A DNA stretch of 64,000 nucleotides, taken from Bacteroidetes bacterium GWF2_35_48 (GTDB lineage Bacteria; Bacteroidota; Bacteroidia; Bacteroidales; GWF2-35-48). Shown in pieces: positions 1-64,000 of the stretch. Under the pieces are notes generated by a model that saw nothing but the letters and a program-made list of their open reading frames with translations, made no database searches and was not told the origin of the DNA. The first letter of the stretch is position 1, and every line of letters begins with the position of its first letter. The stretch is taken from positions 4,420 through 68,419 of the forward strand of contig MEOG01000140.1 in assembly GCA_001769125.1 (NCBI GenBank), given 5' to 3'. The translations under genes and the position numbers were made by a program.

Positions 1-158
1 ACTGGTTTTTTTGCTACAGCTTTTTTAGCAACTGGTTTTTTAGCTACAGCTTTTTTAACAACAGCTTTCTTAACAACAGCTTTCTTAACAACAGCTTTCT
101 TAACAGCTGGTTTTTTTGCTACAACTTTTTTTGCAGCGGGAGCTTTTTTTTGTTCCAT
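1..158 (-). CDS. Lys/Ala/Val-rich histone H1-like/AlgP-like repeat protein (N-terminal part, runs off window)
   Basis: Reverse strand reads MEQKKAPAAKKVVAKKPAVKKAVVKKAVVKKAVVKKAVAKKPVAKKAVAKKP...; ATG at 158; no stop before the window edge. Confidence 0.6.
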   Translation of the reverse strand, partial: MEQKKAPAAKKVVAKKPAVKKAVVKKAVVKKAVVKKAVAKKPVAKKAVAKKP

Positions 159-213
159 AGACTTTGATTAAATTTAAGTTAAACAATAATAATATAATTG
201 TGAAATTGAGAGA

Positions 214-2985
<2,772 letters not shown>

Positions 2986-3899
2986 ATTTTTTTTTTGAAA
3001 TTGTTTAATAAAAATTTTGCACTAAAGTAAAGTAATTTTTTTTCTCTTTATTAAATTAATGTAAAAATTATTCGGTAAAAATGTTTTTTTTTTAACCAAC
3101 ATATATGTGTTTTTAATATCAAACCCTGTTGCAGCAAGTCCTATAACAATTGTTAAATGTGTTTTTTTTTTGGTGAGTGTTTTGTTTTTTTATTCTCAGA
3201 TTTCATTTGCAAATTTTGTTGAATCGTTTTTTTTCAGGATTTTTTTTTTCAGTTACATTCTGTATCCTTTTATTCATAACAGATTTAACAATATTGTAAT
3301 TTTTATACAAAGATAAATAAAATAAAAATAATTAAACAAATTTTTTGAGAATATATTTTATGATTTATATCTAATTTTTTTTTTTGGAAGAATAACGCTT
3401 GTGAATATTACAATTAATTATTCTGAAATACCCTTGAACAGTAATGTTCAGCAGTATGTCGTATTTTATTTTATTTTTTAAGCGTTTTGTTTTTTTAAAA
3501 TTTTTTTTAGAAAATTTTCATTACTATTTTTTTTGAAATTACTATTTTGCGAAAGATTTTAGCATTATTATTTTCTTAATTGAAAAAATTTGTCTGTTGT
3601 AATCAATCATGAATAGATGTTTTTGAAATATGTTGATTTTTTTCGAGTTTGTTTTTTTTGTTTATTCAAACATCTCAGATTTTGGAAGTAGAAGTAGAAC
3701 TAGCACTTCGACTACGCTCAGCGTGGTAGAATAGGAATTGGAATACGGGAAGTTGAGCAAATAATCTTTTTCATATTGAAGTTGCCTGTTTTATCTTATC
3801 CGCTGAATGGTAGTATAGCAGAACTATATGTTGATGTGAGATTGAAATTAATTTTTATAAAACATTTGATACAATTTACAAATTAGATATTTATAAATA

Positions 3900-4145
3900 G
3901 GGTCTGCTGAAAATCACAAAACGTATTTGATATTAAATGATTAGAATATGTTATTCTTATAACAAGTGCAAGATAAAATAAATGATTCATTAAAAATCCT
4001 TGCACCTTCTTTTTATAATTTTATATTTTTGTTTTGTTAGTCTGTCGCATACCATCTTCTTTGTTGCCTGCGACTCGAAGTATTATTATACATCTTCGTC
4101 TTGTCGCCTCGAATCTGGCATACGACAGACTTTTTCAGCAGACCC
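3900..4145. mobile_element. MITE-like non-autonomous element (246 bp)
   Basis: Terminal inverted repeats GGGTCTGCTGAAAA (3900-3913) / TTTTCAGCAGACCC (to 4145), flanked on both sides by TAAATA (3894-3899 and 4146-4151), a probable target duplication. No transposase ORF. Confidence 0.75.
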
Positions 4146-4154
4146 TAAATAGAG

Positions 4155-5336
4155 TTATAAAATTTTTTTATAATACTTTAATTTATGTCCTGGCAAAAGT
4201 TCGGGATGAAAAATAAAAATCAAATCTTTTAGTATTAAGTGAGGATTCACAACGCCGGATTCCCAAAAGTCATTACCGCCAAATTCATTTTGAATAGCGT
4301 TGTTATTATAAATATCTTTTTGAAAAAATTTAAGATCAGCAATTCTTTCGTCAACAGATAAAATTTCTTTTTTTGAATTTGCTGCTCCGCAATTGATCCA
4401 TATATCTGCTTCAGATGATTTCATTATAATGTTTTCCAAATTCAGCGGAAGACTTTCACGAGAGTTATTTTCTTTCCACAAATAATCTCCCCCTGCATCA
4501 TAAATCAGTTGTGCCATGTAGGACTTTCCTCCTGCTACCCACCAGATGCCTTTCCATGGCAAACCATTTATTATTTTTGGTTTTGTTTCAATGTCTGCAA
4601 CTTTTTGTTTTAATTGTTTATATTCATTTTCTATTTCAAGAAAAATTTTTTCAGCAATATTTTCTTTCTCATAAAACAGTGAAATAAATTTTAGCCATTC
4701 AACTTTGGCAAGTACATTTTCTTCTAAATATTCTGCATTGATTACAGAAGGAATTTTTAAATCATTTAGCTTTGTCATTATTTGCATTGCTTCGCTACCT
4801 ATACCATAAATAATAACCAGATCGGGTTTCAGAGATAAAATAATTTCATAATTCAAATTATTATCGTATCCTACATCTTTAATTTTTTTTTCTGAAATTA
4901 ATTTACGAAGCTCTGGTGAAACAATATAATCTGTTCCTGCCATTCCCGCAATTGAAGCTGTTTCTCCAATGAGGTTTACCATTGATGCATGTGTCGTTGA
5001 TAAGCAAATTATTTTTGAAACAGGAGTACGAATAACATTATTTTTTTTTATCGTTTCTGGCATTGAACTATTTTTTGGAACTAGAAAAAAATCGAAAGAA
5101 ATTTTTTGAGCGCCCTGCCAGGGATTTATAACACTTACTTTTGTATAGGTTTTATTTTTCATAATTGAGAAACCTTTCGCGTAGCAGTTCGGAATTTCTT
5201 TTTCAAAAATTTCATTATTGTTTGTTGTGTTATTCTGACAAGAAAAAATAATCAGCGATGAAATAATGCTGACAAAAAAATAAATAAAAAATTTTTGCCA
5301 ATATTTTTTTGATATATATATATAATGTATAAACAT
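4155..5336 (-). CDS. ABC transporter substrate-binding lipoprotein (iron complex/cobalamin type)
   Basis: Lipobox-like SLIIFSC; TroA/BtuF-like segments VSKIICLSTTHASMVNLIG, LKPDLVIIYGIGSEA. Confidence 0.8.
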   Translation of the reverse strand: MFIHYIYISKKYWQKFFIYFFVSIISSLIIFSCQNNTTNNNEIFEKEIPNCYAKGFSIMKNKTYTKVSVINPWQGAQKISFDFFLVPKNSSMPETIKKNNVIRTPVSKIICLSTTHASMVNLIGETASIAGMAGTDYIVSPELRKLISEKKIKDVGYDNNLNYEIILSLKPDLVIIYGIGSEAMQIMTKLNDLKIPSVINAEYLEENVLAKVEWLKFISLFYEKENIAEKIFLEIENEYKQLKQKVADIETKPKIINGLPWKGIWWVAGGKSYMAQLIYDAGGDYLWKENNSRESLPLNLENIIMKSSEADIWINCGAANSKKEILSVDERIADLKFFQKDIYNNNAIQNEFGGNDFWESGVVNPHLILKDLIFIFHPELLPGHKLKYYKKIL

Positions 5337-5679
5337 GTTTTTAATTTTATTTTTTCAGAGCTATAAATTTAGAAAATTAAAATTGATTTTTCCATGATAT
5401 TTTTTTAACAACATTTTTTTGAGGCTACCCAAGAGGAGTTTAGCTTTGATTATTCTGTGTAATTTTAATCAGGTTGTTCTTATAAGTTTTATGTATTTTT
5501 TCCTACTCCATTTTCTCCTCCATTTAATATATAGATTTACATATCAAACAAAATAATTTATTTTTCATAAATCAAATTTCACACATCTGATAAAACTTTT
5601 GCATATTCCATTTTTTTAATGAAAAATCCATATTACCTTTGTAATTATATAATCATGAAATAAATTAAAAAAATTCAAT

Positions 5680-7152
5680 ATGGCAAAAAAGATAAATAGC
5701 ACAAGTAAGCAGGAAGTATTAAAAAAAACTGTTGCACGTTTCCGTGAGAAAGGTATTATTCTTCCTACATTTGCTCAGATGCAGAATCCTAAACTGATAC
5801 CTGAGAAAATAAAAAATAAACTTAAAAATATTGGATTGTGGGATTTGCATCCAATGAATCTTTTTCGTATAACCTGGCATAACGAACCTAAAGAAAAAGG
5901 CGGGTTGTATGGAAATCCAAATTATCTGGAACTTCCTAAAGAATTGACAGGAGTTGATGCACGGATTGTTATGATGTTAGGGAAATGGTTTCCAACAGGA
6001 GCGCATAAAGTAGGCGCAGCCTATGGTTGTCTTGCACCCCGTTTAATTTCAGGTGAATTTGATCCAACGTATCACAAAGCAGTTTGGCCTTCTACTGGAA
6101 ATTATTGCCGTGGAGGTGCTTTCGATTCCTATTTAATGGATGTTACCGCAGTTGCAATTCTGCCTGAAGAAATGAGTAAGGAACGTTTCGACTGGCTGAA
6201 AGAAATAAAAGCAGAAGTTATTGCAACGCCCGGATGTGAATCGAATGTTAAGGAGATTTATGATGCATGCTGGGATATTCGCAGAAACAGAAAAGACTGC
6301 GTTATTTTTAATCAGTTTGATGAATTCGGAAACGCTTGCTGGCATTACGAAGTAACGGGTCATGCCATTGAAGAGGTATTTAAACTTGTTAAAGGCAAAA
6401 ATTTTGCAGCTTATGTTTCAGCAACCGGTTCTGCCGGAACTATTGCAGCAGGAGATTATTTCAGAACGAAATTTCCACATATTAAAGTTGTCGCTTCTGA
6501 AGCTTTGCAATGTCCTACGCTACTCAGAAATGGATTTGGTGGTCATCGTATTGAAGGCATTGGAGACAAACATGTTCCCTGGATTCATAATGTGAAAAAT
6601 ACCAACATGATCTCTGCAATAGATGACGAATATTGCATGAGGCTTCTTCGTCTTTTCAATGATAATGAAGGAAAAAAATATCTTGCATCACTGGGTATTG
6701 AAAAAAGAATTATTGACAATCTCTATCAGATAGGCATTTCCGGAATTGCAAATATTTTATCTGCAATAAAAGCAGCCAAGTATTATGAATATACTTCAGA
6801 TGATGTTATTGTTACTTTAGCTACAGATTCTGCAGAAATGTATATTTCAAGATTGGCTGAACTTAACAAAGAACGCGGAAAATATAATCAGTTACAGGCT
6901 GCAAAAGACATGGAAAAATGTATGCTGGGAACGACTTGTGATCACATTAAAGACCTTACGTACGATGATCAGAAAATGATTCATAACCTTAAATATTTTA
7001 CATGGGTTGAGCAACAAGGAAAAACCTATGAAGAAATCAATCAGCTTTGGTATGACAGAAATTTCTGGTCAAATATTTTTAAACAACCTGCTAAATGGGA
7101 TGAACAGATTCGTGAATTTAATGAGATGACTGGGTTGTTAAAGAAGTTGTAA
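5680..7152 (+). CDS. PLP-dependent beta-family enzyme (cysteine synthase/tryptophan synthase beta-like)
   Basis: 490 aa; MLGKWFPTGAHKVGAAYG Lys region, SATGSAGTIAAGDYF Gly-rich phosphate-binding segment. Confidence 0.8.
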   Translation: MAKKINSTSKQEVLKKTVARFREKGIILPTFAQMQNPKLIPEKIKNKLKNIGLWDLHPMNLFRITWHNEPKEKGGLYGNPNYLELPKELTGVDARIVMMLGKWFPTGAHKVGAAYGCLAPRLISGEFDPTYHKAVWPSTGNYCRGGAFDSYLMDVTAVAILPEEMSKERFDWLKEIKAEVIATPGCESNVKEIYDACWDIRRNRKDCVIFNQFDEFGNACWHYEVTGHAIEEVFKLVKGKNFAAYVSATGSAGTIAAGDYFRTKFPHIKVVASEALQCPTLLRNGFGGHRIEGIGDKHVPWIHNVKNTNMISAIDDEYCMRLLRLFNDNEGKKYLASLGIEKRIIDNLYQIGISGIANILSAIKAAKYYEYTSDDVIVTLATDSAEMYISRLAELNKERGKYNQLQAAKDMEKCMLGTTCDHIKDLTYDDQKMIHNLKYFTWVEQQGKTYEEINQLWYDRNFWSNIFKQPAKWDEQIREFNEMTGLLKKL

Positions 7153-7269
7153 GTTGATAAACAAACAAAAAAGAGTCAGGTTTTCCTGGCTTTTTTTTGT
7201 TTGTTAACATATTTTAATTAACTTTTTAAAGTTATTATTTTTTTAAATTTAATAAAACCTGTAAAAGAC

Positions 7270-8241
7270 ATGAAAAATTTTATTGTGACCGGAGTAATGA
7301 TTATGATATCATTTGGAATTTCATTTTCTCAAACAACAGAAAAAGAAAAAGATTTATTAAAACAAAATACAGATACAACACAAGGATGGAAAAAAGGTGG
7401 TGTTGTTACAATTACTTTTTCTCAGATATCGTTAACAAACTGGTCTGCCGGGGGGCAAAACTCAATATCGGGGAATGGTTTGGTTAATATTTTTGCAAAT
7501 TATAAAATGGGAAATAAAAGCTGGGATAATACCTTAAATATGGGTTATGGCTTGTTACGACAAGGGAAAAAGAAAACTACTCTTTTAAAAAGTGACGATA
7601 AGATAGAACTTAATTCCAAATTCGGTCAAAAAGTTACAAAAGCTTGGTATGTAGCTGCATTAATGAACCTTAAAACGCAGTTTTCAGCAGGGTATAATTA
7701 TCCGAATGACAGTGTCGCAATTTCTGATTTTTTTGCTCCTGCAGCGTTTATTACTGCTATTGGGATGGACTATAAGCCAATACCGGATTTTACTGCATTC
7801 ATTGCACCTGTAACAGGTAGGGTTATTATTGTTAACAGTGAAACACTTGCCGATGCAGGTGCTTATGGTGTTGAGAAAGCTTTATTTGATGAAACTACAG
7901 GCAATCTTATTAAACATGGAAAAAAAGCCCGTTATGAATTTGGGGGTTATTTGCGCGCAATGTATACTCGTGAACTGAAAAAAGATGTTGTTAAGCTGAC
8001 AACAAAATTAGACCTCTTTTCTAATTATCTTGATTGCCCTGAAAACGTTGACGTGAATTGGGAGGTGCTGATTGCAATGAAGCTTGGCAAATATTTAACT
8101 GCTACAATTTCTACTACTCTTATTTATGATGACAATACAAAAATTAAAATTGATAAGGACGAAGATGGAATTATAGAAGCAGAAGGTCCACGAATTCAGT
8201 TTAAAGAAGTCTTCGGGTTGGGATTTTCATATAAATTTTAA
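7270..8241 (+). CDS. DUF3078-like secreted/outer-membrane protein
   Basis: Signal peptide; WKKGGVVTITFSQISLTNWSAGGQNSISGNGLVNIFANYKMGNKSWDNTLNMGYGLLRQG; C-terminal GFSYKF. Confidence 0.8.
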   Translation: MKNFIVTGVMIMISFGISFSQTTEKEKDLLKQNTDTTQGWKKGGVVTITFSQISLTNWSAGGQNSISGNGLVNIFANYKMGNKSWDNTLNMGYGLLRQGKKKTTLLKSDDKIELNSKFGQKVTKAWYVAALMNLKTQFSAGYNYPNDSVAISDFFAPAAFITAIGMDYKPIPDFTAFIAPVTGRVIIVNSETLADAGAYGVEKALFDETTGNLIKHGKKARYEFGGYLRAMYTRELKKDVVKLTTKLDLFSNYLDCPENVDVNWEVLIAMKLGKYLTATISTTLIYDDNTKIKIDKDEDGIIEAEGPRIQFKEVFGLGFSYKF

Positions 8242-8270
8242 TAGAAATAAATTTTATTTTTCTGCAAATT

Positions 8271-10544
8271 ATGATTCAAAAAAAACTTTTAAGCACAGTA
8301 AGCGGTCTTAAGAATATTATAAGTTCCGGAAGTGAAAATCATGTGTGGCAATTCTCAAGAGTTGGAGGAGTTAACAGGGTAAACCTTGATACCGGAATGG
8401 ATTTGTTGAATCTTGAGTATCTAGACCAAAAACTATGGACAGCTCTGAGTTGTCCTGTTCACGGTCTCGAAATAGATGCAAAAACGCTTGAGCTTATAGA
8501 TACGGATCATGATAACAGAATAAGAGTTCCTGAAATTATTGCCGCTGTAAAATGGCTGACTTCAGTAATAAAAAATCCCGATGAATTAACGAAAAGAAAT
8601 GATGTTTTACCTCTCGATTTTATCAATGAAAATACAGAGGAAGGGAAAATATTACTTGCTTCAGCAAAACAAATTTTAAAAAATCTTGGAACTCCTGATG
8701 AATATTTTATTTCTGTTTCTCAAACTTCTGATACTGTTAAAATTTTTGCAAATACAAAATTTAATGGAGACGGAATAATAACTGAAGATTCATCTGATGA
8801 TGCGGAAATAAAGAAAATTATTCAAGATGTTATTACCTGTATTGGCTCTTCATTAGACAGGAGTGGAAAAGCCGGCATAACAACTGAAAACATAAATGAT
8901 TTTTATCAAAGCTGTGAAGAATATTCCAATTGGATATCTTATGCAGAAACTGAAAAAGAAAAAATTCTTCCTTATGGCAATTTTACTGCAGAAGCATATA
9001 ATTCATTTCTACAAATAAAGACAAAAATTGAAGATTATTTTTTACGTTGCCGTCTTGCAGAATTCGACTCCAAATCAGCAGAAGCATTAAATTCAATGAC
9101 TACCCGTTTTGAGGCAATCAGCAATAAAGATTTACCTAATTGCATTGAAGATATTGCAGCCTTACCGATTGCTAAAATTGAAAACAGGAAAGACCTTCCG
9201 TTAAATTCAGGAATTAATCCTGCATGGGAAAATGCTTTGAGTAATTTTGTGAAATTGATTGTTACTACTGAATTATCAAATAAACACAATTTAACAGAAG
9301 AGGATTGGAAAAAATATTCAGAAAAATTTATTCCCTATGAAAAATGGCAATCAGAAAAAGCAGGCATTGCTGTTGAAAAATTAGGTATAGAAAATATAAA
9401 AACATTATTAAGCAGTAATACAAAAGAACAGTTAATGTCTCTTTTAGAGCAAGACAAAGCATTGGAGAAAGAAGCTGATAATATTTTTCTTGTTGATAAA
9501 CTTGCTCGTTATTACAGGGATTTGTATAGTCTCTTGAATAATTTTGTTACGTTTCATGATTTTTATTCTCCCAATTCCGAGTCAATTTTTCAGAGTGGAA
9601 GTTTATACATAGATCAACGCAGTTGCGATCTGTGCATTAAGGTCAGCGATATGGGAAAGCACGGTAGTCTTGCAGGGTCAAGTGGAGTTTGCTTGGTTTA
9701 TTGTAATTGTTTTTCAAAAATCAAAAATGAAAAAATGACCATTGTTGCAGCATTGACAGATGGAGATATTGACAATATTGCTGTTGGTAGAAATGCTATT
9801 TTTTACGATCGTAAAGGAAATGACTGGGATGCAACCATTGTGAAAATTATTGACAATCCAATAAGTATACGGCAGGCTTTCTGGTCGCCTTACAGAAAAA
9901 TTTCTAAGTTCCTTACAACACAAATAGAGAAAGTTGCTTCCTCAAAAGAAAAAGATGTTGAAAAAGTTACAACCGGCGAGATTGAAAAAACTTCATTAAA
10001 AGTTGATACAGGAATTACAGAATCTGTAAAAGGTAAGCCTGTAGCTCCTGTGGTGGCATCTCCAGCAACAGCACAAGTACCTGCAGCACCTCCCGTTCCT
10101 TTTGATATTGGAAAATTTGTTGGTATTTTTGCAGCATTAAGTTTGGCTTTGGGAGCTATTGGTTCCGTCATTGCATCTCTTTTAGCCGGGTTCTTTAGTC
10201 TCGTGTGGTGGCAAATGCCATTAGCTTTTCTGGGTATTATTTTGTCCATATCCGGACCTTCCATGATACTTGCTTATTTGAAGCTTCGGAAAAGAAATCT
10301 TGCTCCAATACTTGACGCGAATGGCTGGGCTATTAATGCCAGAGCAACAATAAATATTCCATTTGGAAATACATTAACCCATCTTGCATCATTACCCAAA
10401 AATTCGAAACTTAATTTACTCGATCCTTTTGCAAAGAAGAAGAAGCCATGGATTCCTATTCTAATAGTAGTAGTTATAGCTTTGGGTGTTGCAGCCTACC
10501 TTTTGTGGCATTATGGTTTTTTGAAAAAATGGGGAATAATGTAA
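8271..10544 (+). CDS. Uncharacterised 757-aa protein with EF-hand-like loops and C-terminal transmembrane helices
   Basis: DTDHDNRIRVPEI and FNGDGIITED EF-hand-like loops; Ala/Pro-rich linker; TM segments near the C-terminus. Confidence 0.7.
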   Translation: MIQKKLLSTVSGLKNIISSGSENHVWQFSRVGGVNRVNLDTGMDLLNLEYLDQKLWTALSCPVHGLEIDAKTLELIDTDHDNRIRVPEIIAAVKWLTSVIKNPDELTKRNDVLPLDFINENTEEGKILLASAKQILKNLGTPDEYFISVSQTSDTVKIFANTKFNGDGIITEDSSDDAEIKKIIQDVITCIGSSLDRSGKAGITTENINDFYQSCEEYSNWISYAETEKEKILPYGNFTAEAYNSFLQIKTKIEDYFLRCRLAEFDSKSAEALNSMTTRFEAISNKDLPNCIEDIAALPIAKIENRKDLPLNSGINPAWENALSNFVKLIVTTELSNKHNLTEEDWKKYSEKFIPYEKWQSEKAGIAVEKLGIENIKTLLSSNTKEQLMSLLEQDKALEKEADNIFLVDKLARYYRDLYSLLNNFVTFHDFYSPNSESIFQSGSLYIDQRSCDLCIKVSDMGKHGSLAGSSGVCLVYCNCFSKIKNEKMTIVAALTDGDIDNIAVGRNAIFYDRKGNDWDATIVKIIDNPISIRQAFWSPYRKISKFLTTQIEKVASSKEKDVEKVTTGEIEKTSLKVDTGITESVKGKPVAPVVASPATAQVPAAPPVPFDIGKFVGIFAALSLALGAIGSVIASLLAGFFSLVWWQMPLAFLGIILSISGPSMILAYLKLRKRNLAPILDANGWAINARATINIPFGNTLTHLASLPKNSKLNLLDPFAKKKKPWIPILIVVVIALGVAAYLLWHYGFLKKWGIM

Positions 10545-10547
10545 AAC

Positions 10548-10920
10548 CTATTTTTCCATCATCCATTTCCAAACAGGTTGAACAATAATTTTTCTATTTT
10601 CAATTTTGTACTCATGTACGTAAGAATGAGACCTTCTTTGATTTTAAAGAAAGCCATTGCCTCAATAAGTCCTTTGATTTCTCTGTCTAAATTATCTTCG
10701 TTTAAATGATAACACACCTGAATTGCAGCGTGAATTTTATTTCGTTCAAAAGTTACAAAATCGCATTCGTGTTTCATTAAAAAAATAATTTATTTTCAGG
10801 TTTTTTCTTAACAGATGCACAAATACAACATTATCAAGCATACGGTCTAAATCTTCTGAAAAAGCAAATGTATTTTTTTTTAAATAACAGGCTTCGATTT
10901 CATGATATTTCAAAATCTAA
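10548..10920 (-). pseudogene. Decayed C-terminal fragment of a DUF4143/AAA-type ATPase
   Basis: Reverse strand in broken frames: KKNTFAFSEDLDRMLDNVVFVHLLRK...NETR / KHECDFVTFERNKIHAAIQVCYHLNEDNLDREIKGLIEAMAFFKIKEGLILTY / KIENRKIIVQPVWKWMMEK*; frameshifts between the blocks. Confidence 0.7.
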
Positions 10921-10968
10921 TTTTAAATTGCATTCTTTAAAACATAAATGAATTTAATACGACATTTT

Positions 10969-12429
10969 ATGAAAAATATAATTTTGATCCAACTTTTTAT
11001 AACCGGACTTTTGTTTAGTGCTATTGGACAAAAGGTATCTCATTTTGCACCGGATGGATTTCCGATATCTGATATTAACAATTATTCCTACAATACCGGC
11101 GATGGCTATAAAATAGAAAGGCAAAACGGGGTATTCAGGATAAAAGATGCAACAGGAGCTACTGTGATAGATACCTTTAAATTAATTCCAACTTACCTTG
11201 GGAACGGATTTTTCTGTTTAAGTGAAACGGGCTCTGCCTACTCAAACTGGATTTACAAGGGTAATAAAAAAATAATGGACGAACAAGTTGAGTTGTACTA
11301 TTCTGGTTTTGTTAACGATTTGCTTAAAGTGCAGGACAAAAATAAAAAATATTATTTGATAAGTGTTGATGGAAAAATGTCCAAACCATTTGATGGAATT
11401 TTTGAAGATTATGAAGCCATTCGTGCAAACACGCAATACAAAGATAAAAATGGTTACCCGAAATGGAAAGGTTTTTTAATTGATAGAAAAACATTGGAAG
11501 AAAAAAGTCTGCCCTATCATTTAAACTGTTTTTCAGAAGGACTTGCACAAACCACTGTTGATGGGAAAGAAGCATTTGCCGGACCAGATGGTAATTTGGT
11601 AATTCCGGGAATGAAAAAAATTAAATACGCCTATAGTTTTTACAACGGAATGGTTGAAGTGGAAGATAATAAAGGGATAAAGAGATGCATGGATAAAACA
11701 GGTAAAATATTGGAAACAAATTCGTGCATTGGATGGCATCCAGGCAATGTAAACGGAATAATAATAACCGATAAAGACAATTACGAATTAAATCTGAAAT
11801 CACCGTACATTAAGCAGAATACAACGTCGTATCGTTATGATAAAGATATAGGCCTTTATGGGTACAAAACAGATATGGATTATATTGTTGTTAAAAATAA
11901 AAGCTCTATTTATGAAGTTTTAAATTATAAAGGAGAATTACTTGGCTTGGCTCGCTCAGGCGATGTGGAAGCATATCCAGGATTTATTTATTCCAATTCA
12001 GGAGTAGACAAAAATTCCAAATATCTCACCTATGTTGTGGACAGAATCGGTAAAACAATCATGACACAACCAGACAGTATGGAAGTACGTTATACCAATG
12101 GAATTTTTCTTGTATCAAAAAAGCCGGAAAAAAAAGTGGACGCTCCCAGTCCCTCAGAAAAACAAATGTGTGTGGCATTTATAATGTCTAAAAAAAGCAC
12201 AGGATTCGGTGTACGTTCAATTTCTTATGCATGTAAGTATGTAGTAGTTTCCGGCACAACATCCTCTGAAGAAGCGATTAATGCGGCAAAGGCAAAAGGT
12301 TATGATACGGACAGCAACGGCTACCAGGTAATATCAACCATTGCCGATCGCAGTTTAAAAAATCTCAAATCCCATGTAAACAAGGCATATCAGCTGTCTG
12401 ATTTCATGGTGGATTATGTGAACCTGTAA
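10969..12429 (+). CDS. WG-repeat-like secreted protein
   Basis: Signal peptide; repeats of the type LAQTTVDGKEAFAGPDGNLVIPGMKKIKYAYSFYNGMVEVEDNKGIKRCMDKTGKI. Start set at the internal MKNIILIQLF; ORF is open from 10948. Confidence 0.65.
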   Translation: MKNIILIQLFITGLLFSAIGQKVSHFAPDGFPISDINNYSYNTGDGYKIERQNGVFRIKDATGATVIDTFKLIPTYLGNGFFCLSETGSAYSNWIYKGNKKIMDEQVELYYSGFVNDLLKVQDKNKKYYLISVDGKMSKPFDGIFEDYEAIRANTQYKDKNGYPKWKGFLIDRKTLEEKSLPYHLNCFSEGLAQTTVDGKEAFAGPDGNLVIPGMKKIKYAYSFYNGMVEVEDNKGIKRCMDKTGKILETNSCIGWHPGNVNGIIITDKDNYELNLKSPYIKQNTTSYRYDKDIGLYGYKTDMDYIVVKNKSSIYEVLNYKGELLGLARSGDVEAYPGFIYSNSGVDKNSKYLTYVVDRIGKTIMTQPDSMEVRYTNGIFLVSKKPEKKVDAPSPSEKQMCVAFIMSKKSTGFGVRSISYACKYVVVSGTTSSEEAINAAKAKGYDTDSNGYQVISTIADRSLKNLKSHVNKAYQLSDFMVDYVNL

Positions 12430-12481
12430 GGATATTTTAGCTTGTGTAATTTAATGTTTTATCTTAATTGATGGAAAAAAA

Positions 12482-15400
12482 TTATTTGACATCAAACCCA
12501 AATTTCTGATAAATATTATCCCTGTCCACTGTCGGATGTTGCAGATCACCGCTGGCTTTGGCAACTTCAGAGGATACATATTCGCGAAGTTCATCTGTAC
12601 TCACAATCCCATTTTTATCTTTATCAGCAACATCGCTTGATAAGGCTTTCATAATGTATTCGGTGAACAATCCGTTTTCGATATCGCTGCGTTCGTAGCT
12701 GAGTTCACCACCTTTAGAAGAAGAAAAAACAATAGCTCCCGAACGGCGCACTAAATCGTTGTAGATATAGCGGTCTTTTTGATAAAGATAACTGCGCTTG
12801 CCGACCACTGCGGCCACTGAGGTCACTGAGCCTGTCGAAGTGGTCGAAGCGCCAGCTTTCACCGCTTTCATTCCCCTTGATTTTACTCCCTTTTGATCTG
12901 CCTGTGTAATAAAAGTAGTTTGCACCTCATCATCTATTTCCCCTGATTCGCAGGCATCCATTAAAAATAATTTATTGCGTGGAGGAATTCCTTGCAACAA
13001 ATCTTCGATGGTCTCAAAATCGGCGGCTGTTGTTTTCAGCATTTTTGGATTTGCATTTGTAGTGAGGTAGTAATAGGTAGCATCTGCATCTGTATCATGC
13101 ATTCCATGCCCTGCAATAAATAGAACAAATGTATCATCCACCTTTGCATTTTTCACAAAGTCTTTTGCTTTTTTTATATTAGCAGGAGTAACATCTTCAT
13201 TAATGAAAGTTTTAATGAATACATCTGCAAATTGTTCACCCTTCATCTTTTCAAATACTGTAGCCAGGTCTTTCGCATCTTTATCTGCATACTCGAGGTT
13301 CAGTTGCGGGTTGGCATATTTTGAAACACCAAAACCCAGATAGTACAAATTTCCTTTTACTTTTTCCTTATAGTCGGCATACCTGAGCGCGCGGAAACTT
13401 TCTTCCCCTTTTTCATTCTGGCAGGAGATTTCGATTTTATTTGTACCCGAAGTAAGTTCGATATTTTCAGTAAGGGATACCTCAGATTTTCCGGCTGGGA
13501 TATTTTTACCGTAGCTTCCGAAAAGAGGAACATCATTCACATATACATTATATCGCTTTAATTTATACATATCATCGCTGAGAGTAAAGCTGAGAGTAAC
13601 GGATTTTTTGTTTTGTTTCATATCCTTGATTGTCGCTGTTGGAGCATGCAGTTCCGATGAAAGTTGATCTTCAGTGAAACCTGCTTTACGCAGTCTTTTT
13701 TTATACATGTTGTAGTAATGAAGTATAAGATCTTTGTCTTCACAGCCTATATGCTGAAGAATTATGTCAGGTCTATTGTAACGCAGAGCCATTTGGTCGA
13801 TATTGAATCCCTGATTTGCAAAAGTCATAGCAACGCAGTTTGTTCCGGCGTTAGAGCAATCGAAATACATATCAGGTGTTGCAGCAACCCATTCATCGCC
13901 ATTACTGGTAAAAATTACTGATGATGGATAATGATAGAAAGGATATTTGTCTTCTCGCAAAGGAAAAAGCTCGTAAATATTATTTCTGCCTCCGGCAATT
14001 ACTTTTTTTGTATTGGCAAAATTTGCGCTAAACGGGATGCAGGAATAAGAAATTGGATATTCAAATTTCGTATCAAATTTTTCGGGCTTCCAGTCTGCTG
14101 TTTCAAGATTAAAACTTGCAGCCAACTGTTTTGTTGAGTATAAAATTTGTTTTCCGTCTTTCGAAAAAAACAATGATTGAATCTTTCCGGAAACTTTTTT
14201 AAAAGAAATTTTTTTCAGTTTATTACCGCTATTGATATCCCATATATTCATCTCTGCATTATCATGTCCTGATATCAATTGTGAGTTATCCGGTGAAACA
14301 GCCATAGCGGTTATCTGTTTGCCCGACGCTGCAATAAGAGTTCGTAACTTTTCTCCGGATGAGACCTTAAATAGGGTTATTTTATTTTGATTATCACCAG
14401 TAATAAGTAAATTATCATCAGGAGAAAAGCAGACTATATTTGCCAACCCATCAGGAGAAACAGTAAATTTTTGTTTTCCAGTTGCTATCTCATAAATAAA
14501 TACTTTTCCTGCTGAAGATACAACAGCAAGCAATCCGGTCCTGTTGGAAAAACTTCCAAATACTATATCACTAAAGGGTATTGGTAATGTAATTATTTTT
14601 TTTTTGGTGCTCACTTCAAACAAATCATTTCCATATAAAACATAATTGCCATTATTGGAAATACATAATGCTGTTAAATTTTCTCCGGTTGCAACATCAG
14701 GAATTGTGTTGATCATTTTTCCGACTGAAAAATCCCACACCTTTAAATTTCCGGAGCCAACAGCCACAGAAAATCGCCCCTCATTTGAAAAGCAAACATT
14801 CTTAAGGATCTCAGTAGTGCTTTTAGCAAAAAGTTCTATTTCTTTCCCTGTTGAAATATCCCAAAATTTCACACGGGTATCATCACTTCCGGAAGCGGCA
14901 TATTTCCCGTCAGGAGAAAAGCAAACTGAATTCACTTTTTTTGTATGACCTTTAAAAATTCCAACTATTTTTCCTGACTCAATATCCCATAGCTTAACAT
15001 TTTCGAGATTTTTATCTGCTGTTCCCGCTATAAAATATTTTCCATCAGGAGAGATGGCAACCGATGAGATACCTTCACTTTCCTGAAATTTTTTAATTAT
15101 TTTCCCTGATTCAACTTCCCATAGAATAATTTCATTATTACCACTTGCAGAAAGAATAAATTTTCCATCGGAAAAAAGGCTTGTGGATGATATTTTACCG
15201 GTATGTCCTGTAAAAGTTTTAATAACTTTGCCTGTGTTTATATCCCATTGTTTGATGGTTTGATCGGCGCTTCCAGAGAGAATATATTTGCTGTCCGGTG
15301 TTATGCAAACAGAAGTTACTGTATCGCTGTGTCCAAAAAATGCCCTGACAAACCTTGTATTATTATAATTGTATAATTTCATACAGGTATCCTGCCCATT

Positions 15401-15862
15401 TCCCTTTTTGCCACCACCGGCCAAAGCATATTTCATATCGGGAGACACACATACCGCAAAAACTTTATCTTTAAAAAACGGATAGGCTCTTTGTTTTCGG
15501 CCCCACGCCAGATCCCATAAAACAGTTGTGTGCTCACGAAGATATTGCATGCTGTAACATCCTGAGAGAACATTTCGGCTATCAGGAGAAAAACAAGCAG
15601 ACGATATATTAACAACATTTGTAAATCCATCAATTGAAGAATACGAATTGAAAATTTTCACAATTTTTCCTGTTGCCATTTCCCACAAAATAAACTGATC
15701 ATCATCGGCTACGGAAACAAGGTATTTGCCATCCGGTGAAAAATTCACAACTTTTACCGGCCGAAAATGACCTGACTGGACAACGAGTTCGGTTGTATCC
15801 TGAGCTTCCATATTAAATGAAAACAGAACAAGCCATACAAGCAAATACCAAGCTCTAGTCAT
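12482..15862 (-). CDS. Exported WD40-repeat protein with C-terminal caspase (C14-like) domain and EF-hand-like tail
   Basis: Signal peptide; many WD40 repeats (SVCFSPDGKYAASGSDDTRVKFWDISTGK); FVLFIAGHGMHD (His) and KLFLMDACESGEIDD (Cys); DKDKNGIVSTDELREYV. Confidence 0.9.
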   Translation of the reverse strand: MTRAWYLLVWLVLFSFNMEAQDTTELVVQSGHFRPVKVVNFSPDGKYLVSVADDDQFILWEMATGKIVKIFNSYSSIDGFTNVVNISSACFSPDSRNVLSGCYSMQYLREHTTVLWDLAWGRKQRAYPFFKDKVFAVCVSPDMKYALAGGGKKGNGQDTCMKLYNYNNTRFVRAFFGHSDTVTSVCITPDSKYILSGSADQTIKQWDINTGKVIKTFTGHTGKISSTSLFSDGKFILSASGNNEIILWEVESGKIIKKFQESEGISSVAISPDGKYFIAGTADKNLENVKLWDIESGKIVGIFKGHTKKVNSVCFSPDGKYAASGSDDTRVKFWDISTGKEIELFAKSTTEILKNVCFSNEGRFSVAVGSGNLKVWDFSVGKMINTIPDVATGENLTALCISNNGNYVLYGNDLFEVSTKKKIITLPIPFSDIVFGSFSNRTGLLAVVSSAGKVFIYEIATGKQKFTVSPDGLANIVCFSPDDNLLITGDNQNKITLFKVSSGEKLRTLIAASGKQITAMAVSPDNSQLISGHDNAEMNIWDINSGNKLKKISFKKVSGKIQSLFFSKDGKQILYSTKQLAASFNLETADWKPEKFDTKFEYPISYSCIPFSANFANTKKVIAGGRNNIYELFPLREDKYPFYHYPSSVIFTSNGDEWVAATPDMYFDCSNAGTNCVAMTFANQGFNIDQMALRYNRPDIILQHIGCEDKDLILHYYNMYKKRLRKAGFTEDQLSSELHAPTATIKDMKQNKKSVTLSFTLSDDMYKLKRYNVYVNDVPLFGSYGKNIPAGKSEVSLTENIELTSGTNKIEISCQNEKGEESFRALRYADYKEKVKGNLYYLGFGVSKYANPQLNLEYADKDAKDLATVFEKMKGEQFADVFIKTFINEDVTPANIKKAKDFVKNAKVDDTFVLFIAGHGMHDTDADATYYYLTTNANPKMLKTTAADFETIEDLLQGIPPRNKLFLMDACESGEIDDEVQTTFITQADQKGVKSRGMKAVKAGASTTSTGSVTSVAAVVGKRSYLYQKDRYIYNDLVRRSGAIVFSSSKGGELSYERSDIENGLFTEYIMKALSSDVADKDKNGIVSTDELREYVSSEVAKASGDLQHPTVDRDNIYQKFGFDVK
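12813..12850. repeat. REP-like sequence inside the caspase coding region
   Basis: gccactgaggtcactgagcctgtcgaagtggtcgaagc; encodes ASTTSTGSVTSVAAV in frame. Confidence 0.6.
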
Positions 15863-15899
15863 AGAATTCGTATATAAAAATTAAGAAATAGAATAAAAT

Positions 15900-16769
15900 T
15901 TAAAACTTCCCTTGAATTTCTTTTAAATAAGAAGGATCGTAGTCTTTAATAACTGTTTTATAGCAATTCAGAAGAACAGGTAGTGATCCGTCACATTGCC
16001 GACGTAACATAACCCCTACAATGCGACTAGGCATGGGAAGACACGAATATTTCTTATAGGATTCTGCTCCAAACCATTTTTCGGTAAGCGGGTAAGAATA
16101 TTCCTGTCCGTCGAAGGTTTTATCTGTTTTTGCCTTTTTCAGATATTCTGCTGCTTTTGCAGTAAACTCTGCTTTATTTGACATCACAACTGTAATGACT
16201 TTTCCCAGATCGCGCATATATTCTTTCAGCGATACATCATATATTTTTTGCATAGACAAGCCTTTAAAAGAATCTCCAGGCTTACGGTAAATCGAATTAA
16301 AAGCTGCCTTTAATGCCTCTCCGTTATAAAATCTGAATTCAGATAGAATGGGTTCTGATGTATCCTTGTTTGCCTGATAAAAACGACTCTTGATAATATC
16401 TTTGCCTCCCGAAATAGTTTTAAATTTCGATATCATTTTTGCATTATAAGTGCAGGATACTTTATTCCAGTATGTCATTTTATCAAATGCCATATATAGC
16501 GCATAATAAAGGTATGCCGGACTATTCTGGCATTGTGACTCTACATAGTTATCATATTCCTGAATGTTATCATCGCCTCCTGCCAGCGGCCTTCTTCCAA
16601 AAAATGTCAATGTAGAATCCGGAAAATCTTTTACAGGTTTCCATTTGGTAGGGCGATCAAAAAGTTGCGCAATGATATCATCTCCGATACTGTTTAAGGT
16701 TTTTTGTGCATACAAAAATTCATTGCTGACAAATAATGCAAAGACGAAAAGAATAATTAATTTTTTCAT
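15900..16769 (-). CDS. Secreted protein of unknown function (289 aa)
   Basis: Signal peptide MKKLIILFVFALFVSNEFLYAQ; same strand as the caspase gene, 37-bp gap. Confidence 0.75.
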   Translation of the reverse strand: MKKLIILFVFALFVSNEFLYAQKTLNSIGDDIIAQLFDRPTKWKPVKDFPDSTLTFFGRRPLAGGDDNIQEYDNYVESQCQNSPAYLYYALYMAFDKMTYWNKVSCTYNAKMISKFKTISGGKDIIKSRFYQANKDTSEPILSEFRFYNGEALKAAFNSIYRKPGDSFKGLSMQKIYDVSLKEYMRDLGKVITVVMSNKAEFTAKAAEYLKKAKTDKTFDGQEYSYPLTEKWFGAESYKKYSCLPMPSRIVGVMLRRQCDGSLPVLLNCYKTVIKDYDPSYLKEIQGKF

Positions 16770-16933
16770 AATTTTTTTTTTAAGTTATTATGCAAGATAG
16801 TATTTATTTTAAAATTGACCTAACAAATATTGAAATTAAACGGAATAAAAAGTTATCTCAAAAAAAGATTATTTATTTCAAATTAAACAAGCATTTTTTC
16901 TGTTTTTGGATGATAAATTTAGCGTATTCCAAC

Positions 16934-17023
16934 CGTAAATATTATCCCTGTCAATCGTTGGGTGTTGCATCACTTCCTGATTTTGCGATCTTGAGCGATA
17001 CAAATTCACGAAGTTCATGAGTT
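16934..17023 (-). pseudogene. Fossil C-terminus of a second WD40-caspase paralogue
   Basis: Reverse strand STHELREFVSLKIAKSGSD (frame 1) then QHPTIDRDNIY (shifted frame), matching STDELREYVSSEVAKASGDLQHPTVDRDNIY at the end of the 12482-15862 gene. Confidence 0.75.
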
Positions 17024-17032
17024 GATTTTTTT

Positions 17033-18580
17033 TTACTTCTTCATAGTAGTAATCACAACCCGCTTCTCCGTTTTCAAAAGAGCGGTATTGCTTTCCACTT
17101 TTTTCATACCACGCGTTTTTACGAGTGTGGTTGTTAAATCATCGGTTATAAAATCATAACCGTCTTGCTTTTTTGTTGTAAGCTGAGGAAAATTTTCGGT
17201 TTGTGCATTTACTTGCAATACTTCTACTCCGAAAGGTTCTGAACATTCAAATTCGTAGGGTAATTCATATACTTTGTTTATTTTATCACTTCCGATATAA
17301 TAATTATCAAGAAGCAAAACACGTTGTCCGTCTGCTAAGTGATAAACAAAACGCAGGTAACATTCTTTGTTTGCACGTACAAATAATTTCATTTTTTCGC
17401 CTGCAGAGTAAATGATATTTTCACTCCCTTTATTGGTCCAGGTTTCAACATTCAGATTGCCGCCAGAAACCTCGTTCATTTTAAATGCTTTCATGGTAGA
17501 AAAAGCTTCCTGAAAATTTTCCGGTTTTACCTGTAAGTTATTTTCTTTAACCCACGAAACAGGAAGAAAAGCTTCTGCGCTGGCTACTGTTTTACCATCT
17601 GAATTTCTAAGGTTGGCGATAATTTTAATTTTTTCTTTTTCTTCCCAGTAGGTACCGATTAAAAGATATTTGTTCTTTTCTCCTCCCTCGCTGGTAATGG
17701 CTTCGGTGGTTACATTAAATCCTCCGGGGCTCACTAATTTTTGTTCAAGAACCATTGTAAGTTTGCGTGAAAACTCACTGCCCATCTTCATATCCTGATA
17801 GGTGAAATTTGAAAGACGCATGGGCTCTTTAACGCTCGGTGCTTGTAATTTCAATGCATTGGAGATAAAAAAACAGACATCGTCCAGTGTGTTACCGGAA
17901 CTTGTCTGAAGCGCAGAAACTGCATTGTCCACTTTTATCTTTAAGTCTTGTACTTCTTTTATCTTTAAATCGGCTTCATCGGTTAATTTATTTTTCAAAG
18001 CAATATAAATTCCCTGCGCCTCTTCAATTTCACGAAATATTGGAAAACATTCAAGATAGCTGTTCAGCGCCTTTTGATTATCAGATGCAGCTGCATATTT
18101 TACACCTGCTTCTATTTTTTGTTCAATGGTTTTCTTTTTTAAATCAATAGTATTTTTATATAGGTCGTACACTTCTGATTTTTTAGTATAGGCAAGGGCG
18201 TAAGCTGTTTTTTCTTTTTGATCGTAGTACTTTTCTGTTTTAAGACCTGCAATGTTTAAACCGGATGCGCTGCTGCAATTTTTCTTAAAATATTCCTGAA
18301 ATTTATCTGTGGTTTCAGTAACGGACAAATCTGTAATGGAGCTTATCGAAACCTGTACCTGATCGCTCAGTTGTGATTTTGCATACCCTTCCAGTTTTTG
18401 TAAGAGTTCTCCTTGATCCTGTTTGGATTTATTTACTTCTGAAGCAAAACCTACAAGATATTGTTCATCGTTATACTGTACTTTTCTCCATTGTGGATCT
18501 GTCCATTTGGGAATTTGCGCATTTAAGTTTTTAACAAAAAGAAGCGTAAAAATTATGATTGGGAGAAGATTTTTTTTCAT
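17033..18580 (-). CDS. Secreted LPP20-like + DUF4384-like protein
   Basis: Signal peptide; PKWTDPQWRKVQYNDEQYLVGFASEVNKSKQDQGELLQKLEGYAKSQLSDQVQV; C-terminal YSAGEKMKLFVRANKECYLRFVYHLADGQRVLLLDNYYIG. Confidence 0.75.
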   Translation of the reverse strand: MKKNLLPIIIFTLLFVKNLNAQIPKWTDPQWRKVQYNDEQYLVGFASEVNKSKQDQGELLQKLEGYAKSQLSDQVQVSISSITDLSVTETTDKFQEYFKKNCSSASGLNIAGLKTEKYYDQKEKTAYALAYTKKSEVYDLYKNTIDLKKKTIEQKIEAGVKYAAASDNQKALNSYLECFPIFREIEEAQGIYIALKNKLTDEADLKIKEVQDLKIKVDNAVSALQTSSGNTLDDVCFFISNALKLQAPSVKEPMRLSNFTYQDMKMGSEFSRKLTMVLEQKLVSPGGFNVTTEAITSEGGEKNKYLLIGTYWEEKEKIKIIANLRNSDGKTVASAEAFLPVSWVKENNLQVKPENFQEAFSTMKAFKMNEVSGGNLNVETWTNKGSENIIYSAGEKMKLFVRANKECYLRFVYHLADGQRVLLLDNYYIGSDKINKVYELPYEFECSEPFGVEVLQVNAQTENFPQLTTKKQDGYDFITDDLTTTLVKTRGMKKVESNTALLKTEKRVVITTMKK

Positions 18581-18651
18581 AGTATTGATGTTTTTATGAA
18601 TAAAAAATACAAGTTAATTATGCTGTAAATTTAATAAAAAATTTTATTTTT

Positions 18652-19074
18652 GAGTCTCCCCCGAAAAGTATCATTTTATTGAATTGCCATCGACCTGCTA
18701 GGCGCAGGCTGGTTTCACGAACATGTCTGCTGACAAGCTACCGTGTGGACACATCTTTTTTTTAGCTGGATTTTGTCACAAAATTTGCATACTTATATTT
18801 TTTGCCAGGTTTAGCATAGGAATTGTGCAAATTTTCCGCCAAAATCTTTTTATTCTCATTTGTTTATACCCCGAGCTTATTTCGACTTCGCTCAATAACC
18901 GGAGCTCGGGGTTATAAACCTGCCTGACCGGCAAGGCAGGCATTCGACTCCTCTGGAGTCGTTTTTCATTATTTGTGTCCACACGGTAGCTGCTGCCAAG
19001 GCAGGTCTGTGAAAACCCGCCTGCGTCTGGCAGGTTGGCGTAATCAGTGGCAAAGGGGTTTTCGGAGTGGACTC
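18652..19074. mobile_element. Long imperfect inverted-repeat element (non-autonomous insertion or remnant)
   Basis: Outer ends GAGTCTCCCCCGAAAA / TTTTCGGAGTGGACTC (13/16); inner identical 17-mer GCTACCGTGTGGACACA at 18737-18753 and inverted at 18974-18990; arms ~100 bp. Confidence 0.65.
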
Positions 19075-19162
19075 ATTCTTCAAATTACAAACAATTGTCA
19101 TAGATTATTGTTTCATAAAAAAATATTACGACTTTTGTACATATTAAATTAATGCGAGAAAT

Positions 19163-20038
19163 ATGAAAAGTTTACTACTGATTTTTTTTGCTGTAATGAC
19201 ATTTTCATTTGTGTCAGACAAACAGGCTTATCTGCTTTATGATAAAAGTGGAAATATTGTTCAATATTCAGCAATGGTCGAACAATTAAAAAATGCAGAT
19301 ATTGTTTTTTTCGGAGAGCAACATAATGATCCAATCGCACACTGGTTGCAATTAGAGGTAACAAAAAGTTTGTTTGAATTAAAAAAAGAAAACTTGGTAT
19401 TAGGCGCAGAAATGTTTGAATCAGACAATCAATTAATCATGGATGAATTTTTAAGCGGCATAATAAATGAAAAAAAGTTTGAAGATGAAGTGCGGCTATG
19501 GCCTAATTATAAAACGGATTACCGACCTCTTGTTCGTTTTGCAAAAGAAAATAAACTTAAATTTATTGCAGCAAACATTCCACGCAGATACGCCTCCCTT
19601 GTTGCGGATAAAGGTTTTGAAGGATTAAATTCTCTTAGCAATGAAGCTCAGAAATATGTTTCTCCTCTACCCATAGATTATGATCAAAACCTTGCTTGTT
19701 ATAAAAGCATGCTGAACATGGGTGGAATGGGGAAAGGCTCTCAATCCAAAATGAGCATGGATAATTTACCTAAGGCTCAGGCAGCGAAAGATGCAACTAT
19801 GGCGCATTTTATTCTTAAAAACTGGTCAAAGGGAAAACTTTTTATTCATTATAATGGAACGTATCATTCCGATAATTTTGAAAGCATTTTGTGGTATATT
19901 AAAAAACAAAATCCTAATATTAAAATGATGACAATTTCATCCGTAACTCAGGCAGACATTTTAAAGCTGAATGATGAGAATAAAAATATTGGGGATTTTA
20001 TTTTATGTGTTCCTGAAAATATGACAAAAACACATTGA
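19163..20038 (+). CDS. ChaN family (haem-binding uptake) protein
   Basis: KNADIVFFGEQHNDPIAHWLQLEVTKSLF; GAEMFESDNQLIMDEFL; FIHYNGTYHSDNFESILWYI. Confidence 0.85.
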   Translation: MKSLLLIFFAVMTFSFVSDKQAYLLYDKSGNIVQYSAMVEQLKNADIVFFGEQHNDPIAHWLQLEVTKSLFELKKENLVLGAEMFESDNQLIMDEFLSGIINEKKFEDEVRLWPNYKTDYRPLVRFAKENKLKFIAANIPRRYASLVADKGFEGLNSLSNEAQKYVSPLPIDYDQNLACYKSMLNMGGMGKGSQSKMSMDNLPKAQAAKDATMAHFILKNWSKGKLFIHYNGTYHSDNFESILWYIKKQNPNIKMMTISSVTQADILKLNDENKNIGDFILCVPENMTKTH

Positions 20039-20081
20039 TTTTTTTTTACAATAATTTGTAAATTGTTTAAACAAAAGTCTA

Positions 20082-20543
20082 ATGAAAAAGATTCCTTCCG
20101 GTGATAAAGAATTACTGGAAAATGTCAGAGAAATTTTTACGAAATTTCTTGAAGAAACTAAGCATCGTAAAACACCGGAAAGATTTGCAATTCTTGAAGA
20201 AATCTACAAGAAAGATGATCATTTCGACATAGATTCCTTGTTTGTATTAATGCGAAAAAATAAATACAGAATAAGCCGCGCAACTATATATAATACTATC
20301 GAACTTTTATTAGAAAGTAAATTAGTGGTAAGGCATAAATTTGATAAAAATAGTTCCCATTACGAAAAAACATTCCGATCAAAACAACACGATCATTTGA
20401 TAGATCTTTCTTCAGGAAAAGTAATTGAATTTTGTGATCCACGTATTCATGAAATAATAAAGTCGGTTTGTGACAGACTGAATTTTGAACCATCATATCA
20501 TTCTTTGTATATTTACGGAAAGCCGCGTCAACAAAAAAAATAA
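20082..20543 (+). CDS. Fur family transcriptional regulator
   Basis: KTPERFAILEEIYKKDDHFDIDSLFVLMRKNKYRISRATIYNTIELLLESKLVVRHKF; QHDHLIDLSSGKVIEFCD. Confidence 0.9.
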   Translation: MKKIPSGDKELLENVREIFTKFLEETKHRKTPERFAILEEIYKKDDHFDIDSLFVLMRKNKYRISRATIYNTIELLLESKLVVRHKFDKNSSHYEKTFRSKQHDHLIDLSSGKVIEFCDPRIHEIIKSVCDRLNFEPSYHSLYIYGKPRQQKK

Positions 20544-20550
20544 AATCAAA

Positions 20551-21133
20551 ATGAAAACATTTGTAATATATCCCTATCTTTTTATTCTTTTTTCTTTTCA
20601 TCTTTTTAGTTTTTTAAATCCTCAGGATAATCAAAAAAGCAATTGGTATAAAGATGAGAAGTGGCATTTTCAGATTCCTCTGCCTGCAAAATATCTTTAT
20701 AAAAAAACTGATGACAAAACATTAGTTATTAAGAGATAAAAATGATATTGAATCTTATGTCCGGATATTGGTAAGTATCGAAACTTTTGAAACCTATACA
20801 TCTAAAGGCGGAGTTTATAATTTCTCTGAATTTGTCAGAAGAAAATCAAAATTTTTATATGAGAAAATTTATAGTGGTACAACAGATAGCTTAATTGTTA
20901 AAGATTTTGTAAATAAAAATTCGGTATCAGGGAAAGAAGTATATGTTTCAATTATAGATAAAGATAAGGATACAGGAAAAGAATTTCAAGGAATTGAAGG
21001 TCCTGTTTTTATTTTTGATATTTCGTCCAAAGTGAATGTTCCAGGCACAGCACTAATTCTCTTCCAGCCTACAGATGACAGCAAAACAACAAGGGTTCTG
21101 AGAAGCATTGCAGACGAGATAAAGTTTGAATAA
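20551..21133 (+). pseudogene. Small secreted protein gene split by one frameshift
   Basis: ATG 20551 reads MKTFVIYPYLFILFS...KTLVIKR* (stop 20739); the next frame continues RDKNDIESYVRILVSIETFETYTSKGG... to 21133. Confidence 0.55.
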
Positions 21134-21318
21134 TGGAGTTTCATATTTAAAATTTAACAAGACCCCGTTGTTAATAATACATAAATAAAAAAAAGATATT
21201 TTTCTATCTCAAGCCGTTTCTCATTTGTATCTTGCCAATCATTCGATGATTTTATTTTTGCAATTTTATGCTTTGCAGATTTGAAGAATCATCGAACAAA
21301 ATAAAACAATAAACAAAA

Positions 21319-22581
21319 ATGAAAGTAGACGTACTCTTAGGTCTCCAGTGGGGAGATGAAGGAAAAGGAAAAGTTGTTGATGTATTAACACCGAAATATA
21401 ATGTTATCGCAAGGTTTCAGGGAGGACCTAATGCAGGGCATTCGCTTGAGTTTAACAATACCCGTCATGTTTTGCATACAATACCATCTGGTATTTTTAG
21501 AGAGAATGCAATTAATATTATTGGGAATGGTGTTGTAATTGATCCGGTAATTTTCAAAAAAGAAATTGATGCACTTATGGCTCTTGGCGTTGATGTAAAG
21601 AAGAATTTGTTTTTATCAAAGCGGGCAAATTTAATTTTACCCTCACACAGGATTCTTGATGCTGCATCGGAAGCTTTTCGTGGAAAATCTAAAATTGGTT
21701 CTACGTTAAAAGGCATCGGTCCTACGTATATGGATAAAACGGGTCGCAATGGTTTGCGAATTGGCGATATTATTTCTTCTAATTTTAAAGAAAAGTACGA
21801 TGCCCTCGTAGAAAAGCACAGGCAGATAATTCAGCTTTATGTTTATGAGTACGATCTTGCTCCTTACGAGAAAGAATGGTTTGAAGCCATTAATCTAATC
21901 AAAGAATTTAATCTGGTGGACAGTGAACAACTAATCAATGAATATATTTTATCAGGAAAAAACATTTTAGCAGAAGGAGCGCAGGGAACTTTGTTGGATA
22001 TTGATTTTGGGACATATCCTTTTGTTACGTCTTCTAACACTATTTGTGCAGGTGCTTGTACGGGATTAGGAATTGCGCCCAATAAAATAGGAGAGGTGTT
22101 TGGAATTTTTAAAGCCTATTGTACGCGTGTTGGAAGCGGTCCTTTTCCAACAGAATTATTTGATGAAACAGGAAGTGCGTTGCAAAAATATGGGAATGAA
22201 TTTGGTTCTACAACGGGTCGCGCACGCCGTTGCGGCTGGCTTGATCTGCCTGCTTTGAAATATGCAATTATGCTGAATGGTGTTACCCAACTTATAATGA
22301 CAAAGCCCGATGTGATGGATAATTTTAATACAATTAAAGTTGCAACGGCTTATAATATTAATGGTAAGGAAACACAAATTCTACCGTTTGAAGTAAATGA
22401 TGAAATTGTTCCTGTATATATCGAATTTAAAGGCTGGAAAACATCTCTGACATCTTTTAATGCACCGGAACAATTACCATCTGCATTTGTTGAATACGTC
22501 AAATTTATTGAAAAAGAAGTTCAGGTTCCGGTTACTATTATTTCAGTAGGTCCGGGAAGAGATCAGATTATTTTCAGATAA
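21319..22581 (+). CDS. purA: Adenylosuccinate synthetase
   Basis: VDVLLGLQWGDEGKGKVVDVL, GPNAGHSLEF, GTTGRARRCGWLDLPALKYA-type motifs (STTGRARRCGWLD). Confidence 0.98.
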   Translation: MKVDVLLGLQWGDEGKGKVVDVLTPKYNVIARFQGGPNAGHSLEFNNTRHVLHTIPSGIFRENAINIIGNGVVIDPVIFKKEIDALMALGVDVKKNLFLSKRANLILPSHRILDAASEAFRGKSKIGSTLKGIGPTYMDKTGRNGLRIGDIISSNFKEKYDALVEKHRQIIQLYVYEYDLAPYEKEWFEAINLIKEFNLVDSEQLINEYILSGKNILAEGAQGTLLDIDFGTYPFVTSSNTICAGACTGLGIAPNKIGEVFGIFKAYCTRVGSGPFPTELFDETGSALQKYGNEFGSTTGRARRCGWLDLPALKYAIMLNGVTQLIMTKPDVMDNFNTIKVATAYNINGKETQILPFEVNDEIVPVYIEFKGWKTSLTSFNAPEQLPSAFVEYVKFIEKEVQVPVTIISVGPGRDQIIFR

Positions 22582-22602
22582 ATTTTTGTCTATAAGATTT
22601 GA

Positions 22603-22637
22603 AAAAAAAAAGCTACCCTGAAGGTAGCTTTTTTTTT
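22603..22637. terminator. Bidirectional intrinsic terminator
   Basis: AAAAAAAAGCTACCctgaaGGTAGCTTTTTTTT between convergent purA and MFS genes. Confidence 0.9.
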
Positions 22638-22645
22638 AAGTTTTT

Positions 22646-24082
22646 TTATTTTTTGATATTTGGAATATCCAGACCGTAGCCATGTTTTTTATCAACATAT
22701 TTTAGGATTAAAGATAGGACGACAGCGAGGACTCCAAATCCGGCAAAGATAAGTTCGGGTACCGTATAGTTATAAACAGGAGCCTGAATAGTACCTGCTT
22801 TTATCGCTTCAGCATTTTCCTGCAAGAACTGAACAACTTCAGGGTTGGAAGCAGATAAAGCATAACCGATTAAAATGGGTACTCCCAGTAATCCCATATT
22901 TTGTATCCAGAAAATAGCACCATAAGCAGAACCTAAATATCTGTCTTCAACAATTTTCGGTAAAGATGGCCACATGGATGCAGGAACAAGAGAAAATGCA
23001 ATTCCTAAAATTACAATTGTGCCAATAGCAACTGGTTGTGAAAAGGATTCTGCTGGAACAAGTGCAAATATTAAATGTGAAATGGTAAGTAAAATTGCGC
23101 CATATAACATTAATGTGGCACCCAAGCCTTTTCTGTCTAAGAAAAATCCGATGAAAGGAGTAAGAATCATAGCACCAATCGGAAACATTGAAACATATCT
23201 TGCAGCTTCTTTGGGATCAATAGCTAATTTGCTCGAAAGCATTTCTGTTGCAAAACGCTGGAAAGGGAAAATGGCAGAATAAAACAAAACGCATAAACCT
23301 GCAATTGCAAGGAATCCGGGATTTGCAAATATTTTTCCGATATCTTTAATTTTGAATTCTTCTTCACCACTGCCTCCTTGTTTCGTAATACCCATTTCTT
23401 TATCTAATTTTCTATCCATAAAAGTGTAGATAAAGAATGTCAGAAAACCTATTGTGAGGAAAATTGCGCCCCACAGGAAAGCATTTGCAGTTGTCCATTC
23501 AGCAGGATTACTGGAGCCATTGTTCGCGAAGAAAGGAGATAGCCACATTACAGCAAATACACCGAGACGTGCAATGGCCATTTCTAATCCCATTGCCAGA
23601 GCAAGTTCTTTTCCCCGAAACCATTTTACAATTGTTTTAGATACGGTTATTCCTGCCATTTCAACACCTATGCCAAAAACAGCAAAACCTACGGATGCTA
23701 TTAGAGCTGTCATAGGAAGTGTATATCCAAATACGCTGGTCATAGTAGCAGTGTCAATAAATTTCAGAGCGTAAAATTTCAGAAAAGCCCCACCTACCAT
23801 GGTTAAGCCTGCTGTGAGCAATGTAAAACGTATGCCCATTTTGTCAAGGATGATCCCAGATAAAATTAAAAATGCGAAGAATACATTAAAGAAAAATTCC
23901 ATACCACCGTAAAGTCCAAATACCTCAGACGACCAGTGGTAATTGATTTCAAACTGGTTTTTTATCGGCGATGCAACATCAACAAAGAAGTATGCAAAAA
24001 ACATTGTTAATGAGATCAAGCCTAAAGCAAACCATCTTGCTGTTTTTGAATCCCTGAGGAGACGCTGAACTTTTTCTGTCAT
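22646..24082 (-). CDS. Major facilitator superfamily transporter
   Basis: 478 aa, ~12 TM segments; LSGIILDKMGIRFTLL loop. Confidence 0.85.
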   Translation of the reverse strand: MTEKVQRLLRDSKTARWFALGLISLTMFFAYFFVDVASPIKNQFEINYHWSSEVFGLYGGMEFFFNVFFAFLILSGIILDKMGIRFTLLTAGLTMVGGAFLKFYALKFIDTATMTSVFGYTLPMTALIASVGFAVFGIGVEMAGITVSKTIVKWFRGKELALAMGLEMAIARLGVFAVMWLSPFFANNGSSNPAEWTTANAFLWGAIFLTIGFLTFFIYTFMDRKLDKEMGITKQGGSGEEEFKIKDIGKIFANPGFLAIAGLCVLFYSAIFPFQRFATEMLSSKLAIDPKEAARYVSMFPIGAMILTPFIGFFLDRKGLGATLMLYGAILLTISHLIFALVPAESFSQPVAIGTIVILGIAFSLVPASMWPSLPKIVEDRYLGSAYGAIFWIQNMGLLGVPILIGYALSASNPEVVQFLQENAEAIKAGTIQAPVYNYTVPELIFAGFGVLAVVLSLILKYVDKKHGYGLDIPNIKK

Positions 24083-24338
24083 AATTTGAAAATTTGTATA
24101 TTATAAATTATTGTGTGAATTCAATTTTTAATCCTCAAAATGAGCGGCTAAATTAAAAACAATATTTATTATATACAAAAGAATGTAGTATTTATTAAAA
24201 TAAGATTAATTGATTTTAAACAATAATAAAAACCTGTTAGTCAGCAAAATGTGCTTATTCGTCAAAAAGGAAAGATGTTGTCTTCCTTTAATAAAGGATA
24301 AATTTATTGGCTTCAAGTGTTCTTCTGAACCCCTGATT

Positions 24339-25931
24339 TCATTCCTTATTAATTGTTTTATCAGAAATTCCTAAAACAAAAAGCACATAAAAAAATGTAA
24401 ACATCGAAAGTCCGGCCTGATTTTCTAAAGTATCTTCATTAAGAAAAGAAATAAAAGATATGAGAAAAGCAAAATTGAAGATATAGTATTTGTATGCTTT
24501 TGATGTAATGACAGGAATAAAAATTGCGGCTATAATTAATATAAATCCCAAAACTCCAAATGTAAGTAAGAATGTAAGAAGCTGGTTATGCGCTCTTAAT
24601 CTTCGTTCTGAGTCTAAAGGAGAATTTGTTCGGTTGTACTCCTTTTCAAAAGTTTTTTTCACATCTCCTGTCCCTACTCCGATAATATAATTTTCTTTGA
24701 ATATAGACCATCCTGCTTTAAAGTATTCTATACGTTGAGTGAGTGTGTGCCCAGTTGGGTTTCCTCCATTTACATACGAATCGAGCTGCCAGAAAAAATC
24801 ATAGATTTTATGGGAGAAACTATTTCCATAATACTTATAATTAGATGCTCCTTTTTCTATTTTTTCAATATCTTCTTTTGTGAGTTTTTTCACTCCGGAT
24901 GCATCTTTTTTATATGTCCTTGAGCTAAGATACCGTACCAAATTATATTTAACCTGTTTAACTGTTTTTTCCGGATGATAATATGCAACATTACTTACTT
25001 TTTCCCATTCAGTTTTTAGCTCTTTCTCACAAATATACAACATAATATAATGCCCGTTTTCAACCTGCATATTAGAAAAATCGTGAATATAAAAATTTCC
25101 TTGATCTGTCCGTATTGGTAATTTTTTATAGTCTACTTCTTCAATATTAGTAAATTCACTGTATATTTCATGAACAAATCTGAATGTGTAGATTGCAGCG
25201 ATAAGGCTTAATCCCATTATTAATACAAGATATATTTTTTTAAGATTCCTGTAAGCCCAGATAAATAGAATAATTGGCGCAATTACTGAAAAAACCACTA
25301 TTCCTGTAAATGATTTTAATATAAACAGAAATATTATAAGCCAAATAAGACCCAGTGTTAGCAGAAATTTATGTTTTTGAGAGAAAGAAAATCTTTTTGT
25401 TTGAAGAAAATAAACGATAACAACGATAGCAATATTAATAAACAAAGAAAACCTGATATGGGAGATAAAAACAGAAATATTCCGGATATCTGTTATTTCA
25501 CGGGAAGAAAATCCTAGTAATACAAATATACTTACTAAAGAACCGGCAATAACAGCCATTATAAAAAACTGTAAAATTGTTTTAAGCTGCCATGGTTTTA
25601 AAAGTTCGGATGTTCCTATAAAAATGGGAAGTAGAAGTAAGGGCAGTTTTATTTTCAAATCTCTTAGCGCATAATCAAAATCCTGAGTCCATGCCAGACC
25701 TATAATATGGATAAACCATATTGAAATAATAAGCCATATTTCTTTCCGCGATTTAAAAATTTTCCATTTCTCAGAAAAATTGCCACTTAAAAGCCAATAG
25801 CCCCCTATAAAAAATTGCGAAAAACTGGTTAAAAATTCAGATAAGGGTAATCCTACAGATAAAGCTATCAACCCCCAATAATAAAAGGGTGGCGTGGTAA
25901 GAAGTTTTATTATAAAATTGAATAATTGCAA
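24339..25931 (-). CDS. O-antigen ligase family membrane protein
   Basis: 530 aa polytopic; SIFKENYIIGVGTGDVKKTFEKEY...RAHNQLLTFLLTFGVLGFILII typical of the Wzy_C loop. Confidence 0.8.
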   Translation of the reverse strand: MQLFNFIIKLLTTPPFYYWGLIALSVGLPLSEFLTSFSQFFIGGYWLLSGNFSEKWKIFKSRKEIWLIISIWFIHIIGLAWTQDFDYALRDLKIKLPLLLLPIFIGTSELLKPWQLKTILQFFIMAVIAGSLVSIFVLLGFSSREITDIRNISVFISHIRFSLFINIAIVVIVYFLQTKRFSFSQKHKFLLTLGLIWLIIFLFILKSFTGIVVFSVIAPIILFIWAYRNLKKIYLVLIMGLSLIAAIYTFRFVHEIYSEFTNIEEVDYKKLPIRTDQGNFYIHDFSNMQVENGHYIMLYICEKELKTEWEKVSNVAYYHPEKTVKQVKYNLVRYLSSRTYKKDASGVKKLTKEDIEKIEKGASNYKYYGNSFSHKIYDFFWQLDSYVNGGNPTGHTLTQRIEYFKAGWSIFKENYIIGVGTGDVKKTFEKEYNRTNSPLDSERRLRAHNQLLTFLLTFGVLGFILIIAAIFIPVITSKAYKYYIFNFAFLISFISFLNEDTLENQAGLSMFTFFYVLFVLGISDKTINKE

Positions 25932-26022
25932 ATGCGTCAGAATAATTTCACAAAACGAGAAATTATTAAATTTAGTACATGAGATTTGAGATTATTTTGA
26001 TTGATTTTTGAAGGTTATAGAA

Positions 26023-26055
26023 AAAAAAAGCTGCCTACTGGCAGCTTTTTTTATG
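26023..26055. terminator. Intrinsic terminator
   Basis: AAAAAAAGCTGCCtactGGCAGCTTTTTTT. Confidence 0.85.
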
Positions 26056-26059
26056 AGTT

Positions 26060-27352
26060 CTACCAGTCGGTAGAATATTTCTGATCAAATATCTTATAGG
26101 TTCCTTTTTCTCCGGTGGCTACATTTTTGTAATTGATGGTTCCACCAACTCCGGAAGTTCTGTTATTTGCAGAATATTTTTCTTTATTAAGCGCCTGTGT
26201 GCATTTTAAAACGAGCTCGTGATCGCCTCTTCCTTCAAACTGAGCGTTCACATTGTTAAAAATAATCGGAGCCTGATCCTCTACATTAAACACAACTTTT
26301 TCAATTATAAAAGGAGAAGCGTATTTTGAAACAACAGTAATTTCGCATTTTGATTCGGTAATGTTTTTTCCATCCTGAGCTACGGTTGTAAAATTAATGT
26401 CGTTTTTAAGAAAAACATCTACCTTATTTTTATTTATGTCAAAATGAAAGTTGTTTGTAACGATTTTGCCATTAAACATATATTTAACCGTTAAAGCATT
26501 TGCTGGATTATCAAAGCAGTTTTGATATTTATATTTCACAAACCAGTTTGATTTGTCGCTTGTAATAGATGTAACCTGCGCACATTTTTCATGGGAAACA
26601 ATCTGTGGTTTTTGCATGGTATAAACAAAGCGATCGCCTAATTTTGTAGCATACGTTAGGTCGCCCAAATCGTTTTTCATAGGTACTAATGAAATTGACT
26701 GAAGCATTGAGTTGTATTTTGCAATTCCTGTTTCGCATTTTGTTTTGCGGGCATCAAGAAAACCTTTCATCATGCTCGATAATTCTGCAATATTTTGAAT
26801 CATCCTTTCAACAGAAGAAATTGTATCAGCTTCTTCAAGAATCAGGTTCAGTTTTTCCGTAAGTTCTTTATCCAATATTTTAAACTCCATAATTATTTTT
26901 CCAAGTTCGAGTTCAGAAAAAGGATATTTCACATGATAATTTACAGCGATATCGCCGGTTTTTTTGTTCTGAACTTTTTCCCACCAGTAGGCTTCCACTT
27001 TTGATTCGGAAATGCCTTTCAATGCAGGGATATCAGCAGTTTGTGTAGTAGTTTTAGCATTGTAAGTTTCAAAATAGGAAGACATGGTACCGTAAGACTC
27101 GCTTTTACTGAGTTCGCTGGATGATTTTACATAATCTGCAACTGATTTTGCAACACTTTCTTTAACGCTAATCAAAGCATTTCTTTTTGCTTCTTCAACA
27201 TCTTTTCCTGTTCCAACAACGATAATGTAATCCTTAATTACACCACTAATCCATTTTGGTTTTTTCCCACTATCTTCAATCGTTTTAAGCTGCGCAAATA
27301 TTTGCCCAGCAAATAATAATGTTATTACTAATAAAGTGGCTAAATTTTTCAT
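26060..27352 (-). CDS. LPP20-like secreted protein
   Basis: MKNLATLLVITLLFAGQIFAQ; PKWISGVIKDYIIVVGTGKDVEEAKRNALISVKESVAKSVADYVKSS. Confidence 0.65.
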   Translation of the reverse strand: MKNLATLLVITLLFAGQIFAQLKTIEDSGKKPKWISGVIKDYIIVVGTGKDVEEAKRNALISVKESVAKSVADYVKSSSELSKSESYGTMSSYFETYNAKTTTQTADIPALKGISESKVEAYWWEKVQNKKTGDIAVNYHVKYPFSELELGKIIMEFKILDKELTEKLNLILEEADTISSVERMIQNIAELSSMMKGFLDARKTKCETGIAKYNSMLQSISLVPMKNDLGDLTYATKLGDRFVYTMQKPQIVSHEKCAQVTSITSDKSNWFVKYKYQNCFDNPANALTVKYMFNGKIVTNNFHFDINKNKVDVFLKNDINFTTVAQDGKNITESKCEITVVSKYASPFIIEKVVFNVEDQAPIIFNNVNAQFEGRGDHELVLKCTQALNKEKYSANNRTSGVGGTINYKNVATGEKGTYKIFDQKYSTDW

Positions 27353-27612
27353 AGATTCAAATTTTTGATAATTTATATATACAAAAGTAAATAATTTTAT
27401 TTTAATGAACAAAGCTTTCTTTTCAATTATTATACCAAAAGTTTAAATTAGGGTAGATTGGTAATTGGTAATTGGTAAGCGGTTTGCTGTATTACCGTTT
27501 ACCGGCTGAATAACAGTGCCATTTACCGTTTACCGGCTGCGAAGCAGCACCGATTACCGCTTACCACTTACCGATTGCAAAGCAATACTAATTAGTCCCT
27601 GTCCATAAAGTC

Positions 27613-27763
27613 AGTGTTTGAGGCAGAATGTTCGAGTTCAAGGTGATACATTGAGCTTGCCGAAATGCTTGCGAAATAATAAAAATTAGGAGTTTACTAT
27701 GATGTAAATGACTTATTTTTATTATGAGCATAACGCAGAAATCGGACATTATGGATAAACACT
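27613..27763 (+). ncRNA. Structured palindromic element, copy A
   Basis: AGTGTTTG...AAACACT ends; ATGTTCGA/TCGGACAT helix; ATAATAAAAA/TTTTTATTAT helix; GAGCATAACGCAGAAA motif. RNA versus DNA function not established. Confidence 0.55.
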
Positions 27764-27808
27764 AATTAGTGTTAGCAAGAAAACCCTTGTTTTTTGCTTA
27801 ACAGTGTG

Positions 27809-27954
27809 AGTGCTTGATAAGAAAAGGTCAAGTTCAAGCCTGCCTGTCCGGTAGGCAGGGCTTTCGAAGACCTGAAAATCAGGAGTGTACTAATGTACAT
27901 GACTGTTTTTCAGGTTGAGAGTAACGCAGAAATTGACGTTTTCTTGCAAGCACT
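27809..27954 (+). ncRNA. Structured palindromic element, copy B
   Basis: AGTGCTTG/CAAGCACT; GGTCAA/TTGACG region; GACCTGAAAA/TTTTCAGGTT; GAGAGTAACGCAGAAA. Confidence 0.6.
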
Positions 27955-29203
27955 AATTAAATTGTATCGCTTTCACAGGGCTGATGCGTGTTATAATAAA
28001 AGATGGCAGTAAAAGCATGGTTAGAGTTACTGCTAGAGTTCCAAGGTTCAAAATAACAATATACATTATATTAATAGAAACCGGAACGGAAGAAACATAA
28101 TAAGCCGCCGCATCTAAGTGAATTATATTAAAATATTTTTGAAGAAAGCAAAAAGCGAGACCTGTTATATTTCCCCAGAGCAATCCTTTACTGATAAGCA
28201 AACCTGCTTGATATAAAAATATTTTTCGGATACTGGCATTTTCTGCTCCAACAGATTTTAAAATTCCAATAAGTTTTGTTTTTTCGAGAATAAGTATCAA
28301 TAAACCCGACACCATATTAAATCCTGCAACAATAACCATCAGCCCTAAAATTATCCAGACATTAATATCCTGAAGATCTAACCAGTCGAATATTTGCGGG
28401 TATTTTTCTTTTATTGAAACAAGCTTCAGCACTTCATTTCCTTCTGTAATCTGGTAACCTAAAATATTATCAATTTGAGGATAAAGTTTGTCAATATTAT
28501 CAAAATCATGAAGCTGAATTTCAAACCCACTTACTAAAGACGAGTCCCAGTTATTAAGTTTCTGAACATGGGAAATGTCTGCAATTACAAAGGATTTATC
28601 GAACTCTTCAAGATTGGTTTGAAAAATACCTGATATTTTAAATTTCCGCATACGGGGCTCAGGAGAATCCTGAATAAAATACATCGGCAGTTTATCTCCC
28701 AGCTTCAGTTTCAATTGATTTGCCAATTGGCTTGAGATAATCACATCATTGGTTTTAGAGGAGTCAACAACAGTAAAATGCGTGCCTTTAATCATGTATT
28801 GTTTGAAAAATTCCCAGTCGTAATCGCTTCCAACGCCTTTCACCACAACACCTTGTAATTCGTGTTCGGTTTTTATTATTCCGGCTTTTAATGCAAATGC
28901 CTGACAATGCTTGACTTCTTGTGTTTTTAGTAATTCAGGAATAAAATTTTGTAGTCGTTTTATAGGTTTTGTTTCATACGATTCATTGGTGTCGTAATTC
29001 ATAACCTGAAAGTGAGACCCAAATCCTGAAACTTTTGAGCGAATTTCATTTTTAAAACCAACGACAACGGATACAGAAATAATCATTGTAGCCAATCCGA
29101 GGGCTATTCCAATAATTGCAATCGTAACAATAGGACGGGAAATACTTTTTTTCGAATCCCTGAAACTGATAAGGCGTTTTGCTATGAAAAATTCAATATT
29201 CAA
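27953..29203 (-). CDS. FtsX/LolC-family ABC transporter permease
   Basis: FFIAKRLISFRDSKKSISRPIVTIAIIGIALGLATMIISVSVVVGFKNEIRSKVSGFGSHFQV; C-terminal TM bundle LPSFIITRISPVKAIQF. Confidence 0.9.
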   Translation of the reverse strand: MNIEFFIAKRLISFRDSKKSISRPIVTIAIIGIALGLATMIISVSVVVGFKNEIRSKVSGFGSHFQVMNYDTNESYETKPIKRLQNFIPELLKTQEVKHCQAFALKAGIIKTEHELQGVVVKGVGSDYDWEFFKQYMIKGTHFTVVDSSKTNDVIISSQLANQLKLKLGDKLPMYFIQDSPEPRMRKFKISGIFQTNLEEFDKSFVIADISHVQKLNNWDSSLVSGFEIQLHDFDNIDKLYPQIDNILGYQITEGNEVLKLVSIKEKYPQIFDWLDLQDINVWIILGLMVIVAGFNMVSGLLILILEKTKLIGILKSVGAENASIRKIFLYQAGLLISKGLLWGNITGLAFCFLQKYFNIIHLDAAAYYVSSVPVSINIMYIVILNLGTLAVTLTMLLLPSFIITRISPVKAIQFN

Positions 29204-29280
29204 GAAAAATAATTTTATTTGAAAGACAAAAATAGTATTTTAGTGCACAATATTTAAAATAATAGTTTATCCAAATTAAA

Positions 29281-30456
29281 GTGCTTAGATATTTTAACAT
29301 CTTATTTATTGTATTCAGTTTTGTTTTTTGCAATCCGGCTGAATCTCAAACGCAAGTAAAAACAGGTGCTGAACTAACAAATACGTATCTTTCGTTGTTA
29401 TCAGAAAAAAGAATCGGAATTATTGCAAACCAGACATCTCTGATAAATTCGACCCATCTGGTAGATTCTTTACTTTCTCTAAAAGTCAATGTACGAAAAA
29501 TTTTTAGTCCGGAACATGGCTTCAGAGGGGATGCGGATGCGGGAGAGCATGTAAAATCATACAAAGATAAAAAAACGGGTATTGAAGTAGTCTCTCTTTA
29601 TGGAGATATGAAAAAACCAAAAAAAGAAGTGCTTGATGAAATTGATCTTATGATTTTTGATATTCAGGATGTGGGAGTTCGGTTTTATACCTACACAACA
29701 ACCATGCACTATGTAATGGAGGCATGTGCGGAACACAATGTCCCTTTTTTGATTCTTGATAGACCGAATCCCAATGGTTTTTATGTTGACGGTCCGGTAC
29801 TTGATATGAAGTATTCTTCTTTTGTAGGAATGCATCCGGTACCTCTTGTTCATGGCATGACCATTGGCGAATATGCGAAAATGATAAATGAAGAAGGCTG
29901 GCTGAAAAATGGAGTTAAGTGTAATTTACAAGTAATTCCCTGTGAAAATTATACGCATAAAACATTATATCATCTTCCGGTAAAACCCTCTCCAAATCTT
30001 CCAAACATGACGGCTATTTATTTATATCCTGTTTTATGTTTGTTTGAAGGAACAGTAATAAGTGTTGCGCGAGGTACTGATTTTCCTTTTCAGGCAATAG
30101 GGCATCCGAGTCTTATTAATTCAAAATTTTTCTTTACTCCGACTTCTAAACCAGGCGCAAAAAATCCATCCTATAAAGGGAAAAAATGCTTTGGCTACGA
30201 CTTTAGAAATAATGGTACAGCGTACTTTTTGCAAAACAAAAAATTAAATCTTCAGATTTTGATAGACACCTATAAAAATTTGAAAGACCGTGTGAAATTC
30301 TTTACAAGTTTTTTCACAAAACTCGCCGGAAATATTACATTGAGAAAGCAAATCGAAGCAGGAGTAATCGAAGCGGATATAAGAAAAAGCTGGGAAAAAG
30401 ATCTGGAACAATTTAAAAATATCCGGAAAAAATATCTGCTGTATGAGGATTTTTAG
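29281..30456 (+). CDS. DUF1343/YbbC-like (NamZ-type) exo-beta-N-acetylmuramidase family protein
   Basis: RIGIIANQTSLIN, FSPEHGFRGDADAGEHV, LMIFDIQDVGVRFYTYTTTMHYVMEAC, SVARGTDFPFQAIGHP; GTG start. Confidence 0.9.
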   Translation: MLRYFNILFIVFSFVFCNPAESQTQVKTGAELTNTYLSLLSEKRIGIIANQTSLINSTHLVDSLLSLKVNVRKIFSPEHGFRGDADAGEHVKSYKDKKTGIEVVSLYGDMKKPKKEVLDEIDLMIFDIQDVGVRFYTYTTTMHYVMEACAEHNVPFLILDRPNPNGFYVDGPVLDMKYSSFVGMHPVPLVHGMTIGEYAKMINEEGWLKNGVKCNLQVIPCENYTHKTLYHLPVKPSPNLPNMTAIYLYPVLCLFEGTVISVARGTDFPFQAIGHPSLINSKFFFTPTSKPGAKNPSYKGKKCFGYDFRNNGTAYFLQNKKLNLQILIDTYKNLKDRVKFFTSFFTKLAGNITLRKQIEAGVIEADIRKSWEKDLEQFKNIRKKYLLYEDF

Positions 30457-30516
30457 TGGAAACTCATTTTAGTCAAATTTATCTTAACCCACAAAGAGGG
30501 CTTAGTTGGAGAGTCA

Positions 30517-31149
30517 TCATTCATCCTTTTTTTCTTTCTTGAAATTTTTATATAATTTATATGCGTAATAAATGGCTACAAGTATTACGACAACAATCAC
30601 TCCGATATCAATCCACGATCTATATTCCCATTTCACAATAGAATCCCAATTATCCTGCAATTTATAACCAACATAAGCTAAAAATGTATTCCAAATTCCG
30701 GCTCCAATGATAGTGTAAATTGAAAATTTTATCAGATTCATTTTTGCCATCCCGGCAGGTATTGAAATCAAGTGACGAATAACAGGAATAAACCGACAAA
30801 TAAAAATCGTAATGTCACCACGTTTTTTGAAAAATTTCTCAGATGTATCTAAGGCTTTTTTGTCAAGAAGTAAATATTTCCCAAATCGTTCTACAATAGG
30901 TCTGCCACCCCATGCTCCCATATAATAAGAAATAAGCGACCCAATTAAACTTCCAAGTGTACTGAAAAATATCACACCAGTAAATGTAAAAGTCCCTTTT
31001 GCAATAAGAAACCCTGCGGGGGGCATTACTGCTTCACTTGGAACAGGAGCTACCATGCTTTCCAGTGCCATTAAAATCATAACACTCCAATATCCGGCTG
31101 CTTCAAAAAAACGTAGAATATTTTCAATTAAAAATTCTGTAAAACCCAT
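30517..31149 (-). CDS. DedA family membrane protein
   Basis: ALESMVAPVPSEAVMPPAGFLIA; FICRFIPVIRHLISIPAGMAKMNL. Confidence 0.9.
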   Translation of the reverse strand: MGFTEFLIENILRFFEAAGYWSVMILMALESMVAPVPSEAVMPPAGFLIAKGTFTFTGVIFFSTLGSLIGSLISYYMGAWGGRPIVERFGKYLLLDKKALDTSEKFFKKRGDITIFICRFIPVIRHLISIPAGMAKMNLIKFSIYTIIGAGIWNTFLAYVGYKLQDNWDSIVKWEYRSWIDIGVIVVVILVAIYYAYKLYKNFKKEKKDE

Positions 31150-31182
31150 TGCGCAAATTTATTTCTATATTAGACAAAAAAA

Positions 31183-31959
31183 TTATTTTACAAACTCTTC
31201 AGGTAAAAAATCGAGAAAGGTATCGCCACGCAAGCCAAGTCTCAGTGTTTCTGTAGAGATAACTTCGTTTGGAGCAATGTTGCCAAGGTTCACATTTGGT
31301 CCGATTTTTTTAATAAACCAAACAACTTGCGGTTTTAACGGTGCTTCCCAAATAATTTTTTCAGGACTGATATGGTTTAAAATATATCCGATAAGGTCTT
31401 CGTCAGCACTGCCGGTAGATTTATAGATGCCTACATTTCCGCTTTCCCTAGCTTCGGCAATAACTTTTTTCGCGCCTGCATCAAGCTCTTTCTGCATCAT
31501 CTCTTTCCATTGTTCGGCAGAAAAATTTACAGATGCGTCTTTAGATCCTACTTCAGAAATCACATAAAAATCTTTTGAAAGCTCCCGTATGTATTCGCAT
31601 TTTTTTTCATGGGGTATATACATGGACCCGTCTGAAACTTCAACTGTTGTTATTTCACAAACATCCAGATATCGGAGATATTCTTTAAACATGTTGCGAA
31701 TAACAAAAGCTTCAAAAAGTGTTCCTCCAAAATAAGGACGAATGTCAGCATCTTTATATGCTTTGATTTTATCATGCAGTTGATTGCATAGCATTGAAGT
31801 GCCAAAACCAAATTTTACAAAATCAATATATTCAGAAGAAGCTTCAATCATATTCTCAGATTCTTTCAGGCTCAATCCTTTATCCATAACCATAGTAATG
31901 CCTGACTCTCTCTGTTTTTGTGGTCTTTCTGGCACAAAGGGCAATTTAAAATTCATCAT
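31183..31959 (-). CDS. comA: Phosphosulfolactate synthase (ComA-like)
   Basis: GITMVMDKGLSLKESENMIEASSEYIDFVKFGFGTSML; RPYFGGTLFEAFVIRN; EVSDGSMYIP; VISEVGSKD. Confidence 0.85.
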   Translation of the reverse strand: MMNFKLPFVPERPQKQRESGITMVMDKGLSLKESENMIEASSEYIDFVKFGFGTSMLCNQLHDKIKAYKDADIRPYFGGTLFEAFVIRNMFKEYLRYLDVCEITTVEVSDGSMYIPHEKKCEYIRELSKDFYVISEVGSKDASVNFSAEQWKEMMQKELDAGAKKVIAEARESGNVGIYKSTGSADEDLIGYILNHISPEKIIWEAPLKPQVVWFIKKIGPNVNLGNIAPNEVISTETLRLGLRGDTFLDFLPEEFVK

Positions 31960-33383
31960 TCTGTTTTATTTTTATCTGGATTGAACTGCTGCATTAGATT
32001 ATTGATGAGATTATCATTTTCTGCACCTTTTGCAAAATTGAAAAAATCTTCATTATTTTCATATTCCTCAACTATTGCCAGTCTGAAATACGATTCGGTT
32101 TTTTCGTAATCTTTCAGATTCCAGTGGTATGCGGCAAGGCGGTAGTTTATCATTGCAACATTGCTATACATTGAATATCCCGATTCGAGAATTTCTATAG
32201 CTTTTGTAATATTACTCCGTCCGAATTCAAAATCGGAATAGCAAATTCTTATTTCATCATCATCGGGTGCTGTATGTACGGCCTTTTCAAAATTTTTATC
32301 GGCTTCATCGTTATTATCCATCTTCATGTAAGAATTTGCAATGAGCAGCAAATAATCAGGGTTATCTGGTTCTCTTTTTTCTGCTTCCCTTGCGAAGCGT
32401 AGGCTTTCTTCAAAATCTTCTTTTTGAAATGCAATAAAGCCTTTTCCCAGAAATGCATCTGCGAAATCATTATCTATTTGTAATGTTTTTTCATAATAAG
32501 AAAGTGCTGTTTCAAGATCATCTGTTTTTTCGTAGCACTCGCCAATGTAATAATGTGCGATTGCATTGTCTTCTTCAAGCAAAATAAATTCCTGATAATC
32601 TTTAATTGCATCCTGATAATTTTCAAGACTGGTGTAGGTATTTCCTCTATTGAAGTAAGCTGCTGCAAATTCATCGTCAATGGCAATGGCATAGCCGAAT
32701 GCTTCAATAGCTTCTTCAAAAGCATCTGTCAGATTATACACTACGCCAAGGTTAAACCAAACATGCGAAGAAAAGGGGTCTTCATCTAAAAACATCTGAT
32801 AATATTTGATGCTTTCGGTATAATTCGCCAATCTTTCGTAACAATAGGCCAGCTCAAATATAACTCCTGTGTTTGTTGTCTGTATTTTCAGCGCTTGGTT
32901 CAGATATTTAATAGCAAGAGTAAATTTTTCAGCATTTTCTAATGAAATAGCTGTAGAAATTAAAATATCTTCTTTGGTTTCATCTGCAAGGTGAATAGAT
33001 TTCTCGAAATTTTCCAAAGCCTCTTTTTCTTTGTCCATTGCAATGTAAATTATTCCCATTAATAAAAACACATCGGGATTTTCACTGCTGACTTTTTCAA
33101 GTTTTTTTAATATGCTTAAGGCTTCACTTTTTCTACCTGTATTTGCTAAAACCTGCGCTTTCCGTAATTGGATTTCAGACGACAAAGGATGCATTCCTGA
33201 AGCTATTTCAATTGCACGCAATGCACTATTAGGGCGGTTTTTGTCAATATAATAATCTATGATATCCTGAAATTCATCTACATCAAAAAAATAACTTGTA
33301 TTTTTTCTGATCATATCTTCATAACGGACGATGCTTTCATTGTTTTCATTGTCATTTTCTGACCAGTCTCTATCACTATCCAT
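31956..33383 (-). CDS. TPR-repeat protein
   Basis: 475 aa; repeated 34-aa units such as AAAYFNRGNTYTSLENYQDAIKDYQEFILLEEDN. Confidence 0.9.
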   Translation of the reverse strand: MDSDRDWSENDNENNESIVRYEDMIRKNTSYFFDVDEFQDIIDYYIDKNRPNSALRAIEIASGMHPLSSEIQLRKAQVLANTGRKSEALSILKKLEKVSSENPDVFLLMGIIYIAMDKEKEALENFEKSIHLADETKEDILISTAISLENAEKFTLAIKYLNQALKIQTTNTGVIFELAYCYERLANYTESIKYYQMFLDEDPFSSHVWFNLGVVYNLTDAFEEAIEAFGYAIAIDDEFAAAYFNRGNTYTSLENYQDAIKDYQEFILLEEDNAIAHYYIGECYEKTDDLETALSYYEKTLQIDNDFADAFLGKGFIAFQKEDFEESLRFAREAEKREPDNPDYLLLIANSYMKMDNNDEADKNFEKAVHTAPDDDEIRICYSDFEFGRSNITKAIEILESGYSMYSNVAMINYRLAAYHWNLKDYEKTESYFRLAIVEEYENNEDFFNFAKGAENDNLINNLMQQFNPDKNKTE

Positions 33384-33490
33384 CTTTAAAAAATTTAAGA
33401 CGGCTAAATTAATTAAATTAATCCAATTTTCTTTTTTAGGAATAAGCTTTTATTAACAATTTTGTCTGTGAAATAATGGGGGTTGTTATA

Positions 33491-33535
33491 TTGTTGCAGC
33501 CTGCCTGTCGGCAGACAGGGTTGCAGGTTAGCATT
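33491..33535 (+). repeat. 45-bp repeat, left copy
   Basis: TTGTTGCAGCCTGCCTGTCGGCAGACAGGGTTGCAGGTTAGCATT; perfect inverted copy at 39959-40003. Confidence 0.9.
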
Positions 33536-33848
33536 TCGTATCGATCTAGATAAATTCTTTTTCATATTTTATTTCAAGTTCTATATATTCATATAGTAGC
33601 GTAGGGCTTTGTGTTTGCTGAAATTTTGCTTTTTCAGGGAGGGGGTTTTCTTCTGTGGGTTGAATAAAGGGCAAACTTTGTTTGGCTTAGGTTGAAGGTT
33701 GCTTTTTGTGGACAAGCAATGTGTTGCACTTTGTGCGTTGGCTTTTGCTTTTGCTTTTGATTTTAATTCAAATTTCTCATAGCCGTTTTTTAGATTTACC
33801 AAGTAGCGGTGCTCTTAATACATCATATATTCCTGTCTAACCGCTATG

Positions 33849-34167
33849 GCACTCCAACGGAGTGCGGGTACTGGTAATTTACATATCTTTCTAATCGCTA
33901 TTGCACACCTACGGAGTGCTGGTTATACATGTTATTCTATCTTTTGTTATCGCTATTGCACACCTACGGAGTGCTAGTTATTCGTGTTATTCTATCTTTT
34001 GTTATCGCTATTGCACTCCTACGGAGTGCTGGTTATACATGTTATTCGATATTTTGTTATCGCTATTGCACACCTACGGAGTGCTGGTTATACATGTTAT
34101 TCTATCTAACATTATCGTTATTGCACTCCTCACGTATCTGCCACAGCAGACGTGACAGGTACGGAGT
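33849..34167. repeat. REP array: GCAC(T/A)CCNACGGAGTGC hairpins at ~55-bp spacing
   Basis: Units start at 33849, 33903, 33958, 34013, 34068, 34123; the last is interrupted by 29 bp. Confidence 0.9.
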
Positions 34168-34287
34168 GCGGGCACTGATGTTTTATACATCTTTATAATA
34201 TTAAATGCTCCGTTGGAGCATAATAGCGATAATTCCAAAACAGATAGTATCTGCCAACTGCCCTGTAGGGGCGGAATAGAGTAAACT

Positions 34288-34749
34288 CTAATCAAAAAAG
34301 TCGAACAAATAATTTTCATCAAATTCTACTTCAAATTTCTTTAAAAATTCAAGATACTCTTCTTTGAATGTTTTCTTTTTGTGATGGATTTGTTGCCTGT
34401 CAATGTAATTGATTACATTACTTCTGTGCGACATACTGTAAGAGAACACGCCATAGCCTTCCTGCCACTGAAATTTATGTTTCGATAGTTTTTTTTGCTT
34501 TATAAACAAAGAAGTATCAGATTTAATATCTCTGACAAGATTTGGTATCAAGCAATTCGGGTGCATTCCGAAGAAAATGTGTATGTGGTCGGGCATGGAA
34601 TTTATGGCAAGGGGCTTGTGCTTCTGATTGACCAGAATGCCTCCGATGTATTTATGCAGTTCATCGCTGAATGACGGGAGGATGAGGGCTTCGCGGTTTT
34701 TGGGTGAGAACACTAATTGGATGGAGAGTTGGTAGAAGACGTTTGCCAT
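34288..34749 (-). CDS. IS200-like/REP-associated tyrosine transposase (RAYT)
   Basis: NSMPDHIHIFFGMHP (HUH motif), SNVINYIDRQQIHHKKKTFKEEYLEFLKKF (Y1 region); flanked by REP hairpins. Confidence 0.9.
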   Translation of the reverse strand: MANVFYQLSIQLVFSPKNREALILPSFSDELHKYIGGILVNQKHKPLAINSMPDHIHIFFGMHPNCLIPNLVRDIKSDTSLFIKQKKLSKHKFQWQEGYGVFSYSMSHRSNVINYIDRQQIHHKKKTFKEEYLEFLKKFEVEFDENYLFDFFD

Positions 34750-34771
34750 ATTATCGGATGTTATTGCGCAC

Positions 34772-34987
34772 CTACGGAGCGCAGGTTATACATATTGATT
34801 CTGTTATCGCTATTGCACTCCTACGGAGTGCGGGGCTCGTAATATAACTTACATTCCTATTTAATCTTTGAATAATACCTGTAATATATTTTTCTAAATC
34901 ATGTTTCCATGCTTTTTTTAAAAGGGCATTTCTGTTTTTCACTGCAAAAACGAGATGTATATACAATTGGGTGTAGGTGTTTGCCAT
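34772..34987 (-). pseudogene. Truncated second IS200-like/RAYT transposase
   Basis: MANTYTQLYIHLVFAVKNRNALLKKAWKHDLEKYITGIIQRLN, then reads into REP sequence; HUH and Tyr motifs lost. Confidence 0.8.
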
Positions 34988-35428
34988 ATAAATAGGATTA
35001 CTGTTTCGGTGCTCTGCACCTGCAAATTTCATATTGTTCTGTATCTTTTACAAATGTTTCGCAGCTATGCTGCTACAAATGTTGTTGGTGCTCTGCACCT
35101 ACAAATATTTCGCGGCTCTGCCGCTATTATGTAAAACAAATGTTACTTCTTCCACTGAAATACCACGCTGAAATATTTGTTTTACTGCATGATTTGAAAA
35201 TATTTTTTTTTCCGGCATATATTATTTTTTTTTTCGCTTCGCTCAATATTTTTTGCTTCGTTCGGTAATGCTCAAACAAGTTTGGCATTACCCTCACTTA
35301 TCGCAAAAATTCGACCGCCACATTTCGACTTCGCTCAATGCAAGCAGGCGGTATAATTAAATTGTTAAATTGATACCCTTCGACTTACTTCGACTGCGCT
35401 CAGCACAAGTCGCTCAGGGCAAGAATTG

Positions 35429-36301
35429 TTAAAAAGCCCGAACTGCACGCACATAGTAAGTGGAGTACTTATAGAGGCCGTACTGACCGCCATCGACGAA
35501 GCCCTGACCCCACGCGAGGCCGTTACCGTACTCGCTCGAACTCCAATAGCCGTTACTAGCAAAACCGCCGATTGCTACCCTATTTATATAAAGTTGGTTC
35601 AATTCGTCTTTACTTGGCAAATACCAGTCGCTATAGCCACCTAAAACCAAATCGGCACACAACTTTGCTGCTATACCTGCGGTGGTACACCCTGCAACAA
35701 TATCAATTGTATTTTGTGCGCCTGTACCTATTGCTGTTCCATCCGCACCGTTTATTGTTGTACCATAACAACCCCATTCCGCACCTGTACTTTGATCGCT
35801 TGGTGCTGCTATTAAACCGTGTGTTTGACCTGCTATGTAACCGAGGTCGCCAGGTTGAAGAATATAAGCTATTATTCCCCCCTGGTAGCTTTGACCTATT
35901 GCAAGACAAGGTGTACTCTCTATTATGTTTAAGCTGTATTTGGGCTTACCATCATTCATAACATAAGCGCGGAAATAATATTTTGTACCTGAATTCAGAT
36001 TTTCTATGTCTTTTGAAAACTTTTTAAATTCAGAAATAGCACCCAAAGAAACCTTGCTGTCTGCAATGGTAGGCTCGGCATTGGTGGAACTATAGCAAAT
36101 ACCGTGGTCGGGGTGGTCTGCAGGGCTCAGGTTGAATATATCTACTTCTATTTTCACAGTTGTGGCATCTACCACAGTGATGTTTTCTATATTGCTTTTG
36201 GTAACGCCGCTAAAGTCAAGTTTTTTGCAGGCATAGAAAATGAATATTGCAGATACTGCAAGGGTTGCTGTAAGTGCAAATGCTAAAAATTTTGTTTTCA
36301 T
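35429..36301 (-). CDS. Lipoprotein with C-terminal DUF1566/Lcl (C-type-lectin-like) domain; candidate DGR variable protein
   Basis: Lipobox-like SAIFIFYAC; GYSDWYLPSKDELNQLYINR...GYWSSSEYGNGLAWGQGFVDGGQYGLYKYSTYYVRAVRAF. Confidence 0.8.
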   Translation of the reverse strand: MKTKFLAFALTATLAVSAIFIFYACKKLDFSGVTKSNIENITVVDATTVKIEVDIFNLSPADHPDHGICYSSTNAEPTIADSKVSLGAISEFKKFSKDIENLNSGTKYYFRAYVMNDGKPKYSLNIIESTPCLAIGQSYQGGIIAYILQPGDLGYIAGQTHGLIAAPSDQSTGAEWGCYGTTINGADGTAIGTGAQNTIDIVAGCTTAGIAAKLCADLVLGGYSDWYLPSKDELNQLYINRVAIGGFASNGYWSSSEYGNGLAWGQGFVDGGQYGLYKYSTYYVRAVRAF

Positions 36302-36370
36302 ATATTTTGATATTCTATTCAGCCGACGCACGCCTTTGACCCGTAAAGGGGGCTGGCGCACGTTGGCATT

Positions 36371-36691
36371 TTATTTTGATAATTTAATTTCGCAACCGGT
36401 GTTCATAATTTCAGAAGCAAGGTGATTTGAAATATTGAAATCTTCCTCTTTAATTGGGTGCGGTTCAATGTCAACAGAAAAATTGCGACTTAAAAACATG
36501 AATTGAATCTGCATATCAAATGTGTCAATATCATTTGGTACAACAAAGGCTAAATCAATATCGCTGTCTTTATGCGCTGTCCCTTTTGCATACGAGCCAA
36601 AAAGATAGGCTTTTTTAATATCGTATTTTTTTTCTTTTACAAGAAAATATAAATACTTTTCTGCTATGCTAAATACTGTTTCTTTATCCAT
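36371..36691 (-). CDS. MNT-type nucleotidyltransferase domain protein
   Basis: KKAYLFGSYAKGTAHKDSDIDLAFVV (GSxAxG...DxD). Confidence 0.85.
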   Translation of the reverse strand: MDKETVFSIAEKYLYFLVKEKKYDIKKAYLFGSYAKGTAHKDSDIDLAFVVPNDIDTFDMQIQFMFLSRNFSVDIEPHPIKEEDFNISNHLASEIMNTGCEIKLSK

Positions 36692-36694
36692 GAA

Positions 36695-37012
36695 TTAACC
36701 AATTTTAGTAGTTTTTATTTTTTCAGGATTCTGTCTGCAATCAAAAACAGCAGCAATATAAACAATGGGTTCTTCAATCCAGTAAAGGATTTTATAATTC
36801 CCTTCAACTAAAAATCGAATTTCATACTCCTTATTTTTTAATAAAGATTCAGTAGTTCCTATTCTCGGATGCTTTTCAAGAAGCAATGTTTTATCAACAA
36901 TTTGTTTTGTAATTTGTTTTGCAGATTTTATTCCTGCATAAAAACTATAGTAATTAAAAACAGATTTCAAATGTTCTATTGCTGCATCAGTAAAAAGAAC
37001 TGTTATTTCCAT
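36695..37012 (-). CDS. RelE/ParE-type toxin
   Basis: TDAAIEHLKSVFNYYSFYAGIKSAKQITKQIVDKTLLLEKHPRIGT...YEIRFLVEGNYKILYWIEEPIVYIAAVFDCRQNP. Confidence 0.85.
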   Translation of the reverse strand: MEITVLFTDAAIEHLKSVFNYYSFYAGIKSAKQITKQIVDKTLLLEKHPRIGTTESLLKNKEYEIRFLVEGNYKILYWIEEPIVYIAAVFDCRQNPEKIKTTKIG

Positions 37013-37245
37013 GTTGAAATTTCTTTTTTGAGATTACGGGCATTTTTAACTTTTCCGTTTTTTTTGTCTTCAACAGCTTTTTGGAACAGCGATTCATACT
37101 CTTGCAAAGACATTGGTTTAATTTCAATTTCAAGCATTTTCCTGTACTGTTCTTTAAGCAGATTTTCAAATTTTTCAATTAATTCTATACTTGAAACATT
37201 TAGAAAGTCACGCATTATCTGTATTTTTCTTGTTTGTATATCCAT
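37003..37245 (-). CDS. Putative antitoxin partner (80 aa)
   Basis: Small charged helical protein overlapping the toxin start by 10 bp. Confidence 0.65.
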   Translation of the reverse strand: MDIQTRKIQIMRDFLNVSSIELIEKFENLLKEQYRKMLEIEIKPMSLQEYESLFQKAVEDKKNGKVKNARNLKKEISTWK

Positions 37246-37285
37246 GATTATTTAGGAATTAGCCCTTCGTACGCTCAGGGTAACA

Positions 37286-39667
37286 TTAATATTCAACTAA
37301 TATAGTATTTTCATCGCCTGTAAATTCAGGGGTTTGAATACCGCTGATTTTTTTGGAATGTTCCATTACTTTTTCTTTTACATATTTTTTAAGCTCGCCC
37401 AAAGTGATTTTTTTATCGTTATTTTCATCAGCTTTGCCTTGCAGTCCGGCACAGAAATAGTAAGTAAATAAACCTGTTTCCGATGGATCGAAGCCTAGCG
37501 AAGTTTCTTCGCCGGTAGAGGAGCTTATCATTGTAAAAGCAGGATTATTTATCCAAGGGTTTTTAGGTTTTATTTTAACCCCTTTTTGCGCAACAAGGTT
37601 TTCTTCTTTCATTTTTTCACTCTTGCGAGAACTTCCGCTAAAACAGGCATCGAGTATTACGGTTACACTTTTTGCCCCTAGTTTTATAAGATTATCGTAC
37701 AATTTTGTGGTGTTGTAACCAAAGGCTTCCAAATCTTCTTTAACACCGTCATAAGGGAACAGATAAGTGTTTTCGCCCGATTTATCGGGTATTCCATGTC
37801 CTGAATAAAATACAAACACATCAGTTTCGCCTTTTACAACTGCCTTTTGAAGTTCTCCATAATCAGGATTAAATACCTTATTGAATCTGCTCATGTTAAC
37901 TTCGTTGTTTGTAAAGATTATAACCTGTTCTATACCGAGTATTTTTTCAAAATATTCTTTCATAATTGTTGCATCATTGTCGGCATAAGGCGCAGGGGCA
38001 ATGTTTTCATATTTGCTAACGCCAAAAACCACGCCCACAGAATTTTTTCGCTTGGTTTGTGAAGGGATAACAGATTTTATATTCATTACATTACCTGTAT
38101 TTGCAGTAAATTTTTTGGATGAATATTCAAACCTTGCTATATTTTTCGTGAGCGATTCAACATCTTTATTCAGGGTTACAATGTTTGTTTTTGGTGGCTT
38201 CTGATTTAATTTAACAGGTAGTTGAAATGCTGTTAAATTTCCTTTGCCTGATTCTTCTTTCAGATTGAGAAAAACAGGCAGATTTTCTTTGGTTGTAACA
38301 CGTTTATTGGGGCTAAGTGTTATATAAATTTCTTTTGTCTCGCCTGGTTTTAAAGAACCTAAAGCACCTGAATTATCGCGAAGGAATATATTATTATCTG
38401 TACTTTTTACATCAAATGTTGTTATATTGGAAACACTCTGCCCAATGTTCTGCACCACAATTTTTGCTTTTACCGATTCGCCGGCTTGTAATTGTCCATC
38501 TTCAGTTATAGCCATAGTTCCTTCTCCTGCATCAAGAATTTCGAGACCTGAAAAAGCTAATTTCGGATATTGATATTCATAAGTTTGCAACACAAGAAAT
38601 GCAGGGTCCATATCATAGCCGTACTTTTCTGTAACATTAATCTGCATTTTATGTTCTGCTGATTTTAAGTCTATATCTGTTGTGATAGGAATGTTAATTT
38701 TTTTCGACTCATTAGGTTTTAGTATTGAAATATTTTGAATTTTTCCAATTTTAAAACTTTGATAACTTTTATAGCTTTTATCATCTGTAATATTAACATT
38801 AAGATCATAAGCATTTCCTTTCCCCTGATTCGTAATTGTAATGGTCATTTCAGCTTTTTCATTGGCTTCGAGAATCCCGTTACCATTCGCATCTGCAAAA
38901 GAAAGTTCTGCAAACAAATTGGGTGGTAAGCCTCTTGTTGAAATAAATTTGGGTTCCGATTTTGCTTCTAGCCTGCTTTTGGTATCGGGTTCAAACAAAA
39001 ATTCACCGGGTTTCAGATTTTTAACTTTTTTAGAAGTACGGTTCAATAAAAAATAATCCAATGCCCATACAGCAGCACTTATGCCGAGAGATGAAAGTGA
39101 AAGCGTATTATACATTTTAGCATTGCTCAACAATGCTGCTTCATTTGCCGCATTTGCTGTTGCGTAACTTGACAAAGCATTTGCCGCCATACCATTGAAA
39201 ACAAAGATACCAGCAATACCTGCATAACCTATCGCACCAAGATACAATTTGTTTTTACCGCCTGCCTGTCTGTGTCCTGCACCTGGGTATAATGTGGAAA
39301 ACAACCAGGCTTTCTGCATATTGCGTTCTGTTAACTTTGAGGCAAATAATTTAATGAAAATTTTCTCATCAAGGAATATACTATCATTAACAACATTCCA
39401 TACTATTTTTTTTTCGGGCATGGGAGTTACATCCCTTGTATCGCCTAAAAGTGTTTTTGCCTTAATAATTTTTCCGCTTTCTGTGAATGCTTCAATCCAT
39501 ACAATATATTTATCTGCCGGATTACAGTTTTCAAAACCATAATTTACCTCAATACGGTCGTTATTAAATTGAAAGTCTTTTACTATCACTCTTGGAGTAG
39601 TAACCTGTGCATAAGTATTTATAATACTCAGGACTAACAGTACAAAAGCAAAGTAATATTTTTTCAT
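37286..39667 (-). CDS. Exported caspase family (C14-like) protein
   Basis: Signal peptide; ANGNGILEANEKAEMTITITNQGKG CARDB-like region; VFVFYSGHGIPD (His) and VTVILDACFSGSSR (Cys). Confidence 0.9.
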   Translation of the reverse strand: MKKYYFAFVLLVLSIINTYAQVTTPRVIVKDFQFNNDRIEVNYGFENCNPADKYIVWIEAFTESGKIIKAKTLLGDTRDVTPMPEKKIVWNVVNDSIFLDEKIFIKLFASKLTERNMQKAWLFSTLYPGAGHRQAGGKNKLYLGAIGYAGIAGIFVFNGMAANALSSYATANAANEAALLSNAKMYNTLSLSSLGISAAVWALDYFLLNRTSKKVKNLKPGEFLFEPDTKSRLEAKSEPKFISTRGLPPNLFAELSFADANGNGILEANEKAEMTITITNQGKGNAYDLNVNITDDKSYKSYQSFKIGKIQNISILKPNESKKINIPITTDIDLKSAEHKMQINVTEKYGYDMDPAFLVLQTYEYQYPKLAFSGLEILDAGEGTMAITEDGQLQAGESVKAKIVVQNIGQSVSNITTFDVKSTDNNIFLRDNSGALGSLKPGETKEIYITLSPNKRVTTKENLPVFLNLKEESGKGNLTAFQLPVKLNQKPPKTNIVTLNKDVESLTKNIARFEYSSKKFTANTGNVMNIKSVIPSQTKRKNSVGVVFGVSKYENIAPAPYADNDATIMKEYFEKILGIEQVIIFTNNEVNMSRFNKVFNPDYGELQKAVVKGETDVFVFYSGHGIPDKSGENTYLFPYDGVKEDLEAFGYNTTKLYDNLIKLGAKSVTVILDACFSGSSRKSEKMKEENLVAQKGVKIKPKNPWINNPAFTMISSSTGEETSLGFDPSETGLFTYYFCAGLQGKADENNDKKITLGELKKYVKEKVMEHSKKISGIQTPEFTGDENTILVEY

Positions 39668-39958
39668 AATTCGTATTTTTTTAAATCAAAATTATAGTTT
39701 CAAAAATAGGAATTTTTTATTTATCAACAAAATCATTCTGCGGGGAGCAAACGGCACCTCTTTGTTTTGGCGGAATCACTGGCGTAAAAGAGAAGCTCCG
39801 CCAAAACAATTCCGCAAGCGGAACAAGTTGTGGCGCTTGTGTGTAAGCTTTGTACGTTCTTTTGCAGCGGTGGCAGAAAAAGCAAAATTTCTTGTAAGAA
39901 TTTATCTGTCATCATTTTTGTCGTTATGTTATCAAGGTTCGGATTTTTTGGAGGTATG

Positions 39959-40003
39959 AATGCTAACCTGCAACCCTGTCTGCCGACAGGCAGGCTGCAA
40001 CAA
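39959..40003 (-). repeat. 45-bp repeat, right copy (inverted)
   Basis: AATGCTAACCTGCAACCCTGTCTGCCGACAGGCAGGCTGCAACAA, exact reverse complement of 33491-33535. Confidence 0.9.
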
Positions 40004-40092
40004 AGTAATTTTAAAATATCAAAAAATATCAAAAAATATATATACAAAATCAAAAATTTTCCTTAATTTGCAAAAAATTTAAAATTTCAGTT

Positions 40093-40965
40093 ATGAAAAG
40101 AATTATTACTTTAAGTTTATTTGTATTTATATATTTTGGCGCATTCTCACAGGGAACAGTGCCAAACGCTGGTTTTGAAACATGGACAGATACTGTTACA
40201 TGTACAAGTTGGAGCTCCATTAGTGTTGCTCCTATTCCTCCTTTTTTCCCCGGGTTTTATGGAATGACACGTTCTGCTGATGCTCATACCGGTGTGTATT
40301 CAGCAAAACTTCAAACAAAAACAATCCCGAGTGTCAGCACTTTACCAGGAGTTACAACTCTCGGTGCTGTTGATCTTTTAACTCAAACTGTTTCAGGAGG
40401 AATTCCTTTTACGCAAAGACCTCAGACATTAAGTTTTTGGTATAAATACCAACCTTCTGGAACTGATTCAATGATGGTTGTTATTTTACTGACCAAAAGA
40501 AATACATCAACGAATCTTACAGACACTGTTGCTATTGGTTATTTTACAACAGGAACAGCAGCTTCGAGTTACACGCAACAAAATATTACACTTGAATATG
40601 TTATGGGAGCTAATCCTGACACTATGAATATTCTTGCATTAGCCTCTTCCGGTGTGATGACAGATGGCTCAACATTGTATATAGATGATTTTACATTATC
40701 CGGAACAGTAGTTGGAATGTCAAATGAAACAATGAAAGCTAGGATTGAAATACTTCCTAACCCATCAAATGGTCTGTTTGAAATTATAAATACAAATAGT
40801 ACTGAAGCGACATTCAGAATTTGCAATGCTATCGGTAAAGAAGTTTATAACGGTTCTTTTTCAGGAAGAAAAAATCTGAATCTACAGCATCTACCTAAAG
40901 GAGTTTATTTTGCTGAAATAATCAACGGCAAGCAAAAAACTGTAAGAAAAATTGTTATTCAGTAA
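40093..40965 (+). CDS. T9SS-secreted protein with PCMD-like domain
   Basis: Signal peptide; C-terminal ILPNPSNGLFEIINTN...LPKGVYFAEIINGKQKTVRKIVIQ (type A sorting domain). Confidence 0.85.
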   Translation: MKRIITLSLFVFIYFGAFSQGTVPNAGFETWTDTVTCTSWSSISVAPIPPFFPGFYGMTRSADAHTGVYSAKLQTKTIPSVSTLPGVTTLGAVDLLTQTVSGGIPFTQRPQTLSFWYKYQPSGTDSMMVVILLTKRNTSTNLTDTVAIGYFTTGTAASSYTQQNITLEYVMGANPDTMNILALASSGVMTDGSTLYIDDFTLSGTVVGMSNETMKARIEILPNPSNGLFEIINTNSTEATFRICNAIGKEVYNGSFSGRKNLNLQHLPKGVYFAEIINGKQKTVRKIVIQ

Positions 40966-40977
40966 TTGATTTTATAA

Positions 40978-41012
40978 TACTAAAAAAGGCGCTGAATGTG
41001 CCTTTTTTAGTA
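40978..41012. terminator. Intrinsic terminator
   Basis: TACTAAAAAAGGCgctgaatgtGCCTTTTTTAGTA. Confidence 0.85.
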
Positions 41013-41025
41013 TTTGCTCAACCTG

Positions 41026-42714
41026 TTATTTTATTTTGCTGTTAACAACTTCTAAAATTTCTTTTTCCATCGCAATTGCTTTTTCCTCAATAAGCTTTCC
41101 TTTAGCAATAATATCTTCAACAAATTTTTTGTCTTTCAATCCTCCCGTATTAATTTTCACATTCAGATAAGCGCCCATAACTCCTGAACGAATAGCTAAA
41201 GCACCAACTCCTGCATCAGAAACAGAGGCGGGATTTCCTTTTTCTGCCATTGCTTTGCATATATTCATTCCTGCGAGAGAAGTTTCCATAACTTTAAACG
41301 GAATCTGAATAGCATATTTTGTTGCTTCCTCCATGGCTGCGTCACGTGCTGCTTTTTCTGCATCGGTTTTTTTAGGTAATCCCATCGCTTCCATTATATT
41401 ATTGAAAGATCGTGTGTCTTCATCAACAAGGAAAAGTAATTCGTCTTTTAATTTCTGCCCTTTTTCTGCCCAATCTGAAAACTCTTCCCATCGTTCGTCC
41501 CAACCTGCTTTGTGCGAAGATAAATTTGCCACCATTGTTCCCAATGCAACGCCACATACACTCATATATGCAGAAATAGAGCCACCACCGGGCGCGGGAG
41601 ATTCGGAAGCAGTTTCATTTGCAAAACCGGTACAAGTCATGTCCATAAGTTTTTTTCCGCCTTTTTCTGCTATCATATATTCAATGATTTTTTCTTCGGG
41701 AACAAAAGGCTTCAAATCATCGAGCCCCATTGATTTTACAGCAATTTTAATTATTTCTGCTTCGTCAATACCAACAGAACGATTCTGTTTTTTCAGAAAA
41801 TATTTTCCGGCATCAACAAAAGTACTCAGAGGAGCAAGACCAACAATTTCAGTTCCTGAAACACGCAAACCTCTTTCCTGTGCTTTTTTACATACCTCGT
41901 CAAATGCAACATGAAGAGGAGTAACGCTTATATTCGTAATATTCATTGAAACCTGCGCGATGCCGTATTCATCAATGAACCAACCAATGGCTTTTGTCGC
42001 TTTCAAAGTACCCGGAATCATTACAGGATTTCCTTTTTCATCAACAACAGGTTTGCCGGTAATCTGACTCCCTTCGCGTTTTGGACGACCCTGTTCGCGA
42101 ACATCAAATGCCAGCGCATTAGCCCTTCGGGTAGAAGTTGTGTTCAGGTTAAAATTTACAGCAATCAGAAAATCTCTTGCTCCAACTGCTGTTGCTCCTG
42201 CTTTTTCATTAAAACTTGCAGGTCCGAAATCCGGTTTCCATTCGGGTTTGGTAATTTTATCTTTCAGTCCTTCGTATTCACCACTTCTGCAATATGCCAG
42301 ATTTCGCCGTTTTCCGTCAAATGCTGCGCTTTCATAACAATATACAGGAATATTTAATTCTTTACCAATACGTTCTCCAAGTTTACGAGCATATACAACA
42401 ACTTCTTCCATTGTAATATTTGCAACAGGTACAAGAGGGCATACATCGGTAGCACCAAAGCGCGGATGTTCGCCTTTATGATTTTTCATATCAATCAGCT
42501 CCGATGCTTTTTTTACTGCGCGAAAAGCTGCTTCTATCACTTCTTCCGGAGACCCAACAAACGTAACAACAGTACGATTTGTCGCTTTACCGGGATCAAC
42601 GTCTAGAAGTTTAACTCCTTCTACTGTTTCAATCTGATCTGTAATTTGTTTGATAATATTCATATCCCTGCCTTCACTGAAATTGGGGACACATTCAATA
42701 AGTTGTTTTTTCAT
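41026..42714 (-). CDS. ftcD: Glutamate formimidoyltransferase/formimidotetrahydrofolate cyclodeaminase fusion
   Basis: IECVPNFSEGRD N-terminus; CTGFANETASESPAPGGGSISAYMSVCGVALGTMVANLS cyclodeaminase. Confidence 0.95.
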   Translation of the reverse strand: MKKQLIECVPNFSEGRDMNIIKQITDQIETVEGVKLLDVDPGKATNRTVVTFVGSPEEVIEAAFRAVKKASELIDMKNHKGEHPRFGATDVCPLVPVANITMEEVVVYARKLGERIGKELNIPVYCYESAAFDGKRRNLAYCRSGEYEGLKDKITKPEWKPDFGPASFNEKAGATAVGARDFLIAVNFNLNTTSTRRANALAFDVREQGRPKREGSQITGKPVVDEKGNPVMIPGTLKATKAIGWFIDEYGIAQVSMNITNISVTPLHVAFDEVCKKAQERGLRVSGTEIVGLAPLSTFVDAGKYFLKKQNRSVGIDEAEIIKIAVKSMGLDDLKPFVPEEKIIEYMIAEKGGKKLMDMTCTGFANETASESPAPGGGSISAYMSVCGVALGTMVANLSSHKAGWDERWEEFSDWAEKGQKLKDELLFLVDEDTRSFNNIMEAMGLPKKTDAEKAARDAAMEEATKYAIQIPFKVMETSLAGMNICKAMAEKGNPASVSDAGVGALAIRSGVMGAYLNVKINTGGLKDKKFVEDIIAKGKLIEEKAIAMEKEILEVVNSKIK

Positions 42715-42787
42715 GGATGCAAAGTTTATTTATTATAATGTATGCAAACCTAAATGATTTTTTAGAATCGGCAAAACAAAAATACAT

Positions 42788-42914
42788 AGTGTTTGCAAGA
42801 AAACGCCAACTACTGCGTTACTCTTGTCATGAAAACAGTCATTTACAAAAGTAAACTCCTTGGTTTTCATGACTTCGAAAGCCTTGTATTTGACGTTTTC
42901 TTTTATCAAACACA
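42788..42914 (-). ncRNA. Structured palindromic element, copy C
   Basis: Minus strand GTGTTTGataaaagaaaacgtcaa...GTCATGAAAACCAAGGAGTTTACTTTTGTAAATGACTGTTTTCATGACAAGAGTAACGCAG...CAAACACT. Confidence 0.6.
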
Positions 42915-43242
42915 GAGTTTTTTGCTGACACTACATAGTTAAACACAAGAAATTATTATGATGTTGTTACGAGTTGCAGGTTACGAGTTGCAGGTTGCAA
43001 GTTACAGGTTTATTGCTTATGGGTATTGAGCTGAATCGCCACTGCTTTGAAATTATCTGCGAAACATAACAACCCAGCAACCTGCAACCTGCAACTTCTT
43101 GATTAAGTTACTATTATTATCTAATAGCTCTGTTTTTCAATAAATTAACTAAATGTGTGTTTTTCAGCATTTTTTTTATTTGATATATGCGTTTAATGTT
43201 TTACTTTTGCGGCTGTTTAATCAAAATTAAAAATTAAATCCA

Positions 43243-45762
43243 ATGAAAAAACATGTATTATTAAGCATCGCTTTGGTCTTGTTAGGGCCGGTAATTGCTT
43301 TTGCAAGTGAAGCTGATTTAAAAATTCCTGAAGCAATAAAAAGCCAACACATTTTGTATTGGGGCTTTGTAGTAACAATATTAGGTTTATTGTTCGGCTT
43401 ATACCAATATATGAGAGTAAAAAAATTACCTGCACATAAATCAATGCTCGACATTGCTGATGTTATTTACAAAACTTGCAGTGCATACTTAAAACAACAG
43501 GGTAAATTTTTAGCAATTCTTTTCTTATTTATTGGTGCTGCTGTAGCCGGATATTTTGGATTTTTATCTCCTATAGGTGAAACAGCAGGAGCAAGATTTG
43601 GAAGTGTTGCATTAATTATTACATGGACTGTTATCGGAATTCTTGGTTCTTATACTGTAGCAGCCTTTGGCATTAGAATGAATACTCTTGCAAATGCTCG
43701 TATGGCTTTTGCATCCTTAAGAAGAGACCCATTAAAACTTCTTACCATTCCTTTAAATGCAGGTATGAGTATTGGTGTAGTGTTAATATGTGTTGAGTTA
43801 ATATTAATGCTTGTTATTTTATTGTTTATGCCAAGTCATTTAGCAGGCGCTTGTTTTATCGGTTTTGCTATCGGAGAATCACTTGGAGCTTCTGCTCTGC
43901 GTATTGCCGGAGGTATTTTTACAAAAATTGCTGACATTGGCTCAGACTTAATGAAAGTGGTTTTCAAAATTGGTGAAGACGATCCACGTAACCCTGGTGT
44001 TATTGCTGACTGTACCGGTGACAATGCAGGTGACTCAGTTGGTCCAACTGCAGACGGGTTTGAAACTTATGGTGTAACAGGTGTTGCATTAATTTCATTC
44101 ATATTATTAGCTGTAGGTGGTGTTGCTTTAGGAATGACTGACGCAATAACTGATAGTTTAAAAGTTGATTTGTTAGTTTGGATATTTGTAATGCGTATAT
44201 TAATGATTGCAACATCCATTGTTGCTTTCTGGATTAATGGATTTATCAGTAAAGCAAAATATGGTGGCAAAGATGATCTTGATTTTGAAGCTCCTCTTAC
44301 CAACCTGGTTTGGATTACATCTATACTTTCAATCGCTGTTACATTTATAGCCAGTTATATTATGATCCCTGTTTTAAACGGGAACACTGATATGTGGTGG
44401 ATTCTGTCAATCATCATCAGTTGTGGTACAATCGGAGGAGCTTTAATTCCTGAATTTACAAAAATATTCACTTCTCCAAAATCATCCCATGTACAAGAAG
44501 TTGTTGCCGCTGGTCGCGAAGGTGGGGCATCATTAGTAATACTTTCTGGTTTAGTCGCTGGTAATTTTAGTGCTATATGGACTGGTCTTGTATTCTTTGT
44601 ATTAATGTTTCTTGCATATTTCACGAGTACATTTGGATTAGATACGATAATGATATATCCATCCATTTTCGCTTTTGGTTTAGTTGCATTTGGTTTATTA
44701 GGAATGGGGCCTGTAACAATTGCGGTTGACAGCTATGGACCTGTTACAGACAATGCGCAATCAGTTTATGAACTTTCTTTAATTGAAGATGATAAAGAAA
44801 CTGCTTCTGCTGAAATAGAAAAAGAATTTGGGTTTAAACCAGATTGGGAAAAATCAAAACATTATTTGGAAGCAAATGATGGTGCCGGAAATACATTTAA
44901 AGCAACAGCTAAACCTGTATTAATTGGGACGGCTGTTGTTGGTGCAACAACAATGATTTTCTCACTAATTTTAATGATTGGTAAATCAACCGGAATTAGT
45001 CCTGAACTTATTCTTAATTTATTAAATCCTTACACAATTTTAGGGTTTATCCTTGGTGGTGCGGTTATTTATTGGTTTACAGGAGCATCTATGCAAGCAG
45101 TTACTACGGGTGCTTACAGAGCTGTTGAATACATTAAAAAACACATAAATTTAGATCCAAATGCTCCTAAAAAAGCAGATATTAAATCTTCAATTGAAGT
45201 TGTTAAAATTTGCACACAATATGCTCAAAAAGGGATGTTCAATATTTTTGTTGGTATTTTCTTTTTTGCTTTAGCTTTTGCTTGTTTTGCTGCACCAAAA
45301 GGATTAACACCCCAATTAGTTGACAGTCTAAAAACATTACAAGGAGAAGAACTTAATCAAGCTACTGCCTTGGTAGTAAAATATGCACAACCAATTTCTT
45401 TATTTATTGGCTATTTGCTTTCTATTGCTGTATTTGGTTTATACCAGGCTATTTTCATGGCCAATGCTGGTGGATGCTGGGATAATGCAAAGAAAGTTAT
45501 TGAAGTTGATTTAAAAGAAAAAGGAACACCATTACATGATGCTTCTGTTGTTGGAGATACTGTTGGCGATCCTTTTAAAGACACTTCATCTGTTGCCCTT
45601 AATCCTATTATTAAGTTTACAACCTTATTTGGATTACTAGCCATGGAAATTGCAATTTCACCAAATTTCAGAGATGTAGCGTTTTATTTTGGTCTTGTAT
45701 TTATGGTTATTTCTTTGATTTTTGTATGGCGTTCATTCTATAAAATGAGAATAGAAAAATAA
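43243..45762 (+). CDS. hppA: Membrane-bound ion-translocating pyrophosphatase
   Basis: 839 aa; [47 protein letters not shown]-type motif; [32 protein letters not shown]. Confidence 0.95.
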   Translation: [839 protein letters not shown]

Positions 45763-45772
45763 ATTTATAAAC

Positions 45773-45809
45773 TAAAATGCCCTCGGTTTTTCCGGGGGTT
45801 TTTTAGTTT
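45773..45809. terminator. Intrinsic terminator
   Basis: AAACTAAAATGCCCTCGGtttttCCGGGGGTTTTTTAGTTT. Confidence 0.8.
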
Positions 45810-45855
45810 ATATTCGATTTAATAACTTCATTTTTTTAAGTTGTAAGTTGAAAGC

Positions 45856-47451
45856 ATGAAAGCAATTTTTAACCCGTTTCTTATAGATAAGAAAATTGAT
45901 TTTTATTTAATTGGTATTTTATTATTAATTATCGGCATAATTATTTATAAATTACCCTTTTTGAATTTGCCTTATTATTGGGATGAAGCATGGTCTTATT
46001 CTGCTGCCATTGGAAAAATGTATGAGAGTGGTTTATCTTTAATGCCCGGGAGTATTCCCGCAGATAATTACAGAGGACATCCTTTACTTTTTTATTTTCT
46101 TGCGGCTGGCTGGATGAAAATTTTCGGTACAAGTTTAATTTCCGGACATAGTTTTGCTTTATCAATATCAATATTGCTTTTACTTTCTACCTATTTTTTT
46201 TGTAAAAAATTTATTTCTCCTGTTGTTGGATTTGTTTCCGTTTTGTTTTTTTCCCTACAACAATTATTTTTATCGCAGTCAACTTTTGTAATGCCGGAGA
46301 TGATGCTTGCTCTATGGACAATCCTTACACTTTATTTTTATTTGAAAAGGCAAAAAATACAATATATTATTTTTGCTTCTTTTGCTGTTTTTACAAAAGA
46401 ATCTGCACTTACGCTTCCCTTGGCATTATTTATTATGTCTTTTGTTGAAAACTATTTTATTCAAAAAAAAGAATGGAAAATAATTATCAAAGATTTGTTT
46501 TTTATCAGTGTGCCCGTTTTGCTGATTGGTCTTTTTTTTATTATTCAAAGAATAAAAATGGGTTGGTTTTTCTTCCCGGAACACGTTGGGTTAATAAAAT
46601 GGCATTGGTCTGATTTTCATAATAAAGCAGTAGTAATCTGGAATTTTATTTTTGATCTTCAAAGCAGAGCTTATATCTCAATTTTATTTATCGTTGTTAT
46701 TACTATTTTTTGGAAAATATATTCGTGGAATGAGCGTTTTGTTATTGCTCTTGCTGCATTAATTATCCCACAATTATTTATTGATTACATTAATTTTGAA
46801 ACCCAGATAAAATTTTGGATTTTATTAATATCTCTTTTGCTGTTTTATAAAAAAGTGTTTTATAAAATGTATGAGATAAATTTTGAGCATGCCCGTTTTG
46901 TTAATGCTGCTGGTTTATTCGTTTTTATTTACATTATATTTTCTGCCTTAAATTTTTATACTCATCGTTATTTATTAATTATTTTCCCACTCTTTTTTTT
47001 AATCGTTTTTTATTATGTTTTTCATATTTTAGAAAACAAACCTATTGTTAAAATTGTGTTGATATTTTTTGCGCTTTTTATGACAATAAGACAATTAGGA
47101 GGTCATAATAGATATGGGGATGATGATACCTATGTTAATGATATTTTGTGTCATCAGGAAGCAATTAAATATTGTGAGGATAATAGATTATATGACAAAT
47201 TAATATGTTGCGATTTTTTAATAGCTAAAGATTTGGCGAACCCTTATGCAGGATATTTAAAATCTAATAAAGTTTTTTTAAAAACAACTTATGATATAAA
47301 TAGTAATGCCGATTATTATATATTTAAAGGATCTCCTTATTGTAGTATAAAAGATTTTGCCTCTATAATACAAAGAAACAAGCTTGAAAGAGTCAAAGTT
47401 ATTGTTTATGGTTTTGTGAGGCTTGAAATATATAAAAGGAATAATACTTAA
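45856..47451 (+). CDS. Glycosyltransferase family 39-like membrane protein
   Basis: PFLNLPYYWDEAWSYSAAIGKMYESG; AGWMKIFGTSLISGH; polytopic. Confidence 0.75.
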   Translation: MKAIFNPFLIDKKIDFYLIGILLLIIGIIIYKLPFLNLPYYWDEAWSYSAAIGKMYESGLSLMPGSIPADNYRGHPLLFYFLAAGWMKIFGTSLISGHSFALSISILLLLSTYFFCKKFISPVVGFVSVLFFSLQQLFLSQSTFVMPEMMLALWTILTLYFYLKRQKIQYIIFASFAVFTKESALTLPLALFIMSFVENYFIQKKEWKIIIKDLFFISVPVLLIGLFFIIQRIKMGWFFFPEHVGLIKWHWSDFHNKAVVIWNFIFDLQSRAYISILFIVVITIFWKIYSWNERFVIALAALIIPQLFIDYINFETQIKFWILLISLLLFYKKVFYKMYEINFEHARFVNAAGLFVFIYIIFSALNFYTHRYLLIIFPLFFLIVFYYVFHILENKPIVKIVLIFFALFMTIRQLGGHNRYGDDDTYVNDILCHQEAIKYCEDNRLYDKLICCDFLIAKDLANPYAGYLKSNKVFLKTTYDINSNADYYIFKGSPYCSIKDFASIIQRNKLERVKVIVYGFVRLEIYKRNNT

Positions 47452-47564
47452 AATTGTATTTTATTTTATTACGATACATAGCAAGGCTTTAAAAGGCATG
47501 ATACAAAATGTTTATTTATCATACTTTTTTTTCAAGTTTAATTTTAATTAAAAAATAGAGTAAT

Positions 47565-48098
47565 ATGTCTGTTATTTTTAGATTAATGTTTTTTGTTTGT
47601 TCTTTATTTATATTTTTTTCATGTTCATCTATATCAAACAAACCTAATCAATTTGAAAAAATGATAGATACTACGAAATTATATTATATAGAGTCTGTTT
47701 ATAGTCATAAGTTTTTGGATATAGATAAAGGATCGGTTGATGATGGCGCAAATTTAATTCAATTCTCATTTAATGGTATGGATAACCAAAAGTTTAAATT
47801 CAGACTTTTGCCTGATGGTTTTTACAATATTATTTCCGTAAAAAGCGGTAAATATTTAGATGTTAAAAATAATTCAGTTGAAAGCGGAACAAATATAATT
47901 CAATGGAATTGTAATAATGCGGAAAATCAAAAGTTTGATGTTGTTTTTCAAAATGATGGAAATGTAAATATTTTCTCTAAAGTAAGCGGAAAATGTTTTG
48001 ATGTAAATGCTGGGAGTATGGAAAACGCTGTTTCTATTGTTCAGTGGGATTATTCCAATAGCCATAATCAAAAATTTGCAATTAAAATAGTTCAATAA
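47565..48098 (+). CDS. RICIN-type beta-trefoil lipoprotein
   Basis: FFSCSS lipobox; repeated YLDVKNNSVESGTNIIQWNCNNAENQKFDVV-type units. Confidence 0.8.
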   Translation: MSVIFRLMFFVCSLFIFFSCSSISNKPNQFEKMIDTTKLYYIESVYSHKFLDIDKGSVDDGANLIQFSFNGMDNQKFKFRLLPDGFYNIISVKSGKYLDVKNNSVESGTNIIQWNCNNAENQKFDVVFQNDGNVNIFSKVSGKCFDVNAGSMENAVSIVQWDYSNSHNQKFAIKIVQ

Positions 48099-48168
48099 TT
48101 TTTTTACTTATTTATATTTTTGTACTTTCGTGTTTATTCCCGAGTAATAATTTAATAAATCCAATATT

Positions 48169-49188
48169 ATGAGGAAAAACCTACTTTTTATCAGCTTAAT
48201 GTTTCTGCCATTTATTGTAAATGCGCAGAATAACTCAGTTTTAAACAATCCTCAGAATCTATCTCAATACAGGAATAACAAAGGTACTACTTATACAATA
48301 AAATTAACAGGGACAGATCAGGGTTCTGTTTGGGGTGGCGCAGACGGGTATTATACAGATGATTCCCGTATAGGGAAAGCAGTAGTACATGCTGGTCTTT
48401 TAAAAATTGGTCAGGAAGGTCTTGTGAAAGTAACGATTCTACCGGGTCAGCCAAAATATACCGGCAGCACAAAAAATGGAATAACGACTAATAATTATGG
48501 CTCTTTTTTGGGTAGCTATAAATTTGAATCTGTTTCACCAGATGCAGGCTCTCAAAGTACCTCAATTATAAATAATCCACAAAACCTATCACAATACCGT
48601 AAAAATACCGGTACAACCTATACCATTAAGTTAACAGGGACGGATCAGGGTTCTGTTTGGGGTGGTACAGACGGGTTTTATACTGATGATTCCCGTATTG
48701 GGAAAGCAGTAGTACATGCAGGTCTTTTAAAAATTGGTCAGGAAGGTCTTGTAAAAGTTACGATTTTACCGGGTCAGTCAAAATATACCGGTAGCACAAA
48801 AAATGGTATAACAACCAATAATTATGGTCCGTTTATGGGAAGCTATAAATTTGAATCCGTTTTACCAAATGCAGGCTCTCAAAGTACTTCAATTATAGAT
48901 AATCCACAAAACCTATCTCAATACCGTAAAAATACCGGTACAACCTATACCATTAAAGTAACAGGGACTGATCAGGGTTCTGTTTGGGGTGGTGCAGACG
49001 GGTACTATACTGATGATTCTCGTATTGGGAAAGCAGTAGTACATGCTGGTCTTTTAAAAGTTGGTCAGGAAGGTCTTGTGAAAGTTACAATTTTACAGGG
49101 TCAGCCAAAATATATCGGTAGCACAAAAAATGGTATAACGACTAATAATTATGGTTCGTTTTTGGGTAGTTATAAATTTGAAAAGTAA
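48169..49188 (+). CDS. Secreted protein with three tandem LCCL-like domains
   Basis: Three near-identical copies of YR.N.GTTYTIK.TGTDQGSVWGG.DG.YTDDSRIGKAVVHAGLLK.GQEGLVKVTIL.GQ.KY.GSTKNGITTNNYG.F.GSYKFE. Confidence 0.85.
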   Translation: MRKNLLFISLMFLPFIVNAQNNSVLNNPQNLSQYRNNKGTTYTIKLTGTDQGSVWGGADGYYTDDSRIGKAVVHAGLLKIGQEGLVKVTILPGQPKYTGSTKNGITTNNYGSFLGSYKFESVSPDAGSQSTSIINNPQNLSQYRKNTGTTYTIKLTGTDQGSVWGGTDGFYTDDSRIGKAVVHAGLLKIGQEGLVKVTILPGQSKYTGSTKNGITTNNYGPFMGSYKFESVLPNAGSQSTSIIDNPQNLSQYRKNTGTTYTIKVTGTDQGSVWGGADGYYTDDSRIGKAVVHAGLLKVGQEGLVKVTILQGQPKYIGSTKNGITTNNYGSFLGSYKFEK

Positions 49189-49274
49189 TTTATTTAGTGG
49201 TTTTGTAATTAATTTTTAGCAATAATATTTAATTTTTGGTTATCAGTATTGAGTATTAATTTAACATTAAGATT

Positions 49275-50354
49275 ATGAGAAAAAATCTACTTTTTATCAG
49301 TTTAATGTTTCTCGCATTTATTGTAAATGCGCAGATAACAATTACAGAATCGGATGTATTAACTATCGGCGAGTCAAATATCAGCGCAGTAGATACATTA
49401 CCTTCACGCATCAGTGCTATTTCTCCCGGTTCGGCCGGAGCAAATCAAACTTGGACGTTTACAACTGTTGTCCAGATTTATAATGATACGGTTGAAGCTG
49501 TAAACCCAACGGGTATTCCCTATGCTTCATCTTACCCGAATGCAAACATTGTTGTAAATACCAGATTTAACAATTTCCCTTCACATTATTATTTAAAGAA
49601 AGATGCGAATGATCTTTTTGTTTATGGAATTTCTGCTGATGTTGCCAATACGCAATCATTAACGAATGTCCCCTTTACTCCGGGATTTTCGTTGATAAAA
49701 TTCCCTTCTACTTATAACAGCACTTTTACGGATAATTATAAATCTTATTTGCAAATGCCAGCACCTCCGAATCAGTTGAATGCTGATTCTATTAAAAGAA
49801 ATGCTCATACAAACAGGGTTAGTCTTGTTGATACTTATGGCTCTCTCACAACACCTACAGGTACTTTCCCGAACACAATCCGGCAGAAAGTTACTGAAAT
49901 TACTATTGATACGATGTGGGCAAAAATTCCCATCGTTGGCTGGTATCAGATTTCAACATCAAACGATACTATTGTTACCTACTCATGGTGGGCACAGGAA
50001 ATCGGAATGCCTGTTTGCGAAATTGAACATTATCCTCATGTAACTCCCACAACAAATCAGGTAAAATGGTACATTGATCCTGCATCTTATATTGCTCAGG
50101 AAAATTTGAGTCAGAGCTCTTTTGTTTACCCAAATCCTGCATCAGATGAGATAATTGTAACCATGCTTGATTCAAATAAAGAATATGTAATTTCAATTTT
50201 TGATATGTTAGGCAAAGAGATAAAAAAGAAAATTATTTTGAATGAGAATCTGGTGAAATTGAATACAGATAATATGCCCAATGGCTTATACATGTTGAAT
50301 ATTATTGAAAACGGAAAGCCTGTTAAAGCAGAAAAGATTTTAATAAGCAGATAA
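49275..50354 (+). CDS. T9SS-secreted protein of unknown function
   Basis: MRKNLLFISLMFLAFIVNAQ signal; C-terminal FVYPNPASDEIIVTMLDSN...LPNGLYMLNII-type sorting domain (NMPNGLYMLNIIENGKPVKAEKILISR). Confidence 0.85.
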   Translation: MRKNLLFISLMFLAFIVNAQITITESDVLTIGESNISAVDTLPSRISAISPGSAGANQTWTFTTVVQIYNDTVEAVNPTGIPYASSYPNANIVVNTRFNNFPSHYYLKKDANDLFVYGISADVANTQSLTNVPFTPGFSLIKFPSTYNSTFTDNYKSYLQMPAPPNQLNADSIKRNAHTNRVSLVDTYGSLTTPTGTFPNTIRQKVTEITIDTMWAKIPIVGWYQISTSNDTIVTYSWWAQEIGMPVCEIEHYPHVTPTTNQVKWYIDPASYIAQENLSQSSFVYPNPASDEIIVTMLDSNKEYVISIFDMLGKEIKKKIILNENLVKLNTDNMPNGLYMLNIIENGKPVKAEKILISR

Positions 50355-50424
50355 TAATTCAAAAACCGTTGGTTGAGCATGTCGAAATCAGCAGTTTTTT
50401 TATTTAATCCCTGCAAGAAAACTC

Positions 50425-50573
50425 AGTGTCAGATAAGAAAACGTCAAGTTCAAGGTGATACATTGAGCTTGCCGAAATGCTTTCGAAGACCTGAAAATCA
50501 AGAGTGTACTAATGTACATGATTGCTTTTCAGGTCGAGAGTAACGCTGAAATTGGCGTTTTCTTGCTGACACT
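50425..50573 (+). ncRNA. Structured palindromic element, copy D
   Basis: AGTGTCAG/CTGACACT; AAGAAAACGTCAA/TTGGCGTTTTCTT; GACCTGAAAA/TTTTCAGGTC; GAGAGTAACGCTGAAA. Confidence 0.6.
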
Positions 50574-51651
50574 ATTTTATAAATCGGTATCCCAATCCCC
50601 ATTCAATGTAATCTGCAACGCCCAGATGGGCTTTCAGTGATATGTTCGTGAAGAAATTTTTAGAAACATTATATCGGAAATATAATCTTGTGTACAAAGG
50701 GAAAAATGGTTCTTCAGTATACCATGTGTAAATCCCCAGATTCGCCCCTATAGAAAATTTTTTAATAAGAAACTCATGCGACACGTAAATCCCATTACGA
50801 AGGGCATTTTTAAATCTGACTTCTTCTTTTGATGATTCTTCATAAACTGTTTCGTCATAAAAAATATCTGTTCCTCCTCCAATTTTTCTTTTGTGATTTA
50901 TCTGACGTGAAAAACACAGGGACAAGGAAGACATAAAAAAATTAGAACCCCGCGGAGGTGGTATTGATTTTGTGCCCACAGCATACAAAACTGTAAATTC
51001 ATTTTTTTTAATACATGAAGGAATTTCAAGTTTATTGAATTCCTCTTCATATTCGTTAAAATAATAACGTAATCCGATATCTGCATTTGCAACATTAATC
51101 CCAAGATTGGGCTGCGCAATTGCTCCGTTTGAATAATGACAGGCTCCGATTCCTCCTATTATTTCAATTTTTTTATTAATTCTGTAAGCTGCATTAAGGT
51201 GTACGTTGAAATATACATTCAAATGAGTGCCAATAGCAAGATTCATGTAGTTTTCTTTGTAATCCCATTTTCTGGTAATATAGGAAGCGCCTATCGCAAA
51301 ATGATAATTCAAACTAAATTTTTTTGTACGATAAAAAGGAGAATTCAAATATGCATATAAAGCATGAACCTGACCCAGTAATTTGGGATCGCCAAGGTTT
51401 GCAAAATAATAACCCGCTCCATATTCTGGATACCGGTACAATTGTTCCCATAAATCAATTCCGTTTGTTTGTCGCCCCAATTCAATCTGCATTGATCCAA
51501 CATGCCGCATCAGATTTCCCATAGATTCACGATGCCGGATAAGTGCGCCATAACCAAACTTTCCTTTTATAAAAAAATTAGGAATGCTGTCTCTCCCTGC
51601 AATAGACGAAATAGAAATAAATAAAAATAATATAATAATATAGTGCCGCAT
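50572..51651 (-). CDS. Acyloxyacyl hydrolase/PagL-like outer-membrane protein
   Basis: Signal peptide; IGGIGACHYSNGAIAQPNLGINVANADIGLRYYF; ends GLGYRFIK. Confidence 0.75.
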   Translation of the reverse strand: MRHYIIILFLFISISSIAGRDSIPNFFIKGKFGYGALIRHRESMGNLMRHVGSMQIELGRQTNGIDLWEQLYRYPEYGAGYYFANLGDPKLLGQVHALYAYLNSPFYRTKKFSLNYHFAIGASYITRKWDYKENYMNLAIGTHLNVYFNVHLNAAYRINKKIEIIGGIGACHYSNGAIAQPNLGINVANADIGLRYYFNEYEEEFNKLEIPSCIKKNEFTVLYAVGTKSIPPPRGSNFFMSSLSLCFSRQINHKRKIGGGTDIFYDETVYEESSKEEVRFKNALRNGIYVSHEFLIKKFSIGANLGIYTWYTEEPFFPLYTRLYFRYNVSKNFFTNISLKAHLGVADYIEWGLGYRFIK

Positions 51652-51853
51652 CGCTAAATTTTAATCATTACAAAGAAATAAAAATTTCGCAGCATTTTAT
51701 CTTAATTGAAATATGAATATGCAACTCAAAAAATATTCTGCATGAGAAAAAGAATTAAGTCAATAGGAAATTCAATAGATATACAATTGTTAGTTTAATA
51801 GATGTACAATAGTGCAACAATAGATGTTCAATAGATGTTCGATAGATGTACAA

Positions 51854-52020
51854 TTGTATTCCTACCGAATTCCTATTGTATTCCTACCGAATTCCAATTG
51901 TATTTCTACCGAATTCCAATTGTATTCCTACTGAATTCCTATTGTATTCCTACCGAATTCCTATTGTATTCCTACCGAATTCCTATTGTATTCCTACCGA
52001 ATTCCTATTGTATTCCAATC
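51854..52020. repeat. 22-bp tandem minisatellite (7 full units plus a partial)
   Basis: Unit TTGTATTCCTACCGAATTCCTA, starts at 51854, 51876, 51898, 51920, 51942, 51964, 51986. Confidence 0.9.
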
Positions 52021-52107
52021 TAACATCAATTCTTAATTCGTAAAAAAATAAATACTCCAAACATTTTATTATTTTTACAAGCGTGAAAATTAAATTAGAA
52101 CTTTAAA

Positions 52108-53568
52108 ATGAGACTTGTTGTAAAAATTAAAGATAAAATTAATTCTTCCGATCATCTGGTAATTATTACTACCGGAAATAATTTCTTAAATGAATATTCA
52201 TTCTCTGTTCTTGAGAAAAATTTCATTAAGGATTCAATAAAAAATAAGGAAAAGCTAATCAGCATTAATCAGTACAAACGTTGGATATTTATTTGCATTC
52301 CCGATAAAGGGAAAGATAAGTATCAGCAACAGGAGAATTTTAGAAAAGCTGCTTATAAATTATATGCCGTTTTAAAGACAAAAAAAATTACTTCTGTTAC
52401 GATTTCTGATATCAAAAAAAATATTCAAAATTCTATTTCTTTTGCAGAGGGATTAGCTTTGAGCAATTATCAGTTTTTGAAATATTTTAAAAATGCAAAG
52501 GAAAAAGAGTCAAAACTTCAAGAGATTTTTATTCAATTACCAAAATCTGCAGATTCATCCATAGAAAAGCTAAATGCCGTAATTGAGGCTGTATATACTG
52601 CAAGAAATCTTGTGAATGAACCTTCGAATTTTTTAACCGCAACGCAACTTGCAAAAGAAGCGAAAGAATTTTGTGTGTCTGCCGGGTGTCGTGTTGAAAT
52701 TTTTGAAAAGAAGAGAATTGAAGCATTGAAAATGGGCGGTCTGCTTGCTGTTAATAAGGGAAGCGTTGATCCTCCTACATTCACAACAATAGAATGGAAA
52801 CCCGCGAAGTCTAAGAATAAAAAACCAATTATACTCGTGGGGAAAGGTTTGGTTTTTGATACAGGGGGATTATCACTGAAATCAACTGCCGGTATGGATG
52901 CCATGAAGTCTGATATGGGAGGTGCGGCTGCAGTAATAGGTACAATGTATGCTGTAGCGAAAGCAAAGCTTCCGGTTCATATTATTGGTCTTATTCCGTC
53001 TACAGATAACCGCCCGGGAGTCAATGCCTATGCGCCCCAGGATGTAATTAAAATGCACAACGGCTTAATGGTGGAGGTTTTAAATACAGACGCTGAAGGG
53101 CGTTTAATACTTGCTGATGCCTTAAGTTATGCCAAGCAATTTAATCCCGAATTAGTTATTGATCTTGCTACTCTTACAGGGGCAGCAACTGTAGCTACAG
53201 GACAGCACGGTATTGTGGCAATGGGAACAGCATCCGATAAATTTTTTGATGCGCTCGATAAAAGCGGGTATAATGTTTACGAACGTATTGTGCGCTTCCC
53301 GCTTTGGGATGAATACAAAGAATATATCAAATCTGATATTGCGGATATTAAAAATGTTGGAAACAGAGAAGCAGGAGCAATCACTGCAGGAAAATTTCTC
53401 GAGTGTTTTACAAAATATCCTTGGATACACCTTGATATTGCCGGCAGTGCTTATCTGGATTATCAGACGCATTACCGTGGAAAAGCCGGATCCGGAATCG
53501 GAGTACGCCTTTTATTTGATTTTTTTAGAAATTACACGGTGGGAAAATTTAATTCAAAATATTTTTAA
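52108..53568 (+). CDS. pepA: Leucyl aminopeptidase family (M17) protein
   Basis: GKGLVFDTGGLSLKSTAGMDAMKSDMGGAAAV; NTDAEGRLILADALSYA. Confidence 0.93.
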   Translation: MRLVVKIKDKINSSDHLVIITTGNNFLNEYSFSVLEKNFIKDSIKNKEKLISINQYKRWIFICIPDKGKDKYQQQENFRKAAYKLYAVLKTKKITSVTISDIKKNIQNSISFAEGLALSNYQFLKYFKNAKEKESKLQEIFIQLPKSADSSIEKLNAVIEAVYTARNLVNEPSNFLTATQLAKEAKEFCVSAGCRVEIFEKKRIEALKMGGLLAVNKGSVDPPTFTTIEWKPAKSKNKKPIILVGKGLVFDTGGLSLKSTAGMDAMKSDMGGAAAVIGTMYAVAKAKLPVHIIGLIPSTDNRPGVNAYAPQDVIKMHNGLMVEVLNTDAEGRLILADALSYAKQFNPELVIDLATLTGAATVATGQHGIVAMGTASDKFFDALDKSGYNVYERIVRFPLWDEYKEYIKSDIADIKNVGNREAGAITAGKFLECFTKYPWIHLDIAGSAYLDYQTHYRGKAGSGIGVRLLFDFFRNYTVGKFNSKYF

Positions 53569-53724
53569 CTAATGCTATGCACATTGTGGATAATGTAGGA
53601 CTTCCGACTTCGGACACACAAAAAAAACATTTTGCGAAGCAAAAGTAATAAAGAAAAAAATCATACACATCAAATTGCATCAATCATATAATTTTCAAAT
53701 TAATAAATTTTCAAATTAAAATAC

Positions 53725-54783
53725 ATGGAACGTAAAATTATAAAAGTCGGAATAACACAGGGAGACATCAACGGAATAGGTTATGAAGTAATTATTAAAA
53801 CCCTTATGGATCCAAGAATGCTTGAAATATGCACACCCATTGTATATGGCTCTCCTAAAGTTTTTGCTTATTATCGCAAAGCGCTGAACATTGTAAATTT
53901 CAGCTTGAACAGCATACGCAGCGCAGATGAAGCCTTGCCGAAAAAAGCCTATATTATTAATTGCCTCGATGATAATGTAAAAGTAGAAATCGGACAGGTA
54001 ACCTCCGCCGGAGGAGAGGCTGCTGCTATTTCTTTAAAAAGAGCTACCGATGAATTGAAAGCAGGGAAAATAGATGTTCTGGTAACAGCTCCTATTAATA
54101 AGCAAAACATTCAATCGAAAGATTTTAATTTTCCGGGGCATACAGAATATCTTGCAAAAAAATTTGATACAGAAAATTATCTGATGCTGCTTGCATGCGA
54201 CCGCATTAAAGTGGGACTCGTAACTTCTCATGTTCCGATTGCAGAAGTTCCTAAGTTAATTACCAAAGAAAATATTCTGAATAAATTAAGAATTATTAAT
54301 GATTCGTTAAAAAAAGATTTTGCTGTAATCAAACCTAAAATAGCAGTTTTGAGTCTGAATCCTCATTGCGGTGACAGTGGTTTGCTTGGTACTGAAGAAA
54401 AAAACATAATTATTCCTGCAGTAGAGCAAGCTAGAGAAGAAAAAATTTTAGCTACCGGACCTTATGCTGCAGACGGTTTTTTTGGTTGTGGCGCCCATAT
54501 AAAATTTGATGCAATTCTTGCAATGTATCACGATCAGGGGCTGGCTCCTTTTAAAGCAATTGCATTTGAAGAAGGTGTTAATTACACAGCTGGGTTGCCA
54601 TTTATCCGTACGTCTCCTGCTCATGGAGTAGGATATGACATTGCAGGCAAAGGTGTAGCAGATGAAAGTTCATTCAGACAAGCTTTGTATATGGCTTGCG
54701 ATATTTTTCACAATCGGAAAGTGTATGCTGAAATAAATAAAAACCCTCTGCCTTTTAGTAATGATAAAGCCAAGGACTCTTAG
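53725..54783 (+). CDS. pdxA: 4-hydroxythreonine-4-phosphate dehydrogenase
   Basis: VGITQGDINGIGYEVI; TAPINKQNIQSKDFNFPGHTEYL; LNPHCGDSGLLGTEE; MYHDQGLAPFKAIAFEEGVNYTAGLPFIRTSPAHGVGYDIAGKG. Confidence 0.95.
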   Translation: MERKIIKVGITQGDINGIGYEVIIKTLMDPRMLEICTPIVYGSPKVFAYYRKALNIVNFSLNSIRSADEALPKKAYIINCLDDNVKVEIGQVTSAGGEAAAISLKRATDELKAGKIDVLVTAPINKQNIQSKDFNFPGHTEYLAKKFDTENYLMLLACDRIKVGLVTSHVPIAEVPKLITKENILNKLRIINDSLKKDFAVIKPKIAVLSLNPHCGDSGLLGTEEKNIIIPAVEQAREEKILATGPYAADGFFGCGAHIKFDAILAMYHDQGLAPFKAIAFEEGVNYTAGLPFIRTSPAHGVGYDIAGKGVADESSFRQALYMACDIFHNRKVYAEINKNPLPFSNDKAKDS

Positions 54784-55009
54784 TGGGATTTTTTATTTCC
54801 CTAATTAATATTACATTTGCATCGAAAATATTAAAAATTAATTTTTAAATGGACGACGGACCTGCCTTATATTATCAGACTTACTCCTTCTGGGGCAGGG
54901 ATCGTTTTACCAAATAATCTTTTGCTGCCGAAGAATAGTTTTCGGATAATCTGCCTTTTACATAGGTTTCTTTGTCCTGGTTTTTATAAAACCTTTAATT
55001 CGTATTGCT

Positions 55010-55939
55010 ATGATTAAATATTGGAAACAGGAAGAAAAAGGCTTGGCTGAAATTTTCACTTATGAAAAAGGATGCTGGATGGATCTGGAAAGTCCTTCGA
55101 AAGAAGAAATAGATTTGTTAGTGAATGAATTCAGGGTTCCCGAAGATTTTATAAACGACATCCTCGATATTGACGAACGTTCCCGAACCGAAATTGAAGG
55201 TCGGTGGTTGCTCATTATAATACGTATTCCTGTTTATCTTTCTAAACATACAGTCCCTTTTTACACAATTCCTATGGGTGTTCTGATTTCACCCCATGTT
55301 ACCATTACTATTAGTTTATACGAAAGCGAAGTTACAAATCCCAAAGTACTCTCAAAATTTAAAACATTTAACATTAATAACAGACATAATTTTGTTTTAT
55401 ATTTGTTATTAAGGTCTTCTTCATTATATCTGAATTACCTCAAGGTTATTAATCGCCAGACTAATAATATTGAAAAAGAAATTCAGAAAGCAACAAAAAA
55501 TTCTGAATTACAGGCCTTGCTGAGAATGGAAAAAAGCCTTGTTTATTATCAGACATCTCTTAAATCAAATGAAATGCTGATAATGAAATTGCAGCGTATA
55601 AAGTTGGCGCAAAGCGAACAAGTGGATGAAGATCTTCTCGAAGATGTTATTGTTGAAAATAAACAGGCCAGTGAAATGGCTAAAATCCACAGCGACATTC
55701 TTGCAGGTCTTATGGATGCTTTTGCCTCTGTAATTTCAAACAATGTTAATGTTGTGATGAAGCAACTCACAGTAATTACCATTATCTTGATGATACCAAC
55801 ACTCGTTGCAAGCGTTTTTGGGATGAATGTTCCGAATGGCATGGAGGCTAATAAATATGCACTCTGGATTATAATGGGGGTTTCCTTTGGCGTTGCAATT
55901 GCCGGTGTTTTTATATTCAGAAAAAGAAATATTTTCTGA
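55010..55939 (+). CDS. CorA family divalent cation transporter
   Basis: C-terminal TM with VFGMNVPNGME (GMN motif). Confidence 0.9.
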   Translation: MIKYWKQEEKGLAEIFTYEKGCWMDLESPSKEEIDLLVNEFRVPEDFINDILDIDERSRTEIEGRWLLIIIRIPVYLSKHTVPFYTIPMGVLISPHVTITISLYESEVTNPKVLSKFKTFNINNRHNFVLYLLLRSSSLYLNYLKVINRQTNNIEKEIQKATKNSELQALLRMEKSLVYYQTSLKSNEMLIMKLQRIKLAQSEQVDEDLLEDVIVENKQASEMAKIHSDILAGLMDAFASVISNNVNVVMKQLTVITIILMIPTLVASVFGMNVPNGMEANKYALWIIMGVSFGVAIAGVFIFRKRNIF

Positions 55940-55999
55940 TTTTTCTCATATTCCCTGAATATTTTTTCTCATTTTAAATTTTATATTAAATTATTTTAT

Positions 56000-56035
56000 A
56001 TATTTGCATATAAATATATAGATATTTACATATAA
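56000..56035. promoter_or_regulatory. Direct-repeat operator candidate upstream of the ArsM-like gene
   Basis: ATATTTGCATATAA (56000-56013) and ATATTTACATATAA (56022-56035), 22-bp spacing; overlaps a TATATTTG Bacteroidetes -7-like box. Confidence 0.4.
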
Positions 56036-56047
56036 TATATATGTATA

Positions 56048-56695
56048 ATGATTGAGCAAATAAAAAATCGGTATTCCGTTTTGATAACAAATGAAGATTC
56101 TTTGTCTTGTGGCAATACGATTCAATATGTTAACGTAAAAGAAGCGGATATCTGTCTTGACCTTGGTTGCGGCAGGGGAACAGACGCTTTAAAACTCGCT
56201 CCTTTAGTAGGGAGTGAAGGTTTTGTATTTGGCGTGGATATTACGCCGGAAATGATTCAAAAAGCAAAAAAAAATGCAGAAATATCCAATACGAAAAATG
56301 TAGATTTTATTGTTAGTCCTATTGAAGTTTTACCATTCAAAACATTTACTTTTGATTGGGTTATTTCAAATTGTGCGTTGAATCATTCTCAAAATAAAAG
56401 TCAGGTTTGGAATGAAATATTCAGAGTTTTAAAGCCCCATGGACAATTTGTTGTAAGTGATATTTATGCTGTAAACCCGATTTCAGAGGAATACAGTAAA
56501 AATTCTCAGTTTATTGCAGAATGCTGGGCGGGTGCTGTTACAAGGGATGATTATATTGATCAGATTATTGATGCTGGTTTTCGCGATATTATGATTTTGC
56601 ATGAAAGCAGCCCTTATGTGCGTGAAAAAGCAGAATTAATAAGTTTTACTATTACGGGCATTAAGCCTGGCGTTTGTTCTTGTTGTAGTTCCTGA
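56048..56695 (+). CDS. ArsM-like SAM-dependent methyltransferase with C-terminal CSCCSS tail
   Basis: ICLDLGCGRGTDALKLA; VISNCALNHSQNKSQVWNEIFRVLKPHGQFVVSDI; AECWAGA; ends GVCSCCSS. Confidence 0.75.
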   Translation: MIEQIKNRYSVLITNEDSLSCGNTIQYVNVKEADICLDLGCGRGTDALKLAPLVGSEGFVFGVDITPEMIQKAKKNAEISNTKNVDFIVSPIEVLPFKTFTFDWVISNCALNHSQNKSQVWNEIFRVLKPHGQFVVSDIYAVNPISEEYSKNSQFIAECWAGAVTRDDYIDQIIDAGFRDIMILHESSPYVREKAELISFTITGIKPGVCSCCSS

Positions 56696-56752
56696 AACAA
56701 AAAAATATTTGATGTAGAAAAATATTTTGTATTTTTATAAAAATATATACAC

Positions 56753-57235
56753 ATGAAAAAATATTTCTCCTTTTTACCGTTTTTTATTCTTGCAGCTATT
56801 ATTAGTTGCAGCAATGCGACATCACAGGATTCTGATAAAGGAAATGGGAAATCGCTTGCTCCTTCTGAAAAATCATCTCTTGTGAAAAAAATTAATACAG
56901 CAATTTTTAAAGAAAAAATATTTGATTTTGACGTTCACAAAGACTGGAAATTTTCAGGAGACAAGCCTTGCATTGTTGATTTTTATGCAGACTGGTGCGC
57001 CCCATGCAGAATGATAGCACCCATTCTTGATGAATTATCAATAAAATATGAAGGTAAAATAGATATTTATAAAGTAAATATTGATTATGAAAAAGCCCTT
57101 GCTGGTGCATTTGGAATAAGTAGTATTCCTGCCGTTTTGTTTTGTCCTAAAGATGGTAAACCCTCAATGGCTAACGGTGCACTTCCGAAAGAAGATTATG
57201 AAAAAGCGATTAACGAAGTCTTATTGATTAAGTAA
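56753..57235 (+). CDS. Thioredoxin-fold lipoprotein
   Basis: FILAAIISCSN lipobox; VDFYADWCAPCRMIAPILDELS; ISSIPAVLF. Confidence 0.9.
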   Translation: MKKYFSFLPFFILAAIISCSNATSQDSDKGNGKSLAPSEKSSLVKKINTAIFKEKIFDFDVHKDWKFSGDKPCIVDFYADWCAPCRMIAPILDELSIKYEGKIDIYKVNIDYEKALAGAFGISSIPAVLFCPKDGKPSMANGALPKEDYEKAINEVLLIK

Positions 57236-57346
57236 ATGATGTATGCAAATTGTGGAAGAATATCTTTAATGATGGAAGTCGGCAGACAAAAAAGTCAGCA
57301 GTCAAAATAGTCGGCAGTTGGCAGTCAAATAGTCGCCAGTCAAACA

Positions 57347-57393
57347 GACTGAGGACTGAGGACTGAGGACTGTAGACTGTAGACTGTAGACTG
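57347..57393. repeat. Heptanucleotide tandem repeat
   Basis: (GACTGAG)x3 (GACTGTA)x3 GACTG. Confidence 0.9.
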
Positions 57394-57426
57394 AAAAAAC
57401 ATAAATTAATAAATAAATCTAAAAGT

Positions 57427-57531
57427 ATGAAATCACTTGTAAAGAAAAAAAATCAGAAAAAAAATGATGGTACAAAAGTCGCACAATGCTGTGCAAAAAT
57501 TTCAAAAACTGTTGCTGGTTGTCACGATTAA
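57427..57531 (+). CDS. 34-aa Cys-containing peptide, candidate RiPP precursor (not in ORF track)
   Basis: ATG...TAA reads MKSLVKKKNQKKNDGTKVAQCCAKISKTVAGCHD; directly upstream of the radical SAM/SPASM gene on the same strand. Confidence 0.5.
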   Translation: MKSLVKKKNQKKNDGTKVAQCCAKISKTVAGCHD

Positions 57532-57612
57532 ATTTGGTTATTAAGGCAAAATTAGTTTTGTTTAAAACGTTAATATTTATTCGTTACTTTTGCCTTTTGT
57601 CTTTTTCCTTTT

Positions 57613-57646
57613 ATTGTACAATCGTTCCATGGAACGATTCCTACAA
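57613..57646. promoter_or_regulatory. Hairpin/palindrome between peptide and radical SAM genes
   Basis: Perfect 20-bp palindrome AATCGTTCCATGGAACGATT (57620-57639) with outer ATTGTA/TACAAT arms. Confidence 0.6.
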
Positions 57647-57680
57647 TCTCTTTTGCCTTTTACCTTAAATCTCCCTATTC

Positions 57681-58982
57681 ATGCAGCCTTCAAAGCACAA
57701 CATTATTTCAAAAATAAAAGACTCAAATGATTTTTTTATGGTCAATCCTTTATCCGGAAATGCCGATATTTTAACGGAGAAAGAGGTCATGGCATTCCAG
57801 AATGGCAAATTTGAGAATACCGATGAACTGATGGGAAAGGGCTATATTGTTGATCCGCTAAAAGAACAAATGCTTTTTAATTATAAGTACATCCGTTCGC
57901 TTGAAAGTAAAAACGGTGATGAAATTCAGATTTTTTTTGTTCCCAATTACTCCTGTAATTTTGCGTGTTCCTATTGCTATCAGGATATGTATGAGCAAGC
58001 CAAAGATTTAAGTGATGCGAACATGATTGATGCTTTTTTCAATTACATTTCAGATGCTTTTAAGGATCGCCAAAAATACATTACAATTTTTGGAGGCGAG
58101 CCACTTCTTGCTTCTGAAGCGCAAAAGCAAAATATTAAAAATATTATTTCTAAAGCAAAAATTTATAATTTAGGAATTGCTGTTGTAACAAACGGATACC
58201 ATCTAACAGAATATATTGATATCTTAAAACAAGGTATTATTCGCGAGATTCAGGTTACTTTAGACGGAACAAAAGAAATACATGATAAACGAAGATTTTT
58301 AAAAAATAAATCTGGAACTTTCGATAAAATTGTAGAAGGGATTGACGCCTGCATTGATGCGAAGCTACCGGTTAATCTCAGGATTGTTGTTGACAAAGAG
58401 AACATAGATGATTTACCTGCATTAGCAAAATTTGCTATTAGTAAGGGCTGGACAAACTCTGTTTTTTTTAAAACGCAATTGGGAAGAAATTATGAATTGC
58501 ATCATTGTCAGGAAGAAAATTCGCGCTTATTTACTCGTATTGAAATGTATGAAAATATTTACAATCTGATAAAAAAATATCCTGAAATTATAGAATTCCA
58601 CAAGCCGGCATTTTCAATATCAAAATTTATTTTTGAAAATGAAGAGCTACCGGAGCCTTTATTCGATTCCTGCCCTGCATGCAAAACGGAATGGGCTTTT
58701 GATTATACAGGAAAAATTTATTCTTGCACTGCAACTGTAGGTAAAGATGGGGAGGAGCTGGGAACATTTTATCCACAGGTATTTCTTGATGAAAATAAAA
58801 TAAAAGAATGGCAGCAACGTGATATTACATGTATTAAGGAGTGCAAGGAATGTTCTTTACAACTTGCTTGTGGTGGAGGTTGTGGCTCTGTAGCAAAAAA
58901 TCAAACAGGAAAAATTGCAAGCCCTGATTGTCGGCCTGTAAAAGAATTGCTGGAATTAGGTTTTTCGTTGTATGCAAAGTGA
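57681..58982 (+). CDS. Radical SAM/SPASM domain protein (peptide maturase-like)
   Basis: PNYSCNFACSYCYQDMY (CxxxCxxC); ITIFGGEPLL; SPASM Cys pattern CPACKTEWAFDYTGKIYSCTATVG...CIKECKECSLQLACGGGC. Confidence 0.92.
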   Translation: MQPSKHNIISKIKDSNDFFMVNPLSGNADILTEKEVMAFQNGKFENTDELMGKGYIVDPLKEQMLFNYKYIRSLESKNGDEIQIFFVPNYSCNFACSYCYQDMYEQAKDLSDANMIDAFFNYISDAFKDRQKYITIFGGEPLLASEAQKQNIKNIISKAKIYNLGIAVVTNGYHLTEYIDILKQGIIREIQVTLDGTKEIHDKRRFLKNKSGTFDKIVEGIDACIDAKLPVNLRIVVDKENIDDLPALAKFAISKGWTNSVFFKTQLGRNYELHHCQEENSRLFTRIEMYENIYNLIKKYPEIIEFHKPAFSISKFIFENEELPEPLFDSCPACKTEWAFDYTGKIYSCTATVGKDGEELGTFYPQVFLDENKIKEWQQRDITCIKECKECSLQLACGGGCGSVAKNQTGKIASPDCRPVKELLELGFSLYAK

Positions 58983-59167
58983 GCAACCTGGGTTTCGACT
59001 CCCCTCAACCCCCGGTTACTCTCCACCCTGCTGACTTCGGCTCCGCTCAGTCAGCGGTCAAACCTATACAACCTACAACCTGCAACCTGATAAGTTGAGC
59101 GAAGTCGAAACTTGCAACCTGCAACAACAATAGTCTATTCATAAACAAAAACATAATCTTAAAAAAT

Positions 59168-60439
59168 ATGAAAGAAATAACATCTGCGGAATTTGAAAAA
59201 GAAGTACTGCAAAAAATAGGAATTGTTGTAGTAGATTTTTATTCAACTGAATGTCCACCATGCGAAGCATTGGCGCCAAAATTTGATGCATTGAGCGAAC
59301 TCTATAAAGGGCATGCAGAGTTTGTGAAAATTTTCCGACAGGGGAACAAAGAGCTTGCTGCATCGCTTGGGGTAAGCGGTTCTCCAACTGTTTTATTTTT
59401 TCAGGATGGAAAACAAATCGGCGATGTTTTGTCTGGAGGGATTAAAAGAGCTGCAATTGAAAAGAATCTTAATGCTTTATTACCTGAACAAATAGTTGCA
59501 TCTATTGCATCAAAAATAGTTCCCGCTGAACAGCGTTGTGATGTATTGATTATTGGCGGTGGTCCATCAGGTTTGGCTGCTGGAATTTATCTGGCACAGG
59601 CTAAAATTGATACGTTGATTGTGGATTCAGGTATGCCGGGAGGTCAAGTTTCAACAACGCATTTGGTTTCAAATTATCCCGGGTTTGCTGAACCTGTGAA
59701 TGGGTATATGCTTACGCATTATATGACCGAGCAATGCAAAAATGCAGGTGTGCGCTTTAAACCTGCTGTTGATATTACCGATATTAATTTAAAAGAAAAA
59801 AAAATAATTGTTGATGGGTTTGAAACCATTCATGCAAAAAAAATAATAATCGCTACTGGCGCATCTCCTCGTTATCTGAATGTTCCCGGTGAAAAAGAAT
59901 TAAAAGGGAAAGGCATCTCCTACTGCGCAACTTGCGATGCAAAATATTTTCAGGATAAAGAAGTAATTGTTATAGGAGGAGGAAATTCTGCTGTGGAAGA
60001 ATCTGAATTTATCAGTAAATTTGCGAGTAAAATTACAGTTATTCAGAATCTGGAAAAGCTTACAGCAAACAAGGAGGCGTGTGATAAATTACTTGGGAAT
60101 CCAAAGGTGAGCGCATTTTATAATTCAGAACCCCGTTCTTTTGAAAAAACAGGAGACAGAATAAAAGTTAAAGTTGAGGATGTCCGTAAAAAAGAATTTA
60201 TCACTTATGAAGCAGACGGAGCTTTTGTCTTTGTAGGAATGAAGCCCAACACAGACATGATAAAAGATGAACTGGAAAAAGACAAATGGGGCTACATTAA
60301 AACAGATGAAGACATGCACACAAGCATTCAGGATGTTTTTGCGATAGGAGATTTAATCAGTAAAAAATACAGACAAATTACAACAGCAGTTAATGACGGT
60401 ACTATTGCAGCTATTGTTGCAGCAAAGGAGCTGGAATAA
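59168..60439 (+). CDS. Thioredoxin-thioredoxin reductase fusion protein
   Basis: N-terminal VVDFYSTECPPCEALAPKFDAL; then CDVLIIGGGPSGLAAGIYLAQA, ISYCATCDAKYF, VIVIGGGNSAVEE, VFAIGDL. Confidence 0.92.
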   Translation: MKEITSAEFEKEVLQKIGIVVVDFYSTECPPCEALAPKFDALSELYKGHAEFVKIFRQGNKELAASLGVSGSPTVLFFQDGKQIGDVLSGGIKRAAIEKNLNALLPEQIVASIASKIVPAEQRCDVLIIGGGPSGLAAGIYLAQAKIDTLIVDSGMPGGQVSTTHLVSNYPGFAEPVNGYMLTHYMTEQCKNAGVRFKPAVDITDINLKEKKIIVDGFETIHAKKIIIATGASPRYLNVPGEKELKGKGISYCATCDAKYFQDKEVIVIGGGNSAVEESEFISKFASKITVIQNLEKLTANKEACDKLLGNPKVSAFYNSEPRSFEKTGDRIKVKVEDVRKKEFITYEADGAFVFVGMKPNTDMIKDELEKDKWGYIKTDEDMHTSIQDVFAIGDLISKKYRQITTAVNDGTIAAIVAAKELE

Positions 60440-61226
60440 TCAATATTACCGGATTTTTTATTTTCTGGTTTGCGGAAGTTTTTATAAATTTTTGGAAATA
60501 GTTAAGGTTTCATAATTTCAGACTAATCCTTGAGAAAAAAAACGAAAAATATTATAACCTTTTTAATTCATAAACTTCTGCCATTTGTTTCATGTTGCAG
60601 CCTGCCTAGTCGAATTATTTACCTTTTAGTAAACAGGCAAGCTGTAACTTGCAACACTTTTATTAAAGTGAATAATTTATACACGACAAATGCAAAATCG
60701 TGTTGCTTGAATAATTGTCAAATATAGTAGTGTATAAAATGGGGGTAAAATTCAGGTAATTAAGTTACTGAACTTTGGCATGAAAAATATATATTTTATT
60801 TGTAAATAGAAACAATTGTTAACAGCAATCCATGCAAGAGATATTACGGTGCTCTGCACCTTGGATATTCTATCGCTTTTTAGTTTTACAAATATTATGC
60901 GGCTCTGCCGCTGCATTCCAAATATAGCAGCAGAGCTGCGATAACATTTGTAGCAGCAATAGCTGCGTTGTTTTCAAAGGTGCAGCGCACCGGAATATTA
61001 TTATTTTGATTTCAGCCCTAATTTTTCATGAAAACAGAAAAAGCAAAAAATAATTTATAATTCTCTTGAAAATGGCTGCTAATATCATTTTTTAGCGAAT
61101 TAATTTTTGCGAAAGTTCAGTTAAGATATAATTCAGCACATCTAAATTTCAAGCAAAATAAATTATTTTTTTTCGACATTATAAAATCGCTTACATTTGC
61201 AATAATATTTATTGATGTAAATCAAA

Positions 61227-62567
61227 ATGATTGCAAGCGTATTAATAATAGATGACGAAGATAAGCTCCGTAACCTCTTATCACGGATTATTAAATCAGA
61301 AGGGTTTGATGTTTCTGAAGCTTCAGACTGTAAAACTGCTTTAAAAAAAGTTGACGTTTCTCACTATGATATTATCTTATGCGATGTTAAACTTCCTGAT
61401 GGAAATGGTATAGACTTGATAAAGCAATTAAAGTCGAAAAGCAAAGAATCTGAAATAATATTATTAACCGCTTATGGTAATATTCCCGACGGTGTACAGG
61501 CAATAAAAAATGGTGCATTCGACTACATTGTAAAAGGAGATGATAATAATAAAATCATTCCTTTATTGCATAGAGCAAGTGAAAAAATACATTTACTAAA
61601 GCGAATAGAAACCCTTGAAAATAAAGTTAAGGAAAAATATTCTTTTGACGGCATTAGTTGTAAATCAAAGATAATTAAACAAGCCATTGAATTTGCTGAA
61701 AAGGTTGCAAATACGAATACATCTGTTTTACTTACCGGAGAAACCGGAACAGGAAAAGAGGTTTTTGCTCAATCAATTCACAATGAAAGTCCTTTTGCAA
61801 AGAATAATTTTGTTGCTTTAAATTGCAGTAATTTTAATAAAGATGTTTTAGAAAGCGAGTTGTTCGGGTACAAACAAGGTGCTTTTACCGGAGCTATAAA
61901 AGATAAAAAAGGTTTATTGGAAGAAGCAAATAACGGAACTTTGTTTTTAGATGAAATCGGGGATATGCCTTATGAATTGCAGGCAAAATTACTTAGGGTT
62001 ATTGAAACCAATCAATTTATTAAATTAGGCGATACAAAAACAATTACTGCAAATTTTCGCTTGATTGCAGCAACAAACAAGAACCTGAAAAAAGAATGTG
62101 AAGAACAGCGTTTCCGGTCTGATTTATTTTACAGAATCAGTACATTTCATATTGACATACCGCCATTAAGAGAGCGAAAAGAAGATATTGAACCCCTTGC
62201 GGAATTTTTTGTAAAGCAATTTGCGGAGAAAACAAAAAAGAATATCAATTCAATTAATAAAGCGTATTTAAAAAAACTGTCGTTGTATCAGTGGCCCGGT
62301 AATATTCGTGAATTGAAAAATATAATAGAGCGCAGCGTAATACTTGAAAATAGCAATGAATTAACAGTAGATACTCTTCCAATTGATTTAACAATTATCA
62401 ATAATGGTACTAATGAAACAAGCCAATTAGAACTTGCGGTAATTGAGAAAAACCACATTATTAAAGTCCTGAACCATGCTAAAGGAAATAAAGCTGAAAC
62501 CGCACGGCTTTTAAATATTGCAGTTACAACTTTATACAGAAAATTAGAAGAATATAAAATTGAATAA
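61227..62567 (+). CDS. Sigma-54-dependent response regulator (NtrC family)
   Basis: Receiver (IIDDEDKL...DIILCDVKLPDGNG); GETGTGKEVFAQSIH; GAFTGA; C-terminal Fis-type HTH. Confidence 0.95.
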   Translation: MIASVLIIDDEDKLRNLLSRIIKSEGFDVSEASDCKTALKKVDVSHYDIILCDVKLPDGNGIDLIKQLKSKSKESEIILLTAYGNIPDGVQAIKNGAFDYIVKGDDNNKIIPLLHRASEKIHLLKRIETLENKVKEKYSFDGISCKSKIIKQAIEFAEKVANTNTSVLLTGETGTGKEVFAQSIHNESPFAKNNFVALNCSNFNKDVLESELFGYKQGAFTGAIKDKKGLLEEANNGTLFLDEIGDMPYELQAKLLRVIETNQFIKLGDTKTITANFRLIAATNKNLKKECEEQRFRSDLFYRISTFHIDIPPLRERKEDIEPLAEFFVKQFAEKTKKNINSINKAYLKKLSLYQWPGNIRELKNIIERSVILENSNELTVDTLPIDLTIINNGTNETSQLELAVIEKNHIIKVLNHAKGNKAETARLLNIAVTTLYRKLEEYKIE

Positions 62568-62719
62568 CCGTATCAAAACGCTATTATAACCCTTTCAAAA
62601 TGCTATGTTAATTTTCTTCTTAAAAAATCAGTTTTCTTTTTAATTCACTCACTTTCAGTTTTCTTTATTATTTATTATTGTCAGGTATAAATTTTGGTAA
62701 TTCCAAAAAAAATATATTT

Positions 62720-63058
62720 ATGGAAACAAAAATTAAAAATACCCTGACAAAATGGTTTCCCGATGCCTTTTCTTCTTTCTCAGGTATTGATGACGCTTCC
62801 GATTACGAGGTTTTGAACTACTTTGCACAATCCACTCTCAATCTTCTTAAACAGAATCAGATTGAGCAATGCAGGGAGCATTTAAAAATTATCAATCTGC
62901 TTTATTCAGGTGGTACCTTACATGACAAGAATGCCATTGAAAACGAATTTTTGGCTATTCTCGTTTGTGCTGAAATGCCAACGCTGTTAAAAACGCATAT
63001 TGATATGATGCCAAAAGAGCTCAGGGCTGTGTATTTGAAAACTATTTTGGAAAACTAA
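62720..63058 (+). CDS. DUF7674-like small conserved protein
   Basis: METKIKNTLTKWFPDAFSSFSGIDDASDYEVLNYFAQSTLNLLKQNQIEQCREHLKIINLLY...; located just before trkA. Confidence 0.55.
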   Translation: METKIKNTLTKWFPDAFSSFSGIDDASDYEVLNYFAQSTLNLLKQNQIEQCREHLKIINLLYSGGTLHDKNAIENEFLAILVCAEMPTLLKTHIDMMPKELRAVYLKTILEN

Positions 63059-63070
63059 CATTGAATTTTT

Positions 63071-64000
63071 ATGAAAATTGTAATTGCCGGAGGTGGAGAT
63101 ATTGGTTTTTATCTCGCAAAATTATTAGAACAGGAATATAAAAATATAGTTTTAATTGATTCTCAAAAAGAGAATTTAAAAAGTGTTGAAACAAATCTTG
63201 GAATAGCAACAATACTGGGCGATTCCACAAGTTATAAAACTTTAAAGGATGCAGGGGTTGATTCCTGTAATTATTTTATTGGTTTTACTTCTTCGGAGTC
63301 TGTAAATATTTTATCCTGCATATTAGCAAAAAAGTTAGGAGCGAAACACACTGTGGCACGTATCAGCAATATGGAATATATCTTAAATAAAGATACACTG
63401 AATTTCAAAATTAATGGTATTGATGATATTATTTCGCCTGAATTTTTAGCGGCAAGAGAAATTGAACAAATTCTTAAAGAGCCATCATTAACAGAAAGTA
63501 TTGAAATTGAAGACGGAAAACTAAAAGTAATTGGTTTACATCTTGATGAGAATTCTGGAATCGTTGGAAAGTCTTTAGCGGAATCCGCAAAATTCAATAC
63601 TGATAATTCTTTCATGATTGCTGCCATTCACCGTTCAGGAAAAACAATTATTCCAAATGGTAAAACTATTTTTGAAACTGGAGATTATTTGTACTTTATT
63701 ACTACCGATAAAACAGCAAGGCAAATTCTTGAATTTACAGGCAACCCTCTGATAGAAATTAAAAATATATTGATTGTAGGGGGCAGTCGGACGGGAGAAT
63801 ATATTGCCCACAGATTAAACAAAAATTTTAAAATAACTCTCATTGAAAAAGATCAGACAAAATGTAACGACCTTGCTTTACGCATAGAAAACATTCAGGT
63901 TGTTCATGGCGATTGTACCAATACAAAACTGCTCGAAGAAGAAAGAATTGGAAATTATAATGCCTTTGTATCTGTTACCGGAAATTCTGAAACAAACATT
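63071..64000 (+). CDS. trkA: Trk system potassium uptake protein TrkA (partial, runs off window)
   Basis: MKIVIAGGGDIGFYLAKLLEQEYKNIVLIDSQKENLKSVE; second Rossmann ILIVGGSRTGEYIAHRLNKNFKITLIEKD. Confidence 0.92.
   Translation, partial: MKIVIAGGGDIGFYLAKLLEQEYKNIVLIDSQKENLKSVETNLGIATILGDSTSYKTLKDAGVDSCNYFIGFTSSESVNILSCILAKKLGAKHTVARISNMEYILNKDTLNFKINGIDDIISPEFLAAREIEQILKEPSLTESIEIEDGKLKVIGLHLDENSGIVGKSLAESAKFNTDNSFMIAAIHRSGKTIIPNGKTIFETGDYLYFITTDKTARQILEFTGNPLIEIKNILIVGGSRTGEYIAHRLNKNFKITLIEKDQTKCNDLALRIENIQVVHGDCTNTKLLEEERIGNYNAFVSVTGNSETNI

Follow-up and report, generated by a model that had tools for sequence, protein, structure and literature searches.

A RiPP-like cassette candidate: a conserved cysteine peptide and SPASM radical SAM enzyme with an ArsM-like methyltransferase and a thioredoxin-thioredoxin reductase fusion

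What might an ArsM-like methyltransferase, two thioredoxin proteins, a very short cysteine peptide and a radical SAM enzyme be doing in a single row of genes? This question is raised by a ~4.4 kb segment of the window, the 64,000-nucleotide stretch of contig MEOG01000140.1 (Bacteroidetes bacterium GWF2_35_48) that was analyzed. The original prediction, made from the letters of the DNA, described five same-strand genes here, and all five open reading frames were present with the motifs quoted for them: ISNCALN, AECWAGA and CSCCSS in the methyltransferase, WCAPC in the lipoprotein thioredoxin, and CPPC and CATC in the fusion protein. The features are as follows.

56048-56695, + strand: ArsM-like SAM methyltransferase, 215 aa, core part, with a C-terminal CSCCSS tail
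56108-56110, 56372-56374 and 56522-56524, + strand: codons of methyltransferase cysteines C21, C109 and C159
56753-57235, + strand: lipoprotein thioredoxin (WCAPC), optional neighbor outside the core
57427-57531, + strand: 34-aa Cys peptide MKSLVKKKNQKKNDGTKVAQCCAKISKTVAGCHD, presumed precursor, with an N-terminal MKSL..K leader and a variable spacer
57481-57528, + strand: 16-aa invariant core of the peptide, AQCCAKISKTVAGCHD, 125 non-redundant copies with fixed spacing
57681-58982, + strand: radical SAM enzyme of the SPASM type, 433 aa, which presumably matures the peptide
57681-57920, + strand: putative RRE-like domain at the N-terminus of this enzyme (residues ~1-80)
57954-57977, + strand: radical SAM CX3CX2C motif (C92, C96, C99), in 92/92 homologs
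58671-58931, + strand: seven-Cys SPASM region (C331, C349, C388, C391, C397, C401, C417)
59168-60439, + strand: thioredoxin-thioredoxin reductase (Trx-TrxR) fusion, 423 aa, core part
59252-59263 and 59924-59935, + strand: motifs CPPC and CATC of the fusion

The peptide could be a chance open reading frame among chance neighbors, and 34 codons by themselves are no proof of a gene. However, its C-terminal 16 residues took the form A[QL]CC[AST]Kx[ST]xxxxGCHD-stop in 125 non-redundant copies, with A, CC, K and GCHD invariant, S or T at position 8, and the spacing fixed. Across loci, peptides of 30-60 aa ended in A-Q-C-C-A-K-x-S-x4-G-C-H-D, and a sister clade whose radical SAM enzymes were only 35-43% identical kept the same core. 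Conserved positions changed mostly synonymously (pN/pS 0.16), a substitution pattern indicating that the core is under purifying selection. When 395 Bacteroidota genomes were scanned with a degenerate DNA pattern for the peptide, it hit six of them, and these were precisely the six that have a radical SAM orthologue; its reversed control gave zero matches in those 395. The peptide had been claimed as a gene, and the core copies and their pN/pS uphold this; a chance origin, refuted by the conservation already and contradicted by the co-occurrence described below, can be set aside. The peptide matched no Pfam or NCBIfam model. The motif also lay within a few long open reading frames (L161, L172, L176, L179), and these apparent gene fusions were judged to be read-through of the open frame upstream.

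Searches counting one genome per species found 371 relatives of the radical SAM enzyme, and loci were collected for the best 80 of these ~371. The four parts (ArsM-like methyltransferase, peptide, SPASM radical SAM enzyme, and Trx-TrxR fusion) were all present in 93 of the 101 loci with enough flanking DNA, and at 97 of these 101 complete loci the peptide gene lay next to that of the radical SAM enzyme. The lipoprotein thioredoxin, initially taken as part of the system, occurred in 20/101 and is an optional neighbor. Cassettes were found in at least four phyla: Bacteroidota, Spirochaetota, Myxococcota, and Elusimicrobia. One carrier, Carboxylicivirga linearis FB218 (L080), is in culture. Among 60 relatives, the full-length Trx-TrxR fusion occurred in 8/8 genomes with the radical SAM enzyme and 0/52 without it, the cassette-type methyltransferase in exactly the same eight, and the peptide in the eight plus one more, G038 (Fisher 4e-10 and 4e-9 for co-occurrence). 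Across the 395 Bacteroidota genomes, the peptide was found in 6/6 with a radical SAM orthologue and in 0/389 without. In three cases (L074, L078, L105) the peptide was not beside the radical SAM gene; these exceptions fit the cassette because the peptide lay elsewhere in the genome, paired with the methyltransferase. G038 counts against the cassette: its peptide is perfect, yet the genome showed no radical SAM enzyme, cassette methyltransferase or fusion, although an assembly gap is possible there. The sequences show that the four parts are inherited together in several phyla. The proposed check of co-conservation was thus run, and the contrary picture, with no conserved peptide and no recurring methyltransferase or TrxR partners, was excluded. 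Spread by plasmid was rejected, as the radical SAM enzyme had no counterpart on 72,556 plasmids at 1e-40.

The radical SAM enzyme matched PF04055 (6.8e-21). Its predicted complete SPASM pattern (C331...C349, C388-X2-C391-X5-C397-X3-C401, C417) was borne out, with six of the cysteines at 92/92 homologs and C417 at 91/92. Together with CX3CX2C, this pattern is that of a SPASM RiPP maturase, and the short conserved precursor gene next door is a further mark of RiPP maturases. Foldseek placed the model closest to CteB (5wgg, E 3.5e-18), with SuiB, TigE, and ChlB as further fold neighbors. The modeled N-terminal domain has three strands followed by three helices (E8-11, E18-22, E27-31, H33-40, H47-53, H59-79; pLDDT 70-90) and resembles the RRE domains that bind precursors; the alignments to CteB, SuiB, and TigE ran through the whole protein. 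CteB, a SCIFF/ranthipeptide thioether maturase (PDB 5wgg, 5why), shares the fold, the putative RRE-like N-terminus, and the SPASM region, whereas CteB and the ranthipeptide maturase PapB are ~18% identical to the cassette enzyme and have different precursors; we know of no ArsM or Trx-TrxR partners for either. The nearest NCBIfam model was CefB (NF038107, Cys-every-fifth radical SAM/SPASM maturase), also a SPASM enzyme for Cys peptides, matched over residues 1-431 at 159.7 bits against a cut-off of 600. CefB targets have Cys at every fifth residue, whereas the cassette peptide has CC-x9-C and a GCHD end. PapB (NF047865) scored 127 bits, below its cut-off of 340. Assignments to CefB, PapB, TIGR04463 or Clo7bot were rejected, the scores falling short of the curated cut-offs.

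Against the arsenite methyltransferase model PRK11873 the window methyltransferase scored 181.8 bits, and two other cassette enzymes scored 197.7 (L122) and 238.3 bits (L232), all below the cut-off of 263. Its best PDB sequence matches were ArsM, with three Cys aligned, and the 13 best PDB folds for its AF2 model (pLDDT 91) were all ArsM/AS3MT. The original prediction had pointed to the ArsM-like positions C109 and C159; both stood, but the account was incomplete, as C21 is also present and all three are accounted for. C109 and C159 were kept in 84/84 homologs and C21 in 82/84. The enzyme folds like ArsM/AS3MT (PDB 4fsd, 4fr0, 5evj) and has the three Cys with which they bind As(III), but is shorter (~215 aa), lacks the C-terminal domain, has extra conserved CCLSCG and C36 and a CxC tail, and is tied to the peptide and radical SAM enzyme outside ars operons. 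The window copy is without the CC at positions 17-18 found in 79/84 relatives, which counts against the explanation favored below. Methyltransferases of the ArsM type are also paired with radical SAM enzymes in the arsenosugar (ArsM/ArsS) and arsinothricin (ArsL/ArsM) pathways, where the ArsS/ArsL-type enzymes act on small arsenicals, not ribosomal peptides; to our knowledge these pathways have no Cys peptide and no Trx-TrxR fusion. Their NCBIfam models scored 95-111 bits, far from cut-offs of 240-500, and the DVU_1556 family (NF045667), an ArsM relative, scored 91 bits against 155. As for the thioredoxin parts, the lipoprotein passed TIGR01068 (100.3 bits, cut-off 96.8). The fusion matched PF00085 and PF07992 and scored 308.1 bits with TIGR01292 (cut-off 343.45), with CATC conserved and the Trx domain fused in front.

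Neighbor tallies covered the 25 commonest families, a scope in which rare exporters could be missed. These families included no ABC exporter or peptidase, no recurring immunity gene, and no ars gene. Among 148 neighbors of Bacteroidota cassettes were type III SQR-like FAD proteins (10), DUF302 (18), DUF1847 (19), and methionine gamma-lyase (3), and single loci had an octaheme tetrathionate reductase-family cytochrome or a QmoC/Hdr-like protein nearby. These recurring Bacteroidota neighbors point to sulfur and redox chemistry. At Spirochaetota and Myxococcota cassettes MarR regulators and DUF5714 recurred. No mention of DUF1847 was found in the open-access papers searched.

These data are best explained by a RiPP-like cassette that would mature a Cys peptide inside the cell, with a probability of roughly 60%. 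The RiPP-like part of the original prediction held up: a Cys peptide is conserved next to a SPASM enzyme, the enzyme's model is RiPP-maturase-like, and co-occurrence is near-perfect, so that the radical SAM enzyme is well supported as the one that matures the peptide. The N-terminal domain would bind the MKSL..K leader, and the enzyme would modify the 16-aa core; a cross-link starting at one of the three Cys, a thioether or another kind, is most likely. Because the commonest neighbors include no recurring exporter or peptidase and the core is almost constant from phylum to phylum, the product is probably kept inside the cell and serves as a peptide cofactor instead of an antimicrobial. Those thiols that stay free (the vicinal CC and the C-terminal GC) might then hold a soft atom, either a trivalent metalloid or sulfur/selenium, which the ArsM-like enzyme might methylate, or whose thiol carrier it might methylate, while the fusion could use NADPH to reduce peptide and enzyme disulfides every cycle. 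The cassette itself has no peptidase, leaving leader removal unaccounted for, and this counts against the explanation.

The same genes might instead detoxify arsenic or antimony, with peptide thiols presenting As(III) to the ArsM-like enzyme, Trx-TrxR reducing intermediates, and methylated arsenic being excreted. The ArsM fold is kept from Bacteroidota to Spirochaetota, as are the three Cys that bind As(III); thioredoxin/thioredoxin reductase is an established reductant for ArsM reactions; and two adjacent Cys with a third further on would suit a trivalent metalloid. However, among the 60 relatives, 0/8 cassette methyltransferases lay within 5 kb of ACR3, compared with 11/19 ordinary ArsM-type paralogues (P 0.008), and G003, G033, and G055 have both kinds. 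ACR3 was elsewhere in the genome in 7/8 cassette genomes tested, and ars-operon membership was rejected, since none of the examined genomes had the cassette within an ars operon. Ordinary ArsM, moreover, needs neither peptide nor radical SAM enzyme. The metalloid/thiol detoxification originally proposed may apply, with the ArsM fold and cysteines in its favor and the lack of an ars setting and the sulfur and redox neighbors in Bacteroidota against it; its arsenic or antimony form is unlikely. A peptide bearing sulfane sulfur or a thiol for sulfur metabolism, reduced by Trx-TrxR, with methylation capping the sulfur or freeing it as methanethiol, would suit the Bacteroidota neighbors, including those of single loci, and the core Cys spacing resembles that in the C-terminal arm of DsrC. 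The profile search gave this likeness no support: the 32-position peptide profile, which has little power, matched no PDB chain at E 10, DsrC included. The sulfur and redox neighbors seen in Bacteroidota are absent from the commonest families at Spirochaetota and Myxococcota cassettes, and the ArsM-type cysteines are left unexplained. Such a sulfur carrier is unlikely as well.

It is improbable that the peptide works without modification, either as a small thiol protein or as a subunit, with another substrate for the radical SAM enzyme. In G038 the peptide stands by itself next to Qmo/Hdr-like genes, and three genomes keep peptide and methyltransferase apart from radical SAM enzyme and fusion; against this, peptide and radical SAM enzyme co-occurred almost without exception in the tested genome sets, and the enzyme has a RiPP-maturase fold with a putative RRE-like domain. 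SPASM enzymes often make antimicrobial or signal RiPPs, but a secreted product of this kind is very hard to reconcile with a core nearly invariant across phyla and with the lack of a recurring exporter, peptidase or immunity gene among the commonest neighbors.

Peptide-derived intracellular redox cofactors made from a small precursor by a SPASM enzyme have precedents in PQQ and mycofactocin, whose precursors are unrelated to the cassette peptide and which have no ArsM-type enzyme or TrxR. We know of no other system in which RiPP chemistry and ArsM-type methylation are combined with a thioredoxin reductase of the system's own. Tentatively, the matured peptide may represent a new class of ribosomal peptide cofactor, bearing As, Sb, Se or Te (trivalent) or sulfane sulfur for an ArsM-family enzyme to act on, and recharged by its own Trx-TrxR. 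If so, the ArsM methyltransferase family would for the first time have a substrate borne on a peptide, intracellular and in several unrelated phyla.

The original claim that the system is undescribed holds as far as libraries and open-access papers go. The family is not named in any sequence library used, Pfam and NCBIfam among them, and text searches of the open-access literature, beyond which a subscription paper could exist, found no description of the four-gene set; an rSAM mapping paper (PMC9062424) and a survey of Bacteroidales RiPPs (PMC10352776) do not describe it. If our reading is right, the cassette is an intracellular peptide cofactor system that was overlooked because its key gene has just 30-60 codons. 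It appears widespread among environmental bacteria, given the number of radical SAM relatives at one genome per species, and could, if the reading holds, bear on sulfur or metalloid cycling.

The five open reading frames of the original prediction lie on the same strand at the positions it proposed:

56048-56695, forward strand, ArsM-like methyltransferase
56753-57235, forward strand, lipoprotein thioredoxin
57427-57531, forward strand, 34-residue Cys peptide
57681-58982, forward strand, SPASM radical SAM enzyme
59168-60439, forward strand, thioredoxin-thioredoxin reductase (Trx-TrxR) fusion

Pfam and NCBIfam searches bore out the proposed classes of ArsM-like methyltransferase, thioredoxin, radical SAM/SPASM protein, and Trx-TrxR fusion, with the methyltransferase scoring 181.8 bits against PRK11873 (NCBIfam), under the cutoff of 263. 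The peptide matched no Pfam or NCBIfam model. Neither the peptide nor its set with the methyltransferase, radical SAM enzyme, and fusion (the cassette) is named in any family library used, and no description was found in open-access text.

We collected 128 loci, 101 of which had enough flank for a gene-set count. All four parts occurred together in 93/101, usually ordered methyltransferase-peptide-radical SAM-fusion or fusion-methyltransferase-peptide-radical SAM; the lipoprotein thioredoxin was found in 20/101. This recurrence supports the predicted RiPP-like arrangement of a Cys peptide near the radical SAM gene with methyltransferase and TrxR. Genome-wide among 60 relatives, the radical SAM enzyme was present in 8, and the full-length fusion and cassette-type methyltransferase in exactly the same 8. 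The peptide occurred in these 8 and in one further genome, G038. In the remaining relatives, the only TrxR was of the ordinary kind, and the only ArsM-type proteins were more distant ones encoded by longer frames. Across 395 genomes of the phylum, the peptide was found in exactly the 6 that have the radical SAM orthologue, and in none with more distant SPASM relatives. Orthologues in both sets were 52-66% identical.

G038 (99% complete) is an exception: a perfect CCHD peptide lies at L151:8296-8394, and the cassette radical SAM enzyme, methyltransferase, and fusion are all absent genome-wide. Nearby are Hdr-like genes (QmoC/HdrC-like ones among them), a peroxiredoxin gene, and the gene of a different methyltransferase.

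Apart from the window, each of the 12 loci inspected first has a short frame ahead of its radical SAM gene that terminates in AQCCAKxSxxxxGCHD or a close variant. The core, the last 16 residues, was gathered with a permissive pattern requiring CC.K followed by a Cys close to the stop, and all except a few spurious matches ended in GCHD. In 125 non-redundant copies, the residues A, CC, K, and GCHD were invariant at fixed spacing; CC, K, and the last Cys were imposed by the pattern and GCHD by a later filter, whereas A1, Q2, A5, and S8 were imposed by neither. Position 8 was S or T and position 5 was A, S, or T. Core codons varied freely in these copies (pN/pS 0.16, synonymous sites near saturation). 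Peptides of L225-L230, L087, L214, and L217 carry an extra upstream CC pair (e.g., QSCCGTANNTVAQCCSK; L087, AQCCATAQCCAK).

In the model of the radical SAM enzyme (pLDDT 79.5), three strands and three helices form the N terminus; the barrel follows, and the SPASM end is modeled with low confidence. Its best PDB match was CteB, followed by anSME, TigE, SuiB, and ChlB, all peptide- or protein-modifying enzymes. One further Cys outside the cluster set, C276 (within GRNYELHxC), is also invariant. We estimate a probability of about 0.85 that this enzyme acts on the peptide. By two tested features, the cassette belongs to the known radical SAM RiPP-like systems, its chemistry being predicted.

For the methyltransferase model (pLDDT 91.4), the 13 best PDB matches were ArsM and human AS3MT. 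C21, C109, and C159 coincide with the arsenic-binding positions of ArsM, which are established As ligands. These three are invariant in the deep clade too, while CC17-18, C36, and the CxC tail are not. Because selection falls on exactly this thiol triad, the sequences argue for a soft atom as the putative methyl acceptor. At 56096-56101, the window methyltransferase has D17-S18 where 79/84 relatives have C-C; L057 and L214 also deviate.

The predicted metalloid/thiol detoxification role fared less well. Simple arsenic detoxification is counted against by location: the arsenite pump ACR3 lies within 5 kb of 11/19 ordinary ArsM paralogues versus 0/8 cassette methyltransferases, though 7/8 cassette genomes have ACR3 elsewhere. 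Neighbor tallies covered the 25 commonest families. The commonest same-strand neighbors at Bacteroidota loci were DUF1847, thioredoxins, DUF302, and type III SQR-like proteins; at Spirochaetota and Myxococcota loci, they were MarR regulators and DUF5714. Given these differing neighbors, the core of four genes is a portable unit, whose sulfur-related surroundings are a context specific to one lineage. In Bacteroidota, DUF1847 often lies a few bases 3' of the radical SAM gene and DUF302 directly after the fusion. These function-unknown families, found at 25 and 28 loci (L096, L098, L115, L122, and others), could be accessory parts.

In the most likely mechanism, the leader would be bound by a putative RRE-like domain of the radical SAM enzyme, and the core would then be cross-linked by the SPASM enzyme. 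The product would be an intracellular thiol peptide held reduced by the fused Trx-TrxR, and the ArsM-like enzyme would methylate a soft atom carried by the peptide, or the carrying thiol. An intracellular product is probable; a soft-atom carrier role is a tentative proposal, at somewhat below even odds. In three genomes lacking the peptide at the radical SAM gene, the peptide is paired elsewhere with the methyltransferase, whereas the fusion remains at the radical SAM locus. This arrangement points to two working couples, methyltransferase-peptide and radical SAM-TrxR. The methyltransferase and peptide lie together, distant from the radical SAM gene, in L155, L156, and L157. Near the pair, L157 has a tetrathionate reductase-family octaheme cytochrome, and L156 has one that looks similar.

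Scanning one genome per species gave 371 stretches encoding radical SAM relatives. The 80 most similar, which were fetched, were mostly from MAGs; going by record titles, they belong to Bacteroidota, Spirochaetota, Elusimicrobia, and Myxococcales, with a few labeled Ignavibacteria. Relatives occurred in 12/284 whole genomes of a further phylum taken as Myxococcota and 33/296 of one taken as Spirochaetota. The latter set includes a sister clade with radical SAM enzymes only 35-43% identical, which nevertheless keeps the same parts and core. The cassette lies on contigs of 3.8 and 4.3 Mb and is therefore not small-contig contamination. One Myxococcales MAG, G458, has the whole cassette in three copies (L199, L200, L201).

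The window's own genome has a second Trx-TrxR-like frame (G000:C8:95967-97157; 37% identity over query 21-420), in which a single TAA occurs in frame. Spacers before the peptide (57276-57395) and the fusion (~59003-59140) are filled by short repeats, tandem or low-complexity (AAGTCGGCAGTCAAAA, AGACTGAGGACTGT; CAACCTGCAACCTG). The peptide-to-radical SAM spacer (57530-57690) folds better than shuffles (z -2.6) and has the inverted repeat AATCGTTCCATGGAACGATT. At 51853-52016, a 22-base unit forms a tandem array (7.5 copies, 95% matching) within a short open reading frame that abounds in YSYRIPIVFLPN.
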